Below are positions 1 through 64,000 of a DNA stretch of 64,000 nucleotides, piece by piece. The translations under genes were made by a program, and so were the position numbers. The notes under the pieces are model-generated. The model was not told the DNA's origin. It worked only from the letters and a program-made list of their open reading frames with translations, and ran no database searches. Numbering within the stretch: the stretch's first letter is position 1; each line of letters opens with the position of its first letter. The stretch is from Roseburia hominis (GTDB taxonomy: Bacteria > Bacillota > Clostridia > Lachnospirales > Lachnospiraceae). The DNA lies in NCBI GenBank assembly GCA_040702975.1, contig CP159990.1, positions 1,798,001 through 1,862,000 of the forward strand, given 5' to 3'.

Positions 1-310
1 GACGGAGATCATGTCCGCCCTGATGTTTGGCAATGAGTTTTGTTTTATACTTTCTAAGCTGACGCTCGATCACTTCTTCTACAAGGTCGATGGATACGTA
101 CATATCGGTGCTTTCCTGCTCAGAGCGGATAATATTGCCCTTGACAGGAATGGTGACCTCGATTTTCTGGCGTCCCTTTTCTACGCTAAGCGTTACGATA
201 ATCTCTGTTTCAGGAGTAAAATACCTTTCCAGCTTTCCAAGTTTCTGCTCCACGGTCTGTTTCAGACTGGGGGTTATGTCGATGTTCTTTCCGCTAATGA
301 TAAAATTCAT
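1..310 (-). CDS. hpf: Ribosome hibernation-promoting factor, long form (partial, C-terminus off the left edge)
   Basis: The first 103 codons read MNFIISGKNIDITPSLK..., the S30AE/RaiA fold of ribosome hibernation factors. It contains the conserved stretch from the EQKLGKLERYF region to the STDMYVSIDLVEEVIERQL segment. The protein binds the 30S subunit in stationary phase and dimerises ribosomes when the C-terminal domain is present; that domain lies outside the window, so long form is inferred from the clade. The ATG at 308-310 follows AAGGAGT. A minus-strand promoter lies 100 bp upstream. In many relatives hpf sits beside secA; here secA is 12.6 kb away. Confidence 0.9.
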   Translation of the reverse strand, partial: MNFIISGKNIDITPSLKQTVEQKLGKLERYFTPETEIIVTLSVEKGRQKIEVTIPVKGNIIRSEQESTDMYVSIDLVEEVIERQLRKYKTKLIAKHQGGHDLR

Positions 311-411
311 ACAGCTCAACTCCTTTTTCATGTATTTCTCAGGAACAGCCGTACCTGAGAGAAAAGTCAGGGGAAAAATAGATAGATTTTCCATATCCTG
401 ATCCTGTTCAT

Positions 412-441
412 ATTATACTCTATTTGCATAGGTACATGCAA
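412..441 (-). promoter_or_regulatory. Sigma-A type promoter for hpf
   Basis: On the minus strand TTGCAT and TATAAT are separated by 18 nt. They point at hpf, leaving a leader of about 95 nt. Assignment rests on consensus match only. Confidence 0.6.
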
Positions 442-475
442 TGAAAAAATGGAAAAAATTATAAAAAATAAATAA

Positions 476-518
476 AAAGACTGACATATTTTTAAAATGT
501 CAAAATATGTCAGTCTTT
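476..518 (-). terminator. Strong intrinsic terminator after the PsiE-like gene
   Basis: A perfect 17-bp inverted repeat (AAAGACTGACATATTTT and its complement) with a 9-nt loop is followed on the minus strand by a long T-rich tract. It separates the PsiE-like gene from the hpf promoter. Together with the repeat array at 592-726 and the hpf promoter, it accounts for most of the 417-nt gap 311-727. Confidence 0.8.
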
Positions 519-591
519 ATCCTGTCGTATAAGAAACTAAATGAGTACGCCCGCCTGTCCATTTGGCGAATGCCGGAAGGGGCAGATATGC

Positions 592-726
592 GTTGCCAAG
601 CATACCTAAGTGAACGTCCGGTGGACGTTCATCTCGGTTGCCAAGCATACCTAAGTGAACGTCCAGTGGACGTTCATCTCGGTTGCCAAGCATACCTAAG
701 TGAACGTCCAGTGGACGTTCATCTCG
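592..726. repeat. Three tandem 45-nt palindromic units (family 1)
   Basis: Units start at 592, 637 and 682 with an exact 45-nt period and differ only at one position of the loop. Each opens with GTTGCCAAGCATACC and contains the hairpin TGAACGTCC-RGT-GGACGTTCA (9-bp stem, 3-nt loop). The third unit ends against the stop codon of the PsiE-like gene at 728. Other copies occur at 9043, 11724, 12768, and in diverged form at 17920, 21964, 52161, 56268 and 61392. Confidence 0.9.
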
Positions 727-727
727 G

Positions 728-1339
728 TCAGCGAATGGAGCGTATCACTTCAATCCTTGTAATATCGCCATTGTGCATTTTGGCCACTCGCAGCCCAAAG
801 GTGTCAAAGTAAGTGCAGGCACCGACCCCGATTTCGGTTTTCTCCTGCTCAAACCTTTGCTTGATGATGTCTTTGAGCGTCTGTTCATCCGCATACGGAA
901 TATGTATGTGAATGAATTGATTTACATGCTTGACCTTTGTTGTGGCCCGGAAAATGATCTTCTCAGATTCGTCAAATTCGCAGAACAGGAATTTCCTGGT
1001 GGCGAACAGGATGGCGATGGATACCACGCCGATTAGAGAGGCTACCGGGTTGGAATGGTCGATGATGATCTGTCTTGCGATCGCAAATAACAGAACCTCG
1101 AATACCGTGGAAGGACTGTGCTGATAAAGCATGCGGATCAGCTCCACGCCGATGATCAGATTGAAACAGTTCTCAAGAAGATCATCGTAGTTGGGATATA
1201 TCTCCAGGTTCGGAATATTCTGGAGCGACAGCGCCAGCTTAAGAGCCAGCAGAGCCACGCTGATGGCCAGCATCAGAGAGATGAATAGTTCCAGAAAGAC
1301 GGTAATCTTGTGCAGGAACGCAGTTACGTACTTTTTCAT
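728..1339 (-). CDS. PsiE-like phosphate-starvation-inducible membrane protein
   Basis: 203 residues. The N-terminal part carries hydrophobic segments at about 8-36 and 84-116, with a further helix near 55-75. The C-terminal third is soluble and contains HVNQFIHIHIPYADEQTL, reminiscent of small regulatory domains attached to transporters. The membrane part resembles the PsiE family, whose function is unknown. It is apparently monocistronic, with a terminator downstream, and its stop codon abuts the repeat array. The family call is from general similarity and the function is not established. Confidence 0.6.
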   Translation of the reverse strand: MKKYVTAFLHKITVFLELFISLMLAISVALLALKLALSLQNIPNLEIYPNYDDLLENCFNLIIGVELIRMLYQHSPSTVFEVLLFAIARQIIIDHSNPVASLIGVVSIAILFATRKFLFCEFDESEKIIFRATTKVKHVNQFIHIHIPYADEQTLKDIIKQRFEQEKTEIGVGACTYFDTFGLRVAKMHNGDITRIEVIRSIR

Positions 1340-1412
1340 AAATTTCCCCTTTCATCCGATATAGATTCATTGTATAGGATAAAAGGGGGAGTTGTAAAGA
1401 TTATTTTATGAT

Positions 1413-2339
1413 TTATAGCTGTAACCGTGTAAAACAATAAGGATACAAAAATATGATCCAGAAGATGATCAGCATATGCTGGATCGTCTGCCCTGCCAGA
1501 TTCGTTCCCACCAGTGCTTTCATGCCGAATTGCAGAAGGGCCGTGAGGGTTATACCGATCACAAAACGCAGGAGCTTTGGCCGGGCGGAAGAGACCGGTC
1601 CCAAAGGGCCGTCCGCCACATTTTCCGTATCATGTCTGCCGGCGGTGGAAAAATTCAGGTAACGCGTTTCCAGGTACCAGCCCAGTCCAAAGCCGAACGC
1701 CGCACCGGAAGCCTTGAAGCAGTCGGAGACGTAGCGCGCCTCGATCACGCCGCCGGAATACAGCAGATAGGAATAGACGCACACGGCTACCGCACCAAGC
1801 GCCGATAAAAGGGAGATCCTTCTTACGTAGAGAGGATTCTCAAGTGCCTCGCGAAATCTCCAGATCAGCAGGGCAAACAGAAGCGAAAGCGCCATGGCGG
1901 TCAGGACATCTTTGGGCGTGTGGCAGCCCAGATACATTCGTGAAAAACCGATCAGAAGGAACAGGGCCGTGTAAAAGCATTTGCCATACCATTTCTTTGA
2001 GGCCAAAGCCAGAGGGGCAAAGAGGCTGGTCCCTCCCTGGGTGTGACCGCTGGGGAAGGAGTAGCCCGTCGCTGCCGGGACGGCACTTTCCACCGCCTGG
2101 AACTTCGGGTCAAGGACCCAGGGGCGGGGAATGCGGAATGTGATTTTCAGGCTCTGTACGCAAAGTCCGGCGCAGACGTAGGTAAGTCCGATCTGAGTCG
2201 CTAATTTCTTGTCCAGGCACCAATAGAGAGCGCACAGTACGCTGATCAGGACGAGCTCCTGTCCCAGATAAGTGATCCACTGGAAAATCTGGTCAAATAA
2301 AGGAGTACGGATTTCTGATAATGCCCACAGGAACTCCAT
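1413..2339 (-). CDS. PAP2-family membrane phosphatase
   Basis: 308 residues with several hydrophobic segments. The three phosphatase motifs are visible: KITFRIPRP (about 65-73), YSFPSGHTQGG (about 93-103) and SRMYLGCHTPKDV (about 132-144). The last two carry the catalytic histidines. Members dephosphorylate lipid phosphates such as phosphatidic acid or undecaprenyl pyrophosphate; the exact substrate cannot be read from sequence. The start ATG overlaps the typA stop codon (TAATG), so translation is probably coupled to typA. Confidence 0.88.
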   Translation of the reverse strand: MEFLWALSEIRTPLFDQIFQWITYLGQELVLISVLCALYWCLDKKLATQIGLTYVCAGLCVQSLKITFRIPRPWVLDPKFQAVESAVPAATGYSFPSGHTQGGTSLFAPLALASKKWYGKCFYTALFLLIGFSRMYLGCHTPKDVLTAMALSLLFALLIWRFREALENPLYVRRISLLSALGAVAVCVYSYLLYSGGVIEARYVSDCFKASGAAFGFGLGWYLETRYLNFSTAGRHDTENVADGPLGPVSSARPKLLRFVIGITLTALLQFGMKALVGTNLAGQTIQHMLIIFWIIFLYPYCFTRLQL

Positions 2340-4162
2340 TAGCTGATCCCTCGTTTACGCATCTTGGGATCCAGGATCTTTTTGCGGATCCGCAGAGACT
2401 TGGGCGTTACTTCCAGTAATTCGTCGGTATCGATAAAGTCGAGGGCTTCCTCAAGACTGAGCACCTTCGGAGGAGTCAGCTTGAGCGCTTCGTCGGCGCT
2501 GGAAGACCGGGTGTTGGTCAAATGCTTGGTCTTACATACATTCAGTTCGATGTCGTCGGTCTTGGCATTCTGTCCAACAACCATACCGCCATAGACCTTC
2601 TCGCCGGGTCCGATGAACAGCGTGCCACGGTCCTGGGCATTAAACAGGCCATAGGCAACGGCTTCTCCGGTTTCGAAGGCGATGAGAGAGCCCTGGTTGC
2701 GATACTGGATATCGCCCTTATAGGGAGCATAGCCGTCGAAGGAGGTATTCATGATTCCGTTTCCCTTGGTGTCGGTCAGGAATTCGCCGCGGTAGCCGAT
2801 AAGGCCCCGGGCCGGCATGGAGAATTCCAGACGGGTGTAACCACCGTTGGACATGCCCATGTTCTGAAGCTCGCCCTTTCTCTGGCTCAGCTTGTCGATG
2901 ACCGTTCCGGTAAATTCGTCGGGAACGTCGATATATACCAGCTCCATAGGTTCCAGTTTCTTGCCGTTTGCATCTGTTTTGTAGAGGACCTCTGCCTTGC
3001 TGACCGCGAATTCGTAGCCCTCGCGGCGCATATTTTCGATGAGAACGGACAGATGAAGCTCTCCACGCCCGGAGACCTTGAAGCTGTCTGTATTTTCGGT
3101 TTCCTCCACCCGGAGGCTGACGTCGGTATTCAGTTCCCGGAACAGCCGGTCGCGGATATGGCGGGAGGTCACGTATTTGCCCTCCAGTCCGGCGAAGGGG
3201 CTGTCATTTACCACGAACTGCATCGCGATGGTCGGCTCGGAGATCTTCTGGAACTCGATCGGCTCCGGACTTTCAGGCGAGCAGATGGTATCTCCGATGG
3301 AGATGTCCGCAATTCCGGAAATGGCGACGATGGAGCCGACAGTGGCTGATTTGACCTCCACTTTATTCAGACCGTCAAACTCATAGAGCTTGCTGATTTT
3401 TACTTTTTTCTGTTTGTCCGGATCGTGGTGGTTGACGACCACAACGTCCTGATTTACGGAAATGGTGCCGTTATCTACTTTGCCCACGCCGATACGTCCT
3501 ACATACTCGTTGTAGTCGATGGTGCTGATAAGGACCTGTGTTCCGGCCTCGGGGTCGCCCTCCGGCGCCGGGATATAGTCGAGGATCGTCTCGAACAGAG
3601 GCGTCATATCTTTGGGCTCATCGTCCTCGTTGTAGGTGGCGTAGCCGTCCCTGGCAGATGCGTAAATGAAGGGGCAGTCAAGCTGGTCGTCGGAGGCTCC
3701 CAGGTCGATGAGAAGCTCCAGGACCTCGTCGATCACGCCGTCCGGTCTCGCCTCGGGACGGTCGATCTTGTTGATGCAGACGATGACGGGGAGCTTTAAG
3801 GCCAGCGCCTTTTTCAGAACGAATTTGGTCTGTGGCATGGCGCCCTCGAAGGCGTCTACCACAAGGATCACGCCGTTGACCATCTTGAGGACACGTTCTA
3901 CCTCTCCGCCGAAATCGGCGTGTCCCGGGGTGTCGATGATGTTGATCTTGGTGTCTTTATAAAAAACGGCTGTGTTCTTGGAGAGGATCGTGATGCCACG
4001 TTCCCGCTCGATATCGTTGGAATCCATGACGCGCTCAGCAACCGCCTGGTTTTCGCGGAATACACCGCTCTGTTTTAATAGTTCATCTACCAATGTTGTC
4101 TTGCCATGGTCAACATGGGCGATGATCGCGATATTTCGTATGTCTTCACACTTTGTTTTCAT
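2339..4162 (-). CDS. typA: Ribosome-associated translational GTPase TypA/BipA
   Basis: 607 residues, the usual family length. G motifs are [15 protein letters not shown] near residue 15, the switch I region [30 protein letters not shown] and [13 protein letters not shown]. Elongation-factor-like domains II, III and V and the TypA-specific C-terminal domain follow, ending KMRKRGIS. TypA binds the ribosome and aids 50S assembly and growth under stress or cold. It is the first gene of a two-gene minus-strand unit with the PAP2 phosphatase. Confidence 0.97.
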
Positions 4163-4373
4163 ATGCTCATACCCTTCTTTGACCGCCGCTTATTTTGCGG
4201 CCAGTTATTTTATTTACCTATTAAATGTTGTAACCCGTATAGTTTATCATATTTTTAGAAATTTACAAGTGGTATGAAAAATTTTTGAATTTTAGTTCTA
4301 AATGGGGCGTGGCGCTCATAGATTAGATAGTGACCCAAAATACATGGACGAAAAGGAAGGAGAATTACATAAC

Positions 4374-5024
4374 ATGTCAGATAAGATTATTGAAAACAAC
4401 CAGGTAACTATTATGGGACAGGTGGACGGAACGTTTACGTTCAGCCATGAGGTGTTCGGCGAAGGCTTCTATATGGTAGATGTGCTGGTGAGGCGCTTAA
4501 GCGGATCAGACGACAGGATACCGCTGATGATCTCGGAGAGGCTGATCGATGTGACGGAGGATTATACCGGGGAATATATTGTGGTCCACGGGCAGTTCCG
4601 TTCCTACAACCGGCATGAGGAACAGAAGAATCGACTGGTGCTGTCTGTTTTCGTAAGGGAGGTCTCTTTTGTGGAGGAGGAGCCGGACGGATCAAAAACG
4701 AACAGTATCCTGCTGGACGGCTATATCTGCAAGGAACCGATCTACCGAAAAACGCCGCTGGGAAGGGAAATCGCCGATCTATTGCTTGCGGTGAACCGGC
4801 CATACGGCAAATCCGATTATATCCCTTGCATCTGCTGGGGGAGAAATGCAAGGTATGCGTCCGGTTTTGAAGTCGGAGAGCACGTGCAGGTGCTGGGAAG
4901 GATTCAGAGCCGGGAGTATGTGAAGAAGCTGTCAGAGACGGAGACGCAGAGAAGGACGGCCTATGAGGTATCCGTGAGCAAATTGGAATGTTTGGAGGAG
5001 TCAGGGTTGTTTCATGAAGAATAA
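4374..5024 (+). CDS. Single-stranded DNA-binding (OB-fold) protein
   Basis: 216 residues from the ATG at 4374, which has AAGGAG upstream; an in-frame ATG at 4344 lacks a site. The C-terminal half (GYICKEPIYRKTPLGREIADLLLAV, then IPCICWGRNA) matches the OB-fold of SSB-type proteins. The N-terminal half looks like a second OB-like segment (VTIMGQVDGTFTFSHEVFGEGF). This two-part form is common in Lachnospiraceae as an accessory SSB. It lacks the acidic DDDIPF-type tail of the housekeeping SSB, so partner recruitment may differ. Divergent from typA. Confidence 0.75.
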   Translation: MSDKIIENNQVTIMGQVDGTFTFSHEVFGEGFYMVDVLVRRLSGSDDRIPLMISERLIDVTEDYTGEYIVVHGQFRSYNRHEEQKNRLVLSVFVREVSFVEEEPDGSKTNSILLDGYICKEPIYRKTPLGREIADLLLAVNRPYGKSDYIPCICWGRNARYASGFEVGEHVQVLGRIQSREYVKKLSETETQRRTAYEVSVSKLECLEESGLFHEE

Positions 5025-5051
5025 TTCAAATGATTAAGCATACTGTTTTTA

Positions 5052-5098
5052 CGGGGGTTATGGAAATTATACATTTTTTTCATAACCCTCGACTTTTT
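5052..5098 (+). terminator. Intrinsic terminator after the SSB-like gene
   Basis: CGGGGGTTATG pairs with CATAACCCTCG (11 bp with one G-U) across an 18-nt loop, and ACTTTTTTC follows. The hairpin lies between the SSB-like gene and the insertion sequence; it could also be part of the left end of the element. Confidence 0.6.
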
Positions 5099-5164
5099 TC
5101 TCTTGTAGAGGTATAATGTCTATATAGTATAGGTATGCTCTACCTATACAGAAAGGAGGATATT

Positions 5165-5746
5165 ATGCCAGTAACAGAGAAAAAATATCCTGACTGGGTG
5201 CAGGAGAAACGGACCAGGGGAACCACCGTCAAAAAGAAAGGTGATACTTATTATCTCTATAAACGCACTTCCAGGCGTGTTCCCGGGAAAAAATACCCAC
5301 AGCCGGTAGATACTTATATCGGCATCATAACTCCGGAAGGAGTCATAAAAAGTGAAAAGAAAAAAATATCCCTGGGAGGGATAGAAGTGAGGGAGTATGG
5401 ATTCTCCAGGGCAGTATGGCAGCTGTGCCCGGAGGGATGGAAGAAACCTCTGGGGAATGACTGGGAGGATGTCCTTTCGGTTATTCTGAAAAAATGGTCA
5501 CCAGAGACCTACCTTGCGAAAGAAAGAGAGATAAAAACGGAGCAGGAATTTCACTATCAGTTTAATGCCCAGGCAGCATCCCTGAGCAGACGGATTTATA
5601 AAGAGCACGGAGTAGAACTTCAAAAACTGCAGATATTGAAAAGTATTTATCTGCTGTATTTTGAAAAAGAAAGGGTGATATCAAAGATTAGTACAGAACA
5701 GGAGGAACTGTTAGAAAAAACAGGGGTGGAACTTTCCGTGTGCTGA
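5165..5746 (+). CDS. Accessory ORF of the insertion sequence, transposase N-terminal-like
   Basis: 193 residues from the ATG at 5165 (AAAGGAGG upstream). The opening, KRTRGTTVKKKGDTYYLYKR then GKKYPQPVDTYIGIITPEG, resembles the N-terminal segment found in some large DDE transposases, where it reads a short strand-rich domain before the catalytic core. No DDE triad is present. It ends 19 nt before the transposase start and in a different frame. Probably an element-encoded partner or a separated N-terminal domain; function unknown. Confidence 0.65.
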   Translation: MPVTEKKYPDWVQEKRTRGTTVKKKGDTYYLYKRTSRRVPGKKYPQPVDTYIGIITPEGVIKSEKKKISLGGIEVREYGFSRAVWQLCPEGWKKPLGNDWEDVLSVILKKWSPETYLAKEREIKTEQEFHYQFNAQAASLSRRIYKEHGVELQKLQILKSIYLLYFEKERVISKISTEQEELLEKTGVELSVC

Positions 5747-5765
5747 GAATGGCTTTCGGACAAAA

Positions 5766-7031
5766 ATGCTTCTGGAATATATGAGGATGGTGCCGGATCC
5801 ACGATGCGGCCGGGAGACAAAGCATGACTCTGCGGAAGTGCTGGTATGTCTGGTGACCGGTTTTCTGGCAGGAAAGACAACTATACGCAGGAGCCTTAGA
5901 TGGTGTAACAAACATCTGGAAGAGCTGCGGGAATATCTTCTATTAAAGAAGGGTATCGCATCCCCGGCAACAGCATGCCGGATCCTATGGGGGATTGACG
6001 TGGAACTGTTTGCGCTGGCATTCATGGAATGGATCGGGGAGATTGTAAGCACGAAAGGAATCCATATATCAATTGACGGAAAGGCACTGCGGGCAGCAAT
6101 GGAGAAAGTGAAGGATTTCAGGGCCCCGATGATCCTGAATGCGATAGATGCGGTAACGGGACTGGTGATCGCGCAGATGCCCATTCAGAATAAAGACTGT
6201 GAGATTAAGGCGATACCGGAGCTGTTGAAACTGCTTGATATCCAGGGAAGTACAGTCACAACAGATGCAATTGGGACACAGACGCAGATCATGGAGCAGA
6301 TCCTTTCCCAGGGGGGACATTTTGTGCTGATGGTAAAAAAGAACCAGCCACAGTCCTATGATGAGATCGTGAAATATTTCGGAGAGATGGCAGAAGACCA
6401 CAAAAAGATGAAAAAAGACAGTAACTACAGGGCAAGGTATCCGGAAATGCAGGAAAAATATGAGGAAGTGTGCCAGCAGGAAAGGAACCGTGACAGGCAG
6501 GAATACCGATGGTACAGCGTTTGTGGGGAATGCAGCCTCCTGACAAAGACACAGAAAGAATGGCCTTTTGTAAAAACAGTGGGATTAGCCCGTCAGATAC
6601 GGATACCGGTTGAACGGGATCCTAAGGGAAATGATATCACACCAGATGTGAGGACATTTCTGGAAAAGGGTTCAAGAAGAAGGCCCAGACCAGTCCAGGA
6701 TGAGGAAAGGCCAAAGGATATACAGAAAACAGGAATGATCTCGGATATGGAACTGACAGCGGAAGAAATGGGACGTATAAAAAGGGAGCACTGGTCGGTC
6801 GAAAACCGACTTCACCATGTGTTAGACGATACGTTCCGTGAAGACAGGTCCCCGGCGAAAAAATCAAAGATCAATCTGGCCCTGATCAGGAAGTTTGCCT
6901 ATAACATCCTGCGGATAGCTATGCTGGCCGGGGACTGTTCGGAGATCATGACAGAAGCTATGGACGAGTTCAGTGATGATCCATTCTTAAGAAAGAAATA
7001 TGTCTTCAACGGGATAGCCAGTTTCTATTGA
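5766..7031 (+). CDS. ISAs1-family transposase
   Basis: 421 residues. The family signature LLEYMRMVPDPRCGRETKH opens the protein. The first DDE aspartate is in ISIDGKALRAA (near 100), the second in VTTDAIGTQ (near 161), and the glutamate is in REHWSVENRLHHVLDDTFREDRS, with the NRLHWVLD-like block typical of ISAs1/H-repeat proteins. It looks intact. The start has no clear ribosome site; translation may depend on coupling to the preceding ORF, which stops 19 nt upstream. Confidence 0.92.
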   Translation: MLLEYMRMVPDPRCGRETKHDSAEVLVCLVTGFLAGKTTIRRSLRWCNKHLEELREYLLLKKGIASPATACRILWGIDVELFALAFMEWIGEIVSTKGIHISIDGKALRAAMEKVKDFRAPMILNAIDAVTGLVIAQMPIQNKDCEIKAIPELLKLLDIQGSTVTTDAIGTQTQIMEQILSQGGHFVLMVKKNQPQSYDEIVKYFGEMAEDHKKMKKDSNYRARYPEMQEKYEEVCQQERNRDRQEYRWYSVCGECSLLTKTQKEWPFVKTVGLARQIRIPVERDPKGNDITPDVRTFLEKGSRRRPRPVQDEERPKDIQKTGMISDMELTAEEMGRIKREHWSVENRLHHVLDDTFREDRSPAKKSKINLALIRKFAYNILRIAMLAGDCSEIMTEAMDEFSDDPFLRKKYVFNGIASFY

Positions 7032-7241
7032 TATAAAATAAGTATAAGTTATTTTGAAAAAAGTGTAAATAAGATATAGGGATATTTTGCGCCTTTTTAG
7101 AGGGCAAACATCTTGGATGCGGGTAAGGAATTGCAAAGGATGCGTTTAGAAAGATTCTGATCTGAATAATAGAGGGGTTATAACAAATGAAGCTGTTTGG
7201 GAAGATTCATGAAACAACCCTGTTGGAGGAGTGAAATCGCA

Positions 7242-7270
7242 TTGACATGGTTTCTATTTAATGATAAACT
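7242..7270 (+). promoter_or_regulatory. Promoter for dapA
   Basis: TTGACA, 17 nt, TAAACT, about 30 nt before the dapA start. The rest of the 270-nt gap 7032-7301 holds the right flank of the insertion sequence and no gene that I can support. No lysine riboswitch was recognised. Confidence 0.75.
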
Positions 7271-7301
7271 GAATCTACAAATGTAAGTCAGGAGGAATAC
7301 T

Positions 7302-8192
7302 ATGTCTATTTTTACCGGGTCAGGTGTGGCGATTGTGACACCATTTCATGAGGACGAGAGCATTAATTATGATAAATTAGATGAATTACTGGAGTACCAT
7401 ATCAGTCATGGCACGGACAGTATCATCATCTGCGGCACGACGGGAGAATCTTCTACGCTGTCGGAGGAAGAGCACATGGACGCGATCAAGTTCACGATCG
7501 AGCGTGTGAAGGGAAGGATTCCGGTGATCGCGGGAACCGGCTCCAACAGTACATATACGACGATTCAGATGTCGAAAGAGGCAGTGGAGGACGGAGCAGA
7601 CGGTCTGCTTCTCGTGACGCCGTATTATAACAAGTGTACCCAGGCAGGTCTTGTGGCGCATTATACGGCAGTGGCGAAGGAAGCGAAGGCGCCGATCATA
7701 CTCTACAGTGTGGCGAGCAGGACGGGAGTGAATATCGCACCGGAGACGGTAGCGGAGATTTTTGAGACGGTGGATAATGTGGTGGCGGTAAAGGAGGCTT
7801 CCGGCAACATTTCCCAGATTTCTAAGATCATGCAGCTTACCGATGGCAGGATCGATCTGTACTCCGGCAATGATGACCAGATCGTACCGCTTCTTTCCCT
7901 GGGAGGAAAAGGCGTGATCTCCGTTCTGGCCAACATCGCACCGCAGTACACACATGATATCTGCGCGAAGTTCTTCGCAGGAGATGTGAAGGGAAGCTGT
8001 AAGATGCAGCTTGATGCACTTCCGCTGATCGAGAAGCTGTTCTGTGAGGTGAATCCGATTCCGGTAAAGAAGGCGCTGAACCTGATGGGAATGGAAGTTG
8101 GACCGCTTAGAATGCCGCTTACAGAGATGACGGAGGCGAATGCCGCGAAGCTTTCGCAGGCCATGCGGGAGTTTGGAATTGAATTAAGGTAA
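7302..8192 (+). CDS. dapA: 4-hydroxy-tetrahydrodipicolinate synthase
   Basis: 296 residues, full length. It condenses pyruvate with aspartate semialdehyde, the first committed step to diaminopimelate and lysine. GTTGES lies at 45-50, TPYYNK at 107-111, the Tyr of LYSVASRTG at 135 (Arg140 for substrate carboxylate) and the Schiff-base lysine at 164 in VAVKEASG. The start has GGAGG at 7 nt and its own promoter. It is followed by dapB after a hairpin. Confidence 0.97.
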   Translation: MSIFTGSGVAIVTPFHEDESINYDKLDELLEYHISHGTDSIIICGTTGESSTLSEEEHMDAIKFTIERVKGRIPVIAGTGSNSTYTTIQMSKEAVEDGADGLLLVTPYYNKCTQAGLVAHYTAVAKEAKAPIILYSVASRTGVNIAPETVAEIFETVDNVVAVKEASGNISQISKIMQLTDGRIDLYSGNDDQIVPLLSLGGKGVISVLANIAPQYTHDICAKFFAGDVKGSCKMQLDALPLIEKLFCEVNPIPVKKALNLMGMEVGPLRMPLTEMTEANAAKLSQAMREFGIELR

Positions 8193-8198
8193 ATGATC

Positions 8199-8225
8199 AG
8201 AGGGGCTGCGAGGAGCAGGCCCTCT
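8199..8225 (+). terminator. Attenuating hairpin between dapA and dapB
   Basis: AGAGGGGCTGC and GCAGGCCCTCT form an 11-bp stem with one mismatch and a 5-nt loop, followed only by TATTGTC. With this weak T-tract it probably allows read-through into dapB. Confidence 0.5.
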
Positions 8226-8266
8226 TATTGTCAAAAATGTGACGAAACCAGGGAGGAAGAGGAAAA

Positions 8267-9025
8267 ATGGTGAGAGCGATTATGTTTGGGTGCAATGGAA
8301 AGATGGGACAGGTCATCACCGGACTGACAAAGGAAGATGAGGGAATCGAGATCGTAGCAGGCGTAGATGCATGGCAGGGAAGGGAGAACCCCTACCCGGT
8401 GTTTTCTTCTCTCGCAGAGTGCGATGTGCCGGCCGACGTTGTGATTGATTTCTCCAATGCGGCGGCGGTGGACGCGCTTCTTGAGGATTGCGTTGCTAAG
8501 AAGCTGCCTCTGGTGCTATGCACAACGGGACTTTCGGAGAAGCAGCTTGGCGATGCGCAGGAGGCAAGCAAGGAGATTGCGGTTCTTCGGTCCGCGAACA
8601 TGTCTCTGGGAGTGAATCTTTTGATGAAATTATTGAAAGATGCGGCTAAGGTGCTGTCCCCGGCCGGATTTGATATTGAGATCGTGGAAAAGCATCACAA
8701 CCAGAAGGTGGACGCGCCCAGTGGAACGGCGGTGGCGCTTGCGGATTCCATCAATGAGGCGATGGACAATAAATTTACCTATCAGTACGACAGAAGCCAG
8801 GTGCGCCAGAAGAGAGAGAAGGACGAAATCGGAATCGTTGCGGTGCGGGGAGGCACGATTGTAGGGCAGCATGATGTGATCTTTGCGGGGGCAGATGAAG
8901 TGATCGAGTTCCAGCATACGGCGTACTCCAAGGCAGTGTTTGGAAAGGGTGCGGTGGAAGCAGCGAAGTTCCTGGCAGGGAAGCCGGCGGGCCGATATGA
9001 TATGAGCGATGTGATTCGGTTCTAA
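8267..9025 (+). CDS. dapB: 4-hydroxy-tetrahydrodipicolinate reductase
   Basis: 252 residues. The nucleotide-binding GCNGKMGQ loop lies at 8-15 and the family signature EKHHNQKVDAPSGTA at 141-155 (catalytic His143/144, Lys147). It reduces the DapA product with NAD(P)H in the diaminopimelate pathway. GGAGG and a 75-nt gap separate it from dapA, so the two are probably co-transcribed. A 45-nt palindromic unit lies directly downstream. Confidence 0.97.
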   Translation: MVRAIMFGCNGKMGQVITGLTKEDEGIEIVAGVDAWQGRENPYPVFSSLAECDVPADVVIDFSNAAAVDALLEDCVAKKLPLVLCTTGLSEKQLGDAQEASKEIAVLRSANMSLGVNLLMKLLKDAAKVLSPAGFDIEIVEKHHNQKVDAPSGTAVALADSINEAMDNKFTYQYDRSQVRQKREKDEIGIVAVRGGTIVGQHDVIFAGADEVIEFQHTAYSKAVFGKGAVEAAKFLAGKPAGRYDMSDVIRF

Positions 9026-9042
9026 CTGCGGGGCATACTTGA

Positions 9043-9089
9043 GTTGCCAAGCATACCTGAAATAAGGTCCAGTGGACCTTATTTTGGTG
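9043..9089. repeat. Family 1 palindromic unit with compensated stem
   Basis: GTTGCCAAGCATACC is kept, but the stem is AAATAAGGTCC-AGT-GGACCTTATTT (11 bp, perfect) instead of TGAACGTCC/GGACGTTCA. Both arms changed together. A partial GGGCATACTTGA precedes it at about 9031-9042. It may also serve as a terminator for dapB. Confidence 0.85.
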
Positions 9090-9183
9090 AAGGTCCGGCG
9101 AATCTTTCTGCCGGCTGTCAGACATATGAGAAAGAAGCGTTCGGCCTTTCATAATGATCGAACGTTATATATAAAGAGGATAC

Positions 9184-9218
9184 TGCCGTTTTGCTCTTGG
9201 GGGTAAGCGAAAACGGCA
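9184..9218 (+). promoter_or_regulatory. Leader hairpin upstream of fbp
   Basis: TGCCGTTTT (9184-9192) pairs perfectly with AAAACGGCA (9210-9218); GCT/AGC can extend the stem past a bulge. It ends 8 nt before the GAGGAGG ribosome site. There is no T-tract, so it is not an obvious terminator. Confidence 0.5.
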
Positions 9219-9244
9219 TAAAATATGAGGAGGAAATGAAAAAG

Positions 9245-11200
9245 ATGAGTGTAATGAAAGAACGGTATCTCGAGAGGTTGTCGGAACTATTCCCGACCAT
9301 AGCGGCGGCCTCCACGGAGATCATTAATCTGCAGGCGATCCTGAACCTGCCCAAGGGGACGGAGCATTTTCTGTCGGATGTCCATGGAGAGTATGAGGCG
9401 TTCGCGCACGTACTCAAGAATGGTTCCGGTTCGGTAAAGCGGAAGATCGATGAAGTGTTTGCCAATACCATGAGCGCCAGGGACAAGCAGTCTCTTGCGA
9501 CCCTGATCTATTATCCGAGGGAGAAGATGGATCAGATCAAGCTGGTAGAGACTAATATGGAGGATTGGTATAAGATCACGCTATACCGCCTGATTGAGAT
9601 CAGCAACAAGACGGCGGGAAAATATACGCGCTCCAAGGTGCGCAAAGCGCTTCCGAAGGATTTTGCGTATGTGATCGAAGAGCTTTTGACGGAGAAGTCG
9701 GATCTTCTGGATAAGGAATCCTACTATGCGTCTATTATCAGCACGATTATCAGCATCGGCAGGGCGGAGGAATTCATCGTTGCGCTCTGTGAACTGATTC
9801 AGCGTCTGGTGGTGGATCACCTTCATATAGTTGGAGATATCTATGACAGAGGACCAGGTCCGCATCTGATCATGGATAAACTAATGGAGTACCATTCTGT
9901 GGATATTCAGTGGGGCAATCATGATGTCCTGTGGATGGGAGCGGCAGCAGGGCAGAAATGCTGTATCGCCAATGTGATCCGCATCTGTGCTCGTTACGGC
10001 AACCTGGATATTCTGGAGGATGGTTATGGTATCAACCTCCTGCCCCTTGCTACGTTCGCATGGAAAAAATATGCGAAGGATCCCTGCGAGTGTTTCCGGC
10101 TGCGAGGAGACGCCGAGACAGAGGCCCCGCAGGAGAGAGAACTGAACATGAAGATGCACAAGGCGATCTCCATTATACAGTTCAAGATTGAAGGGCAGAT
10201 TTCCAGACTGCATCCGGATTTCGAGTTTGAATCCAGGAATTTCCTGCACCTGATCAATTTTGACAAAGGTACGGTCATGATCGACGGGAAAGAATATCAG
10301 ATGCTGGACGATTATTTTCCGACGATCGATCCTGCAGCGCCATATGAGCTGTCAGCGGAGGAAGCGGACATCATGGACCGTCTGGTGAAGGCGTTCCAGA
10401 ATTGCGAGAAGCTGCAGCGCCATATGAGATTCCTCCTGAACAAGGGCGGACTCTATAAGATTTATAATTCCAACCTGCTGTATCATGGCTGTGTGCCTCT
10501 TGACGAGGAGGGCAACATGAAGCAGGTTCAGATTTACGGAAAGACCTACAAGGGCAAATCCTTGTATGACATCCTGGACTCCTACGTGCGAAAAGCATTT
10601 TTTGCGGTGGATAAGGTGGAGCGGGAAAAGGGCAAGGACCTGATGTGGTATATCTGGCAGGGCAAGAATTCGCCGCTGTTCGGCAAGGATAAGATGGCGA
10701 CCTTTGAACGGTATTTTGTCAGCGAAACGGAACTGCATAAGGAACATAAGAATCCTTATTATACATTCTATGAGAATGAAGAAGTCATGAACCGGATTCT
10801 GGAAGAGTGCGGACTGGATACGAAGAACTCGCGTATTATTAACGGCCATGTTCCGGTCAAAGCGACAAAAGGGGAAAGTCCGGTCAAGTGCGGCGGTAAG
10901 GTCCTGATCATCGATGGAGGCTTCTCCCGGGCATACCAGAAGGAGACAGGAATCGCAGGATATACTCTGATCTATAATTCATACGGACTGATCCTGGCGT
11001 GCCACGAGCCATTTGAATCGGCGGAGGCAGCCATCGAAAAGGAGATGGATATCCATTCCAAGAATACGATGATCGTTCAGATGCCGACCAGAAGGAGAGT
11101 GGGCGATACGGATGTGGGAAAAGTGCTCACGGAGCGGATTGCCGACCTGACGGAGCTTCTGGAGGCCTACCGGAGTGGTAAGATCACTGAGAAGGCTTAG
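9245..11200 (+). CDS. fbp: Fructose-1,6-bisphosphatase, class III
   Basis: 651 residues from the ATG at 9245, 11 nt after GAGGAGG; an in-frame ATG at 9236 would be only 2 nt away. Metallophosphatase motifs are DVHGEYEAFAH (about 44-54), GDIYDRGPGPH, WGNHDVLWMGAAAG and INGHVPVK. This Firmicute-specific class hydrolyses fructose-1,6-bisphosphate in gluconeogenesis and is unrelated to class I. Length fits the family (about 640-670). It is monocistronic, with a hairpin in its leader. Confidence 0.95.
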   Translation: MSVMKERYLERLSELFPTIAAASTEIINLQAILNLPKGTEHFLSDVHGEYEAFAHVLKNGSGSVKRKIDEVFANTMSARDKQSLATLIYYPREKMDQIKLVETNMEDWYKITLYRLIEISNKTAGKYTRSKVRKALPKDFAYVIEELLTEKSDLLDKESYYASIISTIISIGRAEEFIVALCELIQRLVVDHLHIVGDIYDRGPGPHLIMDKLMEYHSVDIQWGNHDVLWMGAAAGQKCCIANVIRICARYGNLDILEDGYGINLLPLATFAWKKYAKDPCECFRLRGDAETEAPQERELNMKMHKAISIIQFKIEGQISRLHPDFEFESRNFLHLINFDKGTVMIDGKEYQMLDDYFPTIDPAAPYELSAEEADIMDRLVKAFQNCEKLQRHMRFLLNKGGLYKIYNSNLLYHGCVPLDEEGNMKQVQIYGKTYKGKSLYDILDSYVRKAFFAVDKVEREKGKDLMWYIWQGKNSPLFGKDKMATFERYFVSETELHKEHKNPYYTFYENEEVMNRILEECGLDTKNSRIINGHVPVKATKGESPVKCGGKVLIIDGGFSRAYQKETGIAGYTLIYNSYGLILACHEPFESAEAAIEKEMDIHSKNTMIVQMPTRRRVGDTDVGKVLTERIADLTELLEAYRSGKITEKA

Positions 11201-11246
11201 ACTTGGATTGTAAAAAATTGGAAGTACCATTTTATACATATTATTT

Positions 11247-11296
11247 CCCTTTCTGTAAATGATAGCTTTATGAAAACGATATATTTACAGAAAGGG
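11247..11296 (+). promoter_or_regulatory. 14-bp leader hairpin that contains the ribosome site of the lipoprotein gene
   Basis: CCCTTTCTGTAAAT (11247-11260) and ATTTACAGAAAGGG (11283-11296) are perfect complements with a 22-nt loop. The right arm carries AAAGGG, the only plausible ribosome site for the ATG at 11307. Folding would hide it. Confidence 0.6.
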
Positions 11297-11306
11297 AGAT
11301 TTCATT

Positions 11307-11624
11307 ATGAAACATTTTAAGAAAATTTTACTGGTGATGACCTGCGTACTTGCTATGGGAGCAATGACTGCCTGCGGCAGTGACAATACGGAAGATGACA
11401 TGTTAAATGGAACGACGAATAACGGAACGACAAATGGGGATACCACGGGCAATGGCACTGGTACAGGCAATGTCAATGATGCGACGGGAGGAACTACGGC
11501 GGGAGACGCCCTTGATGATGCGGCGGACGACGTGCGTGACGGAATTGATGACGTGGAGGACGATCTCACAGGCGATAATGCGGATGACCGGACCGAGAAC
11601 CAGAAGAATGCAGAAAATCGTTAG
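11307..11624 (+). CDS. Small acidic lipoprotein
   Basis: 105 residues. A lipoprotein signal peptide ends in GAMTAC with Cys at about 22. The mature part is low-complexity, Thr/Asn/Gly-rich and then Asp-rich (DALDDAADDVRDGIDDVEDD), and probably extended and strongly negative at the cell surface. No catalytic domain is visible. A terminator follows. Function unknown. Confidence 0.75.
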   Translation: MKHFKKILLVMTCVLAMGAMTACGSDNTEDDMLNGTTNNGTTNGDTTGNGTGTGNVNDATGGTTAGDALDDAADDVRDGIDDVEDDLTGDNADDRTENQKNAENR

Positions 11625-11692
11625 TTATCTGGCAGGCCTGAAGGAAGGATCATAGGAACTTCAAGGTTTGCAACATGAGCTAATGTCAGGAG

Positions 11693-11724
11693 GAGACGGA
11701 AGAAGATAGTTCCGTCTCTTTTTG
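11693..11724 (+). terminator. Terminator after the lipoprotein gene
   Basis: GAGACGGAA and TTCCGTCTC form a 9-bp stem with an 8-nt loop, followed by TTTTTG. Confidence 0.8.
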
Positions 11725-11769
11725 TTGCCAAGCATACCTAAGCGAACGTTCAGTGGACCTTCATCTTGG
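11724..11769. repeat. Family 1 palindromic unit
   Basis: GTTGCCAAGCATACCTAAG followed by CGAACGTTC-AGT-GGACCTTCA and TCTTGG. The stem is imperfect here. It begins directly at the terminator T-tract of the lipoprotein gene. Confidence 0.8.
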
Positions 11770-11775
11770 TTTCAT

Positions 11776-11799
11776 AGGAATGTGTGGGAGCACATTCCT
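11776..11799 (+). terminator. Small hairpin upstream of the hisA promoter
   Basis: AGGAATGTG and CACATTCCT (9 bp, 6-nt loop) are followed by ATTTTCT. Possibly a second terminator insulating hisA. Confidence 0.45.
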
Positions 11800-11811
11800 A
11801 TTTTCTGGGTA

Positions 11812-11840
11812 TTGTCAAAGAAATTACATTTTTATATAAT
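11812..11840 (+). promoter_or_regulatory. Promoter for hisA
   Basis: TTGTCA, 17 nt, TATAAT, 32 nt before the hisA start codon. Confidence 0.75.
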
Positions 11841-11871
11841 AGAGAAATGAATATTTTTGGAGGAGATCAGG

Positions 11872-12675
11872 ATGAAATTTCGACCATGCATCGACATACA
11901 TAACGGTAAGGTGAAACAGATTGTGGGAGGGAGCCTAAAGGATCAGGGCGACCAGGCGGATACGAATTATGAATCCAGGCAGGGTGCAGCGTATTATGCG
12001 AAGCTGTATCGGAGGGATCATTTGACTGGGGGGCACATTATTCTGCTGAACCCGGCCTCTTCGCCGTATTATGAGGAGACGAGGGCGCAGGCGCTTGCGG
12101 CCCTTAGCGCGTATCCCGGGGGCCTGCAGATCGGCGGCGGGATTACGGCGGAGAAAGCCGGAGAGTATTTGGCTGCGGGGGCGTCCCATGTGATCGTGAC
12201 TTCCTATGTGTTTCAGAATGGGAACATAAACTGGGAGCATTTAAAACGGCTCACGGATGCGGTGGGCCGGGAGCATGTTGTGCTGGATCTCAGCTGCCGC
12301 AGGAAGCCGGACGGAGAATACTATATCGTGACGGACCGCTGGCAGAAGTTTACCGATGTGAGAGTAAGTGAGGAAGTGATGGAGACTCTGGCGGAATATT
12401 GTGATGAATTTCTGATACACGGGGTAGATGTGGAAGGCAGATCGGCAGGGGCGCCGGAGGAATTGGTCAGGCTCCTTGCCGCGCATAGAATCAGGAAGAT
12501 TACGTATGCCGGAGGAATCGGAAGCATGGAAGATCTTAAGCGATTTGAGGAATGCTCCGGGGGCAGACTGGATTTTACGATCGGAAGTGCACTGGATATT
12601 TTCGGAGGAACGATCTCTTATGCAGCGCTCGTACAGAGGGAGTCGGAGTGTGAACAGGATAAGAAGAGTTTGTGA
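11872..12675 (+). CDS. hisA: HisA, eukaryotic-type ProFAR isomerase
   Basis: 267 residues from the ATG at 11872 (GGAGGAG upstream). A TIM barrel begins MKFRPCIDIHNGKVKQIVGG. It carries the second-half phosphate-binding segment YAGGIGSMEDL and TIGSALDIFGG. The extra insertions (DTNYESRQGAAYYAKLY, RKPDGEYYIVTDRWQKFTD) and length match the HIS6-type isomerase of fungi and plants rather than the roughly 240-residue bacterial HisA. It would isomerise ProFAR to PRFAR in histidine synthesis. No other his gene is adjacent. Confidence 0.85.
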   Translation: MKFRPCIDIHNGKVKQIVGGSLKDQGDQADTNYESRQGAAYYAKLYRRDHLTGGHIILLNPASSPYYEETRAQALAALSAYPGGLQIGGGITAEKAGEYLAAGASHVIVTSYVFQNGNINWEHLKRLTDAVGREHVVLDLSCRRKPDGEYYIVTDRWQKFTDVRVSEEVMETLAEYCDEFLIHGVDVEGRSAGAPEELVRLLAAHRIRKITYAGGIGSMEDLKRFEECSGGRLDFTIGSALDIFGGTISYAALVQRESECEQDKKSL

Positions 12676-12691
12676 ATAGTTAATAAACTCA

Positions 12692-12720
12692 TTGAAGAAA
12701 CGGGTAAATAGTGTTAAAAT
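12692..12720 (+). promoter_or_regulatory. Promoter for secA
   Basis: TTGAAG, 17 nt, TAAAAT. It leaves a leader of about 190 nt that contains the two repeat units at 12768-12857. Confidence 0.6.
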
Positions 12721-12767
12721 GTGGAATGAATCTATTTTTGTGTGGAGTTTTTCTGCGCATATATAAG

Positions 12768-12857
12768 ATATCAAGCATACCTGAGTGAACGTCCGGTGGA
12801 CATTCATCTCGGTTGCCAAGCATGCCTGAGTGAATGTCCGGTGGACATTCATCTCGG
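12768..12857. repeat. Two tandem family 1 units in the secA leader
   Basis: Unit 1 has stem TGAACGTCC-GGT-GGACATTCA with one non-pairing position. Unit 2 has TGAATGTCC-GGT-GGACATTCA, fully paired. Both keep AAGCATRCCTGAG and TCTCGG. Confidence 0.85.
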
Positions 12858-12916
12858 TAGAATGGGAACCGGTGCAGATATCTGACCGGTATAGTTTTTG
12901 AGTAAGGAGTTAGGAC

Positions 12917-15484
12917 ATGGGCTTTTTCGAAAAAATATTTGGAACACATAGTGAAAATGAGTTGAAGAGGATTTATCCGATCGTTGATCACATTGAGGCG
13001 CTGGAACCAGAGATCAAGAAGCTCTCCGATGCAGAACTTGCGGGGAAGACCCGGGAATTTAAGGAACGTCTGGCTAAGGGCGAGACACTGGATGACATTC
13101 TTCCGGAGGCATTTGCGGTAGTTCGTGAGGCGTCAGTTCGTACGATCGGGCTTCGGCATTTCCGGGTGCAGCTGATCGGCGGCGTGATCCTTCATCAGGG
13201 AAGAATCGCGGAGATGAAGACCGGTGAAGGTAAGACACTGGTATCCACTCTGCCGGCATATTTGAATGCGCTGACCGGAGATGGCGTGTGCATCGTAACG
13301 GTGAATGACTACCTGGCAAAGCGTGATGCCGAGTGGATGGGACAGATTCATGAATTTCTGGGGCTGACGGTAGGCGTGGTCCTGAACTCCATGAACAATG
13401 ACGAGAGACGCGCGGCCTATAATTGTGATATCACGTATGTTACCAACAATGAGCTTGGTTTTGACTATCTTCGTGATAACATGGTCATCTATAAGGAACA
13501 GCTTGTGCAGCGCGGCATGAAGTATGCGATCATCGACGAGGTGGACTCCGTACTGATCGACGAGGCAAGGACGCCTCTGATCATTTCCGGTCAGAGCGGA
13601 AAGTCGACCCGGCTTTATGAGGCGTGCGATATTTTGGCGAGACAGCTTCAGAAAGGTGAGGCAAGCGGCGAATTTTCCAAGATGAACGCCATCATGGGCG
13701 AGGAGATCGAAGAGACAGGTGATTTTATCGTAAATGAGAAGGAACGTAACGTGAACCTGACGGAAGACGGCGTCAAGAAGGTAGAGCGTTTCTTCCATAT
13801 TGAGAACCTGGCAGATCCGGAGAATCTGGAGATTCAGCACAATATTATTCTGGCGCTGCGCGCACATTATTTGATGTTCCGGGATCAGGACTATGTGGTG
13901 AAGGACGACGAAGTATTGATCGTAGATGAGTTTACCGGACGTATCATGCCCGGACGCCGTTATTCGGATGGTCTGCATCAGGCAATCGAGGCGAAAGAGC
14001 ATGTGAAGGTAAAAAGAGAGAGCAAGACGCTTGCTACGATCACCTTCCAGAATTTATTCAATAAATTTGAAAAGAAGAGTGGTATGACCGGTACGGCGCT
14101 GACCGAGGAGAATGAGTTCCGCGATATTTATGGAATGGACGTCATCGAGATTCCGACGAATGTGCCGGTACAGAGGCAGGATTTAAATGATGTCGTATAC
14201 AAGACAAAGAAAGAGAAATTCCAGGCAGTTATCGATGAGATCTGTGCTGCTCATGAAAAAGGACAGCCGGTCCTGGTAGGTACGATCACCATTGAGACCT
14301 CCGAACTTCTCAGCAAGATGCTGACCAGAAGAGGGGTGAAGCACAATGTCTTGAACGCCAAGTTCCATGAGATGGAGGCGGAGATTGTTGCGCAGGCAGG
14401 ACAGCACGGAGCGGTGACGATTGCGACCAACATGGCAGGGCGTGGTACGGATATCAAGCTGGACGACAGTGCGCGTGCGGCCGGGGGCTTAAAGATCATC
14501 GGTACGGAGCGTCATGAGTCCAGACGAATTGATAATCAGCTTCGTGGCCGTGCCGGACGTCAGGGCGATCCGGGAGAATCCAGATTCTACATTTCTCTGG
14601 AAGATGACCTGATGCGTCTGTTCGGTTCAGAGCGTCTGATGAATGTATTTACGACACTGGGCGTAGAAGAAGGGGAGCAGATCGAACACAAGATGCTTTC
14701 CAGCGCGATCGAGAAAGCGCAGAAGAAGATCGAGAATAATAACTTTGGAATTCGTAAGAATCTGTTGGAATATGACCAGGTAATGAATGAGCAGAGAGAG
14801 ATCATTTACGAGGAGAGAAGGAGGGTTCTGGACGGCGAGAATATGCGGGATTCTATTTTCCATATGATCACCGAATTTGTGGAGAACGCGGTGGACTCCA
14901 ATATTTCTGCGGAAGTGGATTATGAAGATTGGGATCTGGGAGCGCTGAACCGTGATCTTGCGGCTGTCATTCCGTCCCTGCCGCCGGTAAGAACGGAGGA
15001 TGTGAAGGATAAAGAGGTCAAGCAGCTCAAGCATCTTTTGAAGGAGCGGGCTGCCAAGGCATATGAGGATAAGGAAGCCGAGTTCCCGGAGGCAGAGCAT
15101 CTGCGTGAGGTGGAGCGGGTATTCCTGCTTCGGGTGATTGATGCAAGATGGATGAATCACATCGACGATATGGATCAGCTTCGCCAGGGAATCGGACTGC
15201 AGGCTTATGGACAGAGAGATCCGCTGGTAGAGTATAAGATGCTGGGCTATGATATGTTCGGAGAGATGACCCGGGCGATCACGATGGATACGGTACGCCT
15301 TCTGTTCCATGTGAAGGTAGAGCAGAAAGTGGAGAGAGAGCAGGTTGCCAAGGTGACCGGAACGAATAAAGATGAGAGCGCAGTGAGGGCGCCGAAGACG
15401 CGGAGTGAGAAGAAGATTTATCCGAACGATCCGTGTCCGTGCGGAAGCGGCAAGAAGTATAAACAGTGCTGCGGACGGAAATAG
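12917..15484 (+). CDS. secA: Preprotein translocase ATPase SecA
   Basis: 855 residues. Walker A is [10 protein letters not shown] near 100, the DEAD-like box is [16 protein letters not shown] near 207-222, and motifs GTDIKLDD and [16 protein letters not shown] follow. The C-terminal zinc finger is [13 protein letters not shown] (ligand pattern CxC...CC). It powers protein export through SecYEG at the membrane. The ATG follows AAGGAG. prfB lies 76 nt downstream, a common order in Firmicutes. Confidence 0.98.
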
Positions 15485-15560
15485 AAGGCCGGAAAGCAGA
15501 AGACTGGGAAACAAAAGGCCGGAATATAGACTGGTAATATAGAAGATTTGAGGTGAGAAT

Positions 15561-16665
15561 GTGGTCGAATTAGAAGGATACAGGTCGGCACTGCTGGCCT
15601 ATGAAGAGCCATTAAAGGAAATGAGGGATTCACTTTGACCTGCCTGCAAAGCAGCAAAGGGTAGAGGAACTGGAGCGTAAGACCCAGGAACAGGGATTTT
15701 GGGATCAGGCGGACGAATCGCAGAAGGTGATGAAGGAACTGAAAAGCCTTCAGGATTTTTTGAAGGAAATGGAAGAACTCTCCGGGGCCTATGAGGATCT
15801 GGGACTTTTGATCGAACTTGCGGATGAGGAAGAGGATACGGAAGTGATTCCGGAGATCCGCCGGGATTTGAGCCGGTTTGAAAAAGAATTTGAAGGAATG
15901 CGGATCCGCACGTTGTTGTCGCGGCAGTATGATAATTGCAGTGCGATCGTGACGCTTCACGCAGGTGCCGGTGGAACGGAGAGCTGTGATTGGGCAAATA
16001 TGCTTTACCGGATGTATACCCGATATGCGGCGGACAAAGGATTTGCGATCACGGTTCTGGATTATCAGGACGGAGATATCACGGGGCTTAAGGCGATCAC
16101 CTTCGAGGTGGCGGGAGAGAATGCCTATGGGTATTTTCAGTCGGAGAAGGGGGTGCACCGTCTGGTCAGAATCTCCCCGTTCAATTCGGCCGGGAAACGA
16201 CAGACTTCGTTTGCGTCCTGTGATGTGATTCCGGATATTGAAGATGAAATCGATATCGAGATCAGCGAGGACGATCTGAAGATTGACACATATCGTTCCA
16301 GCGGCGCAGGCGGACAGCATATCAATAAGACTTCGTCGGCGGTGCGGATTACGCATCTCCCTACGGGAATCGTGGTACAGTGTCAGAATGAGCGTTCTCA
16401 GCTCTTCAATAAGGATAAGGCGATGCAGATGCTCAAATCCAAGCTGTACATCCTGAAGAAGCAGGAGCAGGAGGAGAAGATGGCCGGCATCCGCGGAGAA
16501 GTGCGGGATATTAATTTCGGAAATCAGATCCGATCTTATATCATGCATCCGTATACTTTGGTGAAGGATCATAGGACGGGTGAGGAGAATGGAAATGTGA
16601 GCGCCGTGCTGGACGGTGATCTGGACCGGTTCATCAACGCGTTCCTAAGGCAGCGCAGTAAATAA
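15561..16665 (+). CDS. prfB: Peptide chain release factor 2 with programmed +1 frameshift
   Basis: Translation starts at GTG 15561 (GAGGTGA upstream), reads 25 codons ending MRDSL and meets TGA at 15636. The slip site is CTT-TGA-C, with GAGGGA upstream as the internal Shine-Dalgarno; shifting +1 (skipping T15636) gives DLPAKQQRVEELERK... to 16665, for 367 residues. RF2 motifs are SPF (in ISPFNSAGKRQTSFAS) and GGQ (in SSGAGGQHINKTSSAVR). It releases peptides at UGA and UAA. The internal stop makes expression autoregulated. Confidence 0.95.
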
Positions 16666-16691
16666 TAGTTTGAAAAGCGGGAGAGAGTAGA

Positions 16692-17906
16692 ATGAAGATA
16701 GCAGTATTAGGTTATGGAACAGTGGGTTCCGGTGTGGTGGAGGTCTTAAACGTCAACCAGGAATTGATCCGGGAGAGAGCAGGACGCGCGATCGAGGTGA
16801 AATATGTTCTGGATTTGAGGGATTTCCCGGGGGATCCGATACAGGAAAAAGTGGTTCATGATTATGGCGTGATCGCGGAGGATCCGGAGATCGAATTGGT
16901 AGTCGAAGTGATGGGCGGCGTGGAGCCTGCCAATACCTTTGTGGAGCGGGCGCTTAACGCTGGCAAGAGTGTTGTGACCTCTAACAAGGCGTTGGTCGCA
17001 AAACATGGCGCCAGACTTCTTCGGATCGCCAGAGAGCACGGCGTGAATTTCCTGTTCGAGGCCAGTGTGGGCGGAGGCATTCCAATCCTCAGAGCGCTGG
17101 GCTCTTCCCTGACTGCGGACAGAATCGATGAGATCGCAGGTATCTTGAATGGAACGACGAATTATATGATGACGAAGATGTTCTATGAGGGAGCCGGATA
17201 TCAGGAGGTGCTGAAGGAAGCTCAGGCCAACGGATTTGCGGAGGCAGATCCGACTGCTGATGTGGAGGGCCATGACGCGTGCAGAAAGATCGCGATTCTT
17301 TCTTCTATCATTTCCGGCAGACGAGTGGAATTTGAGGAGATCTATACGGAAGGAATCAGCGGAATCAGCCCGCAGGATATGCATTACGCAAGAGCGCTCG
17401 GCATGACGATCAAGCTCCTTGCCGAGTGCAAGCAGGAGAACGGACGTCTGTCGGCGTGGGTCGCACCGTGCCTGATCGGCGCACAGCATCCGCTTTACAG
17501 TGTAAATGGAGTATTTAACGCTGTATTTGTGAAGGGAAATATGCTGGGGGATGCCATGTTCTACGGAAGTGGTGCGGGAAAACTGCCCACAGCCAGCGCG
17601 GTGGTGGCGGATGTGATCGCCGCGGCGCAAAACAGCGATAAGGATATTATGAACTTTTGGACTGAGGAGAAACTGGAGCCTGCGGATGTGAAGGATACGA
17701 AGCGCAGATTTTTGGTGCGTATGTCCGGGGAGTGTGCGGATTATCAGACGCGGATTCAGGAAGAATTCGGCAGTGTGGAATTTGTACTTCCACAGGAAGT
17801 CAGTGGAGAATTCGGTTTCGTGACTCCGGTCATGACAGAAGGAGAGTATTTGAAGAAGGCAGAGGCATATGAGAATGTCCTGCATATGATAAGGATAGAA
17901 GATTAG
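16692..17906 (+). CDS. hom: Homoserine dehydrogenase (first copy)
   Basis: 404 residues. The NAD(P) loop LGYGTVGSGVVEVL opens the protein. The substrate region contains NGTTNYMMTKMFYEGAGYQEVL, FAEADPTADVEGHDA (catalytic Lys/Asp region) and GDAMFYGSGAGKLPTASAVV. A short C-terminal ACT-like segment follows (RRFLVRMSGE...). It reduces aspartate semialdehyde to homoserine. GGAGAG precedes the start 26 nt after prfB. It heads an operon with the mutase-like gene and lysC. Confidence 0.96.
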   Translation: MKIAVLGYGTVGSGVVEVLNVNQELIRERAGRAIEVKYVLDLRDFPGDPIQEKVVHDYGVIAEDPEIELVVEVMGGVEPANTFVERALNAGKSVVTSNKALVAKHGARLLRIAREHGVNFLFEASVGGGIPILRALGSSLTADRIDEIAGILNGTTNYMMTKMFYEGAGYQEVLKEAQANGFAEADPTADVEGHDACRKIAILSSIISGRRVEFEEIYTEGISGISPQDMHYARALGMTIKLLAECKQENGRLSAWVAPCLIGAQHPLYSVNGVFNAVFVKGNMLGDAMFYGSGAGKLPTASAVVADVIAAAQNSDKDIMNFWTEEKLEPADVKDTKRRFLVRMSGECADYQTRIQEEFGSVEFVLPQEVSGEFGFVTPVMTEGEYLKKAEAYENVLHMIRIED

Positions 17907-17919
17907 ACTAAGCTGAAAC

Positions 17920-18056
17920 ATACCGTGTGAAACGGCCGAATGGCCATACGGGGTGCCCTTGGGTATACCGTGTGAAACGGCCGAATGGCCATACGGGATG
18001 CCCTTGGGTATACCTTTTGAAACGGTCGAATGGCCATACGGGATGCCCTTGGGTAT
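17920..18056. repeat. Three tandem 45-nt units (family 2)
   Basis: Units start at 17920, 17965 and 18010, an exact 45-nt period, with consensus ATACCGTGTGAAACGGCC then GAATGGCCATACGG. CCGTGTG...CATACGG and GGCC...GGCC form an internal palindrome. The period, the GTATACC lead and the central hairpin match family 1, but most stem bases differ. Located between hom and the mutase-like gene. Confidence 0.9.
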
Positions 18057-18094
18057 AAAAAACGAACTGAGATACGTGTGCGAGGTGGAGACTT

Positions 18095-19297
18095 ATGAAA
18101 TATGTGGTGATACTTGGAGATGGCATGGCGGGAGAGCCCTTGGAGGCGTTAGACGGAAAGACCACATTGGAAGCTGCGAGAACTCCGGTGATGGATGAAC
18201 TGGCGAAGAAATCCGAGCAGGGGTTAGCGCGTATGGTGCCGGAAGGAATGTCGCCGGGAAGCGATACGGCGAATTTGTCCGCGCTTGGCTATGATCCCCG
18301 GAAATATTATACGGGACGTTCGCCGCTGGAGGCACTGAGTATCGGGGTGGATATGGCGCCTGATGATGTGGCGCTGAGGTGTAATCTGGTCACACTTTCC
18401 GAGGAGGAAGGCGATTATGATAAGAGAACGATTCTGGATCACAGCTCTGATGAGATTTCCACCGGGGATGCGGCGGTTCTTTTAGAAGCATTGAGAGAAG
18501 GGCTGGCAAGAGAAGGATATGAATTCTATGTGGGAACCAGTTACCGGCATCTGCTGATCTGGCATCACGGGGAAGTGGTGCAGCTTAAGCCGCCTCATGA
18601 CATTTTGACCAGGAAGATTGGCGAATATTTACCGGAAGATAAGGTCCTTCGGGAGATGATGGAGAAGAGTTTTGAGATCCTAAGGCATCACCCGCTCAAC
18701 GAGAAGAGAAGACAGCAAGGCTTAAATCCGGCGAATTCCGCATGGTTCTGGGGCGCGGGAACAAAACCGGCGCTTGCTTCATTTGAGGAGAAGACCGGAA
18801 AGAAGGGCGTGATGATCTCTGCGGTGGATCTGCTCAAAGGAATTGCCGTGGGAGCCCATATGGGAGTTGTACGGGTGGAAGGCGCAAACGGTGGTCTTCA
18901 CACCAATTACGAGGGCAAGGCAAGGGCGGCGGTGTCTGCGCTTGTGGAGGAAGGATATGATTTCGCTTATATCCATGTGGAAGCGCCTGACGAGATGGGA
19001 CACCAGGGCCGCGTGGAGGATAAGATCCAGTCGATCGAATGGCTGGACGAGAAAGTGATCAAGGTGACGCTGGAGGAACTGAAGAGGGCAGGGTGTGATT
19101 ACCGGGTTCTGGTACTGCCGGACCATCCGACACCGATCTGTAAGCGCACGCATACCGGCGACATGGTACCGTATTTGCTTTATGACAGTACGAGGACATA
19201 TGCGGGTCAGGATACATATAATGAGAAGAAAGCGAAGCAGTCAGGAATCGTATGGGAAGAAGGATATCGTCTCATGGAGCACCTGCTTGGCGACTAG
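18095..19297 (+). CDS. Phosphoglycerate-mutase-like protein, proposed homoserine kinase
   Basis: 400 residues of the alkaline-phosphatase/ApgM superfamily. Metal-site motifs are LGDGMAGEP (4-12), PGSDTANLSALGYDP (about 51-65, nucleophilic Ser), HVEAPDEMGHQG and DHPTPICKRTHTGD. Databases split off a branch of this family as a proposed homoserine kinase because it occurs with threonine genes. Here it lies between hom and lysC, with no GHMP-type thrB in the window. I therefore favour homoserine phosphorylation over the glycolytic mutase role, by context; activity is not proven by sequence. Confidence 0.75.
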   Translation: MKYVVILGDGMAGEPLEALDGKTTLEAARTPVMDELAKKSEQGLARMVPEGMSPGSDTANLSALGYDPRKYYTGRSPLEALSIGVDMAPDDVALRCNLVTLSEEEGDYDKRTILDHSSDEISTGDAAVLLEALREGLAREGYEFYVGTSYRHLLIWHHGEVVQLKPPHDILTRKIGEYLPEDKVLREMMEKSFEILRHHPLNEKRRQQGLNPANSAWFWGAGTKPALASFEEKTGKKGVMISAVDLLKGIAVGAHMGVVRVEGANGGLHTNYEGKARAAVSALVEEGYDFAYIHVEAPDEMGHQGRVEDKIQSIEWLDEKVIKVTLEELKRAGCDYRVLVLPDHPTPICKRTHTGDMVPYLLYDSTRTYAGQDTYNEKKAKQSGIVWEEGYRLMEHLLGD

Positions 19298-19306
19298 GAG
19301 GGCAAT

Positions 19307-20515
19307 ATGCTGGTAGTTAAGAAATTCGGAGGCAGTTCTGTTGCGGATAAGGAACGGATTTACAATGTTGCAAGGCGCTGCGCAGAAGAATATCAAATGG
19401 GAAATGATGTGATCGTGGTTCTTTCTGCTATGGGGGACACCACGGATGAATTGTTGGCAAAGGCAGCCGATATCAATCCCTATCCGAAGAAAAGAGAACT
19501 GGATATGCTGCTTACGACCGGAGAACAGGTGTCAGTGGCGCTTATGGCGATGGCTTTGGATTTCCTGCATGTTCCGGCAATCTCACTGAACGCATTTCAG
19601 GTGCAGATGCATACGACATCAAGAAATGGAAATGCAAGATTTAAGAGGATCGATACGGAAAGGATCAGGCATGAGCTGGAAAACAGACGAATCGTGATCG
19701 TCACGGGATTCCAGGGCGTCAACAAATACGACGATTACACTACGCTCGGAAGAGGGGGCTCGGACACCACGGCAGTTGCTTTGGCAGCGGCGCTTCATGC
19801 GGATAAGTGTGAGATTTATACGGATGTGGAAGGCGTGTATACGGCGGATCCCCGGGTGGTGCCCAATGCCAGAAAAATCGAGGAGATTACCTACGATGAG
19901 ATGCTGGAGCTTGCTACCTCGGGAGCGAAGGTACTCCATAACCGTTCGGTGGAGATGGCGAAAAAATATGGAGTGGAGCTGGTTGTCCGCTCGAGCTTAA
20001 ATACGGAAGAAGGAACCGTGGTAAAGGAGGTAGTAAAAGTGGAAAAGATGTTAATTACCGGCGTTGCGGCGGATAAGAATACAGCAAGAATTTCGGTGAT
20101 CGGGATTGAGGATAAGCCGGGAATCGCTTTCCGCATTTTCAATCTGCTGGCAAGACATAATATTAATGTGGATATTATCCTGCAGTCAGTGGGGCGTGAG
20201 GGAACGAAGGATATTTCCTTTACCGTGTCTCAGGACGATCTGCAGGAAGCACTTGAGGTACTTGAGGCCCGCAAGGAAGGACTTACGATCAAAGAGATCA
20301 CCTACAACGAGAAGGTGTCCAAGATTTCCATCGTGGGCGCCGGAATGCTGAGCAATCCGGGTGTGGCGGCGACGATGTTTGAGTCCCTGTTCAATTCTAA
20401 CATTAATATTAATATGATTTCAACTTCCGAAATTCGGATCACCGTTCTGATTGATGAGAAGGATACGGATAAGGCGCTGATTGCAGTGCACGACGGATTT
20501 GGGTTGGAAGACTAG
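19307..20515 (+). CDS. lysC: Aspartate kinase
   Basis: 402 residues. The kinase domain starts VKKFGGSSVAD and contains TTGEQVSVALMAMAL and TLGRGGSDTTAVALAAAL. Tandem ACT domains occupy about residues 250-402 (KPGIAFRIFNLLARHNINVDII and LSNPGVAATMFESLFNSNINI), so feedback inhibition by lysine and/or threonine is likely. The start lies 10 nt after the upstream stop (GGAGG within the stop region), so it is co-translated. It feeds both the dap and hom branches. Confidence 0.96.
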   Translation: MLVVKKFGGSSVADKERIYNVARRCAEEYQMGNDVIVVLSAMGDTTDELLAKAADINPYPKKRELDMLLTTGEQVSVALMAMALDFLHVPAISLNAFQVQMHTTSRNGNARFKRIDTERIRHELENRRIVIVTGFQGVNKYDDYTTLGRGGSDTTAVALAAALHADKCEIYTDVEGVYTADPRVVPNARKIEEITYDEMLELATSGAKVLHNRSVEMAKKYGVELVVRSSLNTEEGTVVKEVVKVEKMLITGVAADKNTARISVIGIEDKPGIAFRIFNLLARHNINVDIILQSVGREGTKDISFTVSQDDLQEALEVLEARKEGLTIKEITYNEKVSKISIVGAGMLSNPGVAATMFESLFNSNININMISTSEIRITVLIDEKDTDKALIAVHDGFGLED

Positions 20516-20581
20516 ATAGTAGATTGGTTTTGAATTAGGATGAAGGTATACCGGACTTATATTTAAGTATATCTGGCAGCA

Positions 20582-20632
20582 AAAAGCAGCAGTGACGACT
20601 GAATGAATCAGCCGAATCCTGCTGCTTTTCTT
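20582..20632. terminator. Bidirectional terminator between lysC and the Xre gene
   Basis: AAAAGCAGCAG and CTGCTGCTTTT are perfect complements (11 bp), followed by CTTT on the plus strand and TTTT on the minus strand. It separates convergent genes. Confidence 0.8.
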
Positions 20633-21015
20633 TAATTTACCTGAGATTCGAGAAAACCCATTACAATTTTTCTGCTGTCAGCGGGAAGGTCGCGATATTT
20701 CATGATTAGCTGTGTCTCATCATCTGTCAGATACAGGTTATGCCTGGTAGTCATATTTACAGCAGGCAGGTATGGGACATTTCCATCGTCTTCGGCGGTG
20801 ATATCTGCAATATTGCGATTTACCAGCTGATCCAGAGAAATGCGGTAAATCTGAGTCAGTTTGATCAGGGAGTCCAGGTCGGGTGTGCGCTTATTATTCT
20901 CATAATTTGAGTACGCTTGTCTGGAGATACTGAGTGCAGAACTCAGATGAGTTTGCGTTAAATGGTGCATTTTCCGAAGCGTGCGCAGATTTTTCGATAA
21001 TTGCATATTGGGCAT
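20632..21015 (-). CDS. Xre-family helix-turn-helix regulator
   Basis: 127 residues with GGAGGT upstream of the ATG at 21013-21015. The HTH (LRKMHHLTQTHLSSALSISRQAYSNYENNKRTPDLDSLIKLTQIY) lies at about 12-56. The C-terminal part after residue 75 has no recognised domain and ends in a helix (LIMKYRDLPADSRKIVMGFLESQ). Target unknown. The 255-nt upstream gap contains only a 7-bp hairpin (GAATCCT / AGGATTC near 21170). Confidence 0.85.
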   Translation of the reverse strand: MPNMQLSKNLRTLRKMHHLTQTHLSSALSISRQAYSNYENNKRTPDLDSLIKLTQIYRISLDQLVNRNIADITAEDDGNVPYLPAVNMTTRHNLYLTDDETQLIMKYRDLPADSRKIVMGFLESQVN

Positions 21016-21270
21016 CTATGTACCTCCGTTCCCAACATAGTTTCCTTCATTTCATGGAAAATGCCATATGCTTTTCCATGAAACGAATGCATTTTGTACA
21101 GCGATGCATAGCCAGTGCTTGTGAGGAAAAAATATTGCTTTACTAATCGCTCGCGCGCGGAGAATCCTAAGGACAGGATTCCTCATACTCTGCCTAAGTA
21201 TAGCATTTTTTTGTCAAAAAGTGTCGATGAGCAACAAAACGAAACAGAAATGAAATATGCAACAAAATCG

Positions 21271-21720
21271 TTACGAAATTAACTTGCTTAAATTGCTGTT
21301 ATGGTAGCGGGTGGAAAATGTGACATCTTCTCCGAACCAGGAAGGCGGTACGAAGCTGTTTGCGGCCTCCTCACTTGGAAATTCGACTTCCGCCAGGACA
21401 AGAGGCGCCAAATCACCGGAGAAAACGTCGAGTTCAATGGTGAGACCGTCTTCGTAGGGGATACAATAGCGTGTTTTGGTGATCAATCGTCCGTCAATCT
21501 TCGACAACAGATGTTGAAAAGATTCGGCGTTTAGCGGCAGATTATATTCTTCGCGTACCATAAGGCCTTTGGATTTATAAGTCAGCACATAATCGTCCCC
21601 ATCCTTGCGTATCCGCACAACGGGATTCGTATTCAGATAGCCCTGCTCAATGGCGCGGCAAGGGAACTGCTCCAGATGCTCGGGGAGCGTGTCAACGAGA
21701 TATTTGCGTTCGATTTCCAT
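21271..21720 (-). CDS. CYTH-domain (triphosphate tunnel) protein
   Basis: 149 residues. It opens with the defining MEIERKYLV (ExExK) and continues with QGYLNTNPVVRIRKDGDDYVLTYKS, charged strands lining a tunnel. Short bacterial members (NeuTTM, YgiF-like) hydrolyse inorganic triphosphate; substrate here is unproven. AAAGGAG precedes the ATG at 21718-21720. Monocistronic. Confidence 0.88.
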   Translation of the reverse strand: MEIERKYLVDTLPEHLEQFPCRAIEQGYLNTNPVVRIRKDGDDYVLTYKSKGLMVREEYNLPLNAESFQHLLSKIDGRLITKTRYCIPYEDGLTIELDVFSGDLAPLVLAEVEFPSEEAANSFVPPSWFGEDVTFSTRYHNSNLSKLIS

Positions 21721-22038
21721 ATTTTATAAATCTCCTTTCGATAAATGTCCTGAAAATGACCGGACGAAGCTGAGATTGTGTCTCACATATTTTACAAAAT
21801 GGCCTGTCTTAACAGGAAGGAGACACTGTAGCTAGTAAAGAGTATAAGAGAAGAATCTCAGATTTACAAGCCCTTAAGCATTGCAATTTGGAAATTGGTT
21901 TGCTACAATCATATTGCATAAGCGGTATGGGAAACCGTAGGATTGCGGGAAAGTGTCAGGTATCAGGCAGGCCTGAATGAGGGCCTGTTGGACGTTCACC
22001 CGGTGAATAATATGTAAAAAAAGAAAGGATTTGAAACG
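21721..22038. other. Intergenic region, 318 nt
   Basis: Holds the divergent starts of the CYTH gene and the DJ-1 gene, a plus-strand promoter (TTGCAA, 17 nt, TACAAT at 21881-21909) and a diverged family 1 unit at 21964-22007 that keeps TGGACGTTCA. No gene seen. Confidence 0.6.
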
Positions 22039-22596
22039 ATGAGTGAAGTATGTGTTTTTTTGGCTGATGGATTTGAAGAAATTGAAGGACTCACTACGGT
22101 AGACTTATTGAGACGTGCAGGAATTCAGGTAGAGACGGTTTCCATTATGGAGAAGAAAAAAGTGACCGGTTCCCACCAGATTGTGGTGAAGGCGGATAAG
22201 AAATTTGAGAAAGCAGATTTTTCAGATACGGAGATGCTCGTTCTTCCGGGAGGCCTTAGAGGGACTCAGAATCTGAAAAGGCACCAGGAACTTAGAAAAT
22301 TAATATTGGATTTTTATGGCAAGGGAAAATATGTGGCAGCGATCTGTGCGGCGCCGACAATCTTGGGAGACCTTGGTCTGTTAAAAGGAAAAAAGGCGAC
22401 AGTCTACCCTTCCATGGAAGACGGACTTATCGGGGCAGAAGTGGTAAAAGAGCCGGCGGTAGCGGACGGCACGATCATCACCGGGCGCGGTATGGGGGTA
22501 TCGATTCCATTTGCGCTGAAGCTGATCGAAGCGTTGCGTGACCTTGAGACTGCCCAGCAGATTGCCCAGCAGATCGTTTACCGGAGTGAAGTATAA
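22039..22596 (+). CDS. DJ-1/PfpI-family protein
   Basis: 185 residues. The family Glu is in LADGFEEIEGLT and the nucleophilic elbow Cys in AAICAAPTILGDLGLL (about residue 106). The DJ-1 branch has been linked to ThiJ, chaperone and glyoxalase/deglycase activities; no specific role can be assigned. The stop overlaps the next start (TAATG), so translation is coupled. Confidence 0.88.
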   Translation: MSEVCVFLADGFEEIEGLTTVDLLRRAGIQVETVSIMEKKKVTGSHQIVVKADKKFEKADFSDTEMLVLPGGLRGTQNLKRHQELRKLILDFYGKGKYVAAICAAPTILGDLGLLKGKKATVYPSMEDGLIGAEVVKEPAVADGTIITGRGMGVSIPFALKLIEALRDLETAQQIAQQIVYRSEV

Positions 22597-23276
22597 TGAA
22601 GAAACGAACAGTGGTGATCGCCGTAGTCATTGGGCTTTTGGTGATTCTGGCGGCAGTGATCGGGATTCGGAGCTGTGCGGGCAGCCGGAAGGTCGATGGC
22701 GCAGGATATGTACAGGCGAATCTGGACCTCATTTTCCAGGGGGAGACTCAGGAAGCTAAGCGCTTCATAAACGCGTCTACTTCTGATCTAAAGCAGATTT
22801 ATGAAAATGGGATCAATGCATTTGTAAGTAACTATTTGACGGGTGGCATCGACAGCGGGGAGGCATTTTCGGATAGTTATGGAAACTTGGTGAAGCAGAT
22901 TTTCCTCACGATGAAATACCGGGTCGGCGAGGTGAAAAAGATGCAGGACGGTACCTATGAGGTGCCAGTGACCTACCGCCCGGCCAATGTGTTTTCCGTA
23001 TTTATTCCGCAGCTTAAAGAGGAGTCTGACCGAATTGCGAAGAAAGCGGAAGACGGGGAGTATACGGGAAGCGACGAAGAGATTCAGTCCGCTATGCTCC
23101 AGGATTATATGAGGCAGGCCTATTCGCTTTTGGAGAGCGCATATCTTGATATGGAATACGGAGAGGAGGAGGAATTTGTCTTTACGGTCAGTGTAGTGAA
23201 AAATAATGCCCCGTCCCTGGATGAAACCGAGATAAATACCTTTATTGAGCGGATTTTAGAACTTGATAAACTATAA
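22596..23276 (+). CDS. Membrane-anchored extracytoplasmic protein of unknown function
   Basis: 226 residues. One N-terminal membrane segment (about 5-25, VVIAVVIGLLVILAAVIGI) is followed by a Cys at 27 (SCAG) and an extracellular helical domain. Related Firmicute proteins are poorly characterised and I do not recognise a function. It overlaps the DJ-1 gene by one base, and its last codons carry the tig promoter. Confidence 0.7.
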   Translation: MKKRTVVIAVVIGLLVILAAVIGIRSCAGSRKVDGAGYVQANLDLIFQGETQEAKRFINASTSDLKQIYENGINAFVSNYLTGGIDSGEAFSDSYGNLVKQIFLTMKYRVGEVKKMQDGTYEVPVTYRPANVFSVFIPQLKEESDRIAKKAEDGEYTGSDEEIQSAMLQDYMRQAYSLLESAYLDMEYGEEEEFVFTVSVVKNNAPSLDETEINTFIERILELDKL

Positions 23277-23291
23277 AAACTGTGATATAAT
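23263..23291 (+). promoter_or_regulatory. Promoter for tig
   Basis: TTGATA, 17 nt, TATAAT; the -35 lies inside the end of the preceding gene. Confidence 0.75.
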
Positions 23292-23360
23292 CGTCAAATG
23301 AGTGTAATGTAGATAAGTCTGTCCGACTTTTCACATATATATATTTAGGAGGAAATGGTA

Positions 23361-24647
23361 ATGAGTTTACAGGTTGAGAATTTAGAACACAATATGGCGA
23401 AACTTACGATCGAGGTTTCTGCCGAAGAGTTAGAAGGAGCACTCCAGAAGGCATACCAGAAACAAAAAGGCAAAATTGCCGTTCCGGGCTTCAGAAAGGG
23501 AAAAGTACCGCGTCAGTTGATCGAGAAGATGTATGGACCGGAGATTTTTTATGATGATGCAGCCAATGCATTGATCCCGGATGCATACTCCAAAGCATAT
23601 GATGAGAGCGGACTTGACATCGTTTCCCAGCCGAAGATTGAGGTTACACAGATCGAGAAGGGCAAACCGTTTATTTTCACAGCAGAGGTTGCTGTAAAGC
23701 CGGAAGTGACTCTCGGCGAGTATAAGGGAATCGAAGTTGACAAGATCTCTGACGAAGTTGAAGATGCTGAAGTAGAGGCAAAGCTGGAGGAAGAGCGCGA
23801 GAAGAATGCAAGAACCATCGAAGTGACAGATCGTCCAGTAGCAGATAAAGACGAGATCGTTCTCGACTTTGAAGGTTTTGTTGACGGCGTAGCATTTGAA
23901 GGCGGAAAGGGTGAGAATTACCCGCTGACCATCGGCTCCGGATCTTTCATTCCGGGATTTGAGGATCAGCTGATCGGCGCTGAGACAGAGAAGGAAGTAG
24001 AAGTAAAGGTTACGTTCCCGGAAGACTACCATGCAGAGGAACTGAAGGGCAAAGATGCTGTATTTAAATGTATCGTACATGAGATCAAGACGAAAGAACT
24101 TCCGGAGCTTGATGATGAATTTGCATCCGAAGTTTCTGAGTTTGATACTTTAGAGGAATACAAGGCAGACGTTAAAGCCAAATTAAAAGAGAGCAAGGCA
24201 GCAGAGGGCAAGAGAAAACAGGAAGACCAGGCTGTTGAGGCTCTGATCGAGGCATCCCAGATGGATATTCCGGAGGCGATGATCGAGACACAGAGCAGAC
24301 AGATGGTAGATGATTTCGCTCAGAGACTGATGCAGCAGGGACTTAATATGGAGCAGTACATGCAGTTTACCGGTATGACAGCAGAGAAGATGTTGGCTGA
24401 GATGCGCCCGCAGGCAGAGAAGAGAATCAAGACGAGACTCGTTCTGGAAGCGGTAGCAAAGGCAGAGAACATCGAGATTTCTGATGAGAAGCTGGATGCG
24501 GAGATCGCTAAGATGGCAGAGGCTTACCAGATGGAAGCTGACAAGCTGAAAGAGTACATGGGCGACAGAGAGAAAGAACAGATGAAAGAAGATATGGCAG
24601 TTCAGGAAGCAGTGACCTTCCTGGTAGAGAATGCCGTAGAGAAATAG
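23361..24647 (+). CDS. tig: Trigger factor
   Basis: 428 residues from the ATG at 23361, 8 nt after AGGAGG; the in-frame ATG at 23355 is too close. The ribosome-binding signature is FRKGKVPRQLIEKMYG (near 44-60), the FKBP-type peptidyl-prolyl isomerase domain is in the middle (DFEGFVDGVAFEGGKGENYPL) and a helical C-terminal chaperone cradle completes it. It folds nascent chains at the ribosome exit. First gene of the quality-control run with clpP, clpX and lon. Confidence 0.97.
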   Translation: MSLQVENLEHNMAKLTIEVSAEELEGALQKAYQKQKGKIAVPGFRKGKVPRQLIEKMYGPEIFYDDAANALIPDAYSKAYDESGLDIVSQPKIEVTQIEKGKPFIFTAEVAVKPEVTLGEYKGIEVDKISDEVEDAEVEAKLEEEREKNARTIEVTDRPVADKDEIVLDFEGFVDGVAFEGGKGENYPLTIGSGSFIPGFEDQLIGAETEKEVEVKVTFPEDYHAEELKGKDAVFKCIVHEIKTKELPELDDEFASEVSEFDTLEEYKADVKAKLKESKAAEGKRKQEDQAVEALIEASQMDIPEAMIETQSRQMVDDFAQRLMQQGLNMEQYMQFTGMTAEKMLAEMRPQAEKRIKTRLVLEAVAKAENIEISDEKLDAEIAKMAEAYQMEADKLKEYMGDREKEQMKEDMAVQEAVTFLVENAVEK

Positions 24648-24713
24648 TTGCGCAGTACAAAGTATTACGTGACGAGAACAGGTATTTGACACAGAGATTC
24701 AGGAGGCGAGTAC

Positions 24714-25295
24714 ATGAGTTTAATTCCTTATGTTGTGGAACAGACGAGCCGGGGGGAACGGTCTTACGACATTTATTCAAGACTTTTAAAAGAGAGAATT
24801 ATATTTTTGGACACTGAGGTGAATGATGCATCGGCGAGTGTGATCGTTGCACAGCTTTTGTTCCTGGAGGCAGAGGACCCGGAGAAGGATATCCAGTTTT
24901 ATATCAACAGCCCGGGAGGTTCCATTTCCGCAGGAATGGCAATTTATGATACCATGAATTATATTAAGTGCGACGTGTCTACCATGTGTATGGGTATGGC
25001 TGCAAGTATGGGAGCATTCCTTCTTGCAGGAGGAACCAAGGGCAAGAGACTTGCACTGCCGAATGCTGAGATCATGATCCATCAGCCGGCAGGTGGTGCA
25101 CAGGGGCAGGCGACGGAGATCGAGATCACAGCAAAGCACATTTTGCAGATCCGGGAGAGAATGAACCGGATCATGGCAGCAAATACCGGTCAGCCCTATG
25201 AAGTGATTGCCGCAGATACGGAGAGAGATAACTGGAAAACGGCAGAGGAAGCGCTGGCTTACGGTCTGATTGACAAGGTTGTATCCAGCCGATAG
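24714..25295 (+). CDS. clpP: ATP-dependent Clp protease proteolytic subunit
   Basis: 193 residues. The catalytic triad is visible: Ser98 in GMAASMGAF, His123 in MIHQPAGG and Asp172 in TERDNWK. It forms the tetradecameric protease chamber fed by ClpX. The ATG follows CAGGAGG. A weak hairpin (GGGAGTGTCC / GGGCATTCCC, 25303-25333) separates it from clpX. Confidence 0.98.
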
Positions 25296-25355
25296 AAAAA
25301 GGAGGGGAGTGTCCGGGATACGGGCATTCCCTTTACGAGTATATGAGGTGAGAGT

Positions 25356-26606
25356 ATGGCAGGTAGATATGAAGAAATCGTGAGATGTTCTTTCTGCAAT
25401 AAGACGCAGGGACAGGTACGCAAGATGATCGCGGGCCCGGAAGGAGTTTATATTTGCGACGAGTGTGTCGGGCTTTGCGAGGAGATTATCGATGAAGAGC
25501 TTGGATACGAAGATGAGAGCGGATTTGACGACATTAATCTGTTAAAGCCGGAAGAAATCAAGGCATTTCTTGATGAGTATGTGATTGGACAGGAGAATGC
25601 AAAGAAGGTGCTTTCGGTCGCTGTCTACAATCATTACAAGCGGATTTTGGCAGGGCGTGATCTGGGAGTGGAGCTGCAGAAGAGTAACATTCTCATGGTA
25701 GGTCCCACCGGCTGCGGAAAGACCTTTCTGGCACAGTCACTGGCGAAGATCCTGAACGTACCTTTTGCGATCGCCGATGCGACAGCTCTGACGGAGGCCG
25801 GATATGTGGGGGAGGATGTGGAGAATATCCTTCTTAAGATCATTCAGGCGGCTGACGGTGATATCGAGAGAGCCGAGCACGGTATCATTTATATTGATGA
25901 GATAGATAAGATCACAAGAAAATCAGAGAATCCTTCTATTACAAGAGATGTATCCGGAGAAGGCGTGCAGCAGGCGTTGCTCAAGATTCTGGAGGGAACC
26001 GTGGCAAATGTTCCGCCACAGGGCGGAAGAAAGCACCCTCACCAGGAACTGATCCCGATTGATACCACCAACATTCTCTTTATCTGCGGCGGTGCATTTG
26101 AGGGAATTGATAAGATTATTGAAAAGCGGATCGACAAGAAGTCGATTGGATTTGAAGCTGAGATCGCGGGCAAGCATGAGTACGATATTGACCGCCTACT
26201 GGGACAGATTCTTCCGCAGGATTTGGTGAAATTCGGACTGATTCCGGAGCTGGTAGGGCGTGTACCGATGGTTGTTTCCCTGGAATCACTGGATAAGGAA
26301 GCATTGATCCGGATTCTGACAGAGCCGAAGAATGCGATCGTGAAGCAGTATCAGAAGCTCCTTGAGCTTGACGATGTGGATCTGGAATTTGACAAGGATG
26401 CATTGGAAGCAATCGCAGAGACTTCGCTTAAGAGACGGACCGGGGCAAGAGGACTTCGGGCAATCATGGAGAATGTCATGATGGATATCATGTATCGGGC
26501 GCCGTCAGATGAAAGTTTGAAATACTGCCGTGTCACGAAGGAGGCAGTGCTTGGTAAGCAGCAGCCGGAGACGGGACAGTATGAGGTCAGGTCTGAGAGT
26601 GCTTAA
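25356..26606 (+). CDS. clpX: Clp protease ATP-binding subunit ClpX
   Basis: 416 residues. The N-terminal zinc-binding domain has CSFC...CDEC (about 10-37). Walker A is GPTGCGKT, the pore loop is in [12 protein letters not shown], Walker B is IIYIDEIDK and sensor 2 is [12 protein letters not shown]. It unfolds tagged substrates and passes them to ClpP. Confidence 0.98.
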
Positions 26607-26615
26607 AAATCTTGT

Positions 26616-26658
26616 CAGGGGTGCGGCTTGAGAAAGCGGGTGCGCCCCTGTTTTTATT
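26616..26658 (+). terminator. Terminator after clpX
   Basis: CAGGGG and CCCCTG with an inner GCG/CGC stem, followed by TTTTTATTCTTG. It lies 42 nt before the lon start. Confidence 0.75.
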
Positions 26659-26699
26659 CTTGTAAAGGCATACAATACACATACAAGGGAGAAAAGGAT

Positions 26700-29027
26700 A
26701 TGAACAGAGTGGAAAGTTTACCCATGGCAGCCCTCAGAGGAATGACGATCCTGCCAGAGATGGTTGTCCATTTTGATATTAGCAGAAAACGTTCTATAGA
26801 GGCGGTGCAGGAAGCGATGGCCGGCAATCAGCGGATCATGCTGCTTACACAGCGCGATATGGAGGTGGAGGACCCGGGCGAGGACGACCTGTATCGCGTG
26901 GGAACCATCGCTTCGATCAAGCAGATTATTAAGCTGCCCAAACAGATTCTGCGGGTCCTGGTATCCGGGGAGGAGCGGGCCAGACTGAATTTCCTGGAAT
27001 TTACGGACCCTTATATGCGGGCAAATGTGACGGTCGTGGAGGAAATGGATCCGATGGCTGTTATGGGAGAATTGAACCGCGAGGCCATGGTCCGCGGACT
27101 GAAAGAGATCTATTTGGAATATGCGGCCAGAAATCCGAAGGTGACCAAGGATATGGTGAACCAGATCAGGGATATCTCCGAATTGGAGAAGCTGGTGGAT
27201 CAGGTGGCTGCCAACATGCCCTTAAATTACCGGGAATTGCAGGAGATTCTGGAAGAGACGGATTTTATGAAGCGTTATGATATGCTTTCACTGAAACTGG
27301 TGAACGAAGTGCAGATCATGAATATCCGTGATGAGATTCAGATGAAAGTAAAAGAGCGGGTGGACGAGCACCAGAGGGAATATATTTTAAGAGAGCAGCT
27401 AAAGCTAATTCGGGAGGAACTGGGGGACGATACCACACTCACCGATGCAGAGGAATTTTTAGCTGCGGCGAAGGAACTGAACGCTCCTGAGGAAGTGAAG
27501 GAGAAGCTGCACAAGGAGATCGGCAGATTTAAGAATTCTATGCAGAGCCCGGCGGAATCCGGAGTCCTCAGGACGTATATTGAAACGATGTTGGAGATGC
27601 CCTGGGATAAACGGGCAGAGGACTTTACAGATTTGAAATATGCAAAGGATTTGCTGGAAGCGGAGCACTATGGGCTGGAAGAAGTAAAGGAACGGGTTCT
27701 GGAATTCCTGGCAGTCCGTGCATTGACCAAAAAGGGAGACAGCCCGATCCTGTGTCTGGTCGGCCCTCCGGGAACCGGCAAGACTTCCATTGCAAAGTCG
27801 CTGGCAAAGGCGCTGAAAAAACCATATGTACGCATTTCCTTGGGAGGAGTCCGAGATGAGGCAGAAATCCGGGGACACCGCAAGACCTATGTCGGAGCGA
27901 TGCCCGGCAGAATCGCAGGTGGAATCAGGAGTGCGGGCGTTAAGAATCCTCTGATGCTGCTTGATGAGATCGATAAAGTCAGCACAGATTACAAAGGAGA
28001 TACATTTTCGGCACTTTTGGAGGTGCTGGACAGCGAGCAGAACAGCAGATTCCGCGATCACTATCTGGAGGTGCCGCTCGATCTGTCGGAGGTGACGTTC
28101 GTGACGACCGCCAATACCCTGCAGACGATACCAAGACCGCTTCTGGACAGAATGGAAGTGATCGAGGTGAGCAGTTATACGGAAAACGAGAAGCTGCATA
28201 TTGCCACACGGCATCTGATTCCCAAGCAGCTTGAGAGGCATGGCCTGACCAAAGAAAGGCTCAGCATCAGCAAGGGAGTCGTGTGGAAGATTGCCCGCAA
28301 TTATACGAAAGAAGCGGGAGTCCGCCAGATGGAGAGAGAGATTGGAAATATCTGCCGTAAGGCGGCACGTGAAATATATGAACACGATAAGAAACGGATT
28401 CAGGTAACGGAGCGGAACCTGGAGAAATATCTGGGAAAAGAGAAGTTCACCTACCAGATGGTCAACGAAAGCGATGAGGTAGGCATCGTGCGCGGACTGG
28501 CCTGGACGAGTGTCGGCGGCGATACGCTTCAGATCGAGGTGAATGTGATGCCCGGAAAAGGAGAGATCATGCTCACCGGTCAGATGGGAGATGTGATGAA
28601 GGAATCCGCTCAGACCGGAATCAGCTATATCCGCTCGATCAGCCGCGAATATCAGGTAGAGGATACATTCTTTGAAGAACATGACCTGCATATCCACATT
28701 CCGGAAGGCGCAGTTCCGAAGGACGGTCCATCTGCGGGAATCACCATGGCGACCGCCATGCTTTCCGCAATCATCGGAAGAAAGGTGCGTGCGGACCTGG
28801 CGATGACGGGAGAAATCACACTAAGAGGAAGAGTCCTTCCTATCGGAGGCCTGAAAGAAAAACTCCTGGCGGCCAAAAATGCCGGAATCCGAACAGTTCT
28901 GGTGCCGAAAGAAAATGAGAAAGATGTAGAAGAACTGTCTGTAGAGATCACGAAAGGACTGGAAATTATTCCTGTGAGCCAGATGCAGGAAGTTCTAAAG
29001 CAGGCTCTCGTGGAGGAAAACAAATGA
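26700..29027 (+). CDS. lon: ATP-dependent protease Lon
   Basis: 775 residues from the ATG at 26700 (GGGAGAAAAGG upstream); an upstream in-frame extension overlaps the clpX terminator and is unlikely. The N-terminal LON domain is followed by AAA+ with Walker A GPPGTGKT, and the protease domain contains [15 protein letters not shown] with the catalytic Ser and a Lys in [12 protein letters not shown]. It degrades misfolded and regulatory proteins in the cytosol. Confidence 0.97.
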
Positions 29028-29131
29028 TATTCATGCGATGACCACGATGGTCAGATACAGTAAAAACAGCAAAACTGTAAGAGCCACGTGAGAAGCTAAA
29101 AGTGAAATTTGTCAGCCGGAAAGGGAAGAAA

Positions 29132-29725
29132 ATGGTAATCAAGAATGTAAATTTAGAGACGGTATGTGGAATCACCAGCAAATTACCGGATAACGCGCTC
29201 CCGGAGATTGCATTTGCCGGGAAATCCAATGTAGGGAAATCTTCTCTGATCAACGCGCTCATGAACCGGAAATCCTACGCGAGGATTTCCGCAACCCCGG
29301 GAAAAACCCAGACAATCAACTTCTACAATATCAACGACGCCATGTACTTAGTCGATCTCCCGGGATACGGCTACGCCAAAGTATCCGAAAAAGAAAAAGC
29401 CCAATGGGGCAAACTGATCGAACGATACCTCCATGGCTCCAAACAGCTAAAAGCAGTCTTTTTGCTGATTGATATACGGCACGACCCCTCAGCAAACGAC
29501 AAAATGATGTATGACTGGGTCATAAACCAGGGCTACGAACCCATTATCATTGCAACAAAGCTGGACAAGATCAAACGAAGCCAGGTGCAAAAACACATAA
29601 AAATGGTCAAAGAAGGTCTGAACCTGATCCCCGGAACCAAAGTAATCCCCTTCTCCGCCGAGACAAAACAAGGCCGGGAAGAAATATGGGAGCTGGTAGA
29701 TGAATTGATTGGGTATGACATATAA
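29132..29725 (+). CDS. engB: Ribosome biogenesis GTPase EngB/YsxC
   Basis: 197 residues from the ATG at 29132. G1 is GKSNVGKSSLINAL, G3 DLPGYGYAKV, G4 TKLDK. It is required for 50S assembly. A GTG at 29102 would add ten residues but has no ribosome site. The codon bias shifts to more C-ending codons over 29230-29680 than in lon, an unexplained local feature. It follows lon as in Bacillus. Confidence 0.95.
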   Translation: MVIKNVNLETVCGITSKLPDNALPEIAFAGKSNVGKSSLINALMNRKSYARISATPGKTQTINFYNINDAMYLVDLPGYGYAKVSEKEKAQWGKLIERYLHGSKQLKAVFLLIDIRHDPSANDKMMYDWVINQGYEPIIIATKLDKIKRSQVQKHIKMVKEGLNLIPGTKVIPFSAETKQGREEIWELVDELIGYDI

Positions 29726-29840
29726 TTAAATCAGAGCGAGAACAATGGGGCGCAAAAACAAAAATGGACCAGGGCACAAGTTGGTATATCCGTTATGGTT
29801 CAGCAAAAGTGCCAAGGTAGAAATTGAAAAATTGCGTTGA

Positions 29841-29869
29841 TTGTAAAGAGACGCTTTGTGTGATATGAT
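29841..29869 (+). promoter_or_regulatory. Promoter for the Rpn-like gene
   Basis: TTGTAA, 17 nt, TATGAT, 69 nt before the start codon. Confidence 0.55.
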
Positions 29870-29937
29870 AGGGGTAACAGAAAAGCTTTTTTTGTTATCT
29901 GGGATTAGAAAAAAGAAGGCTGGTGAGGGTATAGAAT

Positions 29938-30741
29938 ATGGCAGAATTGGATTTTGAAAGAAAACACGCAGAAGATTTGCAGAGACTGCGGGGATTCCGC
30001 CTTCTGGATGATGATTTTATGAGTAAAGTCTTTGAGGATAAAGCGTGTTCACAGTTTTTATTGCAGGTTATTTTGGACGAAAAGGATTTAAGTGTCCAAA
30101 AAGTGCACGTACAACATGATGTGAAGAATTTGCAGGGACGATCCCTCCGTCTGGATATTATAGCAATTGATGGAAACGGACGGGTGTATAATATTGAAAT
30201 CCAAAGAAGTGATAAGGGGGCCAGTATTAAGAGGGCCAGATATAACAGCAGTTTGCTAGATGCAAATGTAACGGAGCCGGGTGCTGATTATGAGAACCTC
30301 GCAGAGACGTATGTTATTTTTATTACAGAGAATGATGTACTGAAAGCGGGCTTGCCCATTTATCACATTGACCGGACAATTAAAGAAACTGGCGTAATGT
30401 TTGAGGATGAAGCACATATCATATATGTAAATTCCCAGATAAAAGGTGAAACAGAACTTGGTAAATTGATGCATGATTTCTCCTGCACGGATGCGAAAGA
30501 TATGCATTATAAAATTTTAGCTGATCGTGTACGTTATTTTAAAGAAGATGCGAAAGGAGTGGAAGCTATGTGTAGAGCTATGGAGGAAATGAGAAAAGAA
30601 ACCGCTGCTGAACAAAATATCCTTACATTATTAGGGGCTATTAAGAATTTAATGAAGAATCTTGGATTGTCAGCAGAACAGGCAATGACTGCTCTGGGAG
30701 TATCAGATGCTGAGAGAGGTATTCTTTCTAAAAGAATCTAA
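29938..30741 (+). CDS. Rpn-family recombination-promoting nuclease (PD-(D/E)XK)
   Basis: 267 residues. The nuclease core is visible as LRLDIIAIDGNGRVYNIEIQRSDKGASIKRARYNSSLLD, with D in RLDI and E-x-Q in NIEIQ. This PDDEXK_2/Rpn group is often annotated as a transposase but lacks mobility functions; characterised members cut DNA and promote RecA-independent recombination. The C-terminus (LSAEQAMTALGVSDAE) is the usual small helical tail. These genes occur in many copies per Lachnospiraceae genome. Confidence 0.85.
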   Translation: MAELDFERKHAEDLQRLRGFRLLDDDFMSKVFEDKACSQFLLQVILDEKDLSVQKVHVQHDVKNLQGRSLRLDIIAIDGNGRVYNIEIQRSDKGASIKRARYNSSLLDANVTEPGADYENLAETYVIFITENDVLKAGLPIYHIDRTIKETGVMFEDEAHIIYVNSQIKGETELGKLMHDFSCTDAKDMHYKILADRVRYFKEDAKGVEAMCRAMEEMRKETAAEQNILTLLGAIKNLMKNLGLSAEQAMTALGVSDAERGILSKRI

Positions 30742-30814
30742 CAAATAATAAACAATAGAAGAAGGCTAGTTCAAAGAGTAAAAATTTTTAAAAGATTCGT
30801 AAATAAGTTATATA

Positions 30815-30855
30815 GCCGGGAACGTTGCTGCCGTCTCTGACATCCCGCTCCCGGC
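30815..30855. terminator. Hairpin between convergent genes
   Basis: GCCGGGAACG and CGCTCCCGGC form a 10-bp stem with one A-C mismatch on the plus strand and a G-U pair on the minus strand. No strong T-tract. Confidence 0.5.
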
Positions 30856-30879
30856 GGTCTCTAACCTATCAAAATCTCA

Positions 30880-32025
30880 CTACATAATCTCCCTAAACAA
30901 CCCCTTCAGATCTTCCACAGAAGCATCCTTCGGATTCCCCGGTGCACAAGCGTCAGCATAAGCAGAATCAGCGAGGAACTGCAGATCCTCTTCCTTAATC
31001 GCTTCCAACTTAGCCGGAATTCCCACATCCTCAGAAAGCTGGCGCACTGCCGCTATTGCAGCTTTTCTGTACTCTTCCTGCGTCATATCGTCTACACCTT
31101 TTACGCCCATTGCTCTTGCGATTTCACGATATTTTTCACCGGTACATTCCTGGTTGTATTCCATAACGATCGGGAGCATCATTGCACAGGCAACACCGTG
31201 CGGCGTGTCATATACAGCGCCCAGAGTGTGAGCCATGGAGTGAGCGATTCCCAGACCTACGTTGGAGAATCCCATTCCCGCGATGTACTGTCCCAGAGCC
31301 ATTCCTTCGCGCCCCTCCGGAGTACCAGCCACTGCGTCACGAAGAGATCTGGAGATAATCTCGATTGCCTTTAAGTGGAACATATCAGTCATTTCCCATG
31401 CAGCTTTCGTGGTATAACCCTCGATCGCGTGGGTCAAAGCGTCCATACCGGTCGCGGCGGTAAGCCCTTTGGGCATAGAAGACATCATATCCGGGTCAAC
31501 TACTGCGATGATCGGCATATCATGCGGGTCAACACATACAAATTTCCGTTTTCTTTCCACGTCCGTGATGACATAGTTGATGGTAACCTCAGCAGCGGTT
31601 CCGGCGGTGGTGGGAACTGCGATGATCGGTACACACGGTTTTTTGGTAGGAGCAACGCCCTCAAGACTTCTCACATCTTCAAATTCCGGATTCGCTATGA
31701 TGATGCCAATTGCTTTAGCAGTGTCCATGGAAGAGCCTCCGCCAATCGCTACGATATAGTCCGCACCGGAATCTTTGAAAGCCTGTACGCCATGCTGTAC
31801 ATTTTCAATGGTAGGATTTGCCTTGATGTCAGAATAAATCTGGTAAGCAAGCCCTTCTTTGTCAAGAATATCGGTTACTTTAGAAGTAACGTGGAACTTG
31901 ATCAGATCCGGGTCGGAGCATACGAATGCTTTCTGAAATCCGTGCGCTTTCGCCTCATTTGCAATCTCAGCGATTGCGCCTGCGCCATGATAAGAAGTTT
32001 CGTTGAGCATAATTCTGTTTGCCAT
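30880..32025 (-). CDS. fucO: Iron-containing alcohol dehydrogenase, lactaldehyde reductase type
   Basis: 381 residues from the ATG at 32023-32025 (AGGAGAT upstream); an upstream in-frame extension has no ribosome site. The NAD site is GGGSSMDTAKAIG. Metal ligands lie in MDALTHAIEGY and HSMAHTLGAVYDTPHG. Length and sequence are close to FucO, which reduces L-lactaldehyde to 1,2-propanediol during fucose or rhamnose fermentation. No fucose genes are adjacent, so the substrate is uncertain. Confidence 0.85.
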   Translation of the reverse strand: MANRIMLNETSYHGAGAIAEIANEAKAHGFQKAFVCSDPDLIKFHVTSKVTDILDKEGLAYQIYSDIKANPTIENVQHGVQAFKDSGADYIVAIGGGSSMDTAKAIGIIIANPEFEDVRSLEGVAPTKKPCVPIIAVPTTAGTAAEVTINYVITDVERKRKFVCVDPHDMPIIAVVDPDMMSSMPKGLTAATGMDALTHAIEGYTTKAAWEMTDMFHLKAIEIISRSLRDAVAGTPEGREGMALGQYIAGMGFSNVGLGIAHSMAHTLGAVYDTPHGVACAMMLPIVMEYNQECTGEKYREIARAMGVKGVDDMTQEEYRKAAIAAVRQLSEDVGIPAKLEAIKEEDLQFLADSAYADACAPGNPKDASVEDLKGLFREIM

Positions 32026-32356
32026 TGTTTTAATCTCCTTTTCTATCATTATTTTGATATGATGCCGGAATTCCAAAGGCATGTCTGTATGGTGAAGATG
32101 GTTTGGAATTCATAAAACATAAGAAATAGTCCCATCGGAGTGGGAGGCTTAAGTTTCTGGCAAGATACTAATATTATATTAGCAAAAATATACAAAAAAT
32201 AAAAGAGATATGGATAAAAAATAGAAAAATATTCCAAATACCATAGTGAGATAAACGTCTGGGAAAGTAAAATATGCTGGTTAATATAGCACGCAGGAGT
32301 CAGTTATACGACAAACAGACTCCTGGTCATGAAACGTAGCAAATAAATATTCGCGG
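32026..32356. other. Intergenic region, 331 nt
   Basis: Leader and promoter space of the fucO-like gene on the minus strand (AT-rich with TATAAT-like boxes near 32170) and a hairpin at 32294-32325 (CAGGAGTC / GACTCCTG, 8 bp) that may end the MATE transcript. No gene seen. Confidence 0.5.
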
Positions 32357-33700
32357 CTATTTTAATAACTGTCTCTTTCTATACAGATAATACGGTGCCA
32401 GCAACAAAAGAGAAGCGCACCAGGTCATAGGATAACTGAGCAAAATCGTAGAAATCTCATGCCGCAACGGTGTGACAATCAGAATCCACGGAAGGCGCAC
32501 GAAGCAAATCCCACTTAAGATAATCAAAGTCGGAATCAGCACATCTCCCATACCCCGTAGGGCACCCGACAAAATTTCCAAAAATACGTATACAATATAA
32601 CTGGGCAGAATATAGACCAGCATATAAACTCCGATTTCTATGACATTTGCATCGGTAGTAAAAATGTGGTATAAAGGGCGGCAGAAAATGACAAGAAAAG
32701 TCAATAAAATGCCGCAAATACCAAAGGCCATCCCCAGACAGATTCGAACACTGCGGTACACCCTCTTGTAGAGTCTGGCACCGTAATTCTGCCCGGAAAA
32801 TGTGGTGATCGCGATGCCGAAGGCCCCGCAGATGGTCCAGAACAGCGCGTCCAATTTTCCAAAAGCTGCCCACGCGGCGGCCGTGTCGGTTCCGAACTGA
32901 TTGACTGCCGTCTGGATAATAATGTTCGAAATACTGTACATACATGACTGAAGCCCGCCGGGAAGTCCGATGCGGAATTCCGCCTTCAATTTCACAAAGT
33001 CTATGCGGATGCAGCGCAGTTTTAATTTCAGAATATCATAGTTCTTCGTCAGGGCAAGGGTGACCAGGACAGCGCTGACTGTCTGGGCAATCACGGTAGC
33101 GATCGCAGCCCCGGCAATGCCCATGTGGAAGAAAAGCACGGTGACGATATCAAGGACAATATTTAAAAAGCAGCATATGATCAGGTAGATCAGCGGCCGG
33201 CGGGAATCTCCGACTGCCCGCATGATACTGGAGCCGATGTTATAGATCAGCATGGCGGGCATTCCCAGAAAATAGATTCTGAGATAAATGACTGAATCAG
33301 CCAGTACATCGGCCGGAGTATTGGTGATCCGCAAAAGCCAGGGAGTCAAAAGCCAGCCTGCCGCCGCAAAAATGATACTTAAAATGATGGAAAATGCATA
33401 AGCCGTGTGAAGGCTGCTATGTAAATTCCTCTCGTCCTTTGCTCCGAAATACTGGGAAATGATAACGGTCGCACCGGAAGAAAGTCCTGTAAAAAAGCCG
33501 ATCACCAGTCCGGCAAGTACCGCCGCCGAGCCGCCCACGCTGGCCAGGGCCTGTTTCCCCACAAAACGCCCCACAATAATGGCGTCTACCGTATTATAAA
33601 GCTGCTGAAATAAAGTTCCGACCACAATCGGGAAAAAGAACACCAAAAGCTGCCGCCAGATGATGCCCTCTGTGATTTGATTTTTGGTTTCGTTTTTCAT
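32357..33700 (-). CDS. MATE-family multidrug/Na+ antiporter
   Basis: 447 residues from the ATG at 33698-33700, 10 nt after GAGGAG. About twelve membrane segments are arranged as two MatE repeats. Typical features are FFPIVVGTLFQQLYNTVDAIIVGRFVGKQALASVGGSAAV at the N-terminus and the matching FGIAITTFSGQNYGA in the second half. It exports cationic drugs or metabolites using an ion gradient. Substrate unknown. Confidence 0.93.
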   Translation of the reverse strand: MKNETKNQITEGIIWRQLLVFFFPIVVGTLFQQLYNTVDAIIVGRFVGKQALASVGGSAAVLAGLVIGFFTGLSSGATVIISQYFGAKDERNLHSSLHTAYAFSIILSIIFAAAGWLLTPWLLRITNTPADVLADSVIYLRIYFLGMPAMLIYNIGSSIMRAVGDSRRPLIYLIICCFLNIVLDIVTVLFFHMGIAGAAIATVIAQTVSAVLVTLALTKNYDILKLKLRCIRIDFVKLKAEFRIGLPGGLQSCMYSISNIIIQTAVNQFGTDTAAAWAAFGKLDALFWTICGAFGIAITTFSGQNYGARLYKRVYRSVRICLGMAFGICGILLTFLVIFCRPLYHIFTTDANVIEIGVYMLVYILPSYIVYVFLEILSGALRGMGDVLIPTLIILSGICFVRLPWILIVTPLRHEISTILLSYPMTWCASLLLLAPYYLYRKRQLLK

Positions 33701-33857
33701 GACATACACACTCCTCGGGAAAACTATATCACAAGCGGGGAAAAAAGGAAACCGGGATTAAGAGAAATCGTTGTCGAGAGTAATTCCGTTTAGGGTTTCA
33801 TATTTTGGGGAAATTCTTTATTCATATCATATTTTTGCATGTTTTCTTTGTTTTTTC

Positions 33858-33898
33858 CATATTTTCTTTGCTTTTACCATATCGATATTCGCATATAT
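33858..33898 (+). promoter_or_regulatory. Putative operator A for the AraC-family regulator
   Basis: CATAT boxes at 33858, 33878 and 33892. The stretch is identical at 32 of 41 positions to 41899-41939, with the same 20-nt and 14-nt box spacing, and the middle box is 60 nt before the -10 at both sites. The 20-nt spacing (two turns) fits direct repeats bound by AraC-type dimers. Confidence 0.65.
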
Positions 33899-33915
33899 TT
33901 ACTTGCTTATGGCAT

Positions 33916-33943
33916 TTGTTTAGAGGCTGCTTCGCACTATAAT
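33916..33943 (+). promoter_or_regulatory. Promoter of the sugar transport operon
   Basis: TTGTTT, 16 nt, TATAAT. The -35 is weak, as expected for an activated promoter; the operator ends 17 nt upstream. Confidence 0.65.
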
Positions 33944-34009
33944 ATAATTATTCTATGGTAGCGCTCCGAGAATGATTTTCACAATATTTCCACAAAGGGA
34001 GGAAAAATA

Positions 34010-35320
34010 ATGAGAACGAGAAAAAGAATACTTGCAGTGTTACTGGTTATGGTAATGACTGCAGCTATGGCTGTGACCGGCTGTGGGTCTGGCGATTCTG
34101 GCGATGGCAGCGCATCTGACAAAACCATTACTGTTGCATTTTGGGACAATAATCAATTGGCAGGACTTAAGGAAATTGCCGATGAATGGTCCAAGACCAG
34201 TGGTTATAAGGTTGAGTTTACAGCGCCTGACTGGGGCAGCTATTGGACTATGCTGGAAGCAGGTGTATCTGGAGGCGAAATGCCGGACGTATTTTGGATG
34301 CATTCTAATAACGCTGATAAGTACATGGCGGCGGACGTACTGCTGGATCTGAACGACTATATCGAGGAAGATGATGCGATTGATATGGACAACTATTTTA
34401 AGGGTATTGCAGATCTGTACAATATGGACGGTGTGCAATATGCCATTCCCAAGGACCATGATACTATCGCCGTTATCTACAATAAGAAAATCTTTGATAA
34501 GTACGGCGTAGGCTATCCTTCCGAGGACTGGACCTGGGAAGATTTTGCAGCAGCGGCTCAGGAGATTTCTGACAAGGGTAAGGCAGACGGCGTTTATGGC
34601 ACCTACTGCAACGTATCCAGCAACCAGGATGGCTGGTATAATATCATCTATTCTTACGGCGGAGAGGTTATTACTCCGGACCGGAAAGCCTCCGGACTTG
34701 ATGAACCGGCTACGATTGAGGCGATGAAGTTTGTAGCAGAAAAAATTCTTCCGGCCTGCCCGCCACCGGATTCTATGGCTTCCACGGGCGGCGACACTAT
34801 GTTCCTCTCTGGGTTAGTAGGAATGATTTGCCAGGGATCATGGGCAGTCAACAACTTTTATACAGCGGATAATGCCAGTGATTATGCCTGGGCGCTGTTG
34901 CCTTATGCGGATGTGAACGGCAATGGTCAGTGTGAACCCAGTGAGCGCTGCTCTATCTACAACGGTCTGGGATGGAGTATTTCCGCACAATCGGAGAAAG
35001 CGGATGCGGCATGGTCTCTGATCTCTGCTTTTACCAGCGAGGAAGGACAGAAGAAACAGTCAGAGCTTGGTATCACTATGGCGGCCTACGAGGGCTGTTC
35101 GGATGCTTTTGCTGAAGCTTTTGACGGAATGGATATCTCACCTTTCGTAGATATTGAAGAAAAGGGAACGCTGGTTTTCCGTCCCTATTCCAAAAGCATG
35201 GCTCTTTGGGACCAGGATATATCAGACGCACTGGTCGATGTATGGTCCAATCCGGAGACGATGGAAGATACGCTGAAGCAGCTCGCTGTGCAGATGAATA
35301 AGAGAATTGCGGAGGAATAA
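34010..35320 (+). CDS. Sugar ABC transporter solute-binding lipoprotein
   Basis: 436 residues. A lipoprotein signal ends in VTGCGSGDSG (Cys at about 25). The remainder is a family 1 extracellular sugar-binding protein (TITVAFWDNNQLAGLKEIADEW, DVFWMHSNNADKY, GMICQGSWAVNNF). It captures an oligosaccharide at the cell surface for the two permeases downstream. No ATPase gene is in the locus; a shared MsmK-type ATPase encoded elsewhere is likely. Locus context suggests melibiose/raffinose-type substrates. Confidence 0.92.
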   Translation: MRTRKRILAVLLVMVMTAAMAVTGCGSGDSGDGSASDKTITVAFWDNNQLAGLKEIADEWSKTSGYKVEFTAPDWGSYWTMLEAGVSGGEMPDVFWMHSNNADKYMAADVLLDLNDYIEEDDAIDMDNYFKGIADLYNMDGVQYAIPKDHDTIAVIYNKKIFDKYGVGYPSEDWTWEDFAAAAQEISDKGKADGVYGTYCNVSSNQDGWYNIIYSYGGEVITPDRKASGLDEPATIEAMKFVAEKILPACPPPDSMASTGGDTMFLSGLVGMICQGSWAVNNFYTADNASDYAWALLPYADVNGNGQCEPSERCSIYNGLGWSISAQSEKADAAWSLISAFTSEEGQKKQSELGITMAAYEGCSDAFAEAFDGMDISPFVDIEEKGTLVFRPYSKSMALWDQDISDALVDVWSNPETMEDTLKQLAVQMNKRIAEE

Positions 35321-35338
35321 TGCGGATATAAATATGAA

Positions 35339-35370
35339 AAATGGCGGGAGCGTTACAACTTCCGCCATTT
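35339..35370 (+). promoter_or_regulatory. Intercistronic hairpin after the solute-binding gene
   Basis: AAATGGCGGGAG pairs with CTTCCGCCATTT (12 bp, one G-U, 8-nt loop). No T-tract follows; the ribosome site of the permease gene comes 5 nt later. Such hairpins commonly stabilise the upstream message, giving more binding protein than permease. Confidence 0.65.
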
Positions 35371-35388
35371 CAGGAAGGAGAGATTTTT

Positions 35389-36276
35389 TTGAAGAAAAAA
35401 ATGACAAAGAAAGCCAGGATAGAGGCTGTTTGGGGGTTGTGCATGATAGCGCCGACGATCATTGGTCTGCTGGTACTGAATTATTATCCGATCTGTGAAA
35501 CCGTATACCAGTCGTTTTGCAAGACAGGTGATTTCGGAAAGGGCAACGAGTTTATCGGGGTAACGAATTTTGTCAATTTGTTTCAGGATGCGGAAGTATT
35601 CAGTACATTGTTTAACGCTGCAAAATATACGGTATTTAGTCTTCCGGCAACTGTTTTCCTGTCACTGGTGCTTGCAGTGCTGATGAATCGCAAGATGATT
35701 GGCAGAAGCGCGTACCGCACGATCTTTTTCCTGCCGATGGTCTGTGCTCCTGCGGCTGTCGCTATGGTATGGAAATGGATGTTCAACCAGGATTACGGCC
35801 TGCTCAACCATATGATTGGCGCAAAGATCAACTGGGTCACAGACCCGAAGGTTGCGATGATCGCGATCGTAATCGTAGGCGTTTGGGGGGCGCTTGGCAA
35901 CAATATGATTCTGCTCCTGGGCGGTCTTCAGGATATTCCGAAGGATTACTACGAAGCAGCTGCCGTTGATGGCTCTACCGGTGTACATAGCTTTTTCCAT
36001 ATTACCATTCCTCTGCTCAGTCCTATGCTGTTTTTCATAATCCAGACGGGTGTTATGGGTTCTCTGAACCTGTTTGACCTGCCCTTTATGATCATGGACA
36101 AGACCAGCCGGGCATGGCCGTCTGTCAAGACCATCAGCTATCTGTTTTACGAGTATGCCTTTGAGCAGTCTAACAGAGGTTACGGCGCGGCAATCGTTAT
36201 GTTCCTGATCGCCATTATCGGTGTGCTCACTGTTGTTCTTCAGAAGACTGAAAAAATGTGGGTTCACTACGATTAA
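35389..36276 (+). CDS. Sugar ABC transporter permease (MalF type)
   Basis: 295 residues from TTG 35389, 8 nt after AAGGAG; the next in-frame ATG at 35401 is 20 nt away from the site. Six membrane segments. The coupling loop that contacts the ATPase is DIPKDYYEAAAVDGSTGVHSFFHITIPLL (EAA motif near 195-210). It forms the membrane channel together with the next gene product. Confidence 0.92.
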   Translation: MKKKMTKKARIEAVWGLCMIAPTIIGLLVLNYYPICETVYQSFCKTGDFGKGNEFIGVTNFVNLFQDAEVFSTLFNAAKYTVFSLPATVFLSLVLAVLMNRKMIGRSAYRTIFFLPMVCAPAAVAMVWKWMFNQDYGLLNHMIGAKINWVTDPKVAMIAIVIVGVWGALGNNMILLLGGLQDIPKDYYEAAAVDGSTGVHSFFHITIPLLSPMLFFIIQTGVMGSLNLFDLPFMIMDKTSRAWPSVKTISYLFYEYAFEQSNRGYGAAIVMFLIAIIGVLTVVLQKTEKMWVHYD

Positions 36277-36297
36277 ATAAAAAGGAGGTTCAATAAC

Positions 36298-37137
36298 ATG
36301 AATTGGAAAGCAAAGAAAAATCTGACTTCCGGTGTGATTCATATATTCCTGATTCTTGGTTCTTTGTGTATGCTGATACCGTTTGTATGGATGATTCTGA
36401 CGGCGTTTAAGACCAAGACTGAATCCATTTCCGTCAATCCGTTCTATATTTTCCCGGCGCATGGCTGGCATGTTGAGAATTTCGTTGAGGTATGGAATTC
36501 TTATAATTTTGCTCTGCTGTATAAGAATACGCTGATTATGATTGCTCTGCGTGTTCTCTGTGCCTGCCTGACTGCGACAATGGCCGGGTATGCCTTTGCC
36601 AGACTGAAATTTCCATTTAAGAGGGTGTTTTTTGCTCTGATACTGATTCAGATGATGGTGCCCGGGCAGATTTATATTATTCCCCAGTATCTCATCATCT
36701 CCAAACTCCATATGATGAATACACAGTTTGCATTGGTATTTCCGGGTATAGTTACCGCTTATGGCACTTACCTGTGCAAACAGGGATATCAAAGTCTTCC
36801 TATTTCACTGGAGGAAGCAGCGGAACTGGATGGCTGCAGCATTGGACGGCGCTTCTTGTCGATCATGCTGCCGCTTACCCGATCCTCCCTGGTGTCGCTT
36901 GGAATCTTTACCGCTCTGTTTGCGTATAAGGATCTGATGTGGCCGATGATCGTATGTCCCAGGACTGAGAGCACAACGCTGACAGCGGCGCTGGCGAAAC
37001 TCCAGGGACAGTTTGTAAGTAATTACCCGCAGATTATGGCCGGTGCTGTACTGGCAGTCATTCCGATGCTGATTCTTTATCTGATTTTCCAGAAACAGTT
37101 TGTGGAAGGAATTGCAACGTCGGGCGGAAAACTCTAA
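36298..37137 (+). CDS. Sugar ABC transporter permease (MalG type)
   Basis: 279 residues, six membrane segments. The EAA loop is SLEEAAELDGCSIGRRFLSIMLPL (about 170-195). AAAGGAGG precedes the ATG, 21 nt after the first permease. Partner of the MalF-type permease. Confidence 0.93.
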   Translation: MNWKAKKNLTSGVIHIFLILGSLCMLIPFVWMILTAFKTKTESISVNPFYIFPAHGWHVENFVEVWNSYNFALLYKNTLIMIALRVLCACLTATMAGYAFARLKFPFKRVFFALILIQMMVPGQIYIIPQYLIISKLHMMNTQFALVFPGIVTAYGTYLCKQGYQSLPISLEEAAELDGCSIGRRFLSIMLPLTRSSLVSLGIFTALFAYKDLMWPMIVCPRTESTTLTAALAKLQGQFVSNYPQIMAGAVLAVIPMLILYLIFQKQFVEGIATSGGKL

Positions 37138-37147
37138 GAGGTGTGTT

Positions 37148-37795
37148 ATGAATTTGTACGGAAGGTTTTTAGGAAATGATAGCACTTTTGGAAGAGTCAT
37201 GACAAAATGGGGGATGGTCATTGCGATCAATATTCTCTTTGTCATAAGCTGTATTCCGTTTTTCACCATCGGTGCGGCGGCAGTGGCTATGTACTACGCT
37301 GTATTTGAGATTTTGAATTCAGAAACGCCGGTTAATCCTTTTCGGGCGTACTTTAAGGGGCTGCGAAAGCAGTTCCTTCCGGCGACGGTATCCTGGCTGG
37401 CCTTTGTGGGGGTCATCGCACTGGGCACTGTCAATCTGCAAATCTGTGAACAGGCAGGCGGTTGGATTCAATATTTGTCCACCGGCGTAATCGCAGTGTT
37501 GGTGGCATCAGTGATTGTGATGGTATATTTGCTCCCGGTTTTTGCAGTGTTTTCCGGGAAAATGACCGAGAAAATCAAGCTGTCGGTCTGTATCGCTATG
37601 TCACATCCATTGAAGATGCTCCTGATTCTGCTTTTACATGCAGTACCGCTCGTGATTGTATATGTTGATAAAGTCAACAGACCAACCTATGCGTTTATAA
37701 GTGCGTTTTTTGGATTTGGATTGCTTGCATATGTGATTGGAAAAATGCTTGTGCCGTTATTTAAGCCGTATTTCAATATAATGGAAGCCGACTGA
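37148..37795 (+). CDS. YesL/DUF624-family membrane protein
   Basis: 215 residues from the ATG at 37148, 10 nt after the permease stop. The opening MNLYGRFLGNDSTFGRVMTKWGMVIAINILFVISCIP and FTIGAAAVAMYYA are typical of the YesL family, with about five membrane segments. Such genes accompany oligosaccharide ABC transporters; the biochemical role is unknown. Confidence 0.82.
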   Translation: MNLYGRFLGNDSTFGRVMTKWGMVIAINILFVISCIPFFTIGAAAVAMYYAVFEILNSETPVNPFRAYFKGLRKQFLPATVSWLAFVGVIALGTVNLQICEQAGGWIQYLSTGVIAVLVASVIVMVYLLPVFAVFSGKMTEKIKLSVCIAMSHPLKMLLILLLHAVPLVIVYVDKVNRPTYAFISAFFGFGLLAYVIGKMLVPLFKPYFNIMEAD

Positions 37796-37862
37796 TACAT
37801 CAAAAAACACATAAGCCATTAGGCTCATTACATTTATATGATAACAATTAGGAGGAAAGACA

Positions 37863-40130
37863 ATGAGTATTCATTATGACAGTGAGCGGGGAGGTTTCAT
37901 TCTGACTACCCGCAATACTACCTATCAAATGCAGATCAGCAGCCTGGGTCATCTTCTCCACCTTTACTATGGACGAAGGATGGAAGGGAGCATGGAACAT
38001 CTTTACATTCCCCAGGACTGTGGATTTTCTCCCAATCCCTATGAACTCCGTTTGGAGAAGAGCTGGTCGCTGGATTTACTGCCCCAGGAATATAGCGGGG
38101 CCAGTGCGGGGGATTATCGTCTCAGTTCCCTCAATCTGGTTACTGAGGAGGGTGTCTGGGGGACAGACCTTCGCTATCTTAAGTCTGAGATACTGCCCGG
38201 AAAATACAGGGTGTCCGGTATGCCCTCGGCTTTTGACTGCGGCGATGAGGCGGAGACGCTTTCCATCACTCTGAAAGATTCTGTCAGCAGCCTGGAAGTT
38301 GAATTGCTTTATGGCGTGTACGAACAGCAGGATGTTATCACCAGGGCCGTTCGGCTGACCAACACCGGCACAACGCCTGTCCGATTGGAAAAGGCAGCTT
38401 CGGTTTGTCTGGATATCCCTTTTGGTGAGTGGGATATGATCCATTTTATCGGCAGACATACGATGGAGCGTCAGATGAAACGGATACCGCTGACAGGCGG
38501 CATCCAGACTGTAGCCTCCCGTCGCGGTACTTCAAGCCATCAGCACAATCCGTTTGTTATCATTTGTGATCCGTCCGCGACAGAGGATTTTGGAGACTGC
38601 TATGGTTTGATGCTGGTTTACTCCGGCAGTCACCGGACGGATATCGAGGTGGATCAGCGTGGCTTGTTGCGGGCAGTCTCCGGTATTCACGATGAACAGT
38701 TCTGCTGGAAACTGGAGCCGGGAGAGCATTTTGACACGCCGGAGGTACTGCTGACCTTCACCCATCAGGGACTTACCCACCTGTCGCAGACGTATCATCG
38801 ATTTATAAGAAGAAACATTTGTCAGAGTAAATTTACCTATGCCCGCCGTCCGGTTCTGATCAACAACTGGGAGGCTACCTATTTTGATTTTGACGCCGGA
38901 AAAATCCTGGATATTGCGCGTCAGGCCGAAGAACTGGGGGTAGAGATGCTGGTATTGGATGATGGCTGGTTTGGTAAGCGAAATGACGATAACGCCGGAC
39001 TGGGGGACTGGTTTGTCAACACATCGAAACTTCCTGACGGCCTGGAGCCGCTGATCACGCAGGTTAACGCTATGGGTCTGAAGTTTGGCCTGTGGGTAGA
39101 GCCGGAGATGGTCAATGAAGATTCCGACCTCTATCGGGCGCACCCGGACTGGGCGCTTAAGGTTCCGGGGCGCGGGCCGGCTATGAGCCGCAATCAACTG
39201 GTATTGGACTTGTCCAGAGAGGATGTGGTGGACTGGCTGTATAAAACGCTTTCCGGCTTGCTGCGCCAGTATCATATTGAGTATATCAAATGGGATATGA
39301 ACCGCAGTATAGCAGACGTCTATAGCCGTCTGCTGCCTCCTGACCGGCAGGGGGAAGTCCTTCACCGGTACGTGCTGGGCCTCTATCGTCTGCTGGACCG
39401 GCTGACTACAGAATTTCCCGACGTGTTGTTTGAAGGATGCTCCGGCGGCGGAGGCCGGTTTGATGCGGCTATGCTGGCTTACTCCCCGCAAATATGGTGC
39501 AGTGATAATACGGATGCAATTGAGCGATTGTCGATTCAGTATGGCACATCCTTCGGATATCCGGTTGCCTCTATGGGGTCCCATGTCTCTGCTTGTCCCA
39601 ACCATCAGACGGGGCGGAATACGCCGCTGGGGACACGGGCGGTTGTGGCAATGTCCGGCACCTTTGGGTATGAGATGGACTTGAATACACTGACGGAAGA
39701 GGAGAAGCAGCAAGTCAGAGAGCAAATTAAGCGGTTTGATGAATATTATGATTTGATTCAGAACGGCGACTATTATCGCTTGGATCACGGAAAGGAAAAC
39801 CATTATTTTACTGCATGGCAGTTTGTTTCTTCTGACCGGAATGAGAGCCTGGTTAATGTTGTGATAACCTGGCCCCGCAACAATATGAATCCAATATGTC
39901 TCCGGGTGAAAGGCCTGGATCCTAAAGCTGCTTATGTAGTGGAAAGGCAGGAGGCTTTTGGCTGTGAGACAAGAACTTATCAGACCTTATCGGGAAAAAG
40001 AAAACAGCAATACTCCGGTGCTGCACTTATGTATGGCGGATATATGCTGCCTCCTATGTTCGGAGAGTATCCCAGTGTGCAGATTTATCTGAAAAAGGTG
40101 TCAGAAAGAAGGGACAGCAATGATTTTTAA
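37863..40130 (+). CDS. Alpha-galactosidase, GH36
   Basis: 755 residues without a signal peptide, so cytosolic. It has the N-terminal beta-sandwich, then a TIM barrel with NNWEATYFDFD, LDDGWFGKRNDDNAGLGDW, the nucleophile Asp478 in YIKWDMNRS and the acid/base Asp548 in SDNTDAIERL. These positions match the catalytic pair known in bacterial GH36 enzymes of this type. It removes alpha-1,6-linked galactose from melibiose, raffinose and stachyose after import. AGGAGG precedes the start. Confidence 0.95.
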   Translation: MSIHYDSERGGFILTTRNTTYQMQISSLGHLLHLYYGRRMEGSMEHLYIPQDCGFSPNPYELRLEKSWSLDLLPQEYSGASAGDYRLSSLNLVTEEGVWGTDLRYLKSEILPGKYRVSGMPSAFDCGDEAETLSITLKDSVSSLEVELLYGVYEQQDVITRAVRLTNTGTTPVRLEKAASVCLDIPFGEWDMIHFIGRHTMERQMKRIPLTGGIQTVASRRGTSSHQHNPFVIICDPSATEDFGDCYGLMLVYSGSHRTDIEVDQRGLLRAVSGIHDEQFCWKLEPGEHFDTPEVLLTFTHQGLTHLSQTYHRFIRRNICQSKFTYARRPVLINNWEATYFDFDAGKILDIARQAEELGVEMLVLDDGWFGKRNDDNAGLGDWFVNTSKLPDGLEPLITQVNAMGLKFGLWVEPEMVNEDSDLYRAHPDWALKVPGRGPAMSRNQLVLDLSREDVVDWLYKTLSGLLRQYHIEYIKWDMNRSIADVYSRLLPPDRQGEVLHRYVLGLYRLLDRLTTEFPDVLFEGCSGGGGRFDAAMLAYSPQIWCSDNTDAIERLSIQYGTSFGYPVASMGSHVSACPNHQTGRNTPLGTRAVVAMSGTFGYEMDLNTLTEEEKQQVREQIKRFDEYYDLIQNGDYYRLDHGKENHYFTAWQFVSSDRNESLVNVVITWPRNNMNPICLRVKGLDPKAAYVVERQEAFGCETRTYQTLSGKRKQQYSGAALMYGGYMLPPMFGEYPSVQIYLKKVSERRDSNDF

Positions 40131-40809
40131 ACGGTTGCGCCGATGGTGGACAGCAGAAAGTCAGAAAATGGAATCTCTTTCCGTGGAACAACGGATATCC
40201 TACATATGGGATTATTATAGTTTATGGATTGTTGGTATTTTATCGGGAGTTCTGCTGTTGTCGTGGGGAATCTGGCACTATGTCACGACGAATCCTGAAA
40301 ACTGGTTCTTTGCCTGCTTTGCCAATACCCATGCAGATTTAGGCGATGGCTCTGAATTTTGGGAGGACTTCGCCGATTATGCGGGATATGATCTGAACGA
40401 GAAAAATTTGGTTTTCAACGACCAGTGCTATTGCGATCCGGCCGGGAAAACTTCCGGCAACGAATACTATCAGATGCTGACCGCCTATATGGTCAGCGGC
40501 GATCTGGATGTGTTGGTTATGGAGAAAGACCGGCTGCAAGTGATCGGAGCTTCCGGGCGGCTCATGGATTTAGATGACGAACGGGTAAAGAAAATTTCCG
40601 AACAGTATAAAGAGCGCTTAATTTACTGTGAACCTTCAGATCAGGATTATGGGAAAGAGTCTGTCCCGATAGGGATCGATCTTTCCGGCAGTATCCTGAC
40701 AGAAGAAAACCAGGCATATGCCGATGGGGCTGCGCTTGGGATTAACGCGATGGCATCTCACATAGATCAGATAGAGGTTTTTCTGGCATATTTATTTGAG
40801 AAGCCATAG
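40120..40809 (+). CDS. Membrane-anchored protein of unknown function in the galactoside operon
   Basis: 229 residues, overlapping the GH36 gene by 11 bp. A basic, Trp-rich cytosolic start (FKRLRRWWTAESQKMESL) precedes one membrane segment at about 36-54 (LWIVGILSGVLLLSWGIWH). A soluble outer domain of about 170 residues follows. Parts such as EYYQMLTAYMVSGDLDVLVMEKDRL read like a ligand-binding protein lobe. I do not recognise a family. Confidence 0.7.
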   Translation: MIFKRLRRWWTAESQKMESLSVEQRISYIWDYYSLWIVGILSGVLLLSWGIWHYVTTNPENWFFACFANTHADLGDGSEFWEDFADYAGYDLNEKNLVFNDQCYCDPAGKTSGNEYYQMLTAYMVSGDLDVLVMEKDRLQVIGASGRLMDLDDERVKKISEQYKERLIYCEPSDQDYGKESVPIGIDLSGSILTEENQAYADGAALGINAMASHIDQIEVFLAYLFEKP

Positions 40810-40829
40810 GATAAAAGGTATGTATTGTC

Positions 40830-40891
40830 AACCACTATATATGTGTCGAATAGAGTGTTTATAAATGCCTTATTTGCCATATATAGTGGTT
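40830..40891. terminator. Hairpin between convergent genes
   Basis: AACCACTATATATG and CATATATAGTGGTT are perfect 14-bp complements across a 34-nt loop, followed by ATATTTTTGG on the plus strand. It lies between the orphan membrane gene and the AraC gene. Confidence 0.6.
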
Positions 40892-40936
40892 ATATTTTTG
40901 GCTTCAGATGAAATATTTTACTTTACGATTCTGCCA

Positions 40937-41824
40937 TCAGGGTCTGCCCTCTCTTATTTCCAGTTCATCTGTGTGAGTTCGGTAACTTTTTGGACTCAAT
41001 CCAAATTTTTTCTTAAATGCTTTGGAAAACACAAGCTGATCCTTGTAACCTACATGATTTGAAATCTCTTTGATGGACATAGTAGTGCTGACAAGGAGAT
41101 TAGCTGCCTTATGCATACGAAAATCAATAAGGAATTTTTGAACAGAAATATTGAGTTCTTTTTGAAACGCATAGTTTAGATGAGAACGGGTAATTCCGAT
41201 CTTATCTGCAATATCAGATACACTGATATCCTGCATATACATTTCATTGATATAATCTATTGCAAAATTCACATATACGTTATTGCTATAATCCGTTTTT
41301 TCCTGTTTATTTTCCAGAGCAAGATGTTTGTGATGGTCAGAAAGAATGGCGAATAATTTAAGAAGAATGGATTCACGGTAAAGACCATCAGTAAAGCTTA
41401 AGGTAATATGTTCAAAAAAATCATCAAAACAGCACATATACTTTTCAAGGTCAGGTGCCGTATGAACTAAATGGCTTTTGGAAAAACCGCAATTTCTTAA
41501 TATGGTGTCAGCTCCGAGTCCTCTGAAACCGACCCACACATAAGTCCAGGGGTTATTTTTGTCTGCACAGTAAACAACAGGTTCATCAGGATAAATCAAA
41601 AACATCTGTCCGGCACTGAGCGGCCATGTATTGCCATTAGCCGAATAGAATCCCCTTCCCGACAAAATGAAATGAATAATATATTCATCGCGGGTACCGG
41701 AGAAGGCATGATAGGCTTTGCAGTCTTCTTTTCCCATATGCACCGGGGTAATCTCCCTGGAGGGTTCATTTAAATCTTCCAAACATTTAAAATCAATACT
41801 GTTTGTATATTTGACGGTACGCAT
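40937..41824 (-). CDS. AraC-family transcriptional regulator
   Basis: 295 residues. The N-terminal sugar-sensing cupin-like half includes GRGFYSANGNTWPLSAGQMFLIYPDEPVVY. The C-terminal pair of HTH motifs is at about 190-290 (MYMQDISVSDIADKIGITRSHLNYAFQKELNIS and TMSIKEISNHVGYKDQLVFSKAFKKKFGLSPKSYR). It resembles MsmR/RafR activators and lies between the two GH36 units, so it is the likely activator binding the shared element at 33858 and 41899. Confidence 0.92.
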   Translation of the reverse strand: MRTVKYTNSIDFKCLEDLNEPSREITPVHMGKEDCKAYHAFSGTRDEYIIHFILSGRGFYSANGNTWPLSAGQMFLIYPDEPVVYCADKNNPWTYVWVGFRGLGADTILRNCGFSKSHLVHTAPDLEKYMCCFDDFFEHITLSFTDGLYRESILLKLFAILSDHHKHLALENKQEKTDYSNNVYVNFAIDYINEMYMQDISVSDIADKIGITRSHLNYAFQKELNISVQKFLIDFRMHKAANLLVSTTMSIKEISNHVGYKDQLVFSKAFKKKFGLSPKSYRTHTDELEIREGRP

Positions 41825-41898
41825 ACTATTATCTCCTTTATATTAAAACATCATGACATGATATCAGGGTCAAAAAGTTATGTACGGCATGATTATAG

Positions 41899-41939
41899 CA
41901 TATATTCTGCGATTTTGACATATCCATATTTTCATATAT
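41899..41939 (+). promoter_or_regulatory. Putative operator B for the AraC-family regulator
   Basis: CATAT boxes at 41899, 41919 and 41933, matching operator A in sequence (32/41) and geometry. The divergent AraC gene starts 75 nt away, so the same site could also affect its own transcription. Confidence 0.65.
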
Positions 41940-41978
41940 CCATTTTTTTAGGTTATGTATTTCTGGGTTATGAAAACG

Positions 41979-41984
41979 TATAAT
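41979..41984 (+). promoter_or_regulatory. -10 box of the second GH36 gene
   Basis: TATAAT, 60 nt after the central CATAT box of operator B. No good -35 is visible (GTATTT at the expected place), consistent with activator dependence. Confidence 0.6.
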
Positions 41985-42019
41985 AGAATTGCATTACATG
42001 GAGTAAGGAGGAAGTGGCT

Positions 42020-44056
42020 GTGGTTGAAGGAAAGAATTTAAGGTGTCAGATTTATTGTCAAAAAGGAAGGAAAATAGATGCTGAGTTTCCGGTAAATACA
42101 GGAATATATGAAGAAGAAGGTCTTCATCTCGAATTGACTGAAAAGGTAGTAGATGGATGCCAATTTGGGGAAATCCGGCTGAATATAAAAAATGAGGCGT
42201 GTACGGAAAATGATAATCTGAGAGTGGAGAAACCAATCAGGGTGTATCTTCCTATAAAAGAACAGCCGGAAAAAATTACCGCAATGTATCTCTACAATGA
42301 ATGGTGGACAAGACCTGCTTTTGTTACAAAATTTCAGGATATTCCTGAGTATACACAGGTGGCGTTTTTCAAATATAAAGATAGATTTTCATGTCTGGTG
42401 CCGATGGTTGGCAGGAAATTTAAGACATATCTGGTAAATGGAACCGAGACGGAGATCTGTCTGGAAATGACTGCCTGGCTGGGCGGGCTAAAAGATGTTG
42501 AGGAACCGCTGTATATAATGGCGGAGGCCTCCGTATTGGCGGAAGCTATATATAAGGCTTTTTCCTGGCTGGCAGAATATAAGGGGATTAGAATGAGAGA
42601 AGGCCGGAGGATTCCGGAGATGTTCCGGTATCTGGGATGGTGCAGCTGGGATGCATTTTACAGAGACATTACAGAGGACAAGGTCCGTCAGAAGGCAAAC
42701 GAATTGCTTGAGAAAAAGGTTCCGGTGAAATGGATGCTGATCGATGACGGATGGCTTTCGGTACAGGATGAATTGCTTTGTGATTTTGCTCCGGATAAAG
42801 AAAAGTTTCCGGCCGGTTTCAAAAAGATGATAAAAGAAATAAAGGAAAAAGGAGAGATCAGATGGTTTGGCGTCTGGCATGCTTTGGGAGGATATTGGGG
42901 CGGCGTTGCACCGGGGAGTGAATTGGAGTTTAAAGAGAACGCTTACCTTTATAAAACCGTGAATGGAAAACTGATTCCGAGTCCCCAGACAGGAGAACAG
43001 TTTTACAGAAACTGGTATCAGAACTTAAGGCGTGAAGAGATTGATTTTGTAAAAGTGGATGGTCAGAGTGCAGTGCCTTACTATTTTGAAAACAGCCTGC
43101 CGGTAAGTGAAGCTGCAAGAGGGATAAATCAGGCTTTGGAGGGCGGCGCGTCTAATATGGACGGGGCAATTATAAACTGCATGGGAATGGCCATGGAAAA
43201 TATTCTGGCAAGGCCTACTTCTGCAATTTCAAGAAACAGTGATGATTTTGTACCTGATAAAGAGGGCGGATTTGCAGAACACCTGCTGCAGAATGCATAT
43301 AATGCGCTGTATCATAATGAGTTATACTGCTGCGACTGGGATATGTTCTGGACTATGCATGAAGATTGTGTGAAGCATAGTCTTCTGCGTGCAATCAGTG
43401 GAGGACCAATATATGTCAGCGATAAGATAGGGGCTACCAATCCTGATGTGTTAAAGCCATTAGTCTATGGAGATGGCAGGATTTTGATGATGGACCGTTC
43501 AGCAAAACCGACGGTGGACTGCGTTTTTTCTGATCCGATGGCAGATGGAGTGTTAAAGCTTCATAATGTAGCATCGTGGGGGAACTGCGGAAAAGGTGGA
43601 GGAATCGCCGTATATAATTTGACAGACCGGAAGCAGTCATTTACCTTCAGACCGACAGATATCCCGGATCTGGAAGTGGCTGACAGGTATTGGGTGTATG
43701 ATTATTTTGAAAAGAAAGCCTTTTCTCTGGACAGGAATGAAAAATATGAGGGTAGTGTCGCGCGGGATGGTTTTGGATGGTTTGTTCTGCTCCCGCAGGG
43801 AAAAAATTGTTCTTGTCTGGGCCTTATGAATAAGTATGTAGGATTTATGGCCGTTGAAAGTATTCATGAAAATGATAAGGCAGACATCATGGTAATCAGG
43901 GAGTCAGGACCAGTAGGCTGGCTTTCTGAAAAAGAACCTCAAAAAGTAATGGTTAATGCTGTGGAAGTTACGGAAAATGTGAAAAAGGAAGATAAACTAT
44001 ATACGATATCATTTGCTGAGTCATCTGACAAAATGATACTTTCTATTGTCTGGTGA
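42020..44056 (+). CDS. Raffinose-synthase/Sip1-type GH36 glycosidase
   Basis: 678 residues from GTG 42020, 8 nt after AAGGAGG; the GTG at 42014 is too close. The family block is FRYLGWCSWDAFYRDITEDKV with KWMLIDDGW. The nucleophile is Asp347 in FVKVDGQSA and the acid/base Asp408 or Asp409 in RNSDDFVPD. Plant relatives transfer galactose from galactinol, while archaeal and bacterial ones hydrolyse alpha-galactosides. No signal peptide. It belongs to the same regulon as the transport operon but is a separate transcript. Confidence 0.88.
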   Translation: MVEGKNLRCQIYCQKGRKIDAEFPVNTGIYEEEGLHLELTEKVVDGCQFGEIRLNIKNEACTENDNLRVEKPIRVYLPIKEQPEKITAMYLYNEWWTRPAFVTKFQDIPEYTQVAFFKYKDRFSCLVPMVGRKFKTYLVNGTETEICLEMTAWLGGLKDVEEPLYIMAEASVLAEAIYKAFSWLAEYKGIRMREGRRIPEMFRYLGWCSWDAFYRDITEDKVRQKANELLEKKVPVKWMLIDDGWLSVQDELLCDFAPDKEKFPAGFKKMIKEIKEKGEIRWFGVWHALGGYWGGVAPGSELEFKENAYLYKTVNGKLIPSPQTGEQFYRNWYQNLRREEIDFVKVDGQSAVPYYFENSLPVSEAARGINQALEGGASNMDGAIINCMGMAMENILARPTSAISRNSDDFVPDKEGGFAEHLLQNAYNALYHNELYCCDWDMFWTMHEDCVKHSLLRAISGGPIYVSDKIGATNPDVLKPLVYGDGRILMMDRSAKPTVDCVFSDPMADGVLKLHNVASWGNCGKGGGIAVYNLTDRKQSFTFRPTDIPDLEVADRYWVYDYFEKKAFSLDRNEKYEGSVARDGFGWFVLLPQGKNCSCLGLMNKYVGFMAVESIHENDKADIMVIRESGPVGWLSEKEPQKVMVNAVEVTENVKKEDKLYTISFAESSDKMILSIVW

Positions 44057-44083
44057 GATGAAAAGGTTTAGTATCAATAAAAA

Positions 44084-44129
44084 AAGCCCTGCCGGAAAGC
44101 GAATAAAAGCGCTTCTTACGGCAGGGCTT
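44084..44129. terminator. Bidirectional terminator
   Basis: AAGCCCTGCCG and CGGCAGGGCTT are perfect 11-bp complements, with a nested AAGCG/CGCTT pairing, preceded by an A-run and followed by TAATCTT. It serves the GH36 gene and the convergent HxlR gene. Confidence 0.85.
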
Positions 44130-44160
44130 AATCTTGCATTGTGAACATTTTGCCTAATTA

Positions 44161-44493
44161 CTAAAGGCGGTTTTTATCTCCCCATTCACACATGCCATCT
44201 AATATGGGAATCAGAGATTTCCCTCTTTCCGTAAGGCTGTATTCCACCTTTGGGGGAATCTGGGGATATTCTTTTCTATGTACTAATTGATCTGATTCCA
44301 ATTCTTTTAAGGTGGAACTGAGCGTTTTATATGATATTCCGCCGATATATTTTTTCATTTCATTAAAGCGGACGATACCAAACTCCATAAGGGTATAAAG
44401 AATTGTCATTTTATATTTCCCGTTGATGAGGGATAATGTATAGCTGAAACCTGTCGTTTTTAAACATTCCTGTGATATGCAGCGTTCACTCAT
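44161..44493 (-). CDS. HxlR-family winged-helix regulator
   Basis: 110 residues. CISQECLKTTGFSYTLSLINGKYKMTILYTL opens the HxlR domain; the conserved recognition region is GGISYKTLSSTLKELESDQLVHRKEY, and PKVEYSLTERGKSLIPIL is the wing. Cys residues at 5 and 10 could sense thiol-reactive compounds, as known for some members. It is divergent from the redox cassette, whose promoter has a palindrome that it probably binds. Confidence 0.93.
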   Translation of the reverse strand: MSERCISQECLKTTGFSYTLSLINGKYKMTILYTLMEFGIVRFNEMKKYIGGISYKTLSSTLKELESDQLVHRKEYPQIPPKVEYSLTERGKSLIPILDGMCEWGDKNRL

Positions 44494-44532
44494 TTTACAC
44501 TCTCCTTTGAGTAAGTATATAACTTTGATGTG

Positions 44533-44584
44533 AGTATCGCACTTAAATGTGCGTACTTGTTTCCTGTTTCATTCTCGTTATAAT
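44533..44584 (+). promoter_or_regulatory. Promoter and operator of the redox cassette
   Basis: TTGTTT (44557-44562), 16 nt, TATAAT (44579-44584). Directly upstream, AGTATCGCAC (44533-44542) and GTGCGTACT (44549-44557) form an inverted repeat with one bulged base that touches the -35. AAGTATATAACTT (44513-44525) is a second, weaker palindrome. Confidence 0.65.
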
Positions 44585-44638
44585 TATAATATCAGTAGCA
44601 GGAAAAGTCAATTCTGCATGTATTAGGAGGAATAAATC

Positions 44639-45178
44639 ATGAGTAAAAAAATTGTAGTAATCACCGGAAGTCCCCGTAAAAATGGAAACAGCTTTGCCAT
44701 GACGGACTCATTTATCAAGGCTGCCGAGGAGAAGGGACATACGGTTACCCGTTTTGATGCGGCGCTGAAAAAAGTAGGAGGATGCCATGCATGTGAAACC
44801 TGTTTTTCTACTGGGAAAGCCTGCACATTTGATGACGACTTCAATACGATCGCACCGGCTATTCTGGAAGCGGATGCTATTGTGTTCACCATGCCGGTCT
44901 ACTGGTATTCAATTCCGGCACAGATCAAGGGCGTTATCGACCGTATTTTCTCTTTGGTTGTCGGCGGCAAAGATATCGCTGGCAAGGAATGTGCGCTGAT
45001 CACCTGCTGTGAGGAAGAGGATATGTCGGTTATGGACGGCGTCCGTATTCCGATGGAGCGTATGTGTGCTCTGAACAAATGGAAGATGGTTGGCGAAGTT
45101 CTGATCCCTGGCGTGCTGAATGCGGGCGATATTGACAAGACAGATGGCTGCGAAAGGCAGCAGCTTTGGCCGATGTAA
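44639..45178 (+). CDS. Flavodoxin-fold NAD(P)H-dependent oxidoreductase, probable C-terminal frameshift
   Basis: 179 residues. The FMN phosphate loop is ITGSPRKNGNSFAM, then CHACETCFSTGKACTFDDDFNTI and FTMPVYWYSIPAQIKGVIDRIF, typical of iron-sulfur/flavodoxin-fold reductases. The last residues read DKTDGCERQQLWPM, unlike the family. The next frame from about 45148 gives LRKAAALADVI and then a stop at 45181-45183, which is the expected family ending. A missing base near 45146-45149 explains this. The core is intact, so the protein may still work. Confidence 0.88.
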   Translation: MSKKIVVITGSPRKNGNSFAMTDSFIKAAEEKGHTVTRFDAALKKVGGCHACETCFSTGKACTFDDDFNTIAPAILEADAIVFTMPVYWYSIPAQIKGVIDRIFSLVVGGKDIAGKECALITCCEEEDMSVMDGVRIPMERMCALNKWKMVGEVLIPGVLNAGDIDKTDGCERQQLWPM

Positions 45179-45193
45179 TTTAAGGAGAAGAAT

Positions 45194-45742
45194 ATGGATA
45201 AGAAAATAGTGATCCTGAATGGAAGTCCCCGTAAAAACGGGAATACGGCAGCTTTGGCTGCTGAGTTTACCAGGGGCGCCAAAGAGGCAGGAAATACGGT
45301 GACGGAATTTTTCCTTGACGGTATGAATATCCATGGCTGCAAAGGGTGTTTTGGAGGCCACAGCAGCCGGGAATGTCCCTGTGTTCAAAGAGATGATATG
45401 GACAAAATATATCCGGTGGTAAAAGAATGTGATGTGATCGTGCTTGCGTCGCCGCTGTATTACTGGAATATGAGCGGTCAGCTTCGGACGGCTGTCGACC
45501 GGTTGTTTGCATTGGAGGAAGGGGATGGGAATCTCCTTAGAGGGCATGACAGGGCTTCTGCGCTTTTGATGGCGGCAGAGGGGCATGGGTTTGAAGATGT
45601 TGTTCTTTACTATGACCACCTTATGGAGCATTTGAAGTGGAAAAATCTTGGGCATGTTCTGGCCGGGGGAAATGGCAGTGTCGGTGATATTGCAGGAAAG
45701 CCTGAACTTAAGGAAGCCTATGAGCTTGGAAAATCAATCTGA
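45194..45742 (+). CDS. Flavodoxin-fold NAD(P)H-dependent oxidoreductase (second paralogue)
   Basis: 182 residues. ILNGSPRKNGNTAAL, MNIHGCKGCFGGHSSRECPCVQRDDMDKIY and LASPLYYWNMSGQLRTAVDRLF parallel the upstream gene, suggesting old tandem duplication. Its C-terminus (GKPELKEAYELGKSI) is normal. AAGGAG precedes the start 15 nt after the first gene. Likely quinone, nitro or azo-compound reduction; substrate unknown. Confidence 0.9.
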   Translation: MDKKIVILNGSPRKNGNTAALAAEFTRGAKEAGNTVTEFFLDGMNIHGCKGCFGGHSSRECPCVQRDDMDKIYPVVKECDVIVLASPLYYWNMSGQLRTAVDRLFALEEGDGNLLRGHDRASALLMAAEGHGFEDVVLYYDHLMEHLKWKNLGHVLAGGNGSVGDIAGKPELKEAYELGKSI

Positions 45743-45799
45743 TAATACATAGGAAGGAAACGATTATTCTGAATAAGATTAATTGGTTAGTAGTAAGCT

Positions 45800-46441
45800 A
45801 TGACAGTAAGAGAAGCACTAAATAACAGATTTTCCTGTCGTAAATTTTCAAGTCAGCCTGTTACGAAGGATATGCTGGAAGATATTTTTAAAGATGCATT
45901 CCGAACCCCGTCCTGTGAGAATTCCCAGCCATGGGAGGTATATGTGGCGGGTACGGAGGCGATGGAAAGACTTCGTGCAGAGTACGAGAAGTCTCGGAAG
46001 GCTAAGATACCGGCAGATTTGAGCAACCGGTTCAACGGAAGATGGACGGAGGAGATGGCCCCCCGCATTGATGAATATTTTGACGGGATTGTGGAACATG
46101 AAGCAAAGGGGAACTTTGATTATACGATGCAGAAGAGGAACCTTTTCTATGCACCGGTAATGATATTTTTGTGCATTGATAAGGAACTGCCGGACTGGTC
46201 ACTTTTTGACACGGGAATGTTTGCACAGAGCCTGATGCTGTCTGCTTCGGAACACGGACTGGCAACAATGGCTTCGGCAGTATCTGTATCTTATCCGGAG
46301 GCGGTACGGAGCGTACTTAACATACCTGAGAATAAGTCGATCGTGATTGGAGTCGGAATCGGCTATCCGGATAAAGAGGCTCCGATTAACGATTTTAGGA
46401 CTACAAGAAAAGAAACCGGCGAGATACATTATATTTTGTAG
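45800..46441 (+). CDS. Nitroreductase-family FMN oxidoreductase
   Basis: 213 residues. FMN contacts are NNRFSCRKFSSQPV near the N-terminus, RTPSCENSQPWEVYV (34-48) and the C-terminal VIGVGIGYPDKEAPINDFRTTRK. It reduces nitro or other electrophilic substrates with NAD(P)H. No good ribosome site is visible before the ATG; an in-frame stop lies just upstream. Paralogue of the next gene. Confidence 0.9.
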   Translation: MTVREALNNRFSCRKFSSQPVTKDMLEDIFKDAFRTPSCENSQPWEVYVAGTEAMERLRAEYEKSRKAKIPADLSNRFNGRWTEEMAPRIDEYFDGIVEHEAKGNFDYTMQKRNLFYAPVMIFLCIDKELPDWSLFDTGMFAQSLMLSASEHGLATMASAVSVSYPEAVRSVLNIPENKSIVIGVGIGYPDKEAPINDFRTTRKETGEIHYIL

Positions 46442-46482
46442 GGAAAATAAAGGCTTACATAATAGAAGGAGAGTGGACGTAA

Positions 46483-47130
46483 ATGACAGTTAAGGAAGCA
46501 CTGAATAACAGGTTTTCCTGCCGTGTATTTCAGGATACACCGGTAGAGAAGCAGGTGTTGGATGAGATATTCGAAGATGCATTCCGGACCCCGTCCTGGG
46601 CAAACTCCCAGCCGTGGGACGTTTATGTGGCAGGAAAAGCGCAGATGGAGGCAATCGTACAGGGGATGAACGATTGCAGAAAACAGAGAGTTCATACTTC
46701 TTTAGACTTGCCTTTCAGGGGTGTATGGTCAGAGGAAGCTAAAAAACATATGGATCAGTTCTTTGAGGATGTCTATGCGTGTGAAGAGAGACGTAATCTG
46801 GATTTTACGATGCAGAACCGCAATCTGTTCTATGCCCCCTGCACCGTGTTTATCTGTATGGAGAAGGGACTTTCCGCATGGTCCTACTACGATATCGGAG
46901 CCTTTTCACAGAGCCTGATGTTGTCTGCGACGGAACATGGATTGGCTACAATACCGGCGGCTGTGTTTGTTGGGTATCCGGAAGTGATTCGTAAGGTCCT
47001 GCATATACCGGATAAAAAAGATGTGATCATCGGAATTGGAATTGGTTATGCAGATATGAATGTAAAGGTAAACCATTTCAAGTCCCAAAGGAAACCGGTC
47101 TCAGAGGTTGTTTATTGTGGAGTAGAATAA
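46483..47130 (+). CDS. Nitroreductase-family FMN oxidoreductase (second paralogue)
   Basis: 215 residues, clearly homologous to the preceding gene (MTVKEALNNRFSCRVF, FRTPSWANSQPWDVYVAG, IGIGIGYADMNVKVNHFKSQRKP). AAGGAGAG precedes the ATG. Last gene of the HxlR-controlled cassette. Confidence 0.9.
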   Translation: MTVKEALNNRFSCRVFQDTPVEKQVLDEIFEDAFRTPSWANSQPWDVYVAGKAQMEAIVQGMNDCRKQRVHTSLDLPFRGVWSEEAKKHMDQFFEDVYACEERRNLDFTMQNRNLFYAPCTVFICMEKGLSAWSYYDIGAFSQSLMLSATEHGLATIPAAVFVGYPEVIRKVLHIPDKKDVIIGIGIGYADMNVKVNHFKSQRKPVSEVVYCGVE

Positions 47131-47195
47131 TGCAGGCCATTACGACACTATGAGGATTGACGGCCAGATTATGCTGGTTTCGGAAACACAAGTAG

Positions 47196-47248
47196 CATAG
47201 CCGGTTGGGGTTCTGACTAGAATATCGGAAGAGAATCAACCGGCTATG
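47196..47248. terminator. 12-bp hairpin after the nitroreductase genes
   Basis: CATAGCCGGTTG and CAACCGGCTATG are perfect complements with a 29-nt loop that can itself pair (TTCT / AGAA). There is no T-tract, so a terminator role is uncertain. Confidence 0.5.
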
Positions 47249-47360
47249 TTTACGCCCGGATATTATGTTCTCGTAAAAAGGAAATTGGAAGGCAAAGAGT
47301 CCCTGCATCACCTCAAATTCCGATGCAAATCAAGCAATTTTCGCTTATCGTAATGTGTGA

Positions 47361-47807
47361 CTAAATTAATTTGCTGCAAATATCACATAAATATTCGCAA
47401 TGCTTATTGGTAATCGGACACATAAAAAATAATTCCGTGTTTTCATTTAGAGATACGATTTCGTATTGACCAATAATGTAATCATAGAAATCTTCAAAGA
47501 ATTCTCTGTTCGTAGGTTTAGTGTCGTCTATGTAAAAAAATATTTCTTTCAGTATTTTCTTGTTACCATAGTCCCATATGTTCGAAACTACAGTTCGGAC
47601 ATTTCTTTCAACTGAATATACTGTCGCATTACATTCTCTGGCAATATCAATATACAAGCATTTCATGGAGTAAAAATCTAAATCTTTATTTCTATATAGA
47701 AGTATAATGCCGTTAACAATATAATCATAGCCTCTATAAACGGATCGATGAATCCCTAAACTTTTAAGAGTTTGTTTGGTAATAGCTGCTATTTTATTGT
47801 ATTGCAT
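47361..47807 (-). CDS. Orphan Spo0A C-terminal-like DNA-binding protein
   Basis: 148 residues from the ATG at 47805-47807 (GGAGGG 8 nt upstream). The pattern ITKQTLKSLGIHRSVYRGYDYIVNGIILLYRN then YIDIARECNATVYSVERNVRTVVSNIW follows the sporulation regulator effector domain (helix-turn-helix with the ..YP.IA....T...VER.IR pattern). There is no receiver domain. An acidic tail ends in CEYLCDICSKLI. It may read 0A boxes without phosphorylation control. Two such boxes lie 73-89 nt upstream of its own start. Confidence 0.75.
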   Translation of the reverse strand: MQYNKIAAITKQTLKSLGIHRSVYRGYDYIVNGIILLYRNKDLDFYSMKCLYIDIARECNATVYSVERNVRTVVSNIWDYGNKKILKEIFFYIDDTKPTNREFFEDFYDYIIGQYEIVSLNENTELFFMCPITNKHCEYLCDICSKLI

Positions 47808-48116
47808 CCAATCTACCCTCCATTCTACCTTACACATATCTATCGTAAAATGGAAATGTTTGGTATGCAATACGGTTTATTCGACACAGGTCGACATGGT
47901 TTGACAAATCAACAAAATGTGTCATGTGTGAAAAGTGCATACAGAATCTATTGACATCGTGCGATTATTGTGTATAAATAAATTGACGAGGTAATTTAGT
48001 CTGTAATCGATAGTGGATCAACGGATACAGAGTTTAGAATTTGAGATAGTACGACCGCAACCCCACTGGCTTTAAACGACGGGTTAAGGTCGTCACAAAA
48101 AGGAAGGGTAATAGAA
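47808..48116. other. Divergent intergenic region, 309 nt
   Basis: Contains tandem 0A-like boxes (47880-47896) and a plus-strand promoter TTGACA, 16 nt, TATAAA (47951-47978) for the nuclease gene. No gene seen. Confidence 0.55.
47880..47896 (-). promoter_or_regulatory. Tandem 0A-like boxes
   Basis: On the minus strand TGTCGAC, 3 nt, TGTCGAA; the starts are 10 bp apart, the spacing used by Spo0A dimers. TGTCGAA is the full core box; the other has one mismatch. Confidence 0.6.
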
Positions 48117-49100
48117 ATGATGCGGAAAATGATGAAGGATGCCGGGCTTGCAGTACAGGCTCATATGAGGAACGGAAAACGATTCGGGAAAACAATTCTT
48201 TATTTCTTATGTCTGTTCATAATACTGTCGGGCCTTGCCGGTTGTGCCGGCGAGACGCTGTCGGAAACCTACGGAACCGGGAGCTTTTCCGAGAAAGCGG
48301 GCTATTTGGCAGGTGAAGACTGGCTGGATTCTATCCCGGATTACCGGGGAACCCCTTATATAGAAGTGAATCATGATGTCCCTTTCTTTTCCGATGATGA
48401 CAAAAAGAACAAAGAGGCTTTTGAGATATACAGTGATTTAGATGAACTGGGACGGTGCGGTGTGGCCTATGCAAATATCTGCGAGGAGATTATGCCGACT
48501 GAGGAGAGGGAGGATTCGCTTAGGTCGGTCACTCCTTCCGGCTGGTGTCAGAAGCAGTATAACGGCGAATACCTTCTGAACCGCTGTCATTTGATCGGTT
48601 ATCAGCTTGCAGGAGAAAATGCAAATGAGAAGAATCTGATTGCCGGGACCAGATATTTCAATGTAGACGGAATGCTGCCGTTTGAGAATACCGTAGCCGA
48701 GTATATCGATGAACACCCTTTTAACCATGTTCTGTATCGGGTGACGCCTGTTTATAAAGGGGAAAATGACCTGATGGCGTATGGCGTTTTGATGGAGGCA
48801 TGGTCGGTGGAGGATAATGGCTACGGGTGCCAGTTCTGCGTCTTCGTATATAATGTGCAGGAGGGCGTGGAAATCAACTATGCTACGGGCGAAAACCAGA
48901 GGGCCAGAGAGAAGAGTTCCAAGCGGGCTGATGCCGAAGAAAATGCCACATATGTTTTGAACACGGGCAACAGGAAATTCCATACAGAGGACTGTGCGAA
49001 TGGTGATCGAATCAGTGGCGATAACCGTTCGGTGTATACGGGGAGCAGAGAGGATCTGATAGCGAAGGGGTATGAGCCGGCAGGGTGTTGTAACCCTTAA
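48117..49100 (+). CDS. Secreted/lipid-anchored DNA/RNA non-specific endonuclease
   Basis: 327 residues. A basic start, a hydrophobic signal and a lipobox-like GLAGCAG (Cys at about 42) point to export. The nuclease core has RCGVAYANI and the active-site block NRCHLIGYQLAGENANEKNLIAGTRYFN, the DNA-entry nuclease variant of the DRGH motif. A C-terminal segment (YVLNTGNRKFHTEDCANG...GYEPAGCCNP) is a small cysteine-containing domain seen attached to extracellular proteins. Role: DNA degradation or uptake. Confidence 0.85.
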   Translation: MMRKMMKDAGLAVQAHMRNGKRFGKTILYFLCLFIILSGLAGCAGETLSETYGTGSFSEKAGYLAGEDWLDSIPDYRGTPYIEVNHDVPFFSDDDKKNKEAFEIYSDLDELGRCGVAYANICEEIMPTEEREDSLRSVTPSGWCQKQYNGEYLLNRCHLIGYQLAGENANEKNLIAGTRYFNVDGMLPFENTVAEYIDEHPFNHVLYRVTPVYKGENDLMAYGVLMEAWSVEDNGYGCQFCVFVYNVQEGVEINYATGENQRAREKSSKRADAEENATYVLNTGNRKFHTEDCANGDRISGDNRSVYTGSREDLIAKGYEPAGCCNP

Positions 49101-49130
49101 GAGTCGACACTATATTAAAAAAAATATTGT

Positions 49131-49159
49131 TTGTGTAAAGATGTATTTGCGAGTATAAT
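49131..49159 (+). promoter_or_regulatory. Promoter of the one-carbon operon
   Basis: TTGTGT, 17 nt, TATAAT, 60 nt before the first gene. Confidence 0.55.
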
Positions 49160-49218
49160 GATAGAAAATGCCAGGCGATGTTTTGCAGGGGAAATATGAA
49201 ATTTCGGAGGTGAATAAT

Positions 49219-49611
49219 ATGCAGTTTAATGATGAGAAGGACTATATCATGCGTATGATCAAAGAGGCTGTCAGCGTTCTGTTTTCCGTTATGTTTGGGA
49301 AAAACTACGTGCAGGTGGAATTGGAAAAAGGCAACAGATTTGCTGTTTCGGGAAGAAGACTGGATGAGTATAAAGAGATGGTCGACCGGGGAGAAATCAA
49401 TGAAGCAGAGAATATGATGCTGGAGGACATCAATTATACCAACAAAGACGAAGTGGCGGCTGCCATTCTTTTCTACCGGTATCTGAGTCAAAAGGGAGAA
49501 GAGTTCTTAAGAAATAGCCATTACTCAAAGGAAGAGGCGCTTGATGGCCTGAAAACGCTTGCCGAGAAGGCTGGATATCAGGGAATTGTTAACTATGAAA
49601 AGGAGATATAA
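49219..49611 (+). CDS. Small protein of unknown function, DUF6483-like
   Basis: 130 residues from the ATG at 49219 (GGAGGTG upstream). MQFNDEKDYIMRMIKEAVSVLFSVMFGK opens a helical protein with no membrane segment or catalytic motif. Proteins with this opening occur in Lachnospiraceae as an uncharacterised family. Only 1 nt separates its stop from the next start, so it is co-translated with the cyclodeaminase gene. Confidence 0.7.
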   Translation: MQFNDEKDYIMRMIKEAVSVLFSVMFGKNYVQVELEKGNRFAVSGRRLDEYKEMVDRGEINEAENMMLEDINYTNKDEVAAAILFYRYLSQKGEEFLRNSHYSKEEALDGLKTLAEKAGYQGIVNYEKEI

Positions 49612-49612
49612 T

Positions 49613-50239
49613 ATGATGTTAGAAAAGAAAACAACAGAATTTCTTGCAGAATTATCTTCTGCGGCACCGGTTCCGGGAGGTGGCGGCGCTTCCGCCGCGG
49701 TAGGGGCATTTGCAGCGGCATTGGGGATGATGGTCGCGAATTTGACAGTGGGGAAGAAGAAATATGCGGATGTGGAAGCAGAGATTATTGAGATACGCGG
49801 ACGATTAGAGAAGCTCAGAGATCAGATGGTCCGCCTTGTCGATGAGGACGCAAAGGCCTTTGAACCACTTTCTAAGGCGTATGGACTGCCAAAAGAGACC
49901 GGGGAGCAGAGAATCGAGAAAGAACGTGTGATGGAGAAGGCGCTTTTCGAAGCCAGCATGGCGCCTCTTCAGATCATGGAGACGGTTCTGGAGGCAATGG
50001 GGCTGCTTGCGGTGCTGGGAGAAAAAGGGAGCCGGATTGCAGTCAGCGATGTGGGTGTCGGGATTTTATTTGCCCAGGCGGCGGTAGAAGGGGCATCTCT
50101 GAATGTGTTTATCAATACGCGGCTGATGAAGGATCGTGAGCGCGCGGGGGAAATGAATGCGCAGGCGGAAGAGATGATTCGAAAAGCGCGGGAAATGAAG
50201 AGTGTTGTGTATGAAAATGTATTGGCTAAGATAAAATAA
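49613..50239 (+). CDS. Cyclodeaminase/methenyl-THF cyclohydrolase family protein (FchA type)
   Basis: 208 residues. The signature AAPVPGGGGASAAVGAFAAALGMMVANLTVGKKKY starts at residue 18, as in the C-terminal half of formiminotransferase-cyclodeaminase and in stand-alone FchA. It converts formimino- or methenyl-tetrahydrofolate. It is followed by folD, which supports a role in folate one-carbon interconversion. AAGGAG precedes the paired ATGs at 49613/49616. Confidence 0.88.
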   Translation: MMLEKKTTEFLAELSSAAPVPGGGGASAAVGAFAAALGMMVANLTVGKKKYADVEAEIIEIRGRLEKLRDQMVRLVDEDAKAFEPLSKAYGLPKETGEQRIEKERVMEKALFEASMAPLQIMETVLEAMGLLAVLGEKGSRIAVSDVGVGILFAQAAVEGASLNVFINTRLMKDRERAGEMNAQAEEMIRKAREMKSVVYENVLAKIK

Positions 50240-50292
50240 ATTGTATATACAGATGTGCCGGACAAGGTAAAAAGAAAGCAGGAGAGAAAATT

Positions 50293-51159
50293 ATGGGAAC
50301 GGTAATGTTAGGAGCCGATGTGGCGAAGGCGATGAAGGCAGAGATCATAAGCCGGGTGGAAGAATTGAAGGCAGAAGGGATTTTTCCGTGCCTTACGATC
50401 ATCAGAGTAGGAGCCAGACCAGATGATATCGCATATGAGCGGGGCGCCAGGAAGAGAATGGAGCTGACCGGAATCGCATGCAGGGTCCTGGAACTTCCGG
50501 AGACGATTGAGCAGAAGGAATTTGAAGAGAAGTTCCGGAAGGTAAATGAAGATGCTTCTGTTCATGGAATCCTCTTATTCCAGCCGCTTCCGGCACATTT
50601 GAACGCGGAGAGAGTGCGCGTGATGATCCGCCCGGAAAAAGATATGGACTGTATGAGTCCGGTGAATATGGCGAAGCTCTTTGCCGGGGATCGGACGGGC
50701 TATGCGCCCTGTACGGCGGAAGCAGTCATGAAAATGCTGGAGCATTATGAAATTGATCCGGAAGGAAAACGGACGGTGATCGTGGGCCGCAGTATGGTGG
50801 TGGGGAAACCTCTTGCCATGCTCATGCTGGCGAAAAATGCGACCGTGACGATTTGCCATACGAAGACGAAGGAGATGGCGAAGCTCTGTAAGGAAGCTGA
50901 AATCTTAGTGGCGGCGGCAGGGAAAAGCCGTATGATCACTGAGGACATGGTAGGAGAAGGCACTGTTGTTGCCGATGTGGGGATCAATGTAGATGAAGCG
51001 GGAAATATCTGTGGCGATGTGGATTATGATGCGGTGGAGAAGAAGGCTTCTTATATCAGCCCGGTGCCGAGGGGCGTTGGCAGTGTGACGACTTCCGTGC
51101 TGGCATGGCATGTGGTGCGCTCTGCGATGCGAAGTGCCGGAAAAGCAGAGCTGTTGTAG
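50293..51159 (+). CDS. folD: Methylene-THF dehydrogenase/cyclohydrolase FolD
   Basis: 288 residues. RVGARPDDIAYERGARKRME contains the tyrosine and lysine/arginine region of the active site (usual YVRxK is here YERGARK). DCMSPVNMAKLF and PCTAEAVMKMLEHYEI follow, then the NADP loop VVGRSMVVGKPLAMLML. The replacement of the usual Y-V-x-x-K by Y-E-R-G-A-R-K is noteworthy and may alter cyclohydrolase activity. The neighbour FchA-type gene could supply that step. Confidence 0.92.
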   Translation: MGTVMLGADVAKAMKAEIISRVEELKAEGIFPCLTIIRVGARPDDIAYERGARKRMELTGIACRVLELPETIEQKEFEEKFRKVNEDASVHGILLFQPLPAHLNAERVRVMIRPEKDMDCMSPVNMAKLFAGDRTGYAPCTAEAVMKMLEHYEIDPEGKRTVIVGRSMVVGKPLAMLMLAKNATVTICHTKTKEMAKLCKEAEILVAAAGKSRMITEDMVGEGTVVADVGINVDEAGNICGDVDYDAVEKKASYISPVPRGVGSVTTSVLAWHVVRSAMRSAGKAELL

Positions 51160-51284
51160 GTCCTTGCATAGAACACCAGGGAAACAGACGGCTGGCAAAT
51201 AGGCTGGTTGGCTAAAATATAAGAGTGGATACTGAACTTTGCGAAACGGGTAGAAGTGTTTCGGCAGAAAAGGGGAGAGGAGAC

Positions 51285-52061
51285 ATGACGAAGGGGAGAG
51301 GGCTGTCTGCAAATGCATTGAAAATGATTGCCATGGGGTCTATGTTCCTGGATCATCTGGGCAGCGGGATTGTCTATCATCTCTATCTGGAAGCCTGTAT
51401 GGTGGACGGTGTGGATATAGTGGGAGATATTATCCCGGAAGAGGCGAAGAGACTGCATTTATTGTATCAGATTCTGCGCATCATTGGTAGGATCGCTTTT
51501 CCGGTGTTTGCCTATCTTCTGGTGGAAGGATTTCTACATACGTCGAATTGGCTGAATTATGCAAAGAGATTGTTTTGGTTTGCAGTGATCTCGGAGGCTG
51601 CCTATGATGTACCCTGGAGCGCTGACAGCTTTCTGCGGCAGAATGTGCTCTGGACTTTTTTGATTGGACTTGTTATGCTGCACCATCTGCGGCTGGAGGA
51701 GCATCTTGCGGGGCGCCAGAGAAACGGAAAGATGATTCGGGATATTCTGACGGCCATGCTGATGGCGTTCCTGATCCAATCCGATTATTCTGCTCTGGGA
51801 GTGCTGCTGATCGCGGTGCTATATATTTACCGGGGAAATTACCGGCGGCAGGCTGCGGCGGGAACTGTAGTGCTTGTGCTGATGACGGTCGTGCAGACCA
51901 TGCTGTACCGCATGATGTGGATACAGATCTTTAGTGTTCTGGCCTTTGTATTTCTTTATTTTTATAATGGAGAGAGGGGCAGAGGGAATAAGTATGTGTT
52001 CTATGTGTTTTATCCACTGCATCTTTTGATTTTGGGGTTATGCAGAAGTTTGATAGATTAG
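51285..52061 (+). CDS. TraX-family membrane protein
   Basis: 258 residues from the ATG at 51285 (GGGGAGAGGAG upstream). LSANALKMIAMGSMFLDHLG opens the TraX fold, IGRIAFPVFAYLLVEGFLHTSNW follows, and about eight hydrophobic segments end in YVFYVFYPLHLLILGL. TraX acetylates pilin on conjugative plasmids; chromosomal Firmicute members are likely acyltransferases with unknown acceptors. Confidence 0.85.
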   Translation: MTKGRGLSANALKMIAMGSMFLDHLGSGIVYHLYLEACMVDGVDIVGDIIPEEAKRLHLLYQILRIIGRIAFPVFAYLLVEGFLHTSNWLNYAKRLFWFAVISEAAYDVPWSADSFLRQNVLWTFLIGLVMLHHLRLEEHLAGRQRNGKMIRDILTAMLMAFLIQSDYSALGVLLIAVLYIYRGNYRRQAAAGTVVLVLMTVVQTMLYRMMWIQIFSVLAFVFLYFYNGERGRGNKYVFYVFYPLHLLILGLCRSLID

Positions 52062-52160
52062 AGATTTACAGATGGTTTGATACACTATACCAGATACTAT
52101 GGGTAAAACAGTGAAAAATGAAAACAGTTTGTGAAAATAGAATAACGGCATATCCGTTTT

Positions 52161-52289
52161 GCTGTCAAGCGTAGCTAAAAGAAGGTCTGAAGGCCACACT
52201 TTTGGTGCCTGGCATAGTGAAAAGAAGGTCTAATGTCCCTTCCTTTTGCACCAGGCGTACCTGAAAGAGTGTTCAATAGACCTTCTTTT
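52161..52289. repeat. Three diverged 44-nt palindromic units
   Basis: Units begin near 52161, 52205 and 52249 and keep a GCCTGGCATA/CCAGGCGTACC lead and a AAAGAAGGTCT-type arm. The left arm of unit 1 (AAAAGAAGGTCT, 52177) and the right arm of unit 3 (AGACCTTCTTTT, 52278) are perfect complements. The array lies between convergent TraX and zinc-ribbon genes. Confidence 0.75.
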
Positions 52290-52335
52290 AATTAATTTCT
52301 ACAATATTACAAAGCAAATATTATTCCTTACTTTT

Positions 52336-53373
52336 TTACTTCAAGAAGGACGCCAGGAAATCCATAGACGTACCTCTGAGCAGGAACCAATATCCTGCAA
52401 ATGCCGCAGCGGCAAGGATCAGGATTACCAGAATTACGACGAGTACCGTCGGAAAATGTCCTTCGTCTTCCTCTTCAAAGCCTTCGTCCAGCATGTTCTG
52501 GTAGTTTTCGCGCATCTCTTTCTCACGTTTTTCGCGCACTTCCTTCGGCGGAATATTGGAGTAGGTCCGCTCCTCAGTCGCACTTGCAGGAGCTTTGCGT
52601 TTCTTTGCCCTGGGCTGAGAATCGAAGGATTCTTCCAATGCGTCGGAGAACTCTTCAATCGGCTCTTCCATTGCGCGTGCTGCGGATTTTACTTTCGCCG
52701 GGCGCGCCGGATTTCCCGCTTTCTTTGAAGCTGCCGGGCGTGCAGCCTTCTTCGGCATTTCGGAGTCTTCCCGTTCATTGCGTATCGGTCTGCTTTCCGC
52801 ATCTGCCGGACGTTTTTTCTTTTTCGGGCGCGGTTTCACTTCTGATTCTGCAGTGGCAGAAGCTTCCGTTTTGGAAACCGTCTTTTCCGGATTCGGGGAA
52901 GCCGGACGTTTTTTCTTTTTGGGACGCTCCGTAGTCTCCGTATCAGATGTGGATACACGTTCTGCTTCCGGAGAGGGACGATTCTTCACTTTCTTTTTCG
53001 GACGATCTTCCGGGGCGGAAGCGCCTGATGCCACGGCTTTATCTACCGCAGTGGAAAAGCTAATGGTAGGAGAGACGAGAGCATCGCTTGCCTCCTTTGG
53101 TTCTGCCGGACGTTTCTTCTTAGGTCTTGCTGCGCCCTCAGCCTCGGAAACAGGGCGTTTTTTCTTCTTCTTGGGAGCCGGTGCTTCCTCCGCTTTCGGA
53201 GCCTTTGGCTGTTCGGCCGGTACCTCTTTTTTGGCACGTTGTTTATCTAAATTCCACTGTTTTTTACAGTCATGACAGATGGCAAATTCATTGTAGATCG
53301 CATCGCCGGCAGCAGTCTCGCCGACCTTTTTATTCTTAATCTCCAGTTCTTTCTGACAAATGGGGCATTTCAT
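52336..53373 (-). CDS. Zinc-ribbon, Lys-Pro-repeat, single-pass membrane protein
   Basis: 345 residues. A zinc ribbon (CPIC at 3-6, CHDC near 33-36) is followed by about 230 residues of low-complexity charged sequence carrying at least five RPKKKKRP-type blocks. Next comes an acidic segment (EEFSDALEESFD), a coiled region (EVREKREKEMRENYQNMLDEGFEEEDEG) and one C-terminal membrane helix (about 312-334). It should be tail-anchored, with the basic part in the cytosol. No known function; nucleic acid or anionic lipid binding is plausible. Confidence 0.8.
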   Translation of the reverse strand: MKCPICQKELEIKNKKVGETAAGDAIYNEFAICHDCKKQWNLDKQRAKKEVPAEQPKAPKAEEAPAPKKKKKRPVSEAEGAARPKKKRPAEPKEASDALVSPTISFSTAVDKAVASGASAPEDRPKKKVKNRPSPEAERVSTSDTETTERPKKKKRPASPNPEKTVSKTEASATAESEVKPRPKKKKRPADAESRPIRNEREDSEMPKKAARPAASKKAGNPARPAKVKSAARAMEEPIEEFSDALEESFDSQPRAKKRKAPASATEERTYSNIPPKEVREKREKEMRENYQNMLDEGFEEEDEGHFPTVLVVILVILILAAAAFAGYWFLLRGTSMDFLASFLK

Positions 53374-53486
53374 TGGTAATCTCTCCTCTTTTGTTCTTAA
53401 TTTATCGTTTATGATTTCTTATTTTATATATTTACCCATACATATACCATGTTATCACTTCTACAAAAGATGTCAAGAAATTTTAT

Positions 53487-53534
53487 CGATGTATTGATTA
53501 AAACTTTTTGCCGATATACGAATTAAAACTTTGC
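53487..53534. repeat. Two direct repeats upstream of the second hom gene
   Basis: CGATGTATTGATTAAAACTT at 53487 and CGATATACGAATTAAAACTT at 53512, 25 nt apart, differing at four of 20 positions. Placed about 100-145 nt before the start codon, where a regulator could bind. Confidence 0.6.
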
Positions 53535-53632
53535 AGAAGAAAGAAATAATGGTAGAATGGTATTATTCAGCCATGCATGAAATCTGGCAGACAGAATGCG
53601 CAGGCTGGCAGACAAAGGAAGGAATCGTAAAA

Positions 53633-54916
53633 ATGGAACATAGAGTAGTGAAAATAGGGCTTCTAGGCCTTGGAACAGTTGGGACCGGCGTATATAAATT
53701 AATCGGCCGGCGCAGCGATGAGCTGGAAGAGCGGATCGGCGCTAAGGTCGAGATCAAGAAGATCCTGGTCCACAATTTAAGCAAAATACGCCATGGTGTG
53801 GAGCCGGCTCTTCTCACCGATCAGTGGAAGGAGATCCTGGAAGATGACGAGATTCAGATCATCGTGGAGGTCATGGGTGGAATTGAACCGGCAAGATCGA
53901 TGATACTGGAAGCGCTTCGCGCCGGTAAGCATGTAGTCACGGCAAATAAGGATCTGGTGGCCGAATATGGAAAAGAATTGTTCGAGACGGCCGGGGAAAA
54001 ACAGGTGGATTTCCTGTTTGAGGCGGCGGTGGCAGGAGGAATTCCGATTATCCGCCCTTTGAAGCAATGCCTTGCCGGAAATGAGATCGATGAGGTGATC
54101 GGGATTGTCAACGGGACGACCAACTATATTTTGACCAAGATGTTTGAAGAGGGAATGGATTTTAAGGAGGCGCTGGAAAAGGCAACCAAGCTGGGGTATG
54201 CGGAGGCGGATCCGACGGCGGATATCGAGGGTCTGGACGCCGGACGAAAAGCGGCGATCATGGCGTCGGCGGCCTTTCATTCCCGTGTGGTATTTTCGGA
54301 CGTGTATACGGAAGGAATCACAAAGATTACGGCAAAAGACGTGGCGTATGCGAAGGAATTTGACAATGTCATCAAACTTCTGGCGGTATCCCGGAAGACT
54401 TCCGGCGGGATTGAGGTCGGGGTGTATCCGATGATGATTCATAAGCAGCACCCGCTGGCATCGGTGCGTGATTCTTTCAATGCGGTGTTCGTCCATGGAG
54501 ATGCGGTGGGAGATACCATGTTTTATGGAAGAGGGGCAGGGGAGATGCCGACGGCAAGCGCAGTGGTGGGAGATATTTTCGATGTGGTGCGAAATCTTAA
54601 GTATCACTGCAATGGACGGATCGGCTGCGGCTGCTATCGGGAGGTGCCGATTAAGGATTTCCGGGAAGTGAAGAACCGGTTCTTCCTGCGCATGCAGGTG
54701 AACAACATGCCGGGAGTTCTGGCGGGAATCGCGAAGGTATTCGGCGACCATAAGGTGAGTATTGAGCGGGTGATCCAGCGGCAGGCGGTGGAAGCGAAGG
54801 CAGAGCTGGTCATCGGTACGGCGTCCGTAAAGGAGTATCATTTGAAAGACGCCTTAAAAGAACTGGAAAAGATGGAATATGTGGGCGAGATCAGCAGTGT
54901 GATCCGTGAGTATTAA
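53633..54916 (+). CDS. Homoserine dehydrogenase (second copy) with ACT domain
   Basis: 427 residues from the ATG at 53633; upstream in-frame codons have no ribosome site. The NAD(P) loop is LGLGTVGTGVYKLI, then NGTTNYILTKMFEEGMDFKEAL, YAEADPTADIEGLDAGRK and GDTMFYGRGAGEMPTASAVV. A C-terminal ACT domain (FFLRMQVNNMPGVLAGIAKVFGDHKVSIERVIQ) occupies about 350-427, suggesting threonine feedback. It is about 45-50% similar by eye to the copy at 16692 but not a recent duplicate. Confidence 0.95.
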   Translation: MEHRVVKIGLLGLGTVGTGVYKLIGRRSDELEERIGAKVEIKKILVHNLSKIRHGVEPALLTDQWKEILEDDEIQIIVEVMGGIEPARSMILEALRAGKHVVTANKDLVAEYGKELFETAGEKQVDFLFEAAVAGGIPIIRPLKQCLAGNEIDEVIGIVNGTTNYILTKMFEEGMDFKEALEKATKLGYAEADPTADIEGLDAGRKAAIMASAAFHSRVVFSDVYTEGITKITAKDVAYAKEFDNVIKLLAVSRKTSGGIEVGVYPMMIHKQHPLASVRDSFNAVFVHGDAVGDTMFYGRGAGEMPTASAVVGDIFDVVRNLKYHCNGRIGCGCYREVPIKDFREVKNRFFLRMQVNNMPGVLAGIAKVFGDHKVSIERVIQRQAVEAKAELVIGTASVKEYHLKDALKELEKMEYVGEISSVIREY

Positions 54917-54942
54917 CGCACGAAAGCAGAGGAGGTGATCCG

Positions 54943-55374
54943 GTGCGGGAGAGGACGACGATTGGATTTTTGATCAAACAGATCAATAACGGCTACGAGA
55001 AGGATTTTAATAAAATGCTGAAAACCATTGGAATCACGTCTTCGCAGTGCGAGGTGCTGGATTATCTGTTCCACAGTAGCAAAGAGGAGATTACCCAGCG
55101 GGATATCGAGAGGAGCCTGAATTTGAAGAATCCGACGGTGACCGGGCTTTTGAAACGGCTGGACGAGAAGGGATTTATCCTCTCCGTTCCCAGCACTACG
55201 GATAAACGCTGCAAAAATATTTATCTGACGGAAAAGGCCTACGATATTCAGAGGAAGATGGAGGCCAGCAGGAAGAAGAGTGACCGCCAGCTTACCATCG
55301 GAATGAGCAAGAAAGAAATACAGGCGCTTAAAAAGGTGCTTGAGAAGGTGTTATATAATATTTCCGAACCGTAG
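54943..55374 (+). CDS. MarR-family regulator
   Basis: 143 residues from GTG 54943 with a full AGGAGGTGATC ribosome site. The winged helix is SSQCEVLDYLFHSSKEEITQRDIERSLNLKNPTVTGLLKRLDEKGFI then PSTTDKRCKNIYLT. It follows the second hom by 26 nt and precedes thyA by 38 nt, so it may be read through from hom. Target unknown. Confidence 0.9.
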   Translation: MRERTTIGFLIKQINNGYEKDFNKMLKTIGITSSQCEVLDYLFHSSKEEITQRDIERSLNLKNPTVTGLLKRLDEKGFILSVPSTTDKRCKNIYLTEKAYDIQRKMEASRKKSDRQLTIGMSKKEIQALKKVLEKVLYNISEP

Positions 55375-55412
55375 GAGTAAGAAGCGTGAGGAAATGACAG
55401 GAGGAATAGAAG

Positions 55413-56261
55413 ATGAGCTATGCAGACAAGATATTTGTAGAGATGTGCCGGGATATCATCGAAGGCGGCACCAGTACAGAAGGAGAGAAGGTGCGGCCGC
55501 ACTGGGAGGACGGAAGCCTGGCCTATACGATAAAACGTTTTGGCGTGGTGAATCGTTATGATCTGCGAAAAGAATTTCCGGCGCTGACGCTCAGAAGGAC
55601 GGCGATCAAGAGCTGTACGGACGAGCTGTTATGGATCTGGCAGAAGAAATCCAATAATATTCATGAGCTGAACAGTCATATCTGGGACAGTTGGGCAGAT
55701 GAAGAGGGTTCCATCGGTAAGGCTTATGGGTATCAGATGGGCGTAAAGCATCAGTATAAAGAGGGAATGATGGATCAGGTCGACCGGGTGATCTACGATT
55801 TAAAGCATAATCCTTACAGCCGCAGGATCATGACCAATATTTACGTGCATCAGGATCTGCACGAGATGAATCTGTATCCCTGCGCCTATAGCATGACGTT
55901 CAATGTGACCCGGGATAAAGACAGCGGGAAGCTGGTTCTGAATGGAATTTTGAACCAGCGCTCCCAGGACGTGTTAACTGCCAATAACTGGAATGTTTGC
56001 CAGTATGCGGTGCTTATGCATATGCTGGCTCAGGTATGTGATATGCAGGTGGGAGAATTTGTACATGTGATCGCTGACGCCCACATTTATGACAGGCATA
56101 TACCGCTTGTGGAGGAACTGATCACGCGGGAAATGAAACCGGCGCCTACGTTCTGGCTGAATCCGGAAGTGAAGGATTTCTACCAGTTCACGCGGGACGA
56201 TGTCCGGCTTGAGAATTATGAGACCGGGCCGCAGATCAAGGACATCCCGGTCGCAATATAA
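55413..56261 (+). CDS. thyA: Thymidylate synthase
   Basis: 282 residues. The catalytic Cys157 is in NLYPCAYSMTF (family usually PCH; here PCA). RSQDVLTANNWNVCQYAVL and HVIADAHIYDRHI provide the dUMP-binding residues. It methylates dUMP using methylene-THF, releasing dihydrofolate for the folA product next door. AGGAGG precedes the start. Confidence 0.96.
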   Translation: MSYADKIFVEMCRDIIEGGTSTEGEKVRPHWEDGSLAYTIKRFGVVNRYDLRKEFPALTLRRTAIKSCTDELLWIWQKKSNNIHELNSHIWDSWADEEGSIGKAYGYQMGVKHQYKEGMMDQVDRVIYDLKHNPYSRRIMTNIYVHQDLHEMNLYPCAYSMTFNVTRDKDSGKLVLNGILNQRSQDVLTANNWNVCQYAVLMHMLAQVCDMQVGEFVHVIADAHIYDRHIPLVEELITREMKPAPTFWLNPEVKDFYQFTRDDVRLENYETGPQIKDIPVAI

Positions 56262-56267
56262 GGGAAG

Positions 56268-56306
56268 ATCCATGATCCATTGGACCTTCACTTAGGAATG
56301 CACGGC
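56268..56306 (-). repeat. Diverged family 1 unit in reverse orientation
   Basis: On the minus strand GCATTCCTAAGTGAAGGTCC then AATGGATCATGGATC follows the unit order GCATACCTAAGTGAACGTCC...; it lies between thyA and folA. Confidence 0.6.
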
Positions 56307-56362
56307 GATTAAGAAAAAGAAGTCTGGCATATAGCGAAGAAGAGAAAGGATTGGATGAGAAA

Positions 56363-56854
56363 ATGAAATTGATCGTTGCCGTTGATAAGAATTGGGCTAT
56401 CGGGAAGAATAACCGTATGATGTGGAGCATTCCCGCGGATATGAAGTTTTTCAGGGAGACGACGAAGGGTAACATCGTGATTATGGGGAGAAAAACTTTG
56501 GAGAGTTTTCCGCAGGGACAGCCTCTTAAGAATAGAGTGAATATTGTGATTACACAGAACCAGGATTACAAAGTAAAAGATGCGATCGTGGTCCACAGTG
56601 TTGAGGAAGCCCTAAAGGAGAGCCAAAAACATGAGGGCGAAGCATTTGTGATTGGCGGGGAGAGCATTTACCGGGCCATGCTTCCCTATTGTGATACGGC
56701 CCTGGTCACGAAGATCGATTACGCCTACGAGGCGGACACCTGGTTCCCGAACCTTGACGAAGAGGAAGACTGGGAGATGACGGAAGAAGGGGAGGAGCAG
56801 ACCTGCTTCGATCTGGAATTCGCATTTACGAAATATGAGAGGATAAAGAAATAA
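56363..56854 (+). CDS. folA: Dihydrofolate reductase
   Basis: 163 residues from the ATG at 56363; a TTG at 56351 directly abuts AAAGGA and is unlikely. LIVAVDKNWAIGKNNRMMWSIPADMKFFRETT contains the catalytic acidic position (DMKFF) and VIMGRKTLESFP the NADPH contacts. It recycles the dihydrofolate made by ThyA. Possibly co-transcribed with thyA. Confidence 0.96.
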   Translation: MKLIVAVDKNWAIGKNNRMMWSIPADMKFFRETTKGNIVIMGRKTLESFPQGQPLKNRVNIVITQNQDYKVKDAIVVHSVEEALKESQKHEGEAFVIGGESIYRAMLPYCDTALVTKIDYAYEADTWFPNLDEEEDWEMTEEGEEQTCFDLEFAFTKYERIKK

Positions 56855-56938
56855 TTGGAGATTCTGCATTGACGAGAGGAAGCAATGCAAAATCGCGGAA
56901 ATAATAAAATAAATCAAGAAAATATGCAAAAAGTGTCA

Positions 56939-56968
56939 TTGACAAATGCAGGTGATGGTAAGTATAAT
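56939..56968 (+). promoter_or_regulatory. Promoter of the T-box-controlled ilvB operon
   Basis: TTGACA, 18 nt, TATAAT, both perfect hexamers, starting a leader of about 370 nt before ilvB. Confidence 0.85.
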
Positions 56969-56989
56969 GGTTACAATCAGTTGTGACAT

Positions 56990-57272
56990 ATAGGAAATGC
57001 TATGACAGGGAGGAGTACATAATTTTCTGATGCAAAGAGAGGGAACGGCGGGTGTAAGTTCTCGTGAAGAGATTATGGAAGTAGCCTTTGAGCAGCGAAC
57101 CAAACGGGCGGCGGGCCTTAGTAGACTTCGACGTGACTCTCACGTTACAGAGAAACAATATCGGACAAAAGGTCCCGTATTGACAGAGTGCAGAGAGAAT
57201 TCTCTGAATTTAGGTGGTAACACGGATTGTATATTCGCCCTAGGCTAGCAATAGTTTAGGGCATTTTTATTG
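56990..57272 (+). promoter_or_regulatory. T-box riboswitch, probable valine specifier
   Basis: The 14-nt T-box AGGTGGTAACACGG lies at 57212-57225 and the terminator stem GCCCTA / TAGGGC at 57237-57262, followed by ATTTTTATT. In stem I, CAUAAU (57019-57024) pairs with AUUAUG (57072-57077); GGAGUA on the 5' side faces GAA-GUA-G on the 3' side, giving GUA (Val) at 57081-57083 as specifier. Uncharged tRNA would stabilise the antiterminator and switch on ilvB-ilvN. This explains the 487-nt gap between folA and ilvB. Confidence 0.85.
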
Positions 57273-57341
57273 TAACTGTCAGGTATACTGATATGGCAGA
57301 AAATGAAAGACGTAACACGAAAATATAAGGGAGGTAACAGC

Positions 57342-59069
57342 ATGAAGAAAATTTCGGGGAACAAATTGCTGGTGAAGGCACTTCGGGAGGAAGGCGTAGA
57401 TATCCTGTTTGGATATCCGGGAGCCTGCACGATCGATATCAGTGATGAAATTTACAAACAGAATTATACGAAGGTGATTCTCCCCAGGCATGAGCAGGCT
57501 CTGGTGCACGCGGCGGACGCCTATGCAAGGTCGACCGGCAAGGTGGGAGTGTGTCTGGTGACCAGTGGCCCGGGAGCGACCAACCTGGTGACGGGGCTTG
57601 CGACCGCGAACTATGACAGTGTGCCGCTGGTGTGTTTTACGGGCCAGGTGGCGCGGCATCTGATTGGAAATGATGCATTTCAAGAAGTAGACATTGTGGG
57701 AATTACCAGAAGTATCACCAAATACGGAATCACCGTAAAGAAAAGGGAGGATCTTGGACGGATCATCAAGGAAGCCTTCTATATTGCAAGGACAGGGCGT
57801 CCGGGACCGGTGCTGGTGGATCTTCCAAAGGACGTGATGGCGGAACTGGGGAGCGGAGAGTATCCAGGTACAGTGAATATCCGGGGATACAAGCCGTCCA
57901 CCACGGCGCATATCGGGCAGCTCAAGCGTGCGATCAAGATGCTGGGTAAAGCCAAAAGACCGCTGTTTTTGGCGGGAGGCGGCGTGAATATCGCGCGGGC
58001 CAATGAGAGCTTTCGGAAAATGGTCGAGATCACGAAGGTTCCTGTTGTGACGACAATCATGGGAAGAGGAGCGATTCCTACGGATCACCCCTTATTTATC
58101 GGCAACCTGGGAATGCACGGTGCTTATGCATCAAACATGGCGGTAGGGGAATGTGATCTGCTCTTCTCCATCGGAACCCGTTTTAATGACAGAATTACCG
58201 GAAAGCTGCACGCATTTGCACCAAATGCACAGATTGTACATATTGATATTGATACCGCATCTATTTCACGAAATATTAAGGTAGACGTGCCGATCGTGGC
58301 AGACGCCAAGGAGGCGATCGACAAACTTTTGGAGTATGTGGAAGTCTGCGATACCGCAAAATGGCTGGACGAGATCAGCGTGTGGAAGCGGATGCATCCG
58401 CTGAAAATGAAGCTGAAAAATGGGGTTATGCAGGCGCAGGATATTCTGGAGACGATCAACGAAGTGTTCAAAGATGACGAGAAGATCGTAGTGACCGACG
58501 TAGGGCAGCACCAGATGTTCACGTCCCAGTATTTGGAGGTCAATGAAAAGACCAGAATGCTCACGTCAGGCGGTCTTGGCACAATGGGCTACGGCTTCCC
58601 GGGAGCGGTCGGGGCGCAGATCGGCAATCCTGACAGCACCGTCATTGCGATTTCCGGCGACGGCGGAATGCAGATGAATATTCAGGAATTTGCTACGGCC
58701 GTGCTGGAGGAGCTTCCGCTGATTCTCTGCGTATTTAATAATACCTATCTGGGAATGGTGCGGCAGTGGCAGAAATTATTCTATGGAAAACGGTATTCCA
58801 TGACAGATCTTCGTTCCGGAGCGGCGACCAGAAGGGGCGAGGAGAAGCCACCGACATACACGCCGGACTTTGTAAAGCTGGCAGAGAGCTATGGAGCAAA
58901 GGGTATCAGGGTCACCAAACCGGAAGAGATGGCGCCGGCATTTGAACAGGCAAAAAAGAACCGGGCACTTAAAGTACCGACCTTGATCGAATTTATGCTG
59001 GATCCGGAGGATCAGGTCTATCCGATGGTACAGCCGGGCGGAACCTTGGAAGAGATGATTCTGGATTAA
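57342..59069 (+). CDS. ilvB: Acetolactate synthase, catalytic subunit
   Basis: 575 residues from the ATG at 57342 (GGGAGG upstream). The TPP glutamate is in GYPGACTIDISDEIY/PRHEQALVHAADAYAR, the FAD region in the centre, and the TPP-magnesium motif GDGGMQMNIQEFATAVLEELPLILCVFNNTYLG lies near 460-495. It makes acetolactate and acetohydroxybutyrate for valine, leucine and isoleucine. Controlled by the T-box upstream. Confidence 0.97.
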   Translation: MKKISGNKLLVKALREEGVDILFGYPGACTIDISDEIYKQNYTKVILPRHEQALVHAADAYARSTGKVGVCLVTSGPGATNLVTGLATANYDSVPLVCFTGQVARHLIGNDAFQEVDIVGITRSITKYGITVKKREDLGRIIKEAFYIARTGRPGPVLVDLPKDVMAELGSGEYPGTVNIRGYKPSTTAHIGQLKRAIKMLGKAKRPLFLAGGGVNIARANESFRKMVEITKVPVVTTIMGRGAIPTDHPLFIGNLGMHGAYASNMAVGECDLLFSIGTRFNDRITGKLHAFAPNAQIVHIDIDTASISRNIKVDVPIVADAKEAIDKLLEYVEVCDTAKWLDEISVWKRMHPLKMKLKNGVMQAQDILETINEVFKDDEKIVVTDVGQHQMFTSQYLEVNEKTRMLTSGGLGTMGYGFPGAVGAQIGNPDSTVIAISGDGGMQMNIQEFATAVLEELPLILCVFNNTYLGMVRQWQKLFYGKRYSMTDLRSGAATRRGEEKPPTYTPDFVKLAESYGAKGIRVTKPEEMAPAFEQAKKNRALKVPTLIEFMLDPEDQVYPMVQPGGTLEEMILD

Positions 59070-59082
59070 TAAGGAGGGGTAA

Positions 59083-59595
59083 ATGATGGATAACACAATG
59101 CGAAAAAGATGGATTTCCTTATATGTGGAAAATCAGGTGGGCGTACTCTCCAAGATTTCAGGACTATTTTCTGCAAAATGCTACAACCTGGAGAGCCTGA
59201 CCGTGGGAACGACGGAAGATCCTACGATCTCACGTATGACGATCGAGACGCTCAGTGACGAGGAGACTTATGAGCAGATTAAGAAGCAGCTCAACCGTAT
59301 GGTGGAGGTCATCAAGGTAATTGATTTTACCGAGATTTCCGTGGTGATGCAGGAGCTTATGTTCATCAAGGTAAAGAATTGTTCGAAGGAGGATAAGGCA
59401 GAGTTGTTCCGGATTGCGCAGACGTATCAGGCGAAGGTGCGCGACTACGGACATGACAGTTTGCTGTTAGAATTTGTGCACACGGCGCATAAAAACTCAG
59501 CGATCATTCAGTATTTGAAATCGGAGTTCAAGACCATCGAGGTAGTGCGGGGCGGTACCGTGGGAATTGAAGCGATCACGATGCCGAAAAGGTAG
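59083..59595 (+). CDS. ilvN: Acetolactate synthase, regulatory subunit
   Basis: 170 residues. The N-terminal ACT domain is RKRWISLYVENQVGVLSKISGLFSAKCYNLESLTVG, followed by the C-terminal ALS small-subunit domain. It activates IlvB and confers valine feedback inhibition. GGAGGGG precedes the start, 13 nt after ilvB. Confidence 0.95.
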   Translation: MMDNTMRKRWISLYVENQVGVLSKISGLFSAKCYNLESLTVGTTEDPTISRMTIETLSDEETYEQIKKQLNRMVEVIKVIDFTEISVVMQELMFIKVKNCSKEDKAELFRIAQTYQAKVRDYGHDSLLLEFVHTAHKNSAIIQYLKSEFKTIEVVRGGTVGIEAITMPKR

Positions 59596-59651
59596 GGAAC
59601 ACGCCTCGAAGAAGTTGGCGTAAAGAGCGTGAAAGAAAACAGAGCGCACTC

Positions 59652-59680
59652 TTGATTTTTGAAACTGGTAGTATTATAAT
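59652..59680 (+). promoter_or_regulatory. Promoter for ilvE
   Basis: TTGATT, 17 nt, TATAAT, 54 nt before the start; ilvE can thus be expressed apart from the T-box operon. Confidence 0.75.
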
Positions 59681-59733
59681 GAAAAAAGATTTTAAATATA
59701 CAGATAAGGGACAGCGAGATTGGAGGAATTACA

Positions 59734-60759
59734 ATGGAAAAGAAGCAGATTGACTGGGCAAATATCGGATTTGGCTATATGCAGACAGATATGCGATATG
59801 TCTCTAATTATAAAGACGGAAAGTGGGACGATGGCTGTCTGACAGCAGATGCAAATGTTGTGCTGAATGAGTGTGCCGGTGTGCTTCAGTATGCGCAGAC
59901 AGTATTTGAAGGGCTGAAGGCTTACACGGCCGAGGACGGACGTATCGTGATGTTCCGCCCGGATTTAAATGCAAAGCGTATGGTAGATTCCGCAAAACGT
60001 TTGGAAATGCCGGCATTTCCGGAGGATCGTTTTGTAGATGCAGTGACGCAGGTAGTAAAGGCAAATGCCGCATATGTACCTCCATACGGTTCAGGCGCCA
60101 CATTATATATCCGGCCGTATATGTTCGGCTCTAATCCGGTAATCGGAGTAAAACCGGCTGATGAATATCAGTTCCGTGTATTTGTCACACCGGTAGGACC
60201 GTACTTTAAAGGCGGCGCAAAACCGATCGTGATCAAGGTTTCTGATTTTGACCGTGCCGCACCGCATGGTACAGGACATATCAAGGCAGGACTTAACTAT
60301 GCGATGAGCCTTCATGCCATCGTGACTGCACATGAGGAAGGATTTGCAGAGAATATGTATCTGGACGCTGCGACCAGAACGAAGGTGGAAGAGACCGGCG
60401 GGGCGAACTTTATTTTCGTCACCAAGGACGGCAAGGTGGTAACGCCGAAGTCTGACAGTATTCTTCCGTCTATCACCAGACGTTCGATTCTGTATGTTGC
60501 GAAGGAATATCTGGGACTGGAAGTAGAGGAGAGAGAGATTTCGTTCGAGGAAGTAAAAGAATTCGCAGAGTGCGGACTTTGCGGAACCGCAGCAGTGATT
60601 TCACCGGTAGGTAAGATCGTAAATCACGGTGAGGAGATCTGTTTCCCGAGTGGAATGGACGAGATGGGACCGGTAACCAAGAAATTATACGACACATTGA
60701 CAGGAATCCAGATGGGACGCATCGAAGCTCCGGAAGGCTGGATCAAGGTGATAGAATAA
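59734..60759 (+). CDS. ilvE: Branched-chain amino acid aminotransferase
   Basis: 341 residues, class IV (D-amino acid aminotransferase-like) fold. The PLP lysine is in GTGHIKAGLNYAMS; YLDAATRTKVEETGGANFIF and SILPSITRRSILYVAKE are conserved. It transaminates the keto acids to valine, leucine and isoleucine. GGAGG precedes the ATG. The stop overlaps the next start (TAATG). Confidence 0.96.
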   Translation: MEKKQIDWANIGFGYMQTDMRYVSNYKDGKWDDGCLTADANVVLNECAGVLQYAQTVFEGLKAYTAEDGRIVMFRPDLNAKRMVDSAKRLEMPAFPEDRFVDAVTQVVKANAAYVPPYGSGATLYIRPYMFGSNPVIGVKPADEYQFRVFVTPVGPYFKGGAKPIVIKVSDFDRAAPHGTGHIKAGLNYAMSLHAIVTAHEEGFAENMYLDAATRTKVEETGGANFIFVTKDGKVVTPKSDSILPSITRRSILYVAKEYLGLEVEEREISFEEVKEFAECGLCGTAAVISPVGKIVNHGEEICFPSGMDEMGPVTKKLYDTLTGIQMGRIEAPEGWIKVIE

Positions 60760-61394
60760 TGAATGAGAATATCGTAAAACGCAATGCGCTTCTTGCAGAG
60801 AAGATGATAAAAGCGCTGGAATCCAGAAACATGGAAGGATATTATGCTAAGACGAAGGAGGAGGCTCTCGCTAAAGCACTGGAGCTGATCCCGGAGGGAA
60901 GCTCTGTGTCCTGGGGCGGCTCTATGAGTGTGAAGGAGATTGGATTAAATCAGGCGCTTCATGAAGGAAATTATGAGGTGTATGACAGAGACGGATGCAG
61001 CACTCCGGAGGAAAAACGTCAGATGGCAGTGAAGGCATTCGACTGTGACTATTTCCTTGCCAGCGCCAATGCCATGACCGAGGACGGCATTATTGTGAAC
61101 ATTGACGGAAACGCCAACCGTGTGGCGGCGATTGCATTCGGACCGCGAAATGTACTTATGATCGTGGGAATGAATAAGGTCGTTCGGACCGAGGCTGACG
61201 CCATGTCAAGGGCGAAGAATATAGCGGCGCCGATCAACGCGCAGAGGTTTGGCGCGGCTCCATGTACGAAAACAGGAGAGTGTATGCTTTGTAAATCTCC
61301 GGCGTGTATCTGCTGTCAGACGATGATTACCCGGTTTAGCAGAGACAAAGGAAGAATTAAAGTGATTCTTGTAGGAGAATCGCTGGGATTCTAA
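60759..61394 (+). CDS. LUD-domain protein (LutC/YkgG-like)
   Basis: 211 residues. SVSWGGSMSVKEIGL, DYFLASANAMTEDGIIVNIDGNANRVAAI and GPRNVLMIVGMNKVV are typical of the LUD family used in lactate oxidation. The C-terminal cysteine run CTKTGECMLCKSPACICC could bind metal or a cluster. It is translationally coupled to ilvE by TAATG, with no LutA/LutB nearby. Role unclear. Confidence 0.85.
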   Translation: MNENIVKRNALLAEKMIKALESRNMEGYYAKTKEEALAKALELIPEGSSVSWGGSMSVKEIGLNQALHEGNYEVYDRDGCSTPEEKRQMAVKAFDCDYFLASANAMTEDGIIVNIDGNANRVAAIAFGPRNVLMIVGMNKVVRTEADAMSRAKNIAAPINAQRFGAAPCTKTGECMLCKSPACICCQTMITRFSRDKGRIKVILVGESLGF

Positions 61395-61719
61395 ATGGCC
61401 GGGTATGCCTTTGTTAAAGTACAGGGGTCGTTCTCTCAGTATGACAGAGGTATAAAGTAACAGAAATTGTGAGGACAAATAGTTTGTGATAAGGCCATAC
61501 TATTTGTCCTTTTTATTTCAGATGAAAGTTCGAATTTCATATAATAGGGCTGGAGTGTCGGTGTGCTCGTCATAATATGGATTATATAGATTTTTCATGA
61601 TTTTTGTATAAAAAGACAGTCTCATTATGCTGCCAGAAGTATTGACATTGTAACACGCAAAGATTATGATGGAAGAGTATTTGAGGAGAAGTGCCGGTAA
61701 AAAGTTAGGAGGCTGGCGA
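61392..61719. other. Intergenic region, about 325 nt
   Basis: Contains a diverged family 1 unit (61392-61438, GTATGCCTTTGTTAAAG then GGTCGTTCTCTC) and the ilv terminator, then the AT-rich leader of the hybrid kinase. No gene seen. Confidence 0.5.
61472..61518 (+). terminator. Terminator after ilvE and the LUD gene
   Basis: AGGACAAATAGT and ACTATTTGTCCT are perfect 12-bp complements (15-nt loop), followed by TTTTATTT. Confidence 0.9.
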
Positions 61720-64000
61720 ATGAATATAAATTATGAGAACAATATCTATATCATAGATCGAGATTTTCACCTTGTGGAGTTTGACAAGGCGGTGGCGAAG
61801 CGCTATCCGGGAATTCAGGTGGGCGATCTGTGCTACCAGGCCGTCATGAAGCGGGATACACCGTGCGCCCATTGCCCAATTGCGGATTGCTCGGACAATA
61901 CTTCCGTAGTGTATTATGATTCCTTTTATGATGGGTTTGTTGAGGCCGCTTTTTGTGAGTTGACCGGGGGAAAATATTGCGTGACGCGCCATAAAGTGGG
62001 CGTGGAGAGCGAGCACATGGAGAAGCAGATTGAGCGTTCCATTGGCTTCTTTGATGCTTTCAGCCACGTGTTTGTATCCACCTATTATGTGGAATTTTCC
62101 TCGGGCACCTATTCGGTATTTAACCGCGAAAGTTTTTTTGATGAGCGATACAGCCAGGACAACCATTGGGAGCAGTTTGATGACTATATCCGTAACTTTA
62201 TCCATAAGGACGATCAGGAAAAGCTTTTCCAGGCCAGCCGGATTGAGACCATGCGGGACCGGCTTCAAAAAGAAACCCGATATTCAGTGGTGGTTCGGGA
62301 GGTTACTGAAAAGGGCATGCGTTGGCTGCGCTTCGAAGTGAATCGCAGCGTTGACGGCGGCCATGCGGCGGTCAGCTTATTGGATGTTACCGAGGAGAGA
62401 GAGACGAAAATCAAGTTGGAGCAGATGGACATTGTCAAAGCGCTTAGCCGCGATTATACGGAAATCACCCAGGTTGATCTGGAGAAAAATACGTCCGTTG
62501 TCTTTAAGTCGCGCGGTGAGTTGGTTGATGATGATAACAGGAAGGTCCATCCATATGATCAGACCTGGGCATGGGTTATCGAAAAGTATGTGCTTCCAGA
62601 GGACCGGGAGGCGTTTCGGGAAAAAGTGTCTGCATCGGCGATTGAATGTGCGCTGAAAGACGTGGATGTGCTGTTGATTCCCTTTCGGGCGACACTGGAG
62701 GGTAAAGTTCATCACTATCAGGTGAAGTGTGTCACGGCGGGCAGCAACAGGAAGCATCTGATTCTGGGTATTCGAAATGCCGACGCGGAAGTCAGGGTAG
62801 AAGAAGAAAGAAGGAAGGTACTCCGGGATGCGCTGGCCGCGGCGGAGCACGCGAATAGGGCCAAGACCACCTTCCTTAATAACATGTCCCACGATATCCG
62901 CACGCCAATGAACGCCATTATTGGTTTTACTGCCCTTGCGGCGGCGCACCTTGACAACAAAAAGCAGGTGGCGGACTACCTTGGGAAGATATCCGTGTCC
63001 AGCGAACATCTGCTCTCCCTGATCAATGATGTTCTGGATATGAGCCGGATTGAGAGCGGTAAGGTCAAGATTGAGGAAAAGGAAGTGCATCTTCCGGATG
63101 TCCTCCATGATCTCAGAACCATCATTCAGGCCAACGTGCATGCTAAGCAGCTCGAACTCTACATAGATACCGTCGATGTGGTTCACGAGGACATCATCTG
63201 TGACAAGCTGCGGCTGAACCAGATTCTGCTGAATCTTATCAGCAACGCTGTGAAGTTTACAAAGCCTGGCGGTATGCTCAGCATACGCGTTATCGAAAGG
63301 AATGACGCGCCCAGCGGGTACGCCAGCTATATGTTCCGGGTGAAAGATTCCGGTGTCGGTATGAGCAGAGAGTTTCAAAAACATATTTTCGAGGCATTCA
63401 CGCGGGAGCAGACTTCCACCGTCAGCGGCATTCAGGGCACCGGCCTTGGTATGGCGATTACCAAGAATATTGTGGACATGATGGGTGGGACCATTTCCGT
63501 GGAGAGCGAGATTGGCAAGGGATCAGAGTTTACTGTTTGCCTGCAATTCCGCATCAGCGATAACCCGGCGTACTGCGAGCAGATAACCAGGCTTGCCGGC
63601 CTGCACGCACTGGTCGCCGACGATGATTTCAACACCTGTGCGAGTGTCACCCGGATGCTCGGGAAGATTGGTATGCGCGCGGAATGGACCACTTCCGGAA
63701 AAGAAGCCATCCTTCGCACACAGCTTGCCATAGAGAATGACGACGAATTCAGCGCCTACATTATCGATTGGATCATGCCGGATATGAACGGGATTGAGGC
63801 CGTACGGCGTATCCGGGCGCTGATTGGCGACAGCAAGCCTATTATTATCCTGACGGCTTACGACTGGACGGAGATTGAGGAGGAGGCGAGGAAGGCAGGC
63901 GTTACAGCCTTCTGTTCAAAGCCGCTGTTCATGTCGGAACTCAGGGAGGCCCTTCTTAAGCCCATCGAGGAGGCAGAAGCGGCGGAGGCAGAGGTGGAAT
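61720..64000 (+). CDS. Hybrid sensor histidine kinase (partial, 3' end off the window)
   Basis: 760 codons from the ATG at 61720 (TTAGGAGG upstream), still open at the right edge. The N-terminal PAS-like region holds CYQAVMKRDTPCAHCPIADC, a second PAS-like region covers about 120-340, and a coiled linker follows. HisKA has His391 in NNMSHDIRTPMNAIIGF, HATPase has NQILLNLISNAVKF, DSGVGMS and GTGLGMAI, and a receiver has Asp683 in IIDWIMPDMNG with KPL later. No membrane segment is seen, so it is probably a cytosolic sensor. More receiver or Hpt domains may follow. Confidence 0.93.
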   Translation, partial: MNINYENNIYIIDRDFHLVEFDKAVAKRYPGIQVGDLCYQAVMKRDTPCAHCPIADCSDNTSVVYYDSFYDGFVEAAFCELTGGKYCVTRHKVGVESEHMEKQIERSIGFFDAFSHVFVSTYYVEFSSGTYSVFNRESFFDERYSQDNHWEQFDDYIRNFIHKDDQEKLFQASRIETMRDRLQKETRYSVVVREVTEKGMRWLRFEVNRSVDGGHAAVSLLDVTEERETKIKLEQMDIVKALSRDYTEITQVDLEKNTSVVFKSRGELVDDDNRKVHPYDQTWAWVIEKYVLPEDREAFREKVSASAIECALKDVDVLLIPFRATLEGKVHHYQVKCVTAGSNRKHLILGIRNADAEVRVEEERRKVLRDALAAAEHANRAKTTFLNNMSHDIRTPMNAIIGFTALAAAHLDNKKQVADYLGKISVSSEHLLSLINDVLDMSRIESGKVKIEEKEVHLPDVLHDLRTIIQANVHAKQLELYIDTVDVVHEDIICDKLRLNQILLNLISNAVKFTKPGGMLSIRVIERNDAPSGYASYMFRVKDSGVGMSREFQKHIFEAFTREQTSTVSGIQGTGLGMAITKNIVDMMGGTISVESEIGKGSEFTVCLQFRISDNPAYCEQITRLAGLHALVADDDFNTCASVTRMLGKIGMRAEWTTSGKEAILRTQLAIENDDEFSAYIIDWIMPDMNGIEAVRRIRALIGDSKPIIILTAYDWTEIEEEARKAGVTAFCSKPLFMSELREALLKPIEEAEAAEAEVE

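What the first reader, a model, noticed from the sequence alone, without database searches (positions are those of the whole stretch)
592..12857. A family of 45-nt palindromic intergenic units with compensated stems
Units with lead GTTGCCAAGCATACC and an internal hairpin occur at 592 (x3), 9043, 11724 and 12768 (x2), always outside genes. At 9043 both arms of the stem changed (TGAACGTCC/GGACGTTCA to AAATAAGGTCC/GGACCTTATTT) and still pair; in the second 12812 unit both arms carry the same C-to-T change. The lead is kept while the stem varies, which suggests selection on folding or a mechanism that copies hairpins, as with REP/BIME elements. Diverged copies appear elsewhere in the window. I know of no named element with this lead.
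Basis: seen in the sequence. Interest (0 to 1): 0.72.

Follow-up and report, generated by a model that had tools for sequence, protein, structure and literature searches.

The report
Mobile hairpin repeat targeting gene terminators
A 45-base hairpin repeat is scattered through this bacterium's genome, often just behind the stop signals of transcription on one strand of the replication fork and now and then in frame inside genes, which points to a mobile DNA family whose mover is still unknown.

Summary
The repeat is real. Seven units lie in the window; the whole-genome model search gives 154 matches, 150 of them listed and grouped into 118 arrays. Stem arms covary. Relatives occur in 14 other genera of the family, in none of 290 other genomes sampled across the class. 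Paper searches for its strings found nothing relevant. In three (MtaA, SfsA-MutY, FolC) the aligned homologues lack the 30-residue insert or, in one, keep a remnant. Sites follow a rule: in fetched stretches, intergenic T-tracts carry a copy in 41 of 164 cases if behind a hairpin on the lagging-strand template, 2 of 101 on the other strand, 18 of 789 and 5 of 1269 without hairpin. No RAYT-like or intact Y1 gene was found in this genome. I read it as a non-autonomous REP/RPE-like element inserted as single-stranded DNA behind terminator-like sites; the enzyme is unidentified. Published group IIC introns follow a like rule.

The parts
592..728 (+). array of three 45-nt units (592, 637, 682) plus trailing GT
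   Evidence: no T-tract directly upstream and strict terminator test not met
9043..9088 (+). single unit, AAATAAGG-stem subfamily, 17 nt after the stop of ORF 8267-9025
   Evidence: compensated stem; terminator test not met
11724..11770 (+). single unit directly behind a terminator-like hairpin and T-tract (about 11694-11723)
12767..12858 (+). array of two units (12767 with degenerate lead GATATCAAGC; 12812), between ORF 11857-12675 and ORF 12917-15484
   Evidence: the 12767 unit scored 51.1 bits in the whole-genome search; terminator test not met
592..607 (+). lead of the first unit with mini-hairpin TGC-CAA-GCA; pairs 2-13 and 4-10 covary over the family
611..631 (+). main hairpin TGAACGTCC-GGT-GGACGTTCA of the first unit; stem covaries across units and genomes

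Best explanation
The repeat is a non-autonomous mobile element, REP/RPE-like in behaviour. Its unit (main form: 43-nt core TGCC...CTCG with GY on both sides, net gain 45 nt) folds on the strand that reads GTTGCC... and inserts precisely, in the cases checked without loss of flanking residues, immediately 3' of a T-tract, by strong preference one that follows a hairpin (an intrinsic terminator), on the strand that is the lagging-strand template at the replication fork. Shown by the data here: past insertion into genes, target preference, strand preference, conserved fold, spread in the family. Inferred: that the substrate is single-stranded DNA exposed at the fork, and that an enzyme supplied in trans (I think most likely an HUH/Y1-type single-strand transposase not linked to the element, possibly now lost from this genome) cuts after the hairpin-T-tract at the target and after the element's own hairpin, which in other genomes is itself a hairpin plus T-tract. 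Most insertions persist where they do least harm, behind genes; a 45-nt unit with open frames can also persist in frame inside proteins.
For: Copy number: 154 matches, 150 listed, 149 of these at E 0.0012 or better; only 150 of 1929 first-look candidates were scored. The four commonest 43-nt cores occur 7, 6, 5 and 5 times, mostly far apart. Past insertion: MtaA has exactly 30 residues that the 9 aligned homologues lack, and none of 80 genome loci fetched with it holds the element pattern; SfsA-MutY has 30 residues that four homologues lack and a 97% identical one keeps only as CQGYLSE; FolC has 34 residues (two units and 4 more) that 5 homologues lack. Target: T at -5, -4, -3 in 94, 87, 97 of 118 array starts; a T-run of 4 or more in the last 12 nt in 67 of 118, in 6.5% of 21400 random positions. 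Strict terminator test 64 of 118, 2-8 of 118 at ten shifted positions, 11 of 118 on the other strand behind the unit. Both factors count: 41/164, 2/101, 18/789, 5/1269. Strand: 107 of 118 arrays co-oriented with replication, genes 489 of 609 (p 0.0017); with the nearest upstream gene on the same strand 92 co and 3 anti (p 2e-6 against the gene bias); T-runs of 5 or more are commoner on the other strand, 643 to 436 in intergenic DNA. Fold. In other genomes 28 of 35 units follow a T-run of 4 or more.
Against: No enzyme found: Y1 matches in 14 of 18 genomes with copies (two of the 18, G003 and G006, are positive by the model only); 28 of the 54 matched places were fetched with flanks and show no element hairpin, only a few single lead-like matches. 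G005 (100% complete) and G267 (99%) have copies and no Y1 match; this genome has only a Y1 gene with stops. In the passages I read, HUH transposases are not said to need a hairpin in the target, whereas group IIC introns follow terminators. Empty sites were shown at protein level or in diverged DNA, not in a near-identical strain. Ori and ter are inferred from GC skew of 106 fetched stretches and the window. Hairpin-less arrays are co-oriented in 38 of 44, not above the gene bias (p 0.21). 54 of 118 arrays fail the strict terminator test, among them seven of nine in-gene arrays and three of the window's four; 52 of 118 have no T4 run in the last 9 nt and do not enter.
Confidence: 0.55

Rival explanations
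1. RNA-mediated insertion: a short RNA copy is inserted by group IIC-intron-type machinery (reverse transcriptase RNP acting in trans), a bacterial SINE-like parasite.
For: The site rule resembles the published rule for bacterial-C group II introns: directly after rho-independent terminators and strand-biased (PMC8919778, passages). The one group II intron maturase match in this genome belongs to an intron that sits at ...CTGGTTATTTTTA|GTTTGCG after a hairpin, on the strand co-oriented with replication.
Against: The 45-nt unit has no ribozyme domain; Rfam finds no intron family in the window or in the element loci scanned. The maturase domain is not found in 9 of 18 genomes with copies, among them G167 with 8 copies; G222 with 14 copies has only a fragment under the cut-off.
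Confidence: 0.2
2. Enzyme-free copying by template switching of the lagging strand between T-tracts (microhomology).
For: Strand bias and T-tract microhomology; in other genomes the unit itself ends in TTTTTTA before GT; head-to-tail arrays.
Against: In this genome the unit's own 3' end is mostly TCTCG, not a T-tract, yet arrays still sit behind T-tracts, and a hairpin raises use about elevenfold on the co strand.
Confidence: 0.15
3. Not mobile now: an old element kept at gene ends for a function (second terminator, mRNA 3' end, gyrase site).
For: Stem kept by covariation; in other genomes the hairpin AAAAAGGTCC/GGACCTTTTTT looks like a two-way terminator.
Against: The T-tract is lost in the amplified form; inserts in enzymes are absent from aligned homologues; of 60 relatives searched with the model, 55 have no match at E 0.01 and five have 1-4 (strict filters), so copies are not a shared set.
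Confidence: 0.1

Closest known systems
REP elements with RAYT (TnpA-REP), GTAG- or CGTC-tagged
   Same: short palindromic hairpins, high copy number, mostly intergenic, some copies in ORFs (PMC3733652, passages); TnpA-REP acts on single-stranded REP (PMC8266576, passages)
   Different: no GTAG or CGTC end tag, no RAYT found in this genome, single or head-to-tail, terminator/T-tract target, longer lead
Rickettsia palindromic elements (RPE)
   Same: palindromic repeats found in frame inside conserved protein genes and between genes (PMC2229807, passages); that their mover is unknown is recalled
   Different: RPE are 105-146 bp there; here 42-45 nt with a target and strand rule; other phylum
IS200/IS605 insertion sequences and their non-autonomous derivatives
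   Same: hairpins near the ends, insertion into the lagging-strand template (PMC6006769, passages); insertion 3' of a short fixed site (recalled)
   Different: no transposase linked; hairpin in the target
Bacterial-C (group IIC) introns
   Same: insertion right behind rho-independent terminators, strand bias (PMC8919778, passages)
   Different: no ribozyme or reverse transcriptase in the element

Membership tests
REP/RAYT | GTAG or CGTC tetranucleotide at one end of the hairpin | tested here: not met
   ends are GTTGCC and CTCGGY; CGTC occurs only inside one stem variant
REP/RAYT | associated RAYT gene, usually flanked by the repeats | tested here: not met
   PF01797 in G000: one gene with stops in a stretch without model matches (L177); RAYT-like query of G222: 0 in G000, 7 of 18 genomes with copies; 28 fetched Y1 places of 54 matches show no element
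REP/RAYT | inverted pairs (BIME/REPIN) | tested here: not met
   118 arrays: 92 single, 26 head-to-tail
RPE-like in-frame palindromic elements | in-frame insertion in conserved protein genes with homologues lacking it | tested here: met
   MtaA, SfsA-MutY, FolC; six further ORFs not aligned with homologues
RPE-like in-frame palindromic elements | sequence kinship to Rickettsia RPE | not tested
   no RPE sequence was fetched
IS200/IS605 derivative | no target duplication, insertion 3' of a fixed short target on the lagging-strand template | tested here: inconclusive
   exact 30-residue gain in two proteins; T-rich target; strand bias; the cut relative to GY is not resolved
IS200/IS605 derivative | ends shared with a full-length IS carrying tnpA | tested here: not met
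   no element at the 28 fetched Y1 places nor around the G000 Y1 gene (L177); the remaining matches of the 54 were not fetched
Group IIC intron or derivative | insertion behind terminators on one fork strand | tested here: met
   as a preference
Group IIC intron or derivative | ribozyme domains | tested here: not met
   Rfam
MITE | terminal inverted repeats with target duplication | tested here: not met
   ends asymmetric; only GY shared at both sides, so a 2-nt duplication is not excluded

The most novel reading that the evidence does not exclude
A new class of bacterial mobile DNA: a 42-45-nt parasite without genes that recognises transcription terminators as structures (hairpin plus T-tract) at the replication fork, mimics that structure with its own 3' hairpin so that it can stack head to tail, and is mobilised in trans by machinery that is neither a RAYT nor encoded by the element, possibly group IIC-type reverse transcriptase as a bacterial SINE analogue.
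Probability: 0.25. Interest if true: 0.85.

Novelty: new variant of a known kind. Interest (0 to 1): 0.62.

Why it matters
How small palindromic repeats such as RPE enter genes, and what moves REP-like repeats in genomes without a RAYT, is to my knowledge open. This family offers over 100 arrays in one single-contig genome with a quantified site rule (hairpin, T-tract, fork strand) and clean in-frame inserts, so strand, target and enzyme can be tested. It also suggests that terminators are hot spots for elements other than group IIC introns, and that core enzymes such as FolC can carry 30 extra residues from a repeat.

Tried and rejected
RAYT or Y1 partner: searched by family and by protein, none linked. 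Group II intron partner: present here, not found in half of the genomes with copies. Viral spread: exact pattern in viral contigs 0 stretches, in genome contigs 0 stretches (records of the own genome or one very near may be left out). Known RNA family: the Rfam gathering scan of the window gave only a T-box; a permissive scan of L330, L182, L117, L118 gave, besides intron matches in L330, two microRNA-family matches at or beside elements and one lncRNA match, these three below the gathering scores and taken as chance. Co-orientation due only to genes: rejected for arrays with a same-strand upstream gene, not rejected for hairpin-less arrays taken alone. Target dinucleotide matching position 13 in first units: not significant (Fisher p 0.22). 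G-T against A-C asymmetry in stems to tell which strand folds: weak, 33 against 23. DNA-level empty site in the same genus: MtaA matches in two same-genus genomes, diverged at the site in the one read. Rows dropped: of the first 30 loci, three odd units and repeats of the same unit were left out of the 20-row model alignment; four unlisted matches of 154 and 17 lead-only places are not among the 150 units; 13 of 150 units were left out of the covariation count as off-centre and identical ones merged; 9 of 118 first units left out of the dinucleotide count; one of ten in-ORF calls (1257223, before a STAS gene) discarded as a probable wrong start.
Full report
What is there. The window holds seven units in four arrays at 592, 9043, 11724 and 12767, all on the + strand. 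The lead GTTGCCAAGCATACC with up to three mismatches occurs nine times against 1.14 expected. The window is part of a single 4,257,935-base contig, G000; there the 14-base lead with at most one mismatch occurs 127 times, the reversed pattern once. A covariance model (R1) built from 20 units gives 154 matches; 150 are listed, 149 of them at E 0.0012 or better and one at 0.085; only 150 of 1929 candidates were scored, so the true number may be larger. The 150 form 118 arrays: 92 single, 21 double, 4 triple, 1 quadruple, head to tail, mostly 45 nt apart.

Anatomy. A unit has a lead with a small hairpin (TGC-CAA-GCA), then a long stem with loop RGT. Of 20 pairs tested on 116 distinct centred units, seven (13-47, 20-40, 21-39, 24-36, 25-35; lead 2-13, 4-10) are paired more often than in any of 500 shuffles, 23-37 in all but 16, and 12 are not above shuffles, most of these being nearly invariant; 16-44 and 18-42 are paired in only 24 of 116. 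Shuffles do not remove shared ancestry. The stronger argument is that 30 units of 16 other genomes (15 genera, the own genus included) keep pairing with quite different stems: 0.87-0.97 paired at stem positions 4-10, against 0.61-0.87 when the 3' arm comes from another genome; positions 1-3 are fixed by the search pattern and positions 11-14 show no pairing.

Spread. The pattern TTGCCANGCATN{6,20}TCCNGYGGA occurs in 16 of 299 family genomes: this one (82 matches), one of the same genus (2) and 14 of other genera (14 matches in G222, 8 in G167, 1-3 in the rest); the reversed control is 0 in all. In a class-wide sample none of the other 290 genomes matches. With R1, 6 of 61 genomes incl. this one match at E 0.01. 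The other genomes have a 42-nt form such as GTTGCCAAGCATACGACAAAAAGGTCCGGTGGACCTTTTTTA.

Where it inserts. The listed units with their flanks show that arrays often start directly behind T-tracts, many of them those of intrinsic terminators on the same strand. T is found in 60, 94, 87, 97 and 73 of 118 at -6 to -2; a run of at least four T lies in the last 12 nt in 67 of 118 starts and 6.5% of 21400 random positions. A strict terminator test is met by 64 of 118 array starts, by 2-8 of 118 at ten shifted positions and by 11 of 118 on the opposite strand behind the first unit. A looser hairpin score exceeds the 95th percentile of random positions in 74 of 118. In other genomes 28 of 35 units follow a run of at least four T.

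Strand. GC skew of the fetched stretches puts the origin near 0.36 Mb and the terminus near 2.6 Mb. 107 of 118 arrays are co-oriented with replication, called genes 489 of 609 (p 0.0017). If the nearest upstream gene is on the same strand, 92 are co and 3 anti (p 2e-6); if on the other strand, 15 and 8 (enclosing genes are left out of this count). A model with replication alone is not rejected by this table (chi-square 2.58; p 0.46 as computed with 3 degrees of freedom, about 0.27 with 2 by my own reckoning). T-runs of five or more in intergenic DNA are rarer on the co strand (436 against 643). Hairpin-less arrays are co in 38 of 44, which is far above the T-run ratio but not above the gene bias (p 0.21). 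Among intergenic T4+ tracts in the fetched stretches, an element follows 41 of 164 with a hairpin on the co strand, 2 of 101 with a hairpin on the other, 18 of 789 without on the co strand and 5 of 1269 without on the other. Only the 66 of 118 arrays with such a tract in the last 9 nt enter, a few of them in genes while the background is intergenic; stretches were chosen around copies, so the rates are relative; gene calls and hairpin scores are my own scripts. In G222, 10 of the 13 listed copies are co-oriented by the same criterion.

Inside genes. Eight of nine are co-oriented with replication; two of nine pass the strict terminator test. Three were aligned with homologues. MtaA: exactly 30 residues more than the nine aligned homologues; none of 80 fetched genome loci has the element pattern; a script read 72 of the 80 near the site, 32 were printed, one of these (L254) at a wrong place. 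SfsA-MutY: exactly 30 residues more than P0122; a 97% identical protein (P0121) keeps only CQGYLSE and four others have nothing, so the fusion itself is native. FolC: 34 residues, the two units and 4 more, absent from five homologues. The other six were not aligned. Because out-of-frame inserts would break the gene call, in-frame location says nothing about targeting; it shows tolerance and past insertion.

Ends. In 109 first units read the opening dinucleotide is GT in 80 and GC in 8; last units mostly end in GGY. Net gain in two proteins is a multiple of 45 nt, so one GY should come from the target. FolC fits in part: the Cys before the insert is present in two of five homologues. The exact cut is not resolved.

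What moves it. Y1 (PF01797) matches exist in 14 of 18 genomes with copies (G003 and G006 are positive by R1 only), 54 matches; 28 places fetched with flanks show no element, only single lead-like matches in a few. This genome has one Y1 gene with stops, in a stretch without model matches, and no match to a RAYT-like protein of G222, which itself matches 7 of the 18. The group II intron maturase domain is found in 9 of 18, 8 over the cut-off. In this genome the single match belongs to a group II intron (Rfam group-II-D1D4-3) behind a hairpin and TTATTTTTA, the element's own type of site. Published work says that bacterial-C introns insert right behind rho-independent terminators and with strand bias (PMC8919778, passages). 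I rank a single-strand DNA route with an unlinked HUH-type enzyme first because of REP, RPE and IS200/IS605 precedent (passages), but the site rule itself points as much to the intron-type route, and the enzyme claim is inference.

Prior art. No paper in the searched library holds the lead strings; six stem and lead strings gave two papers on other subjects (listing only). Searches for Lachnospiraceae palindromic repeats listed none on this family among the 20 and 15 shown. The REP, RPE, HUH and intron papers were read in passages only. In PMC3733652 the words Firmicutes and terminator do not occur. The library lacks most subscription papers, so absence there is not proof.

Verdict. A real palindromic element, spread thinly through the family and amplified here, with clear signs of past movement; a new variant of the REP/RPE kind with an unusually clear target and strand rule and without a known mover.

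Noticed in passing
G000:C1 1087886-1088119 (L330 1-2000): The one group II intron found in this genome sits directly behind a hairpin and TTATTTTTA, the same kind of site as the repeat.
   Followed up: partly
G000:C1 3821319-3823169 (L169): SfsA and MutY are natively fused in this group of bacteria; the 120 homologues listed carry both sets of domains, most at about 575-598 residues.
   Followed up: partly
P0121: A 97% identical SfsA-MutY homologue keeps only CQGYLSE of the insert, as if the hairpin part had been deleted in frame.
   Followed up: no
G000:C1 near 975200 and 1343290: Units of the A-rich type (TTGCGAAGCATACTAAAAAACGTCC..., TTGCTATGCATACGACAAAAACGTCC...) lie directly before other units, as if new copies had inserted behind old ones.
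   Followed up: no
window 56993-57245: T-box leader (Rfam RF00230, 108.9 bits).
   Followed up: no
G000:C1 3717846-3718213 (L177): Y1 transposase gene with stops inside, away from the repeats.
   Followed up: partly
G222, G033, G067, G089, G169, G003: RAYT-like Y1 proteins in open frames of about 220-295 aa occur in several genomes with copies but not next to them.
   Followed up: partly
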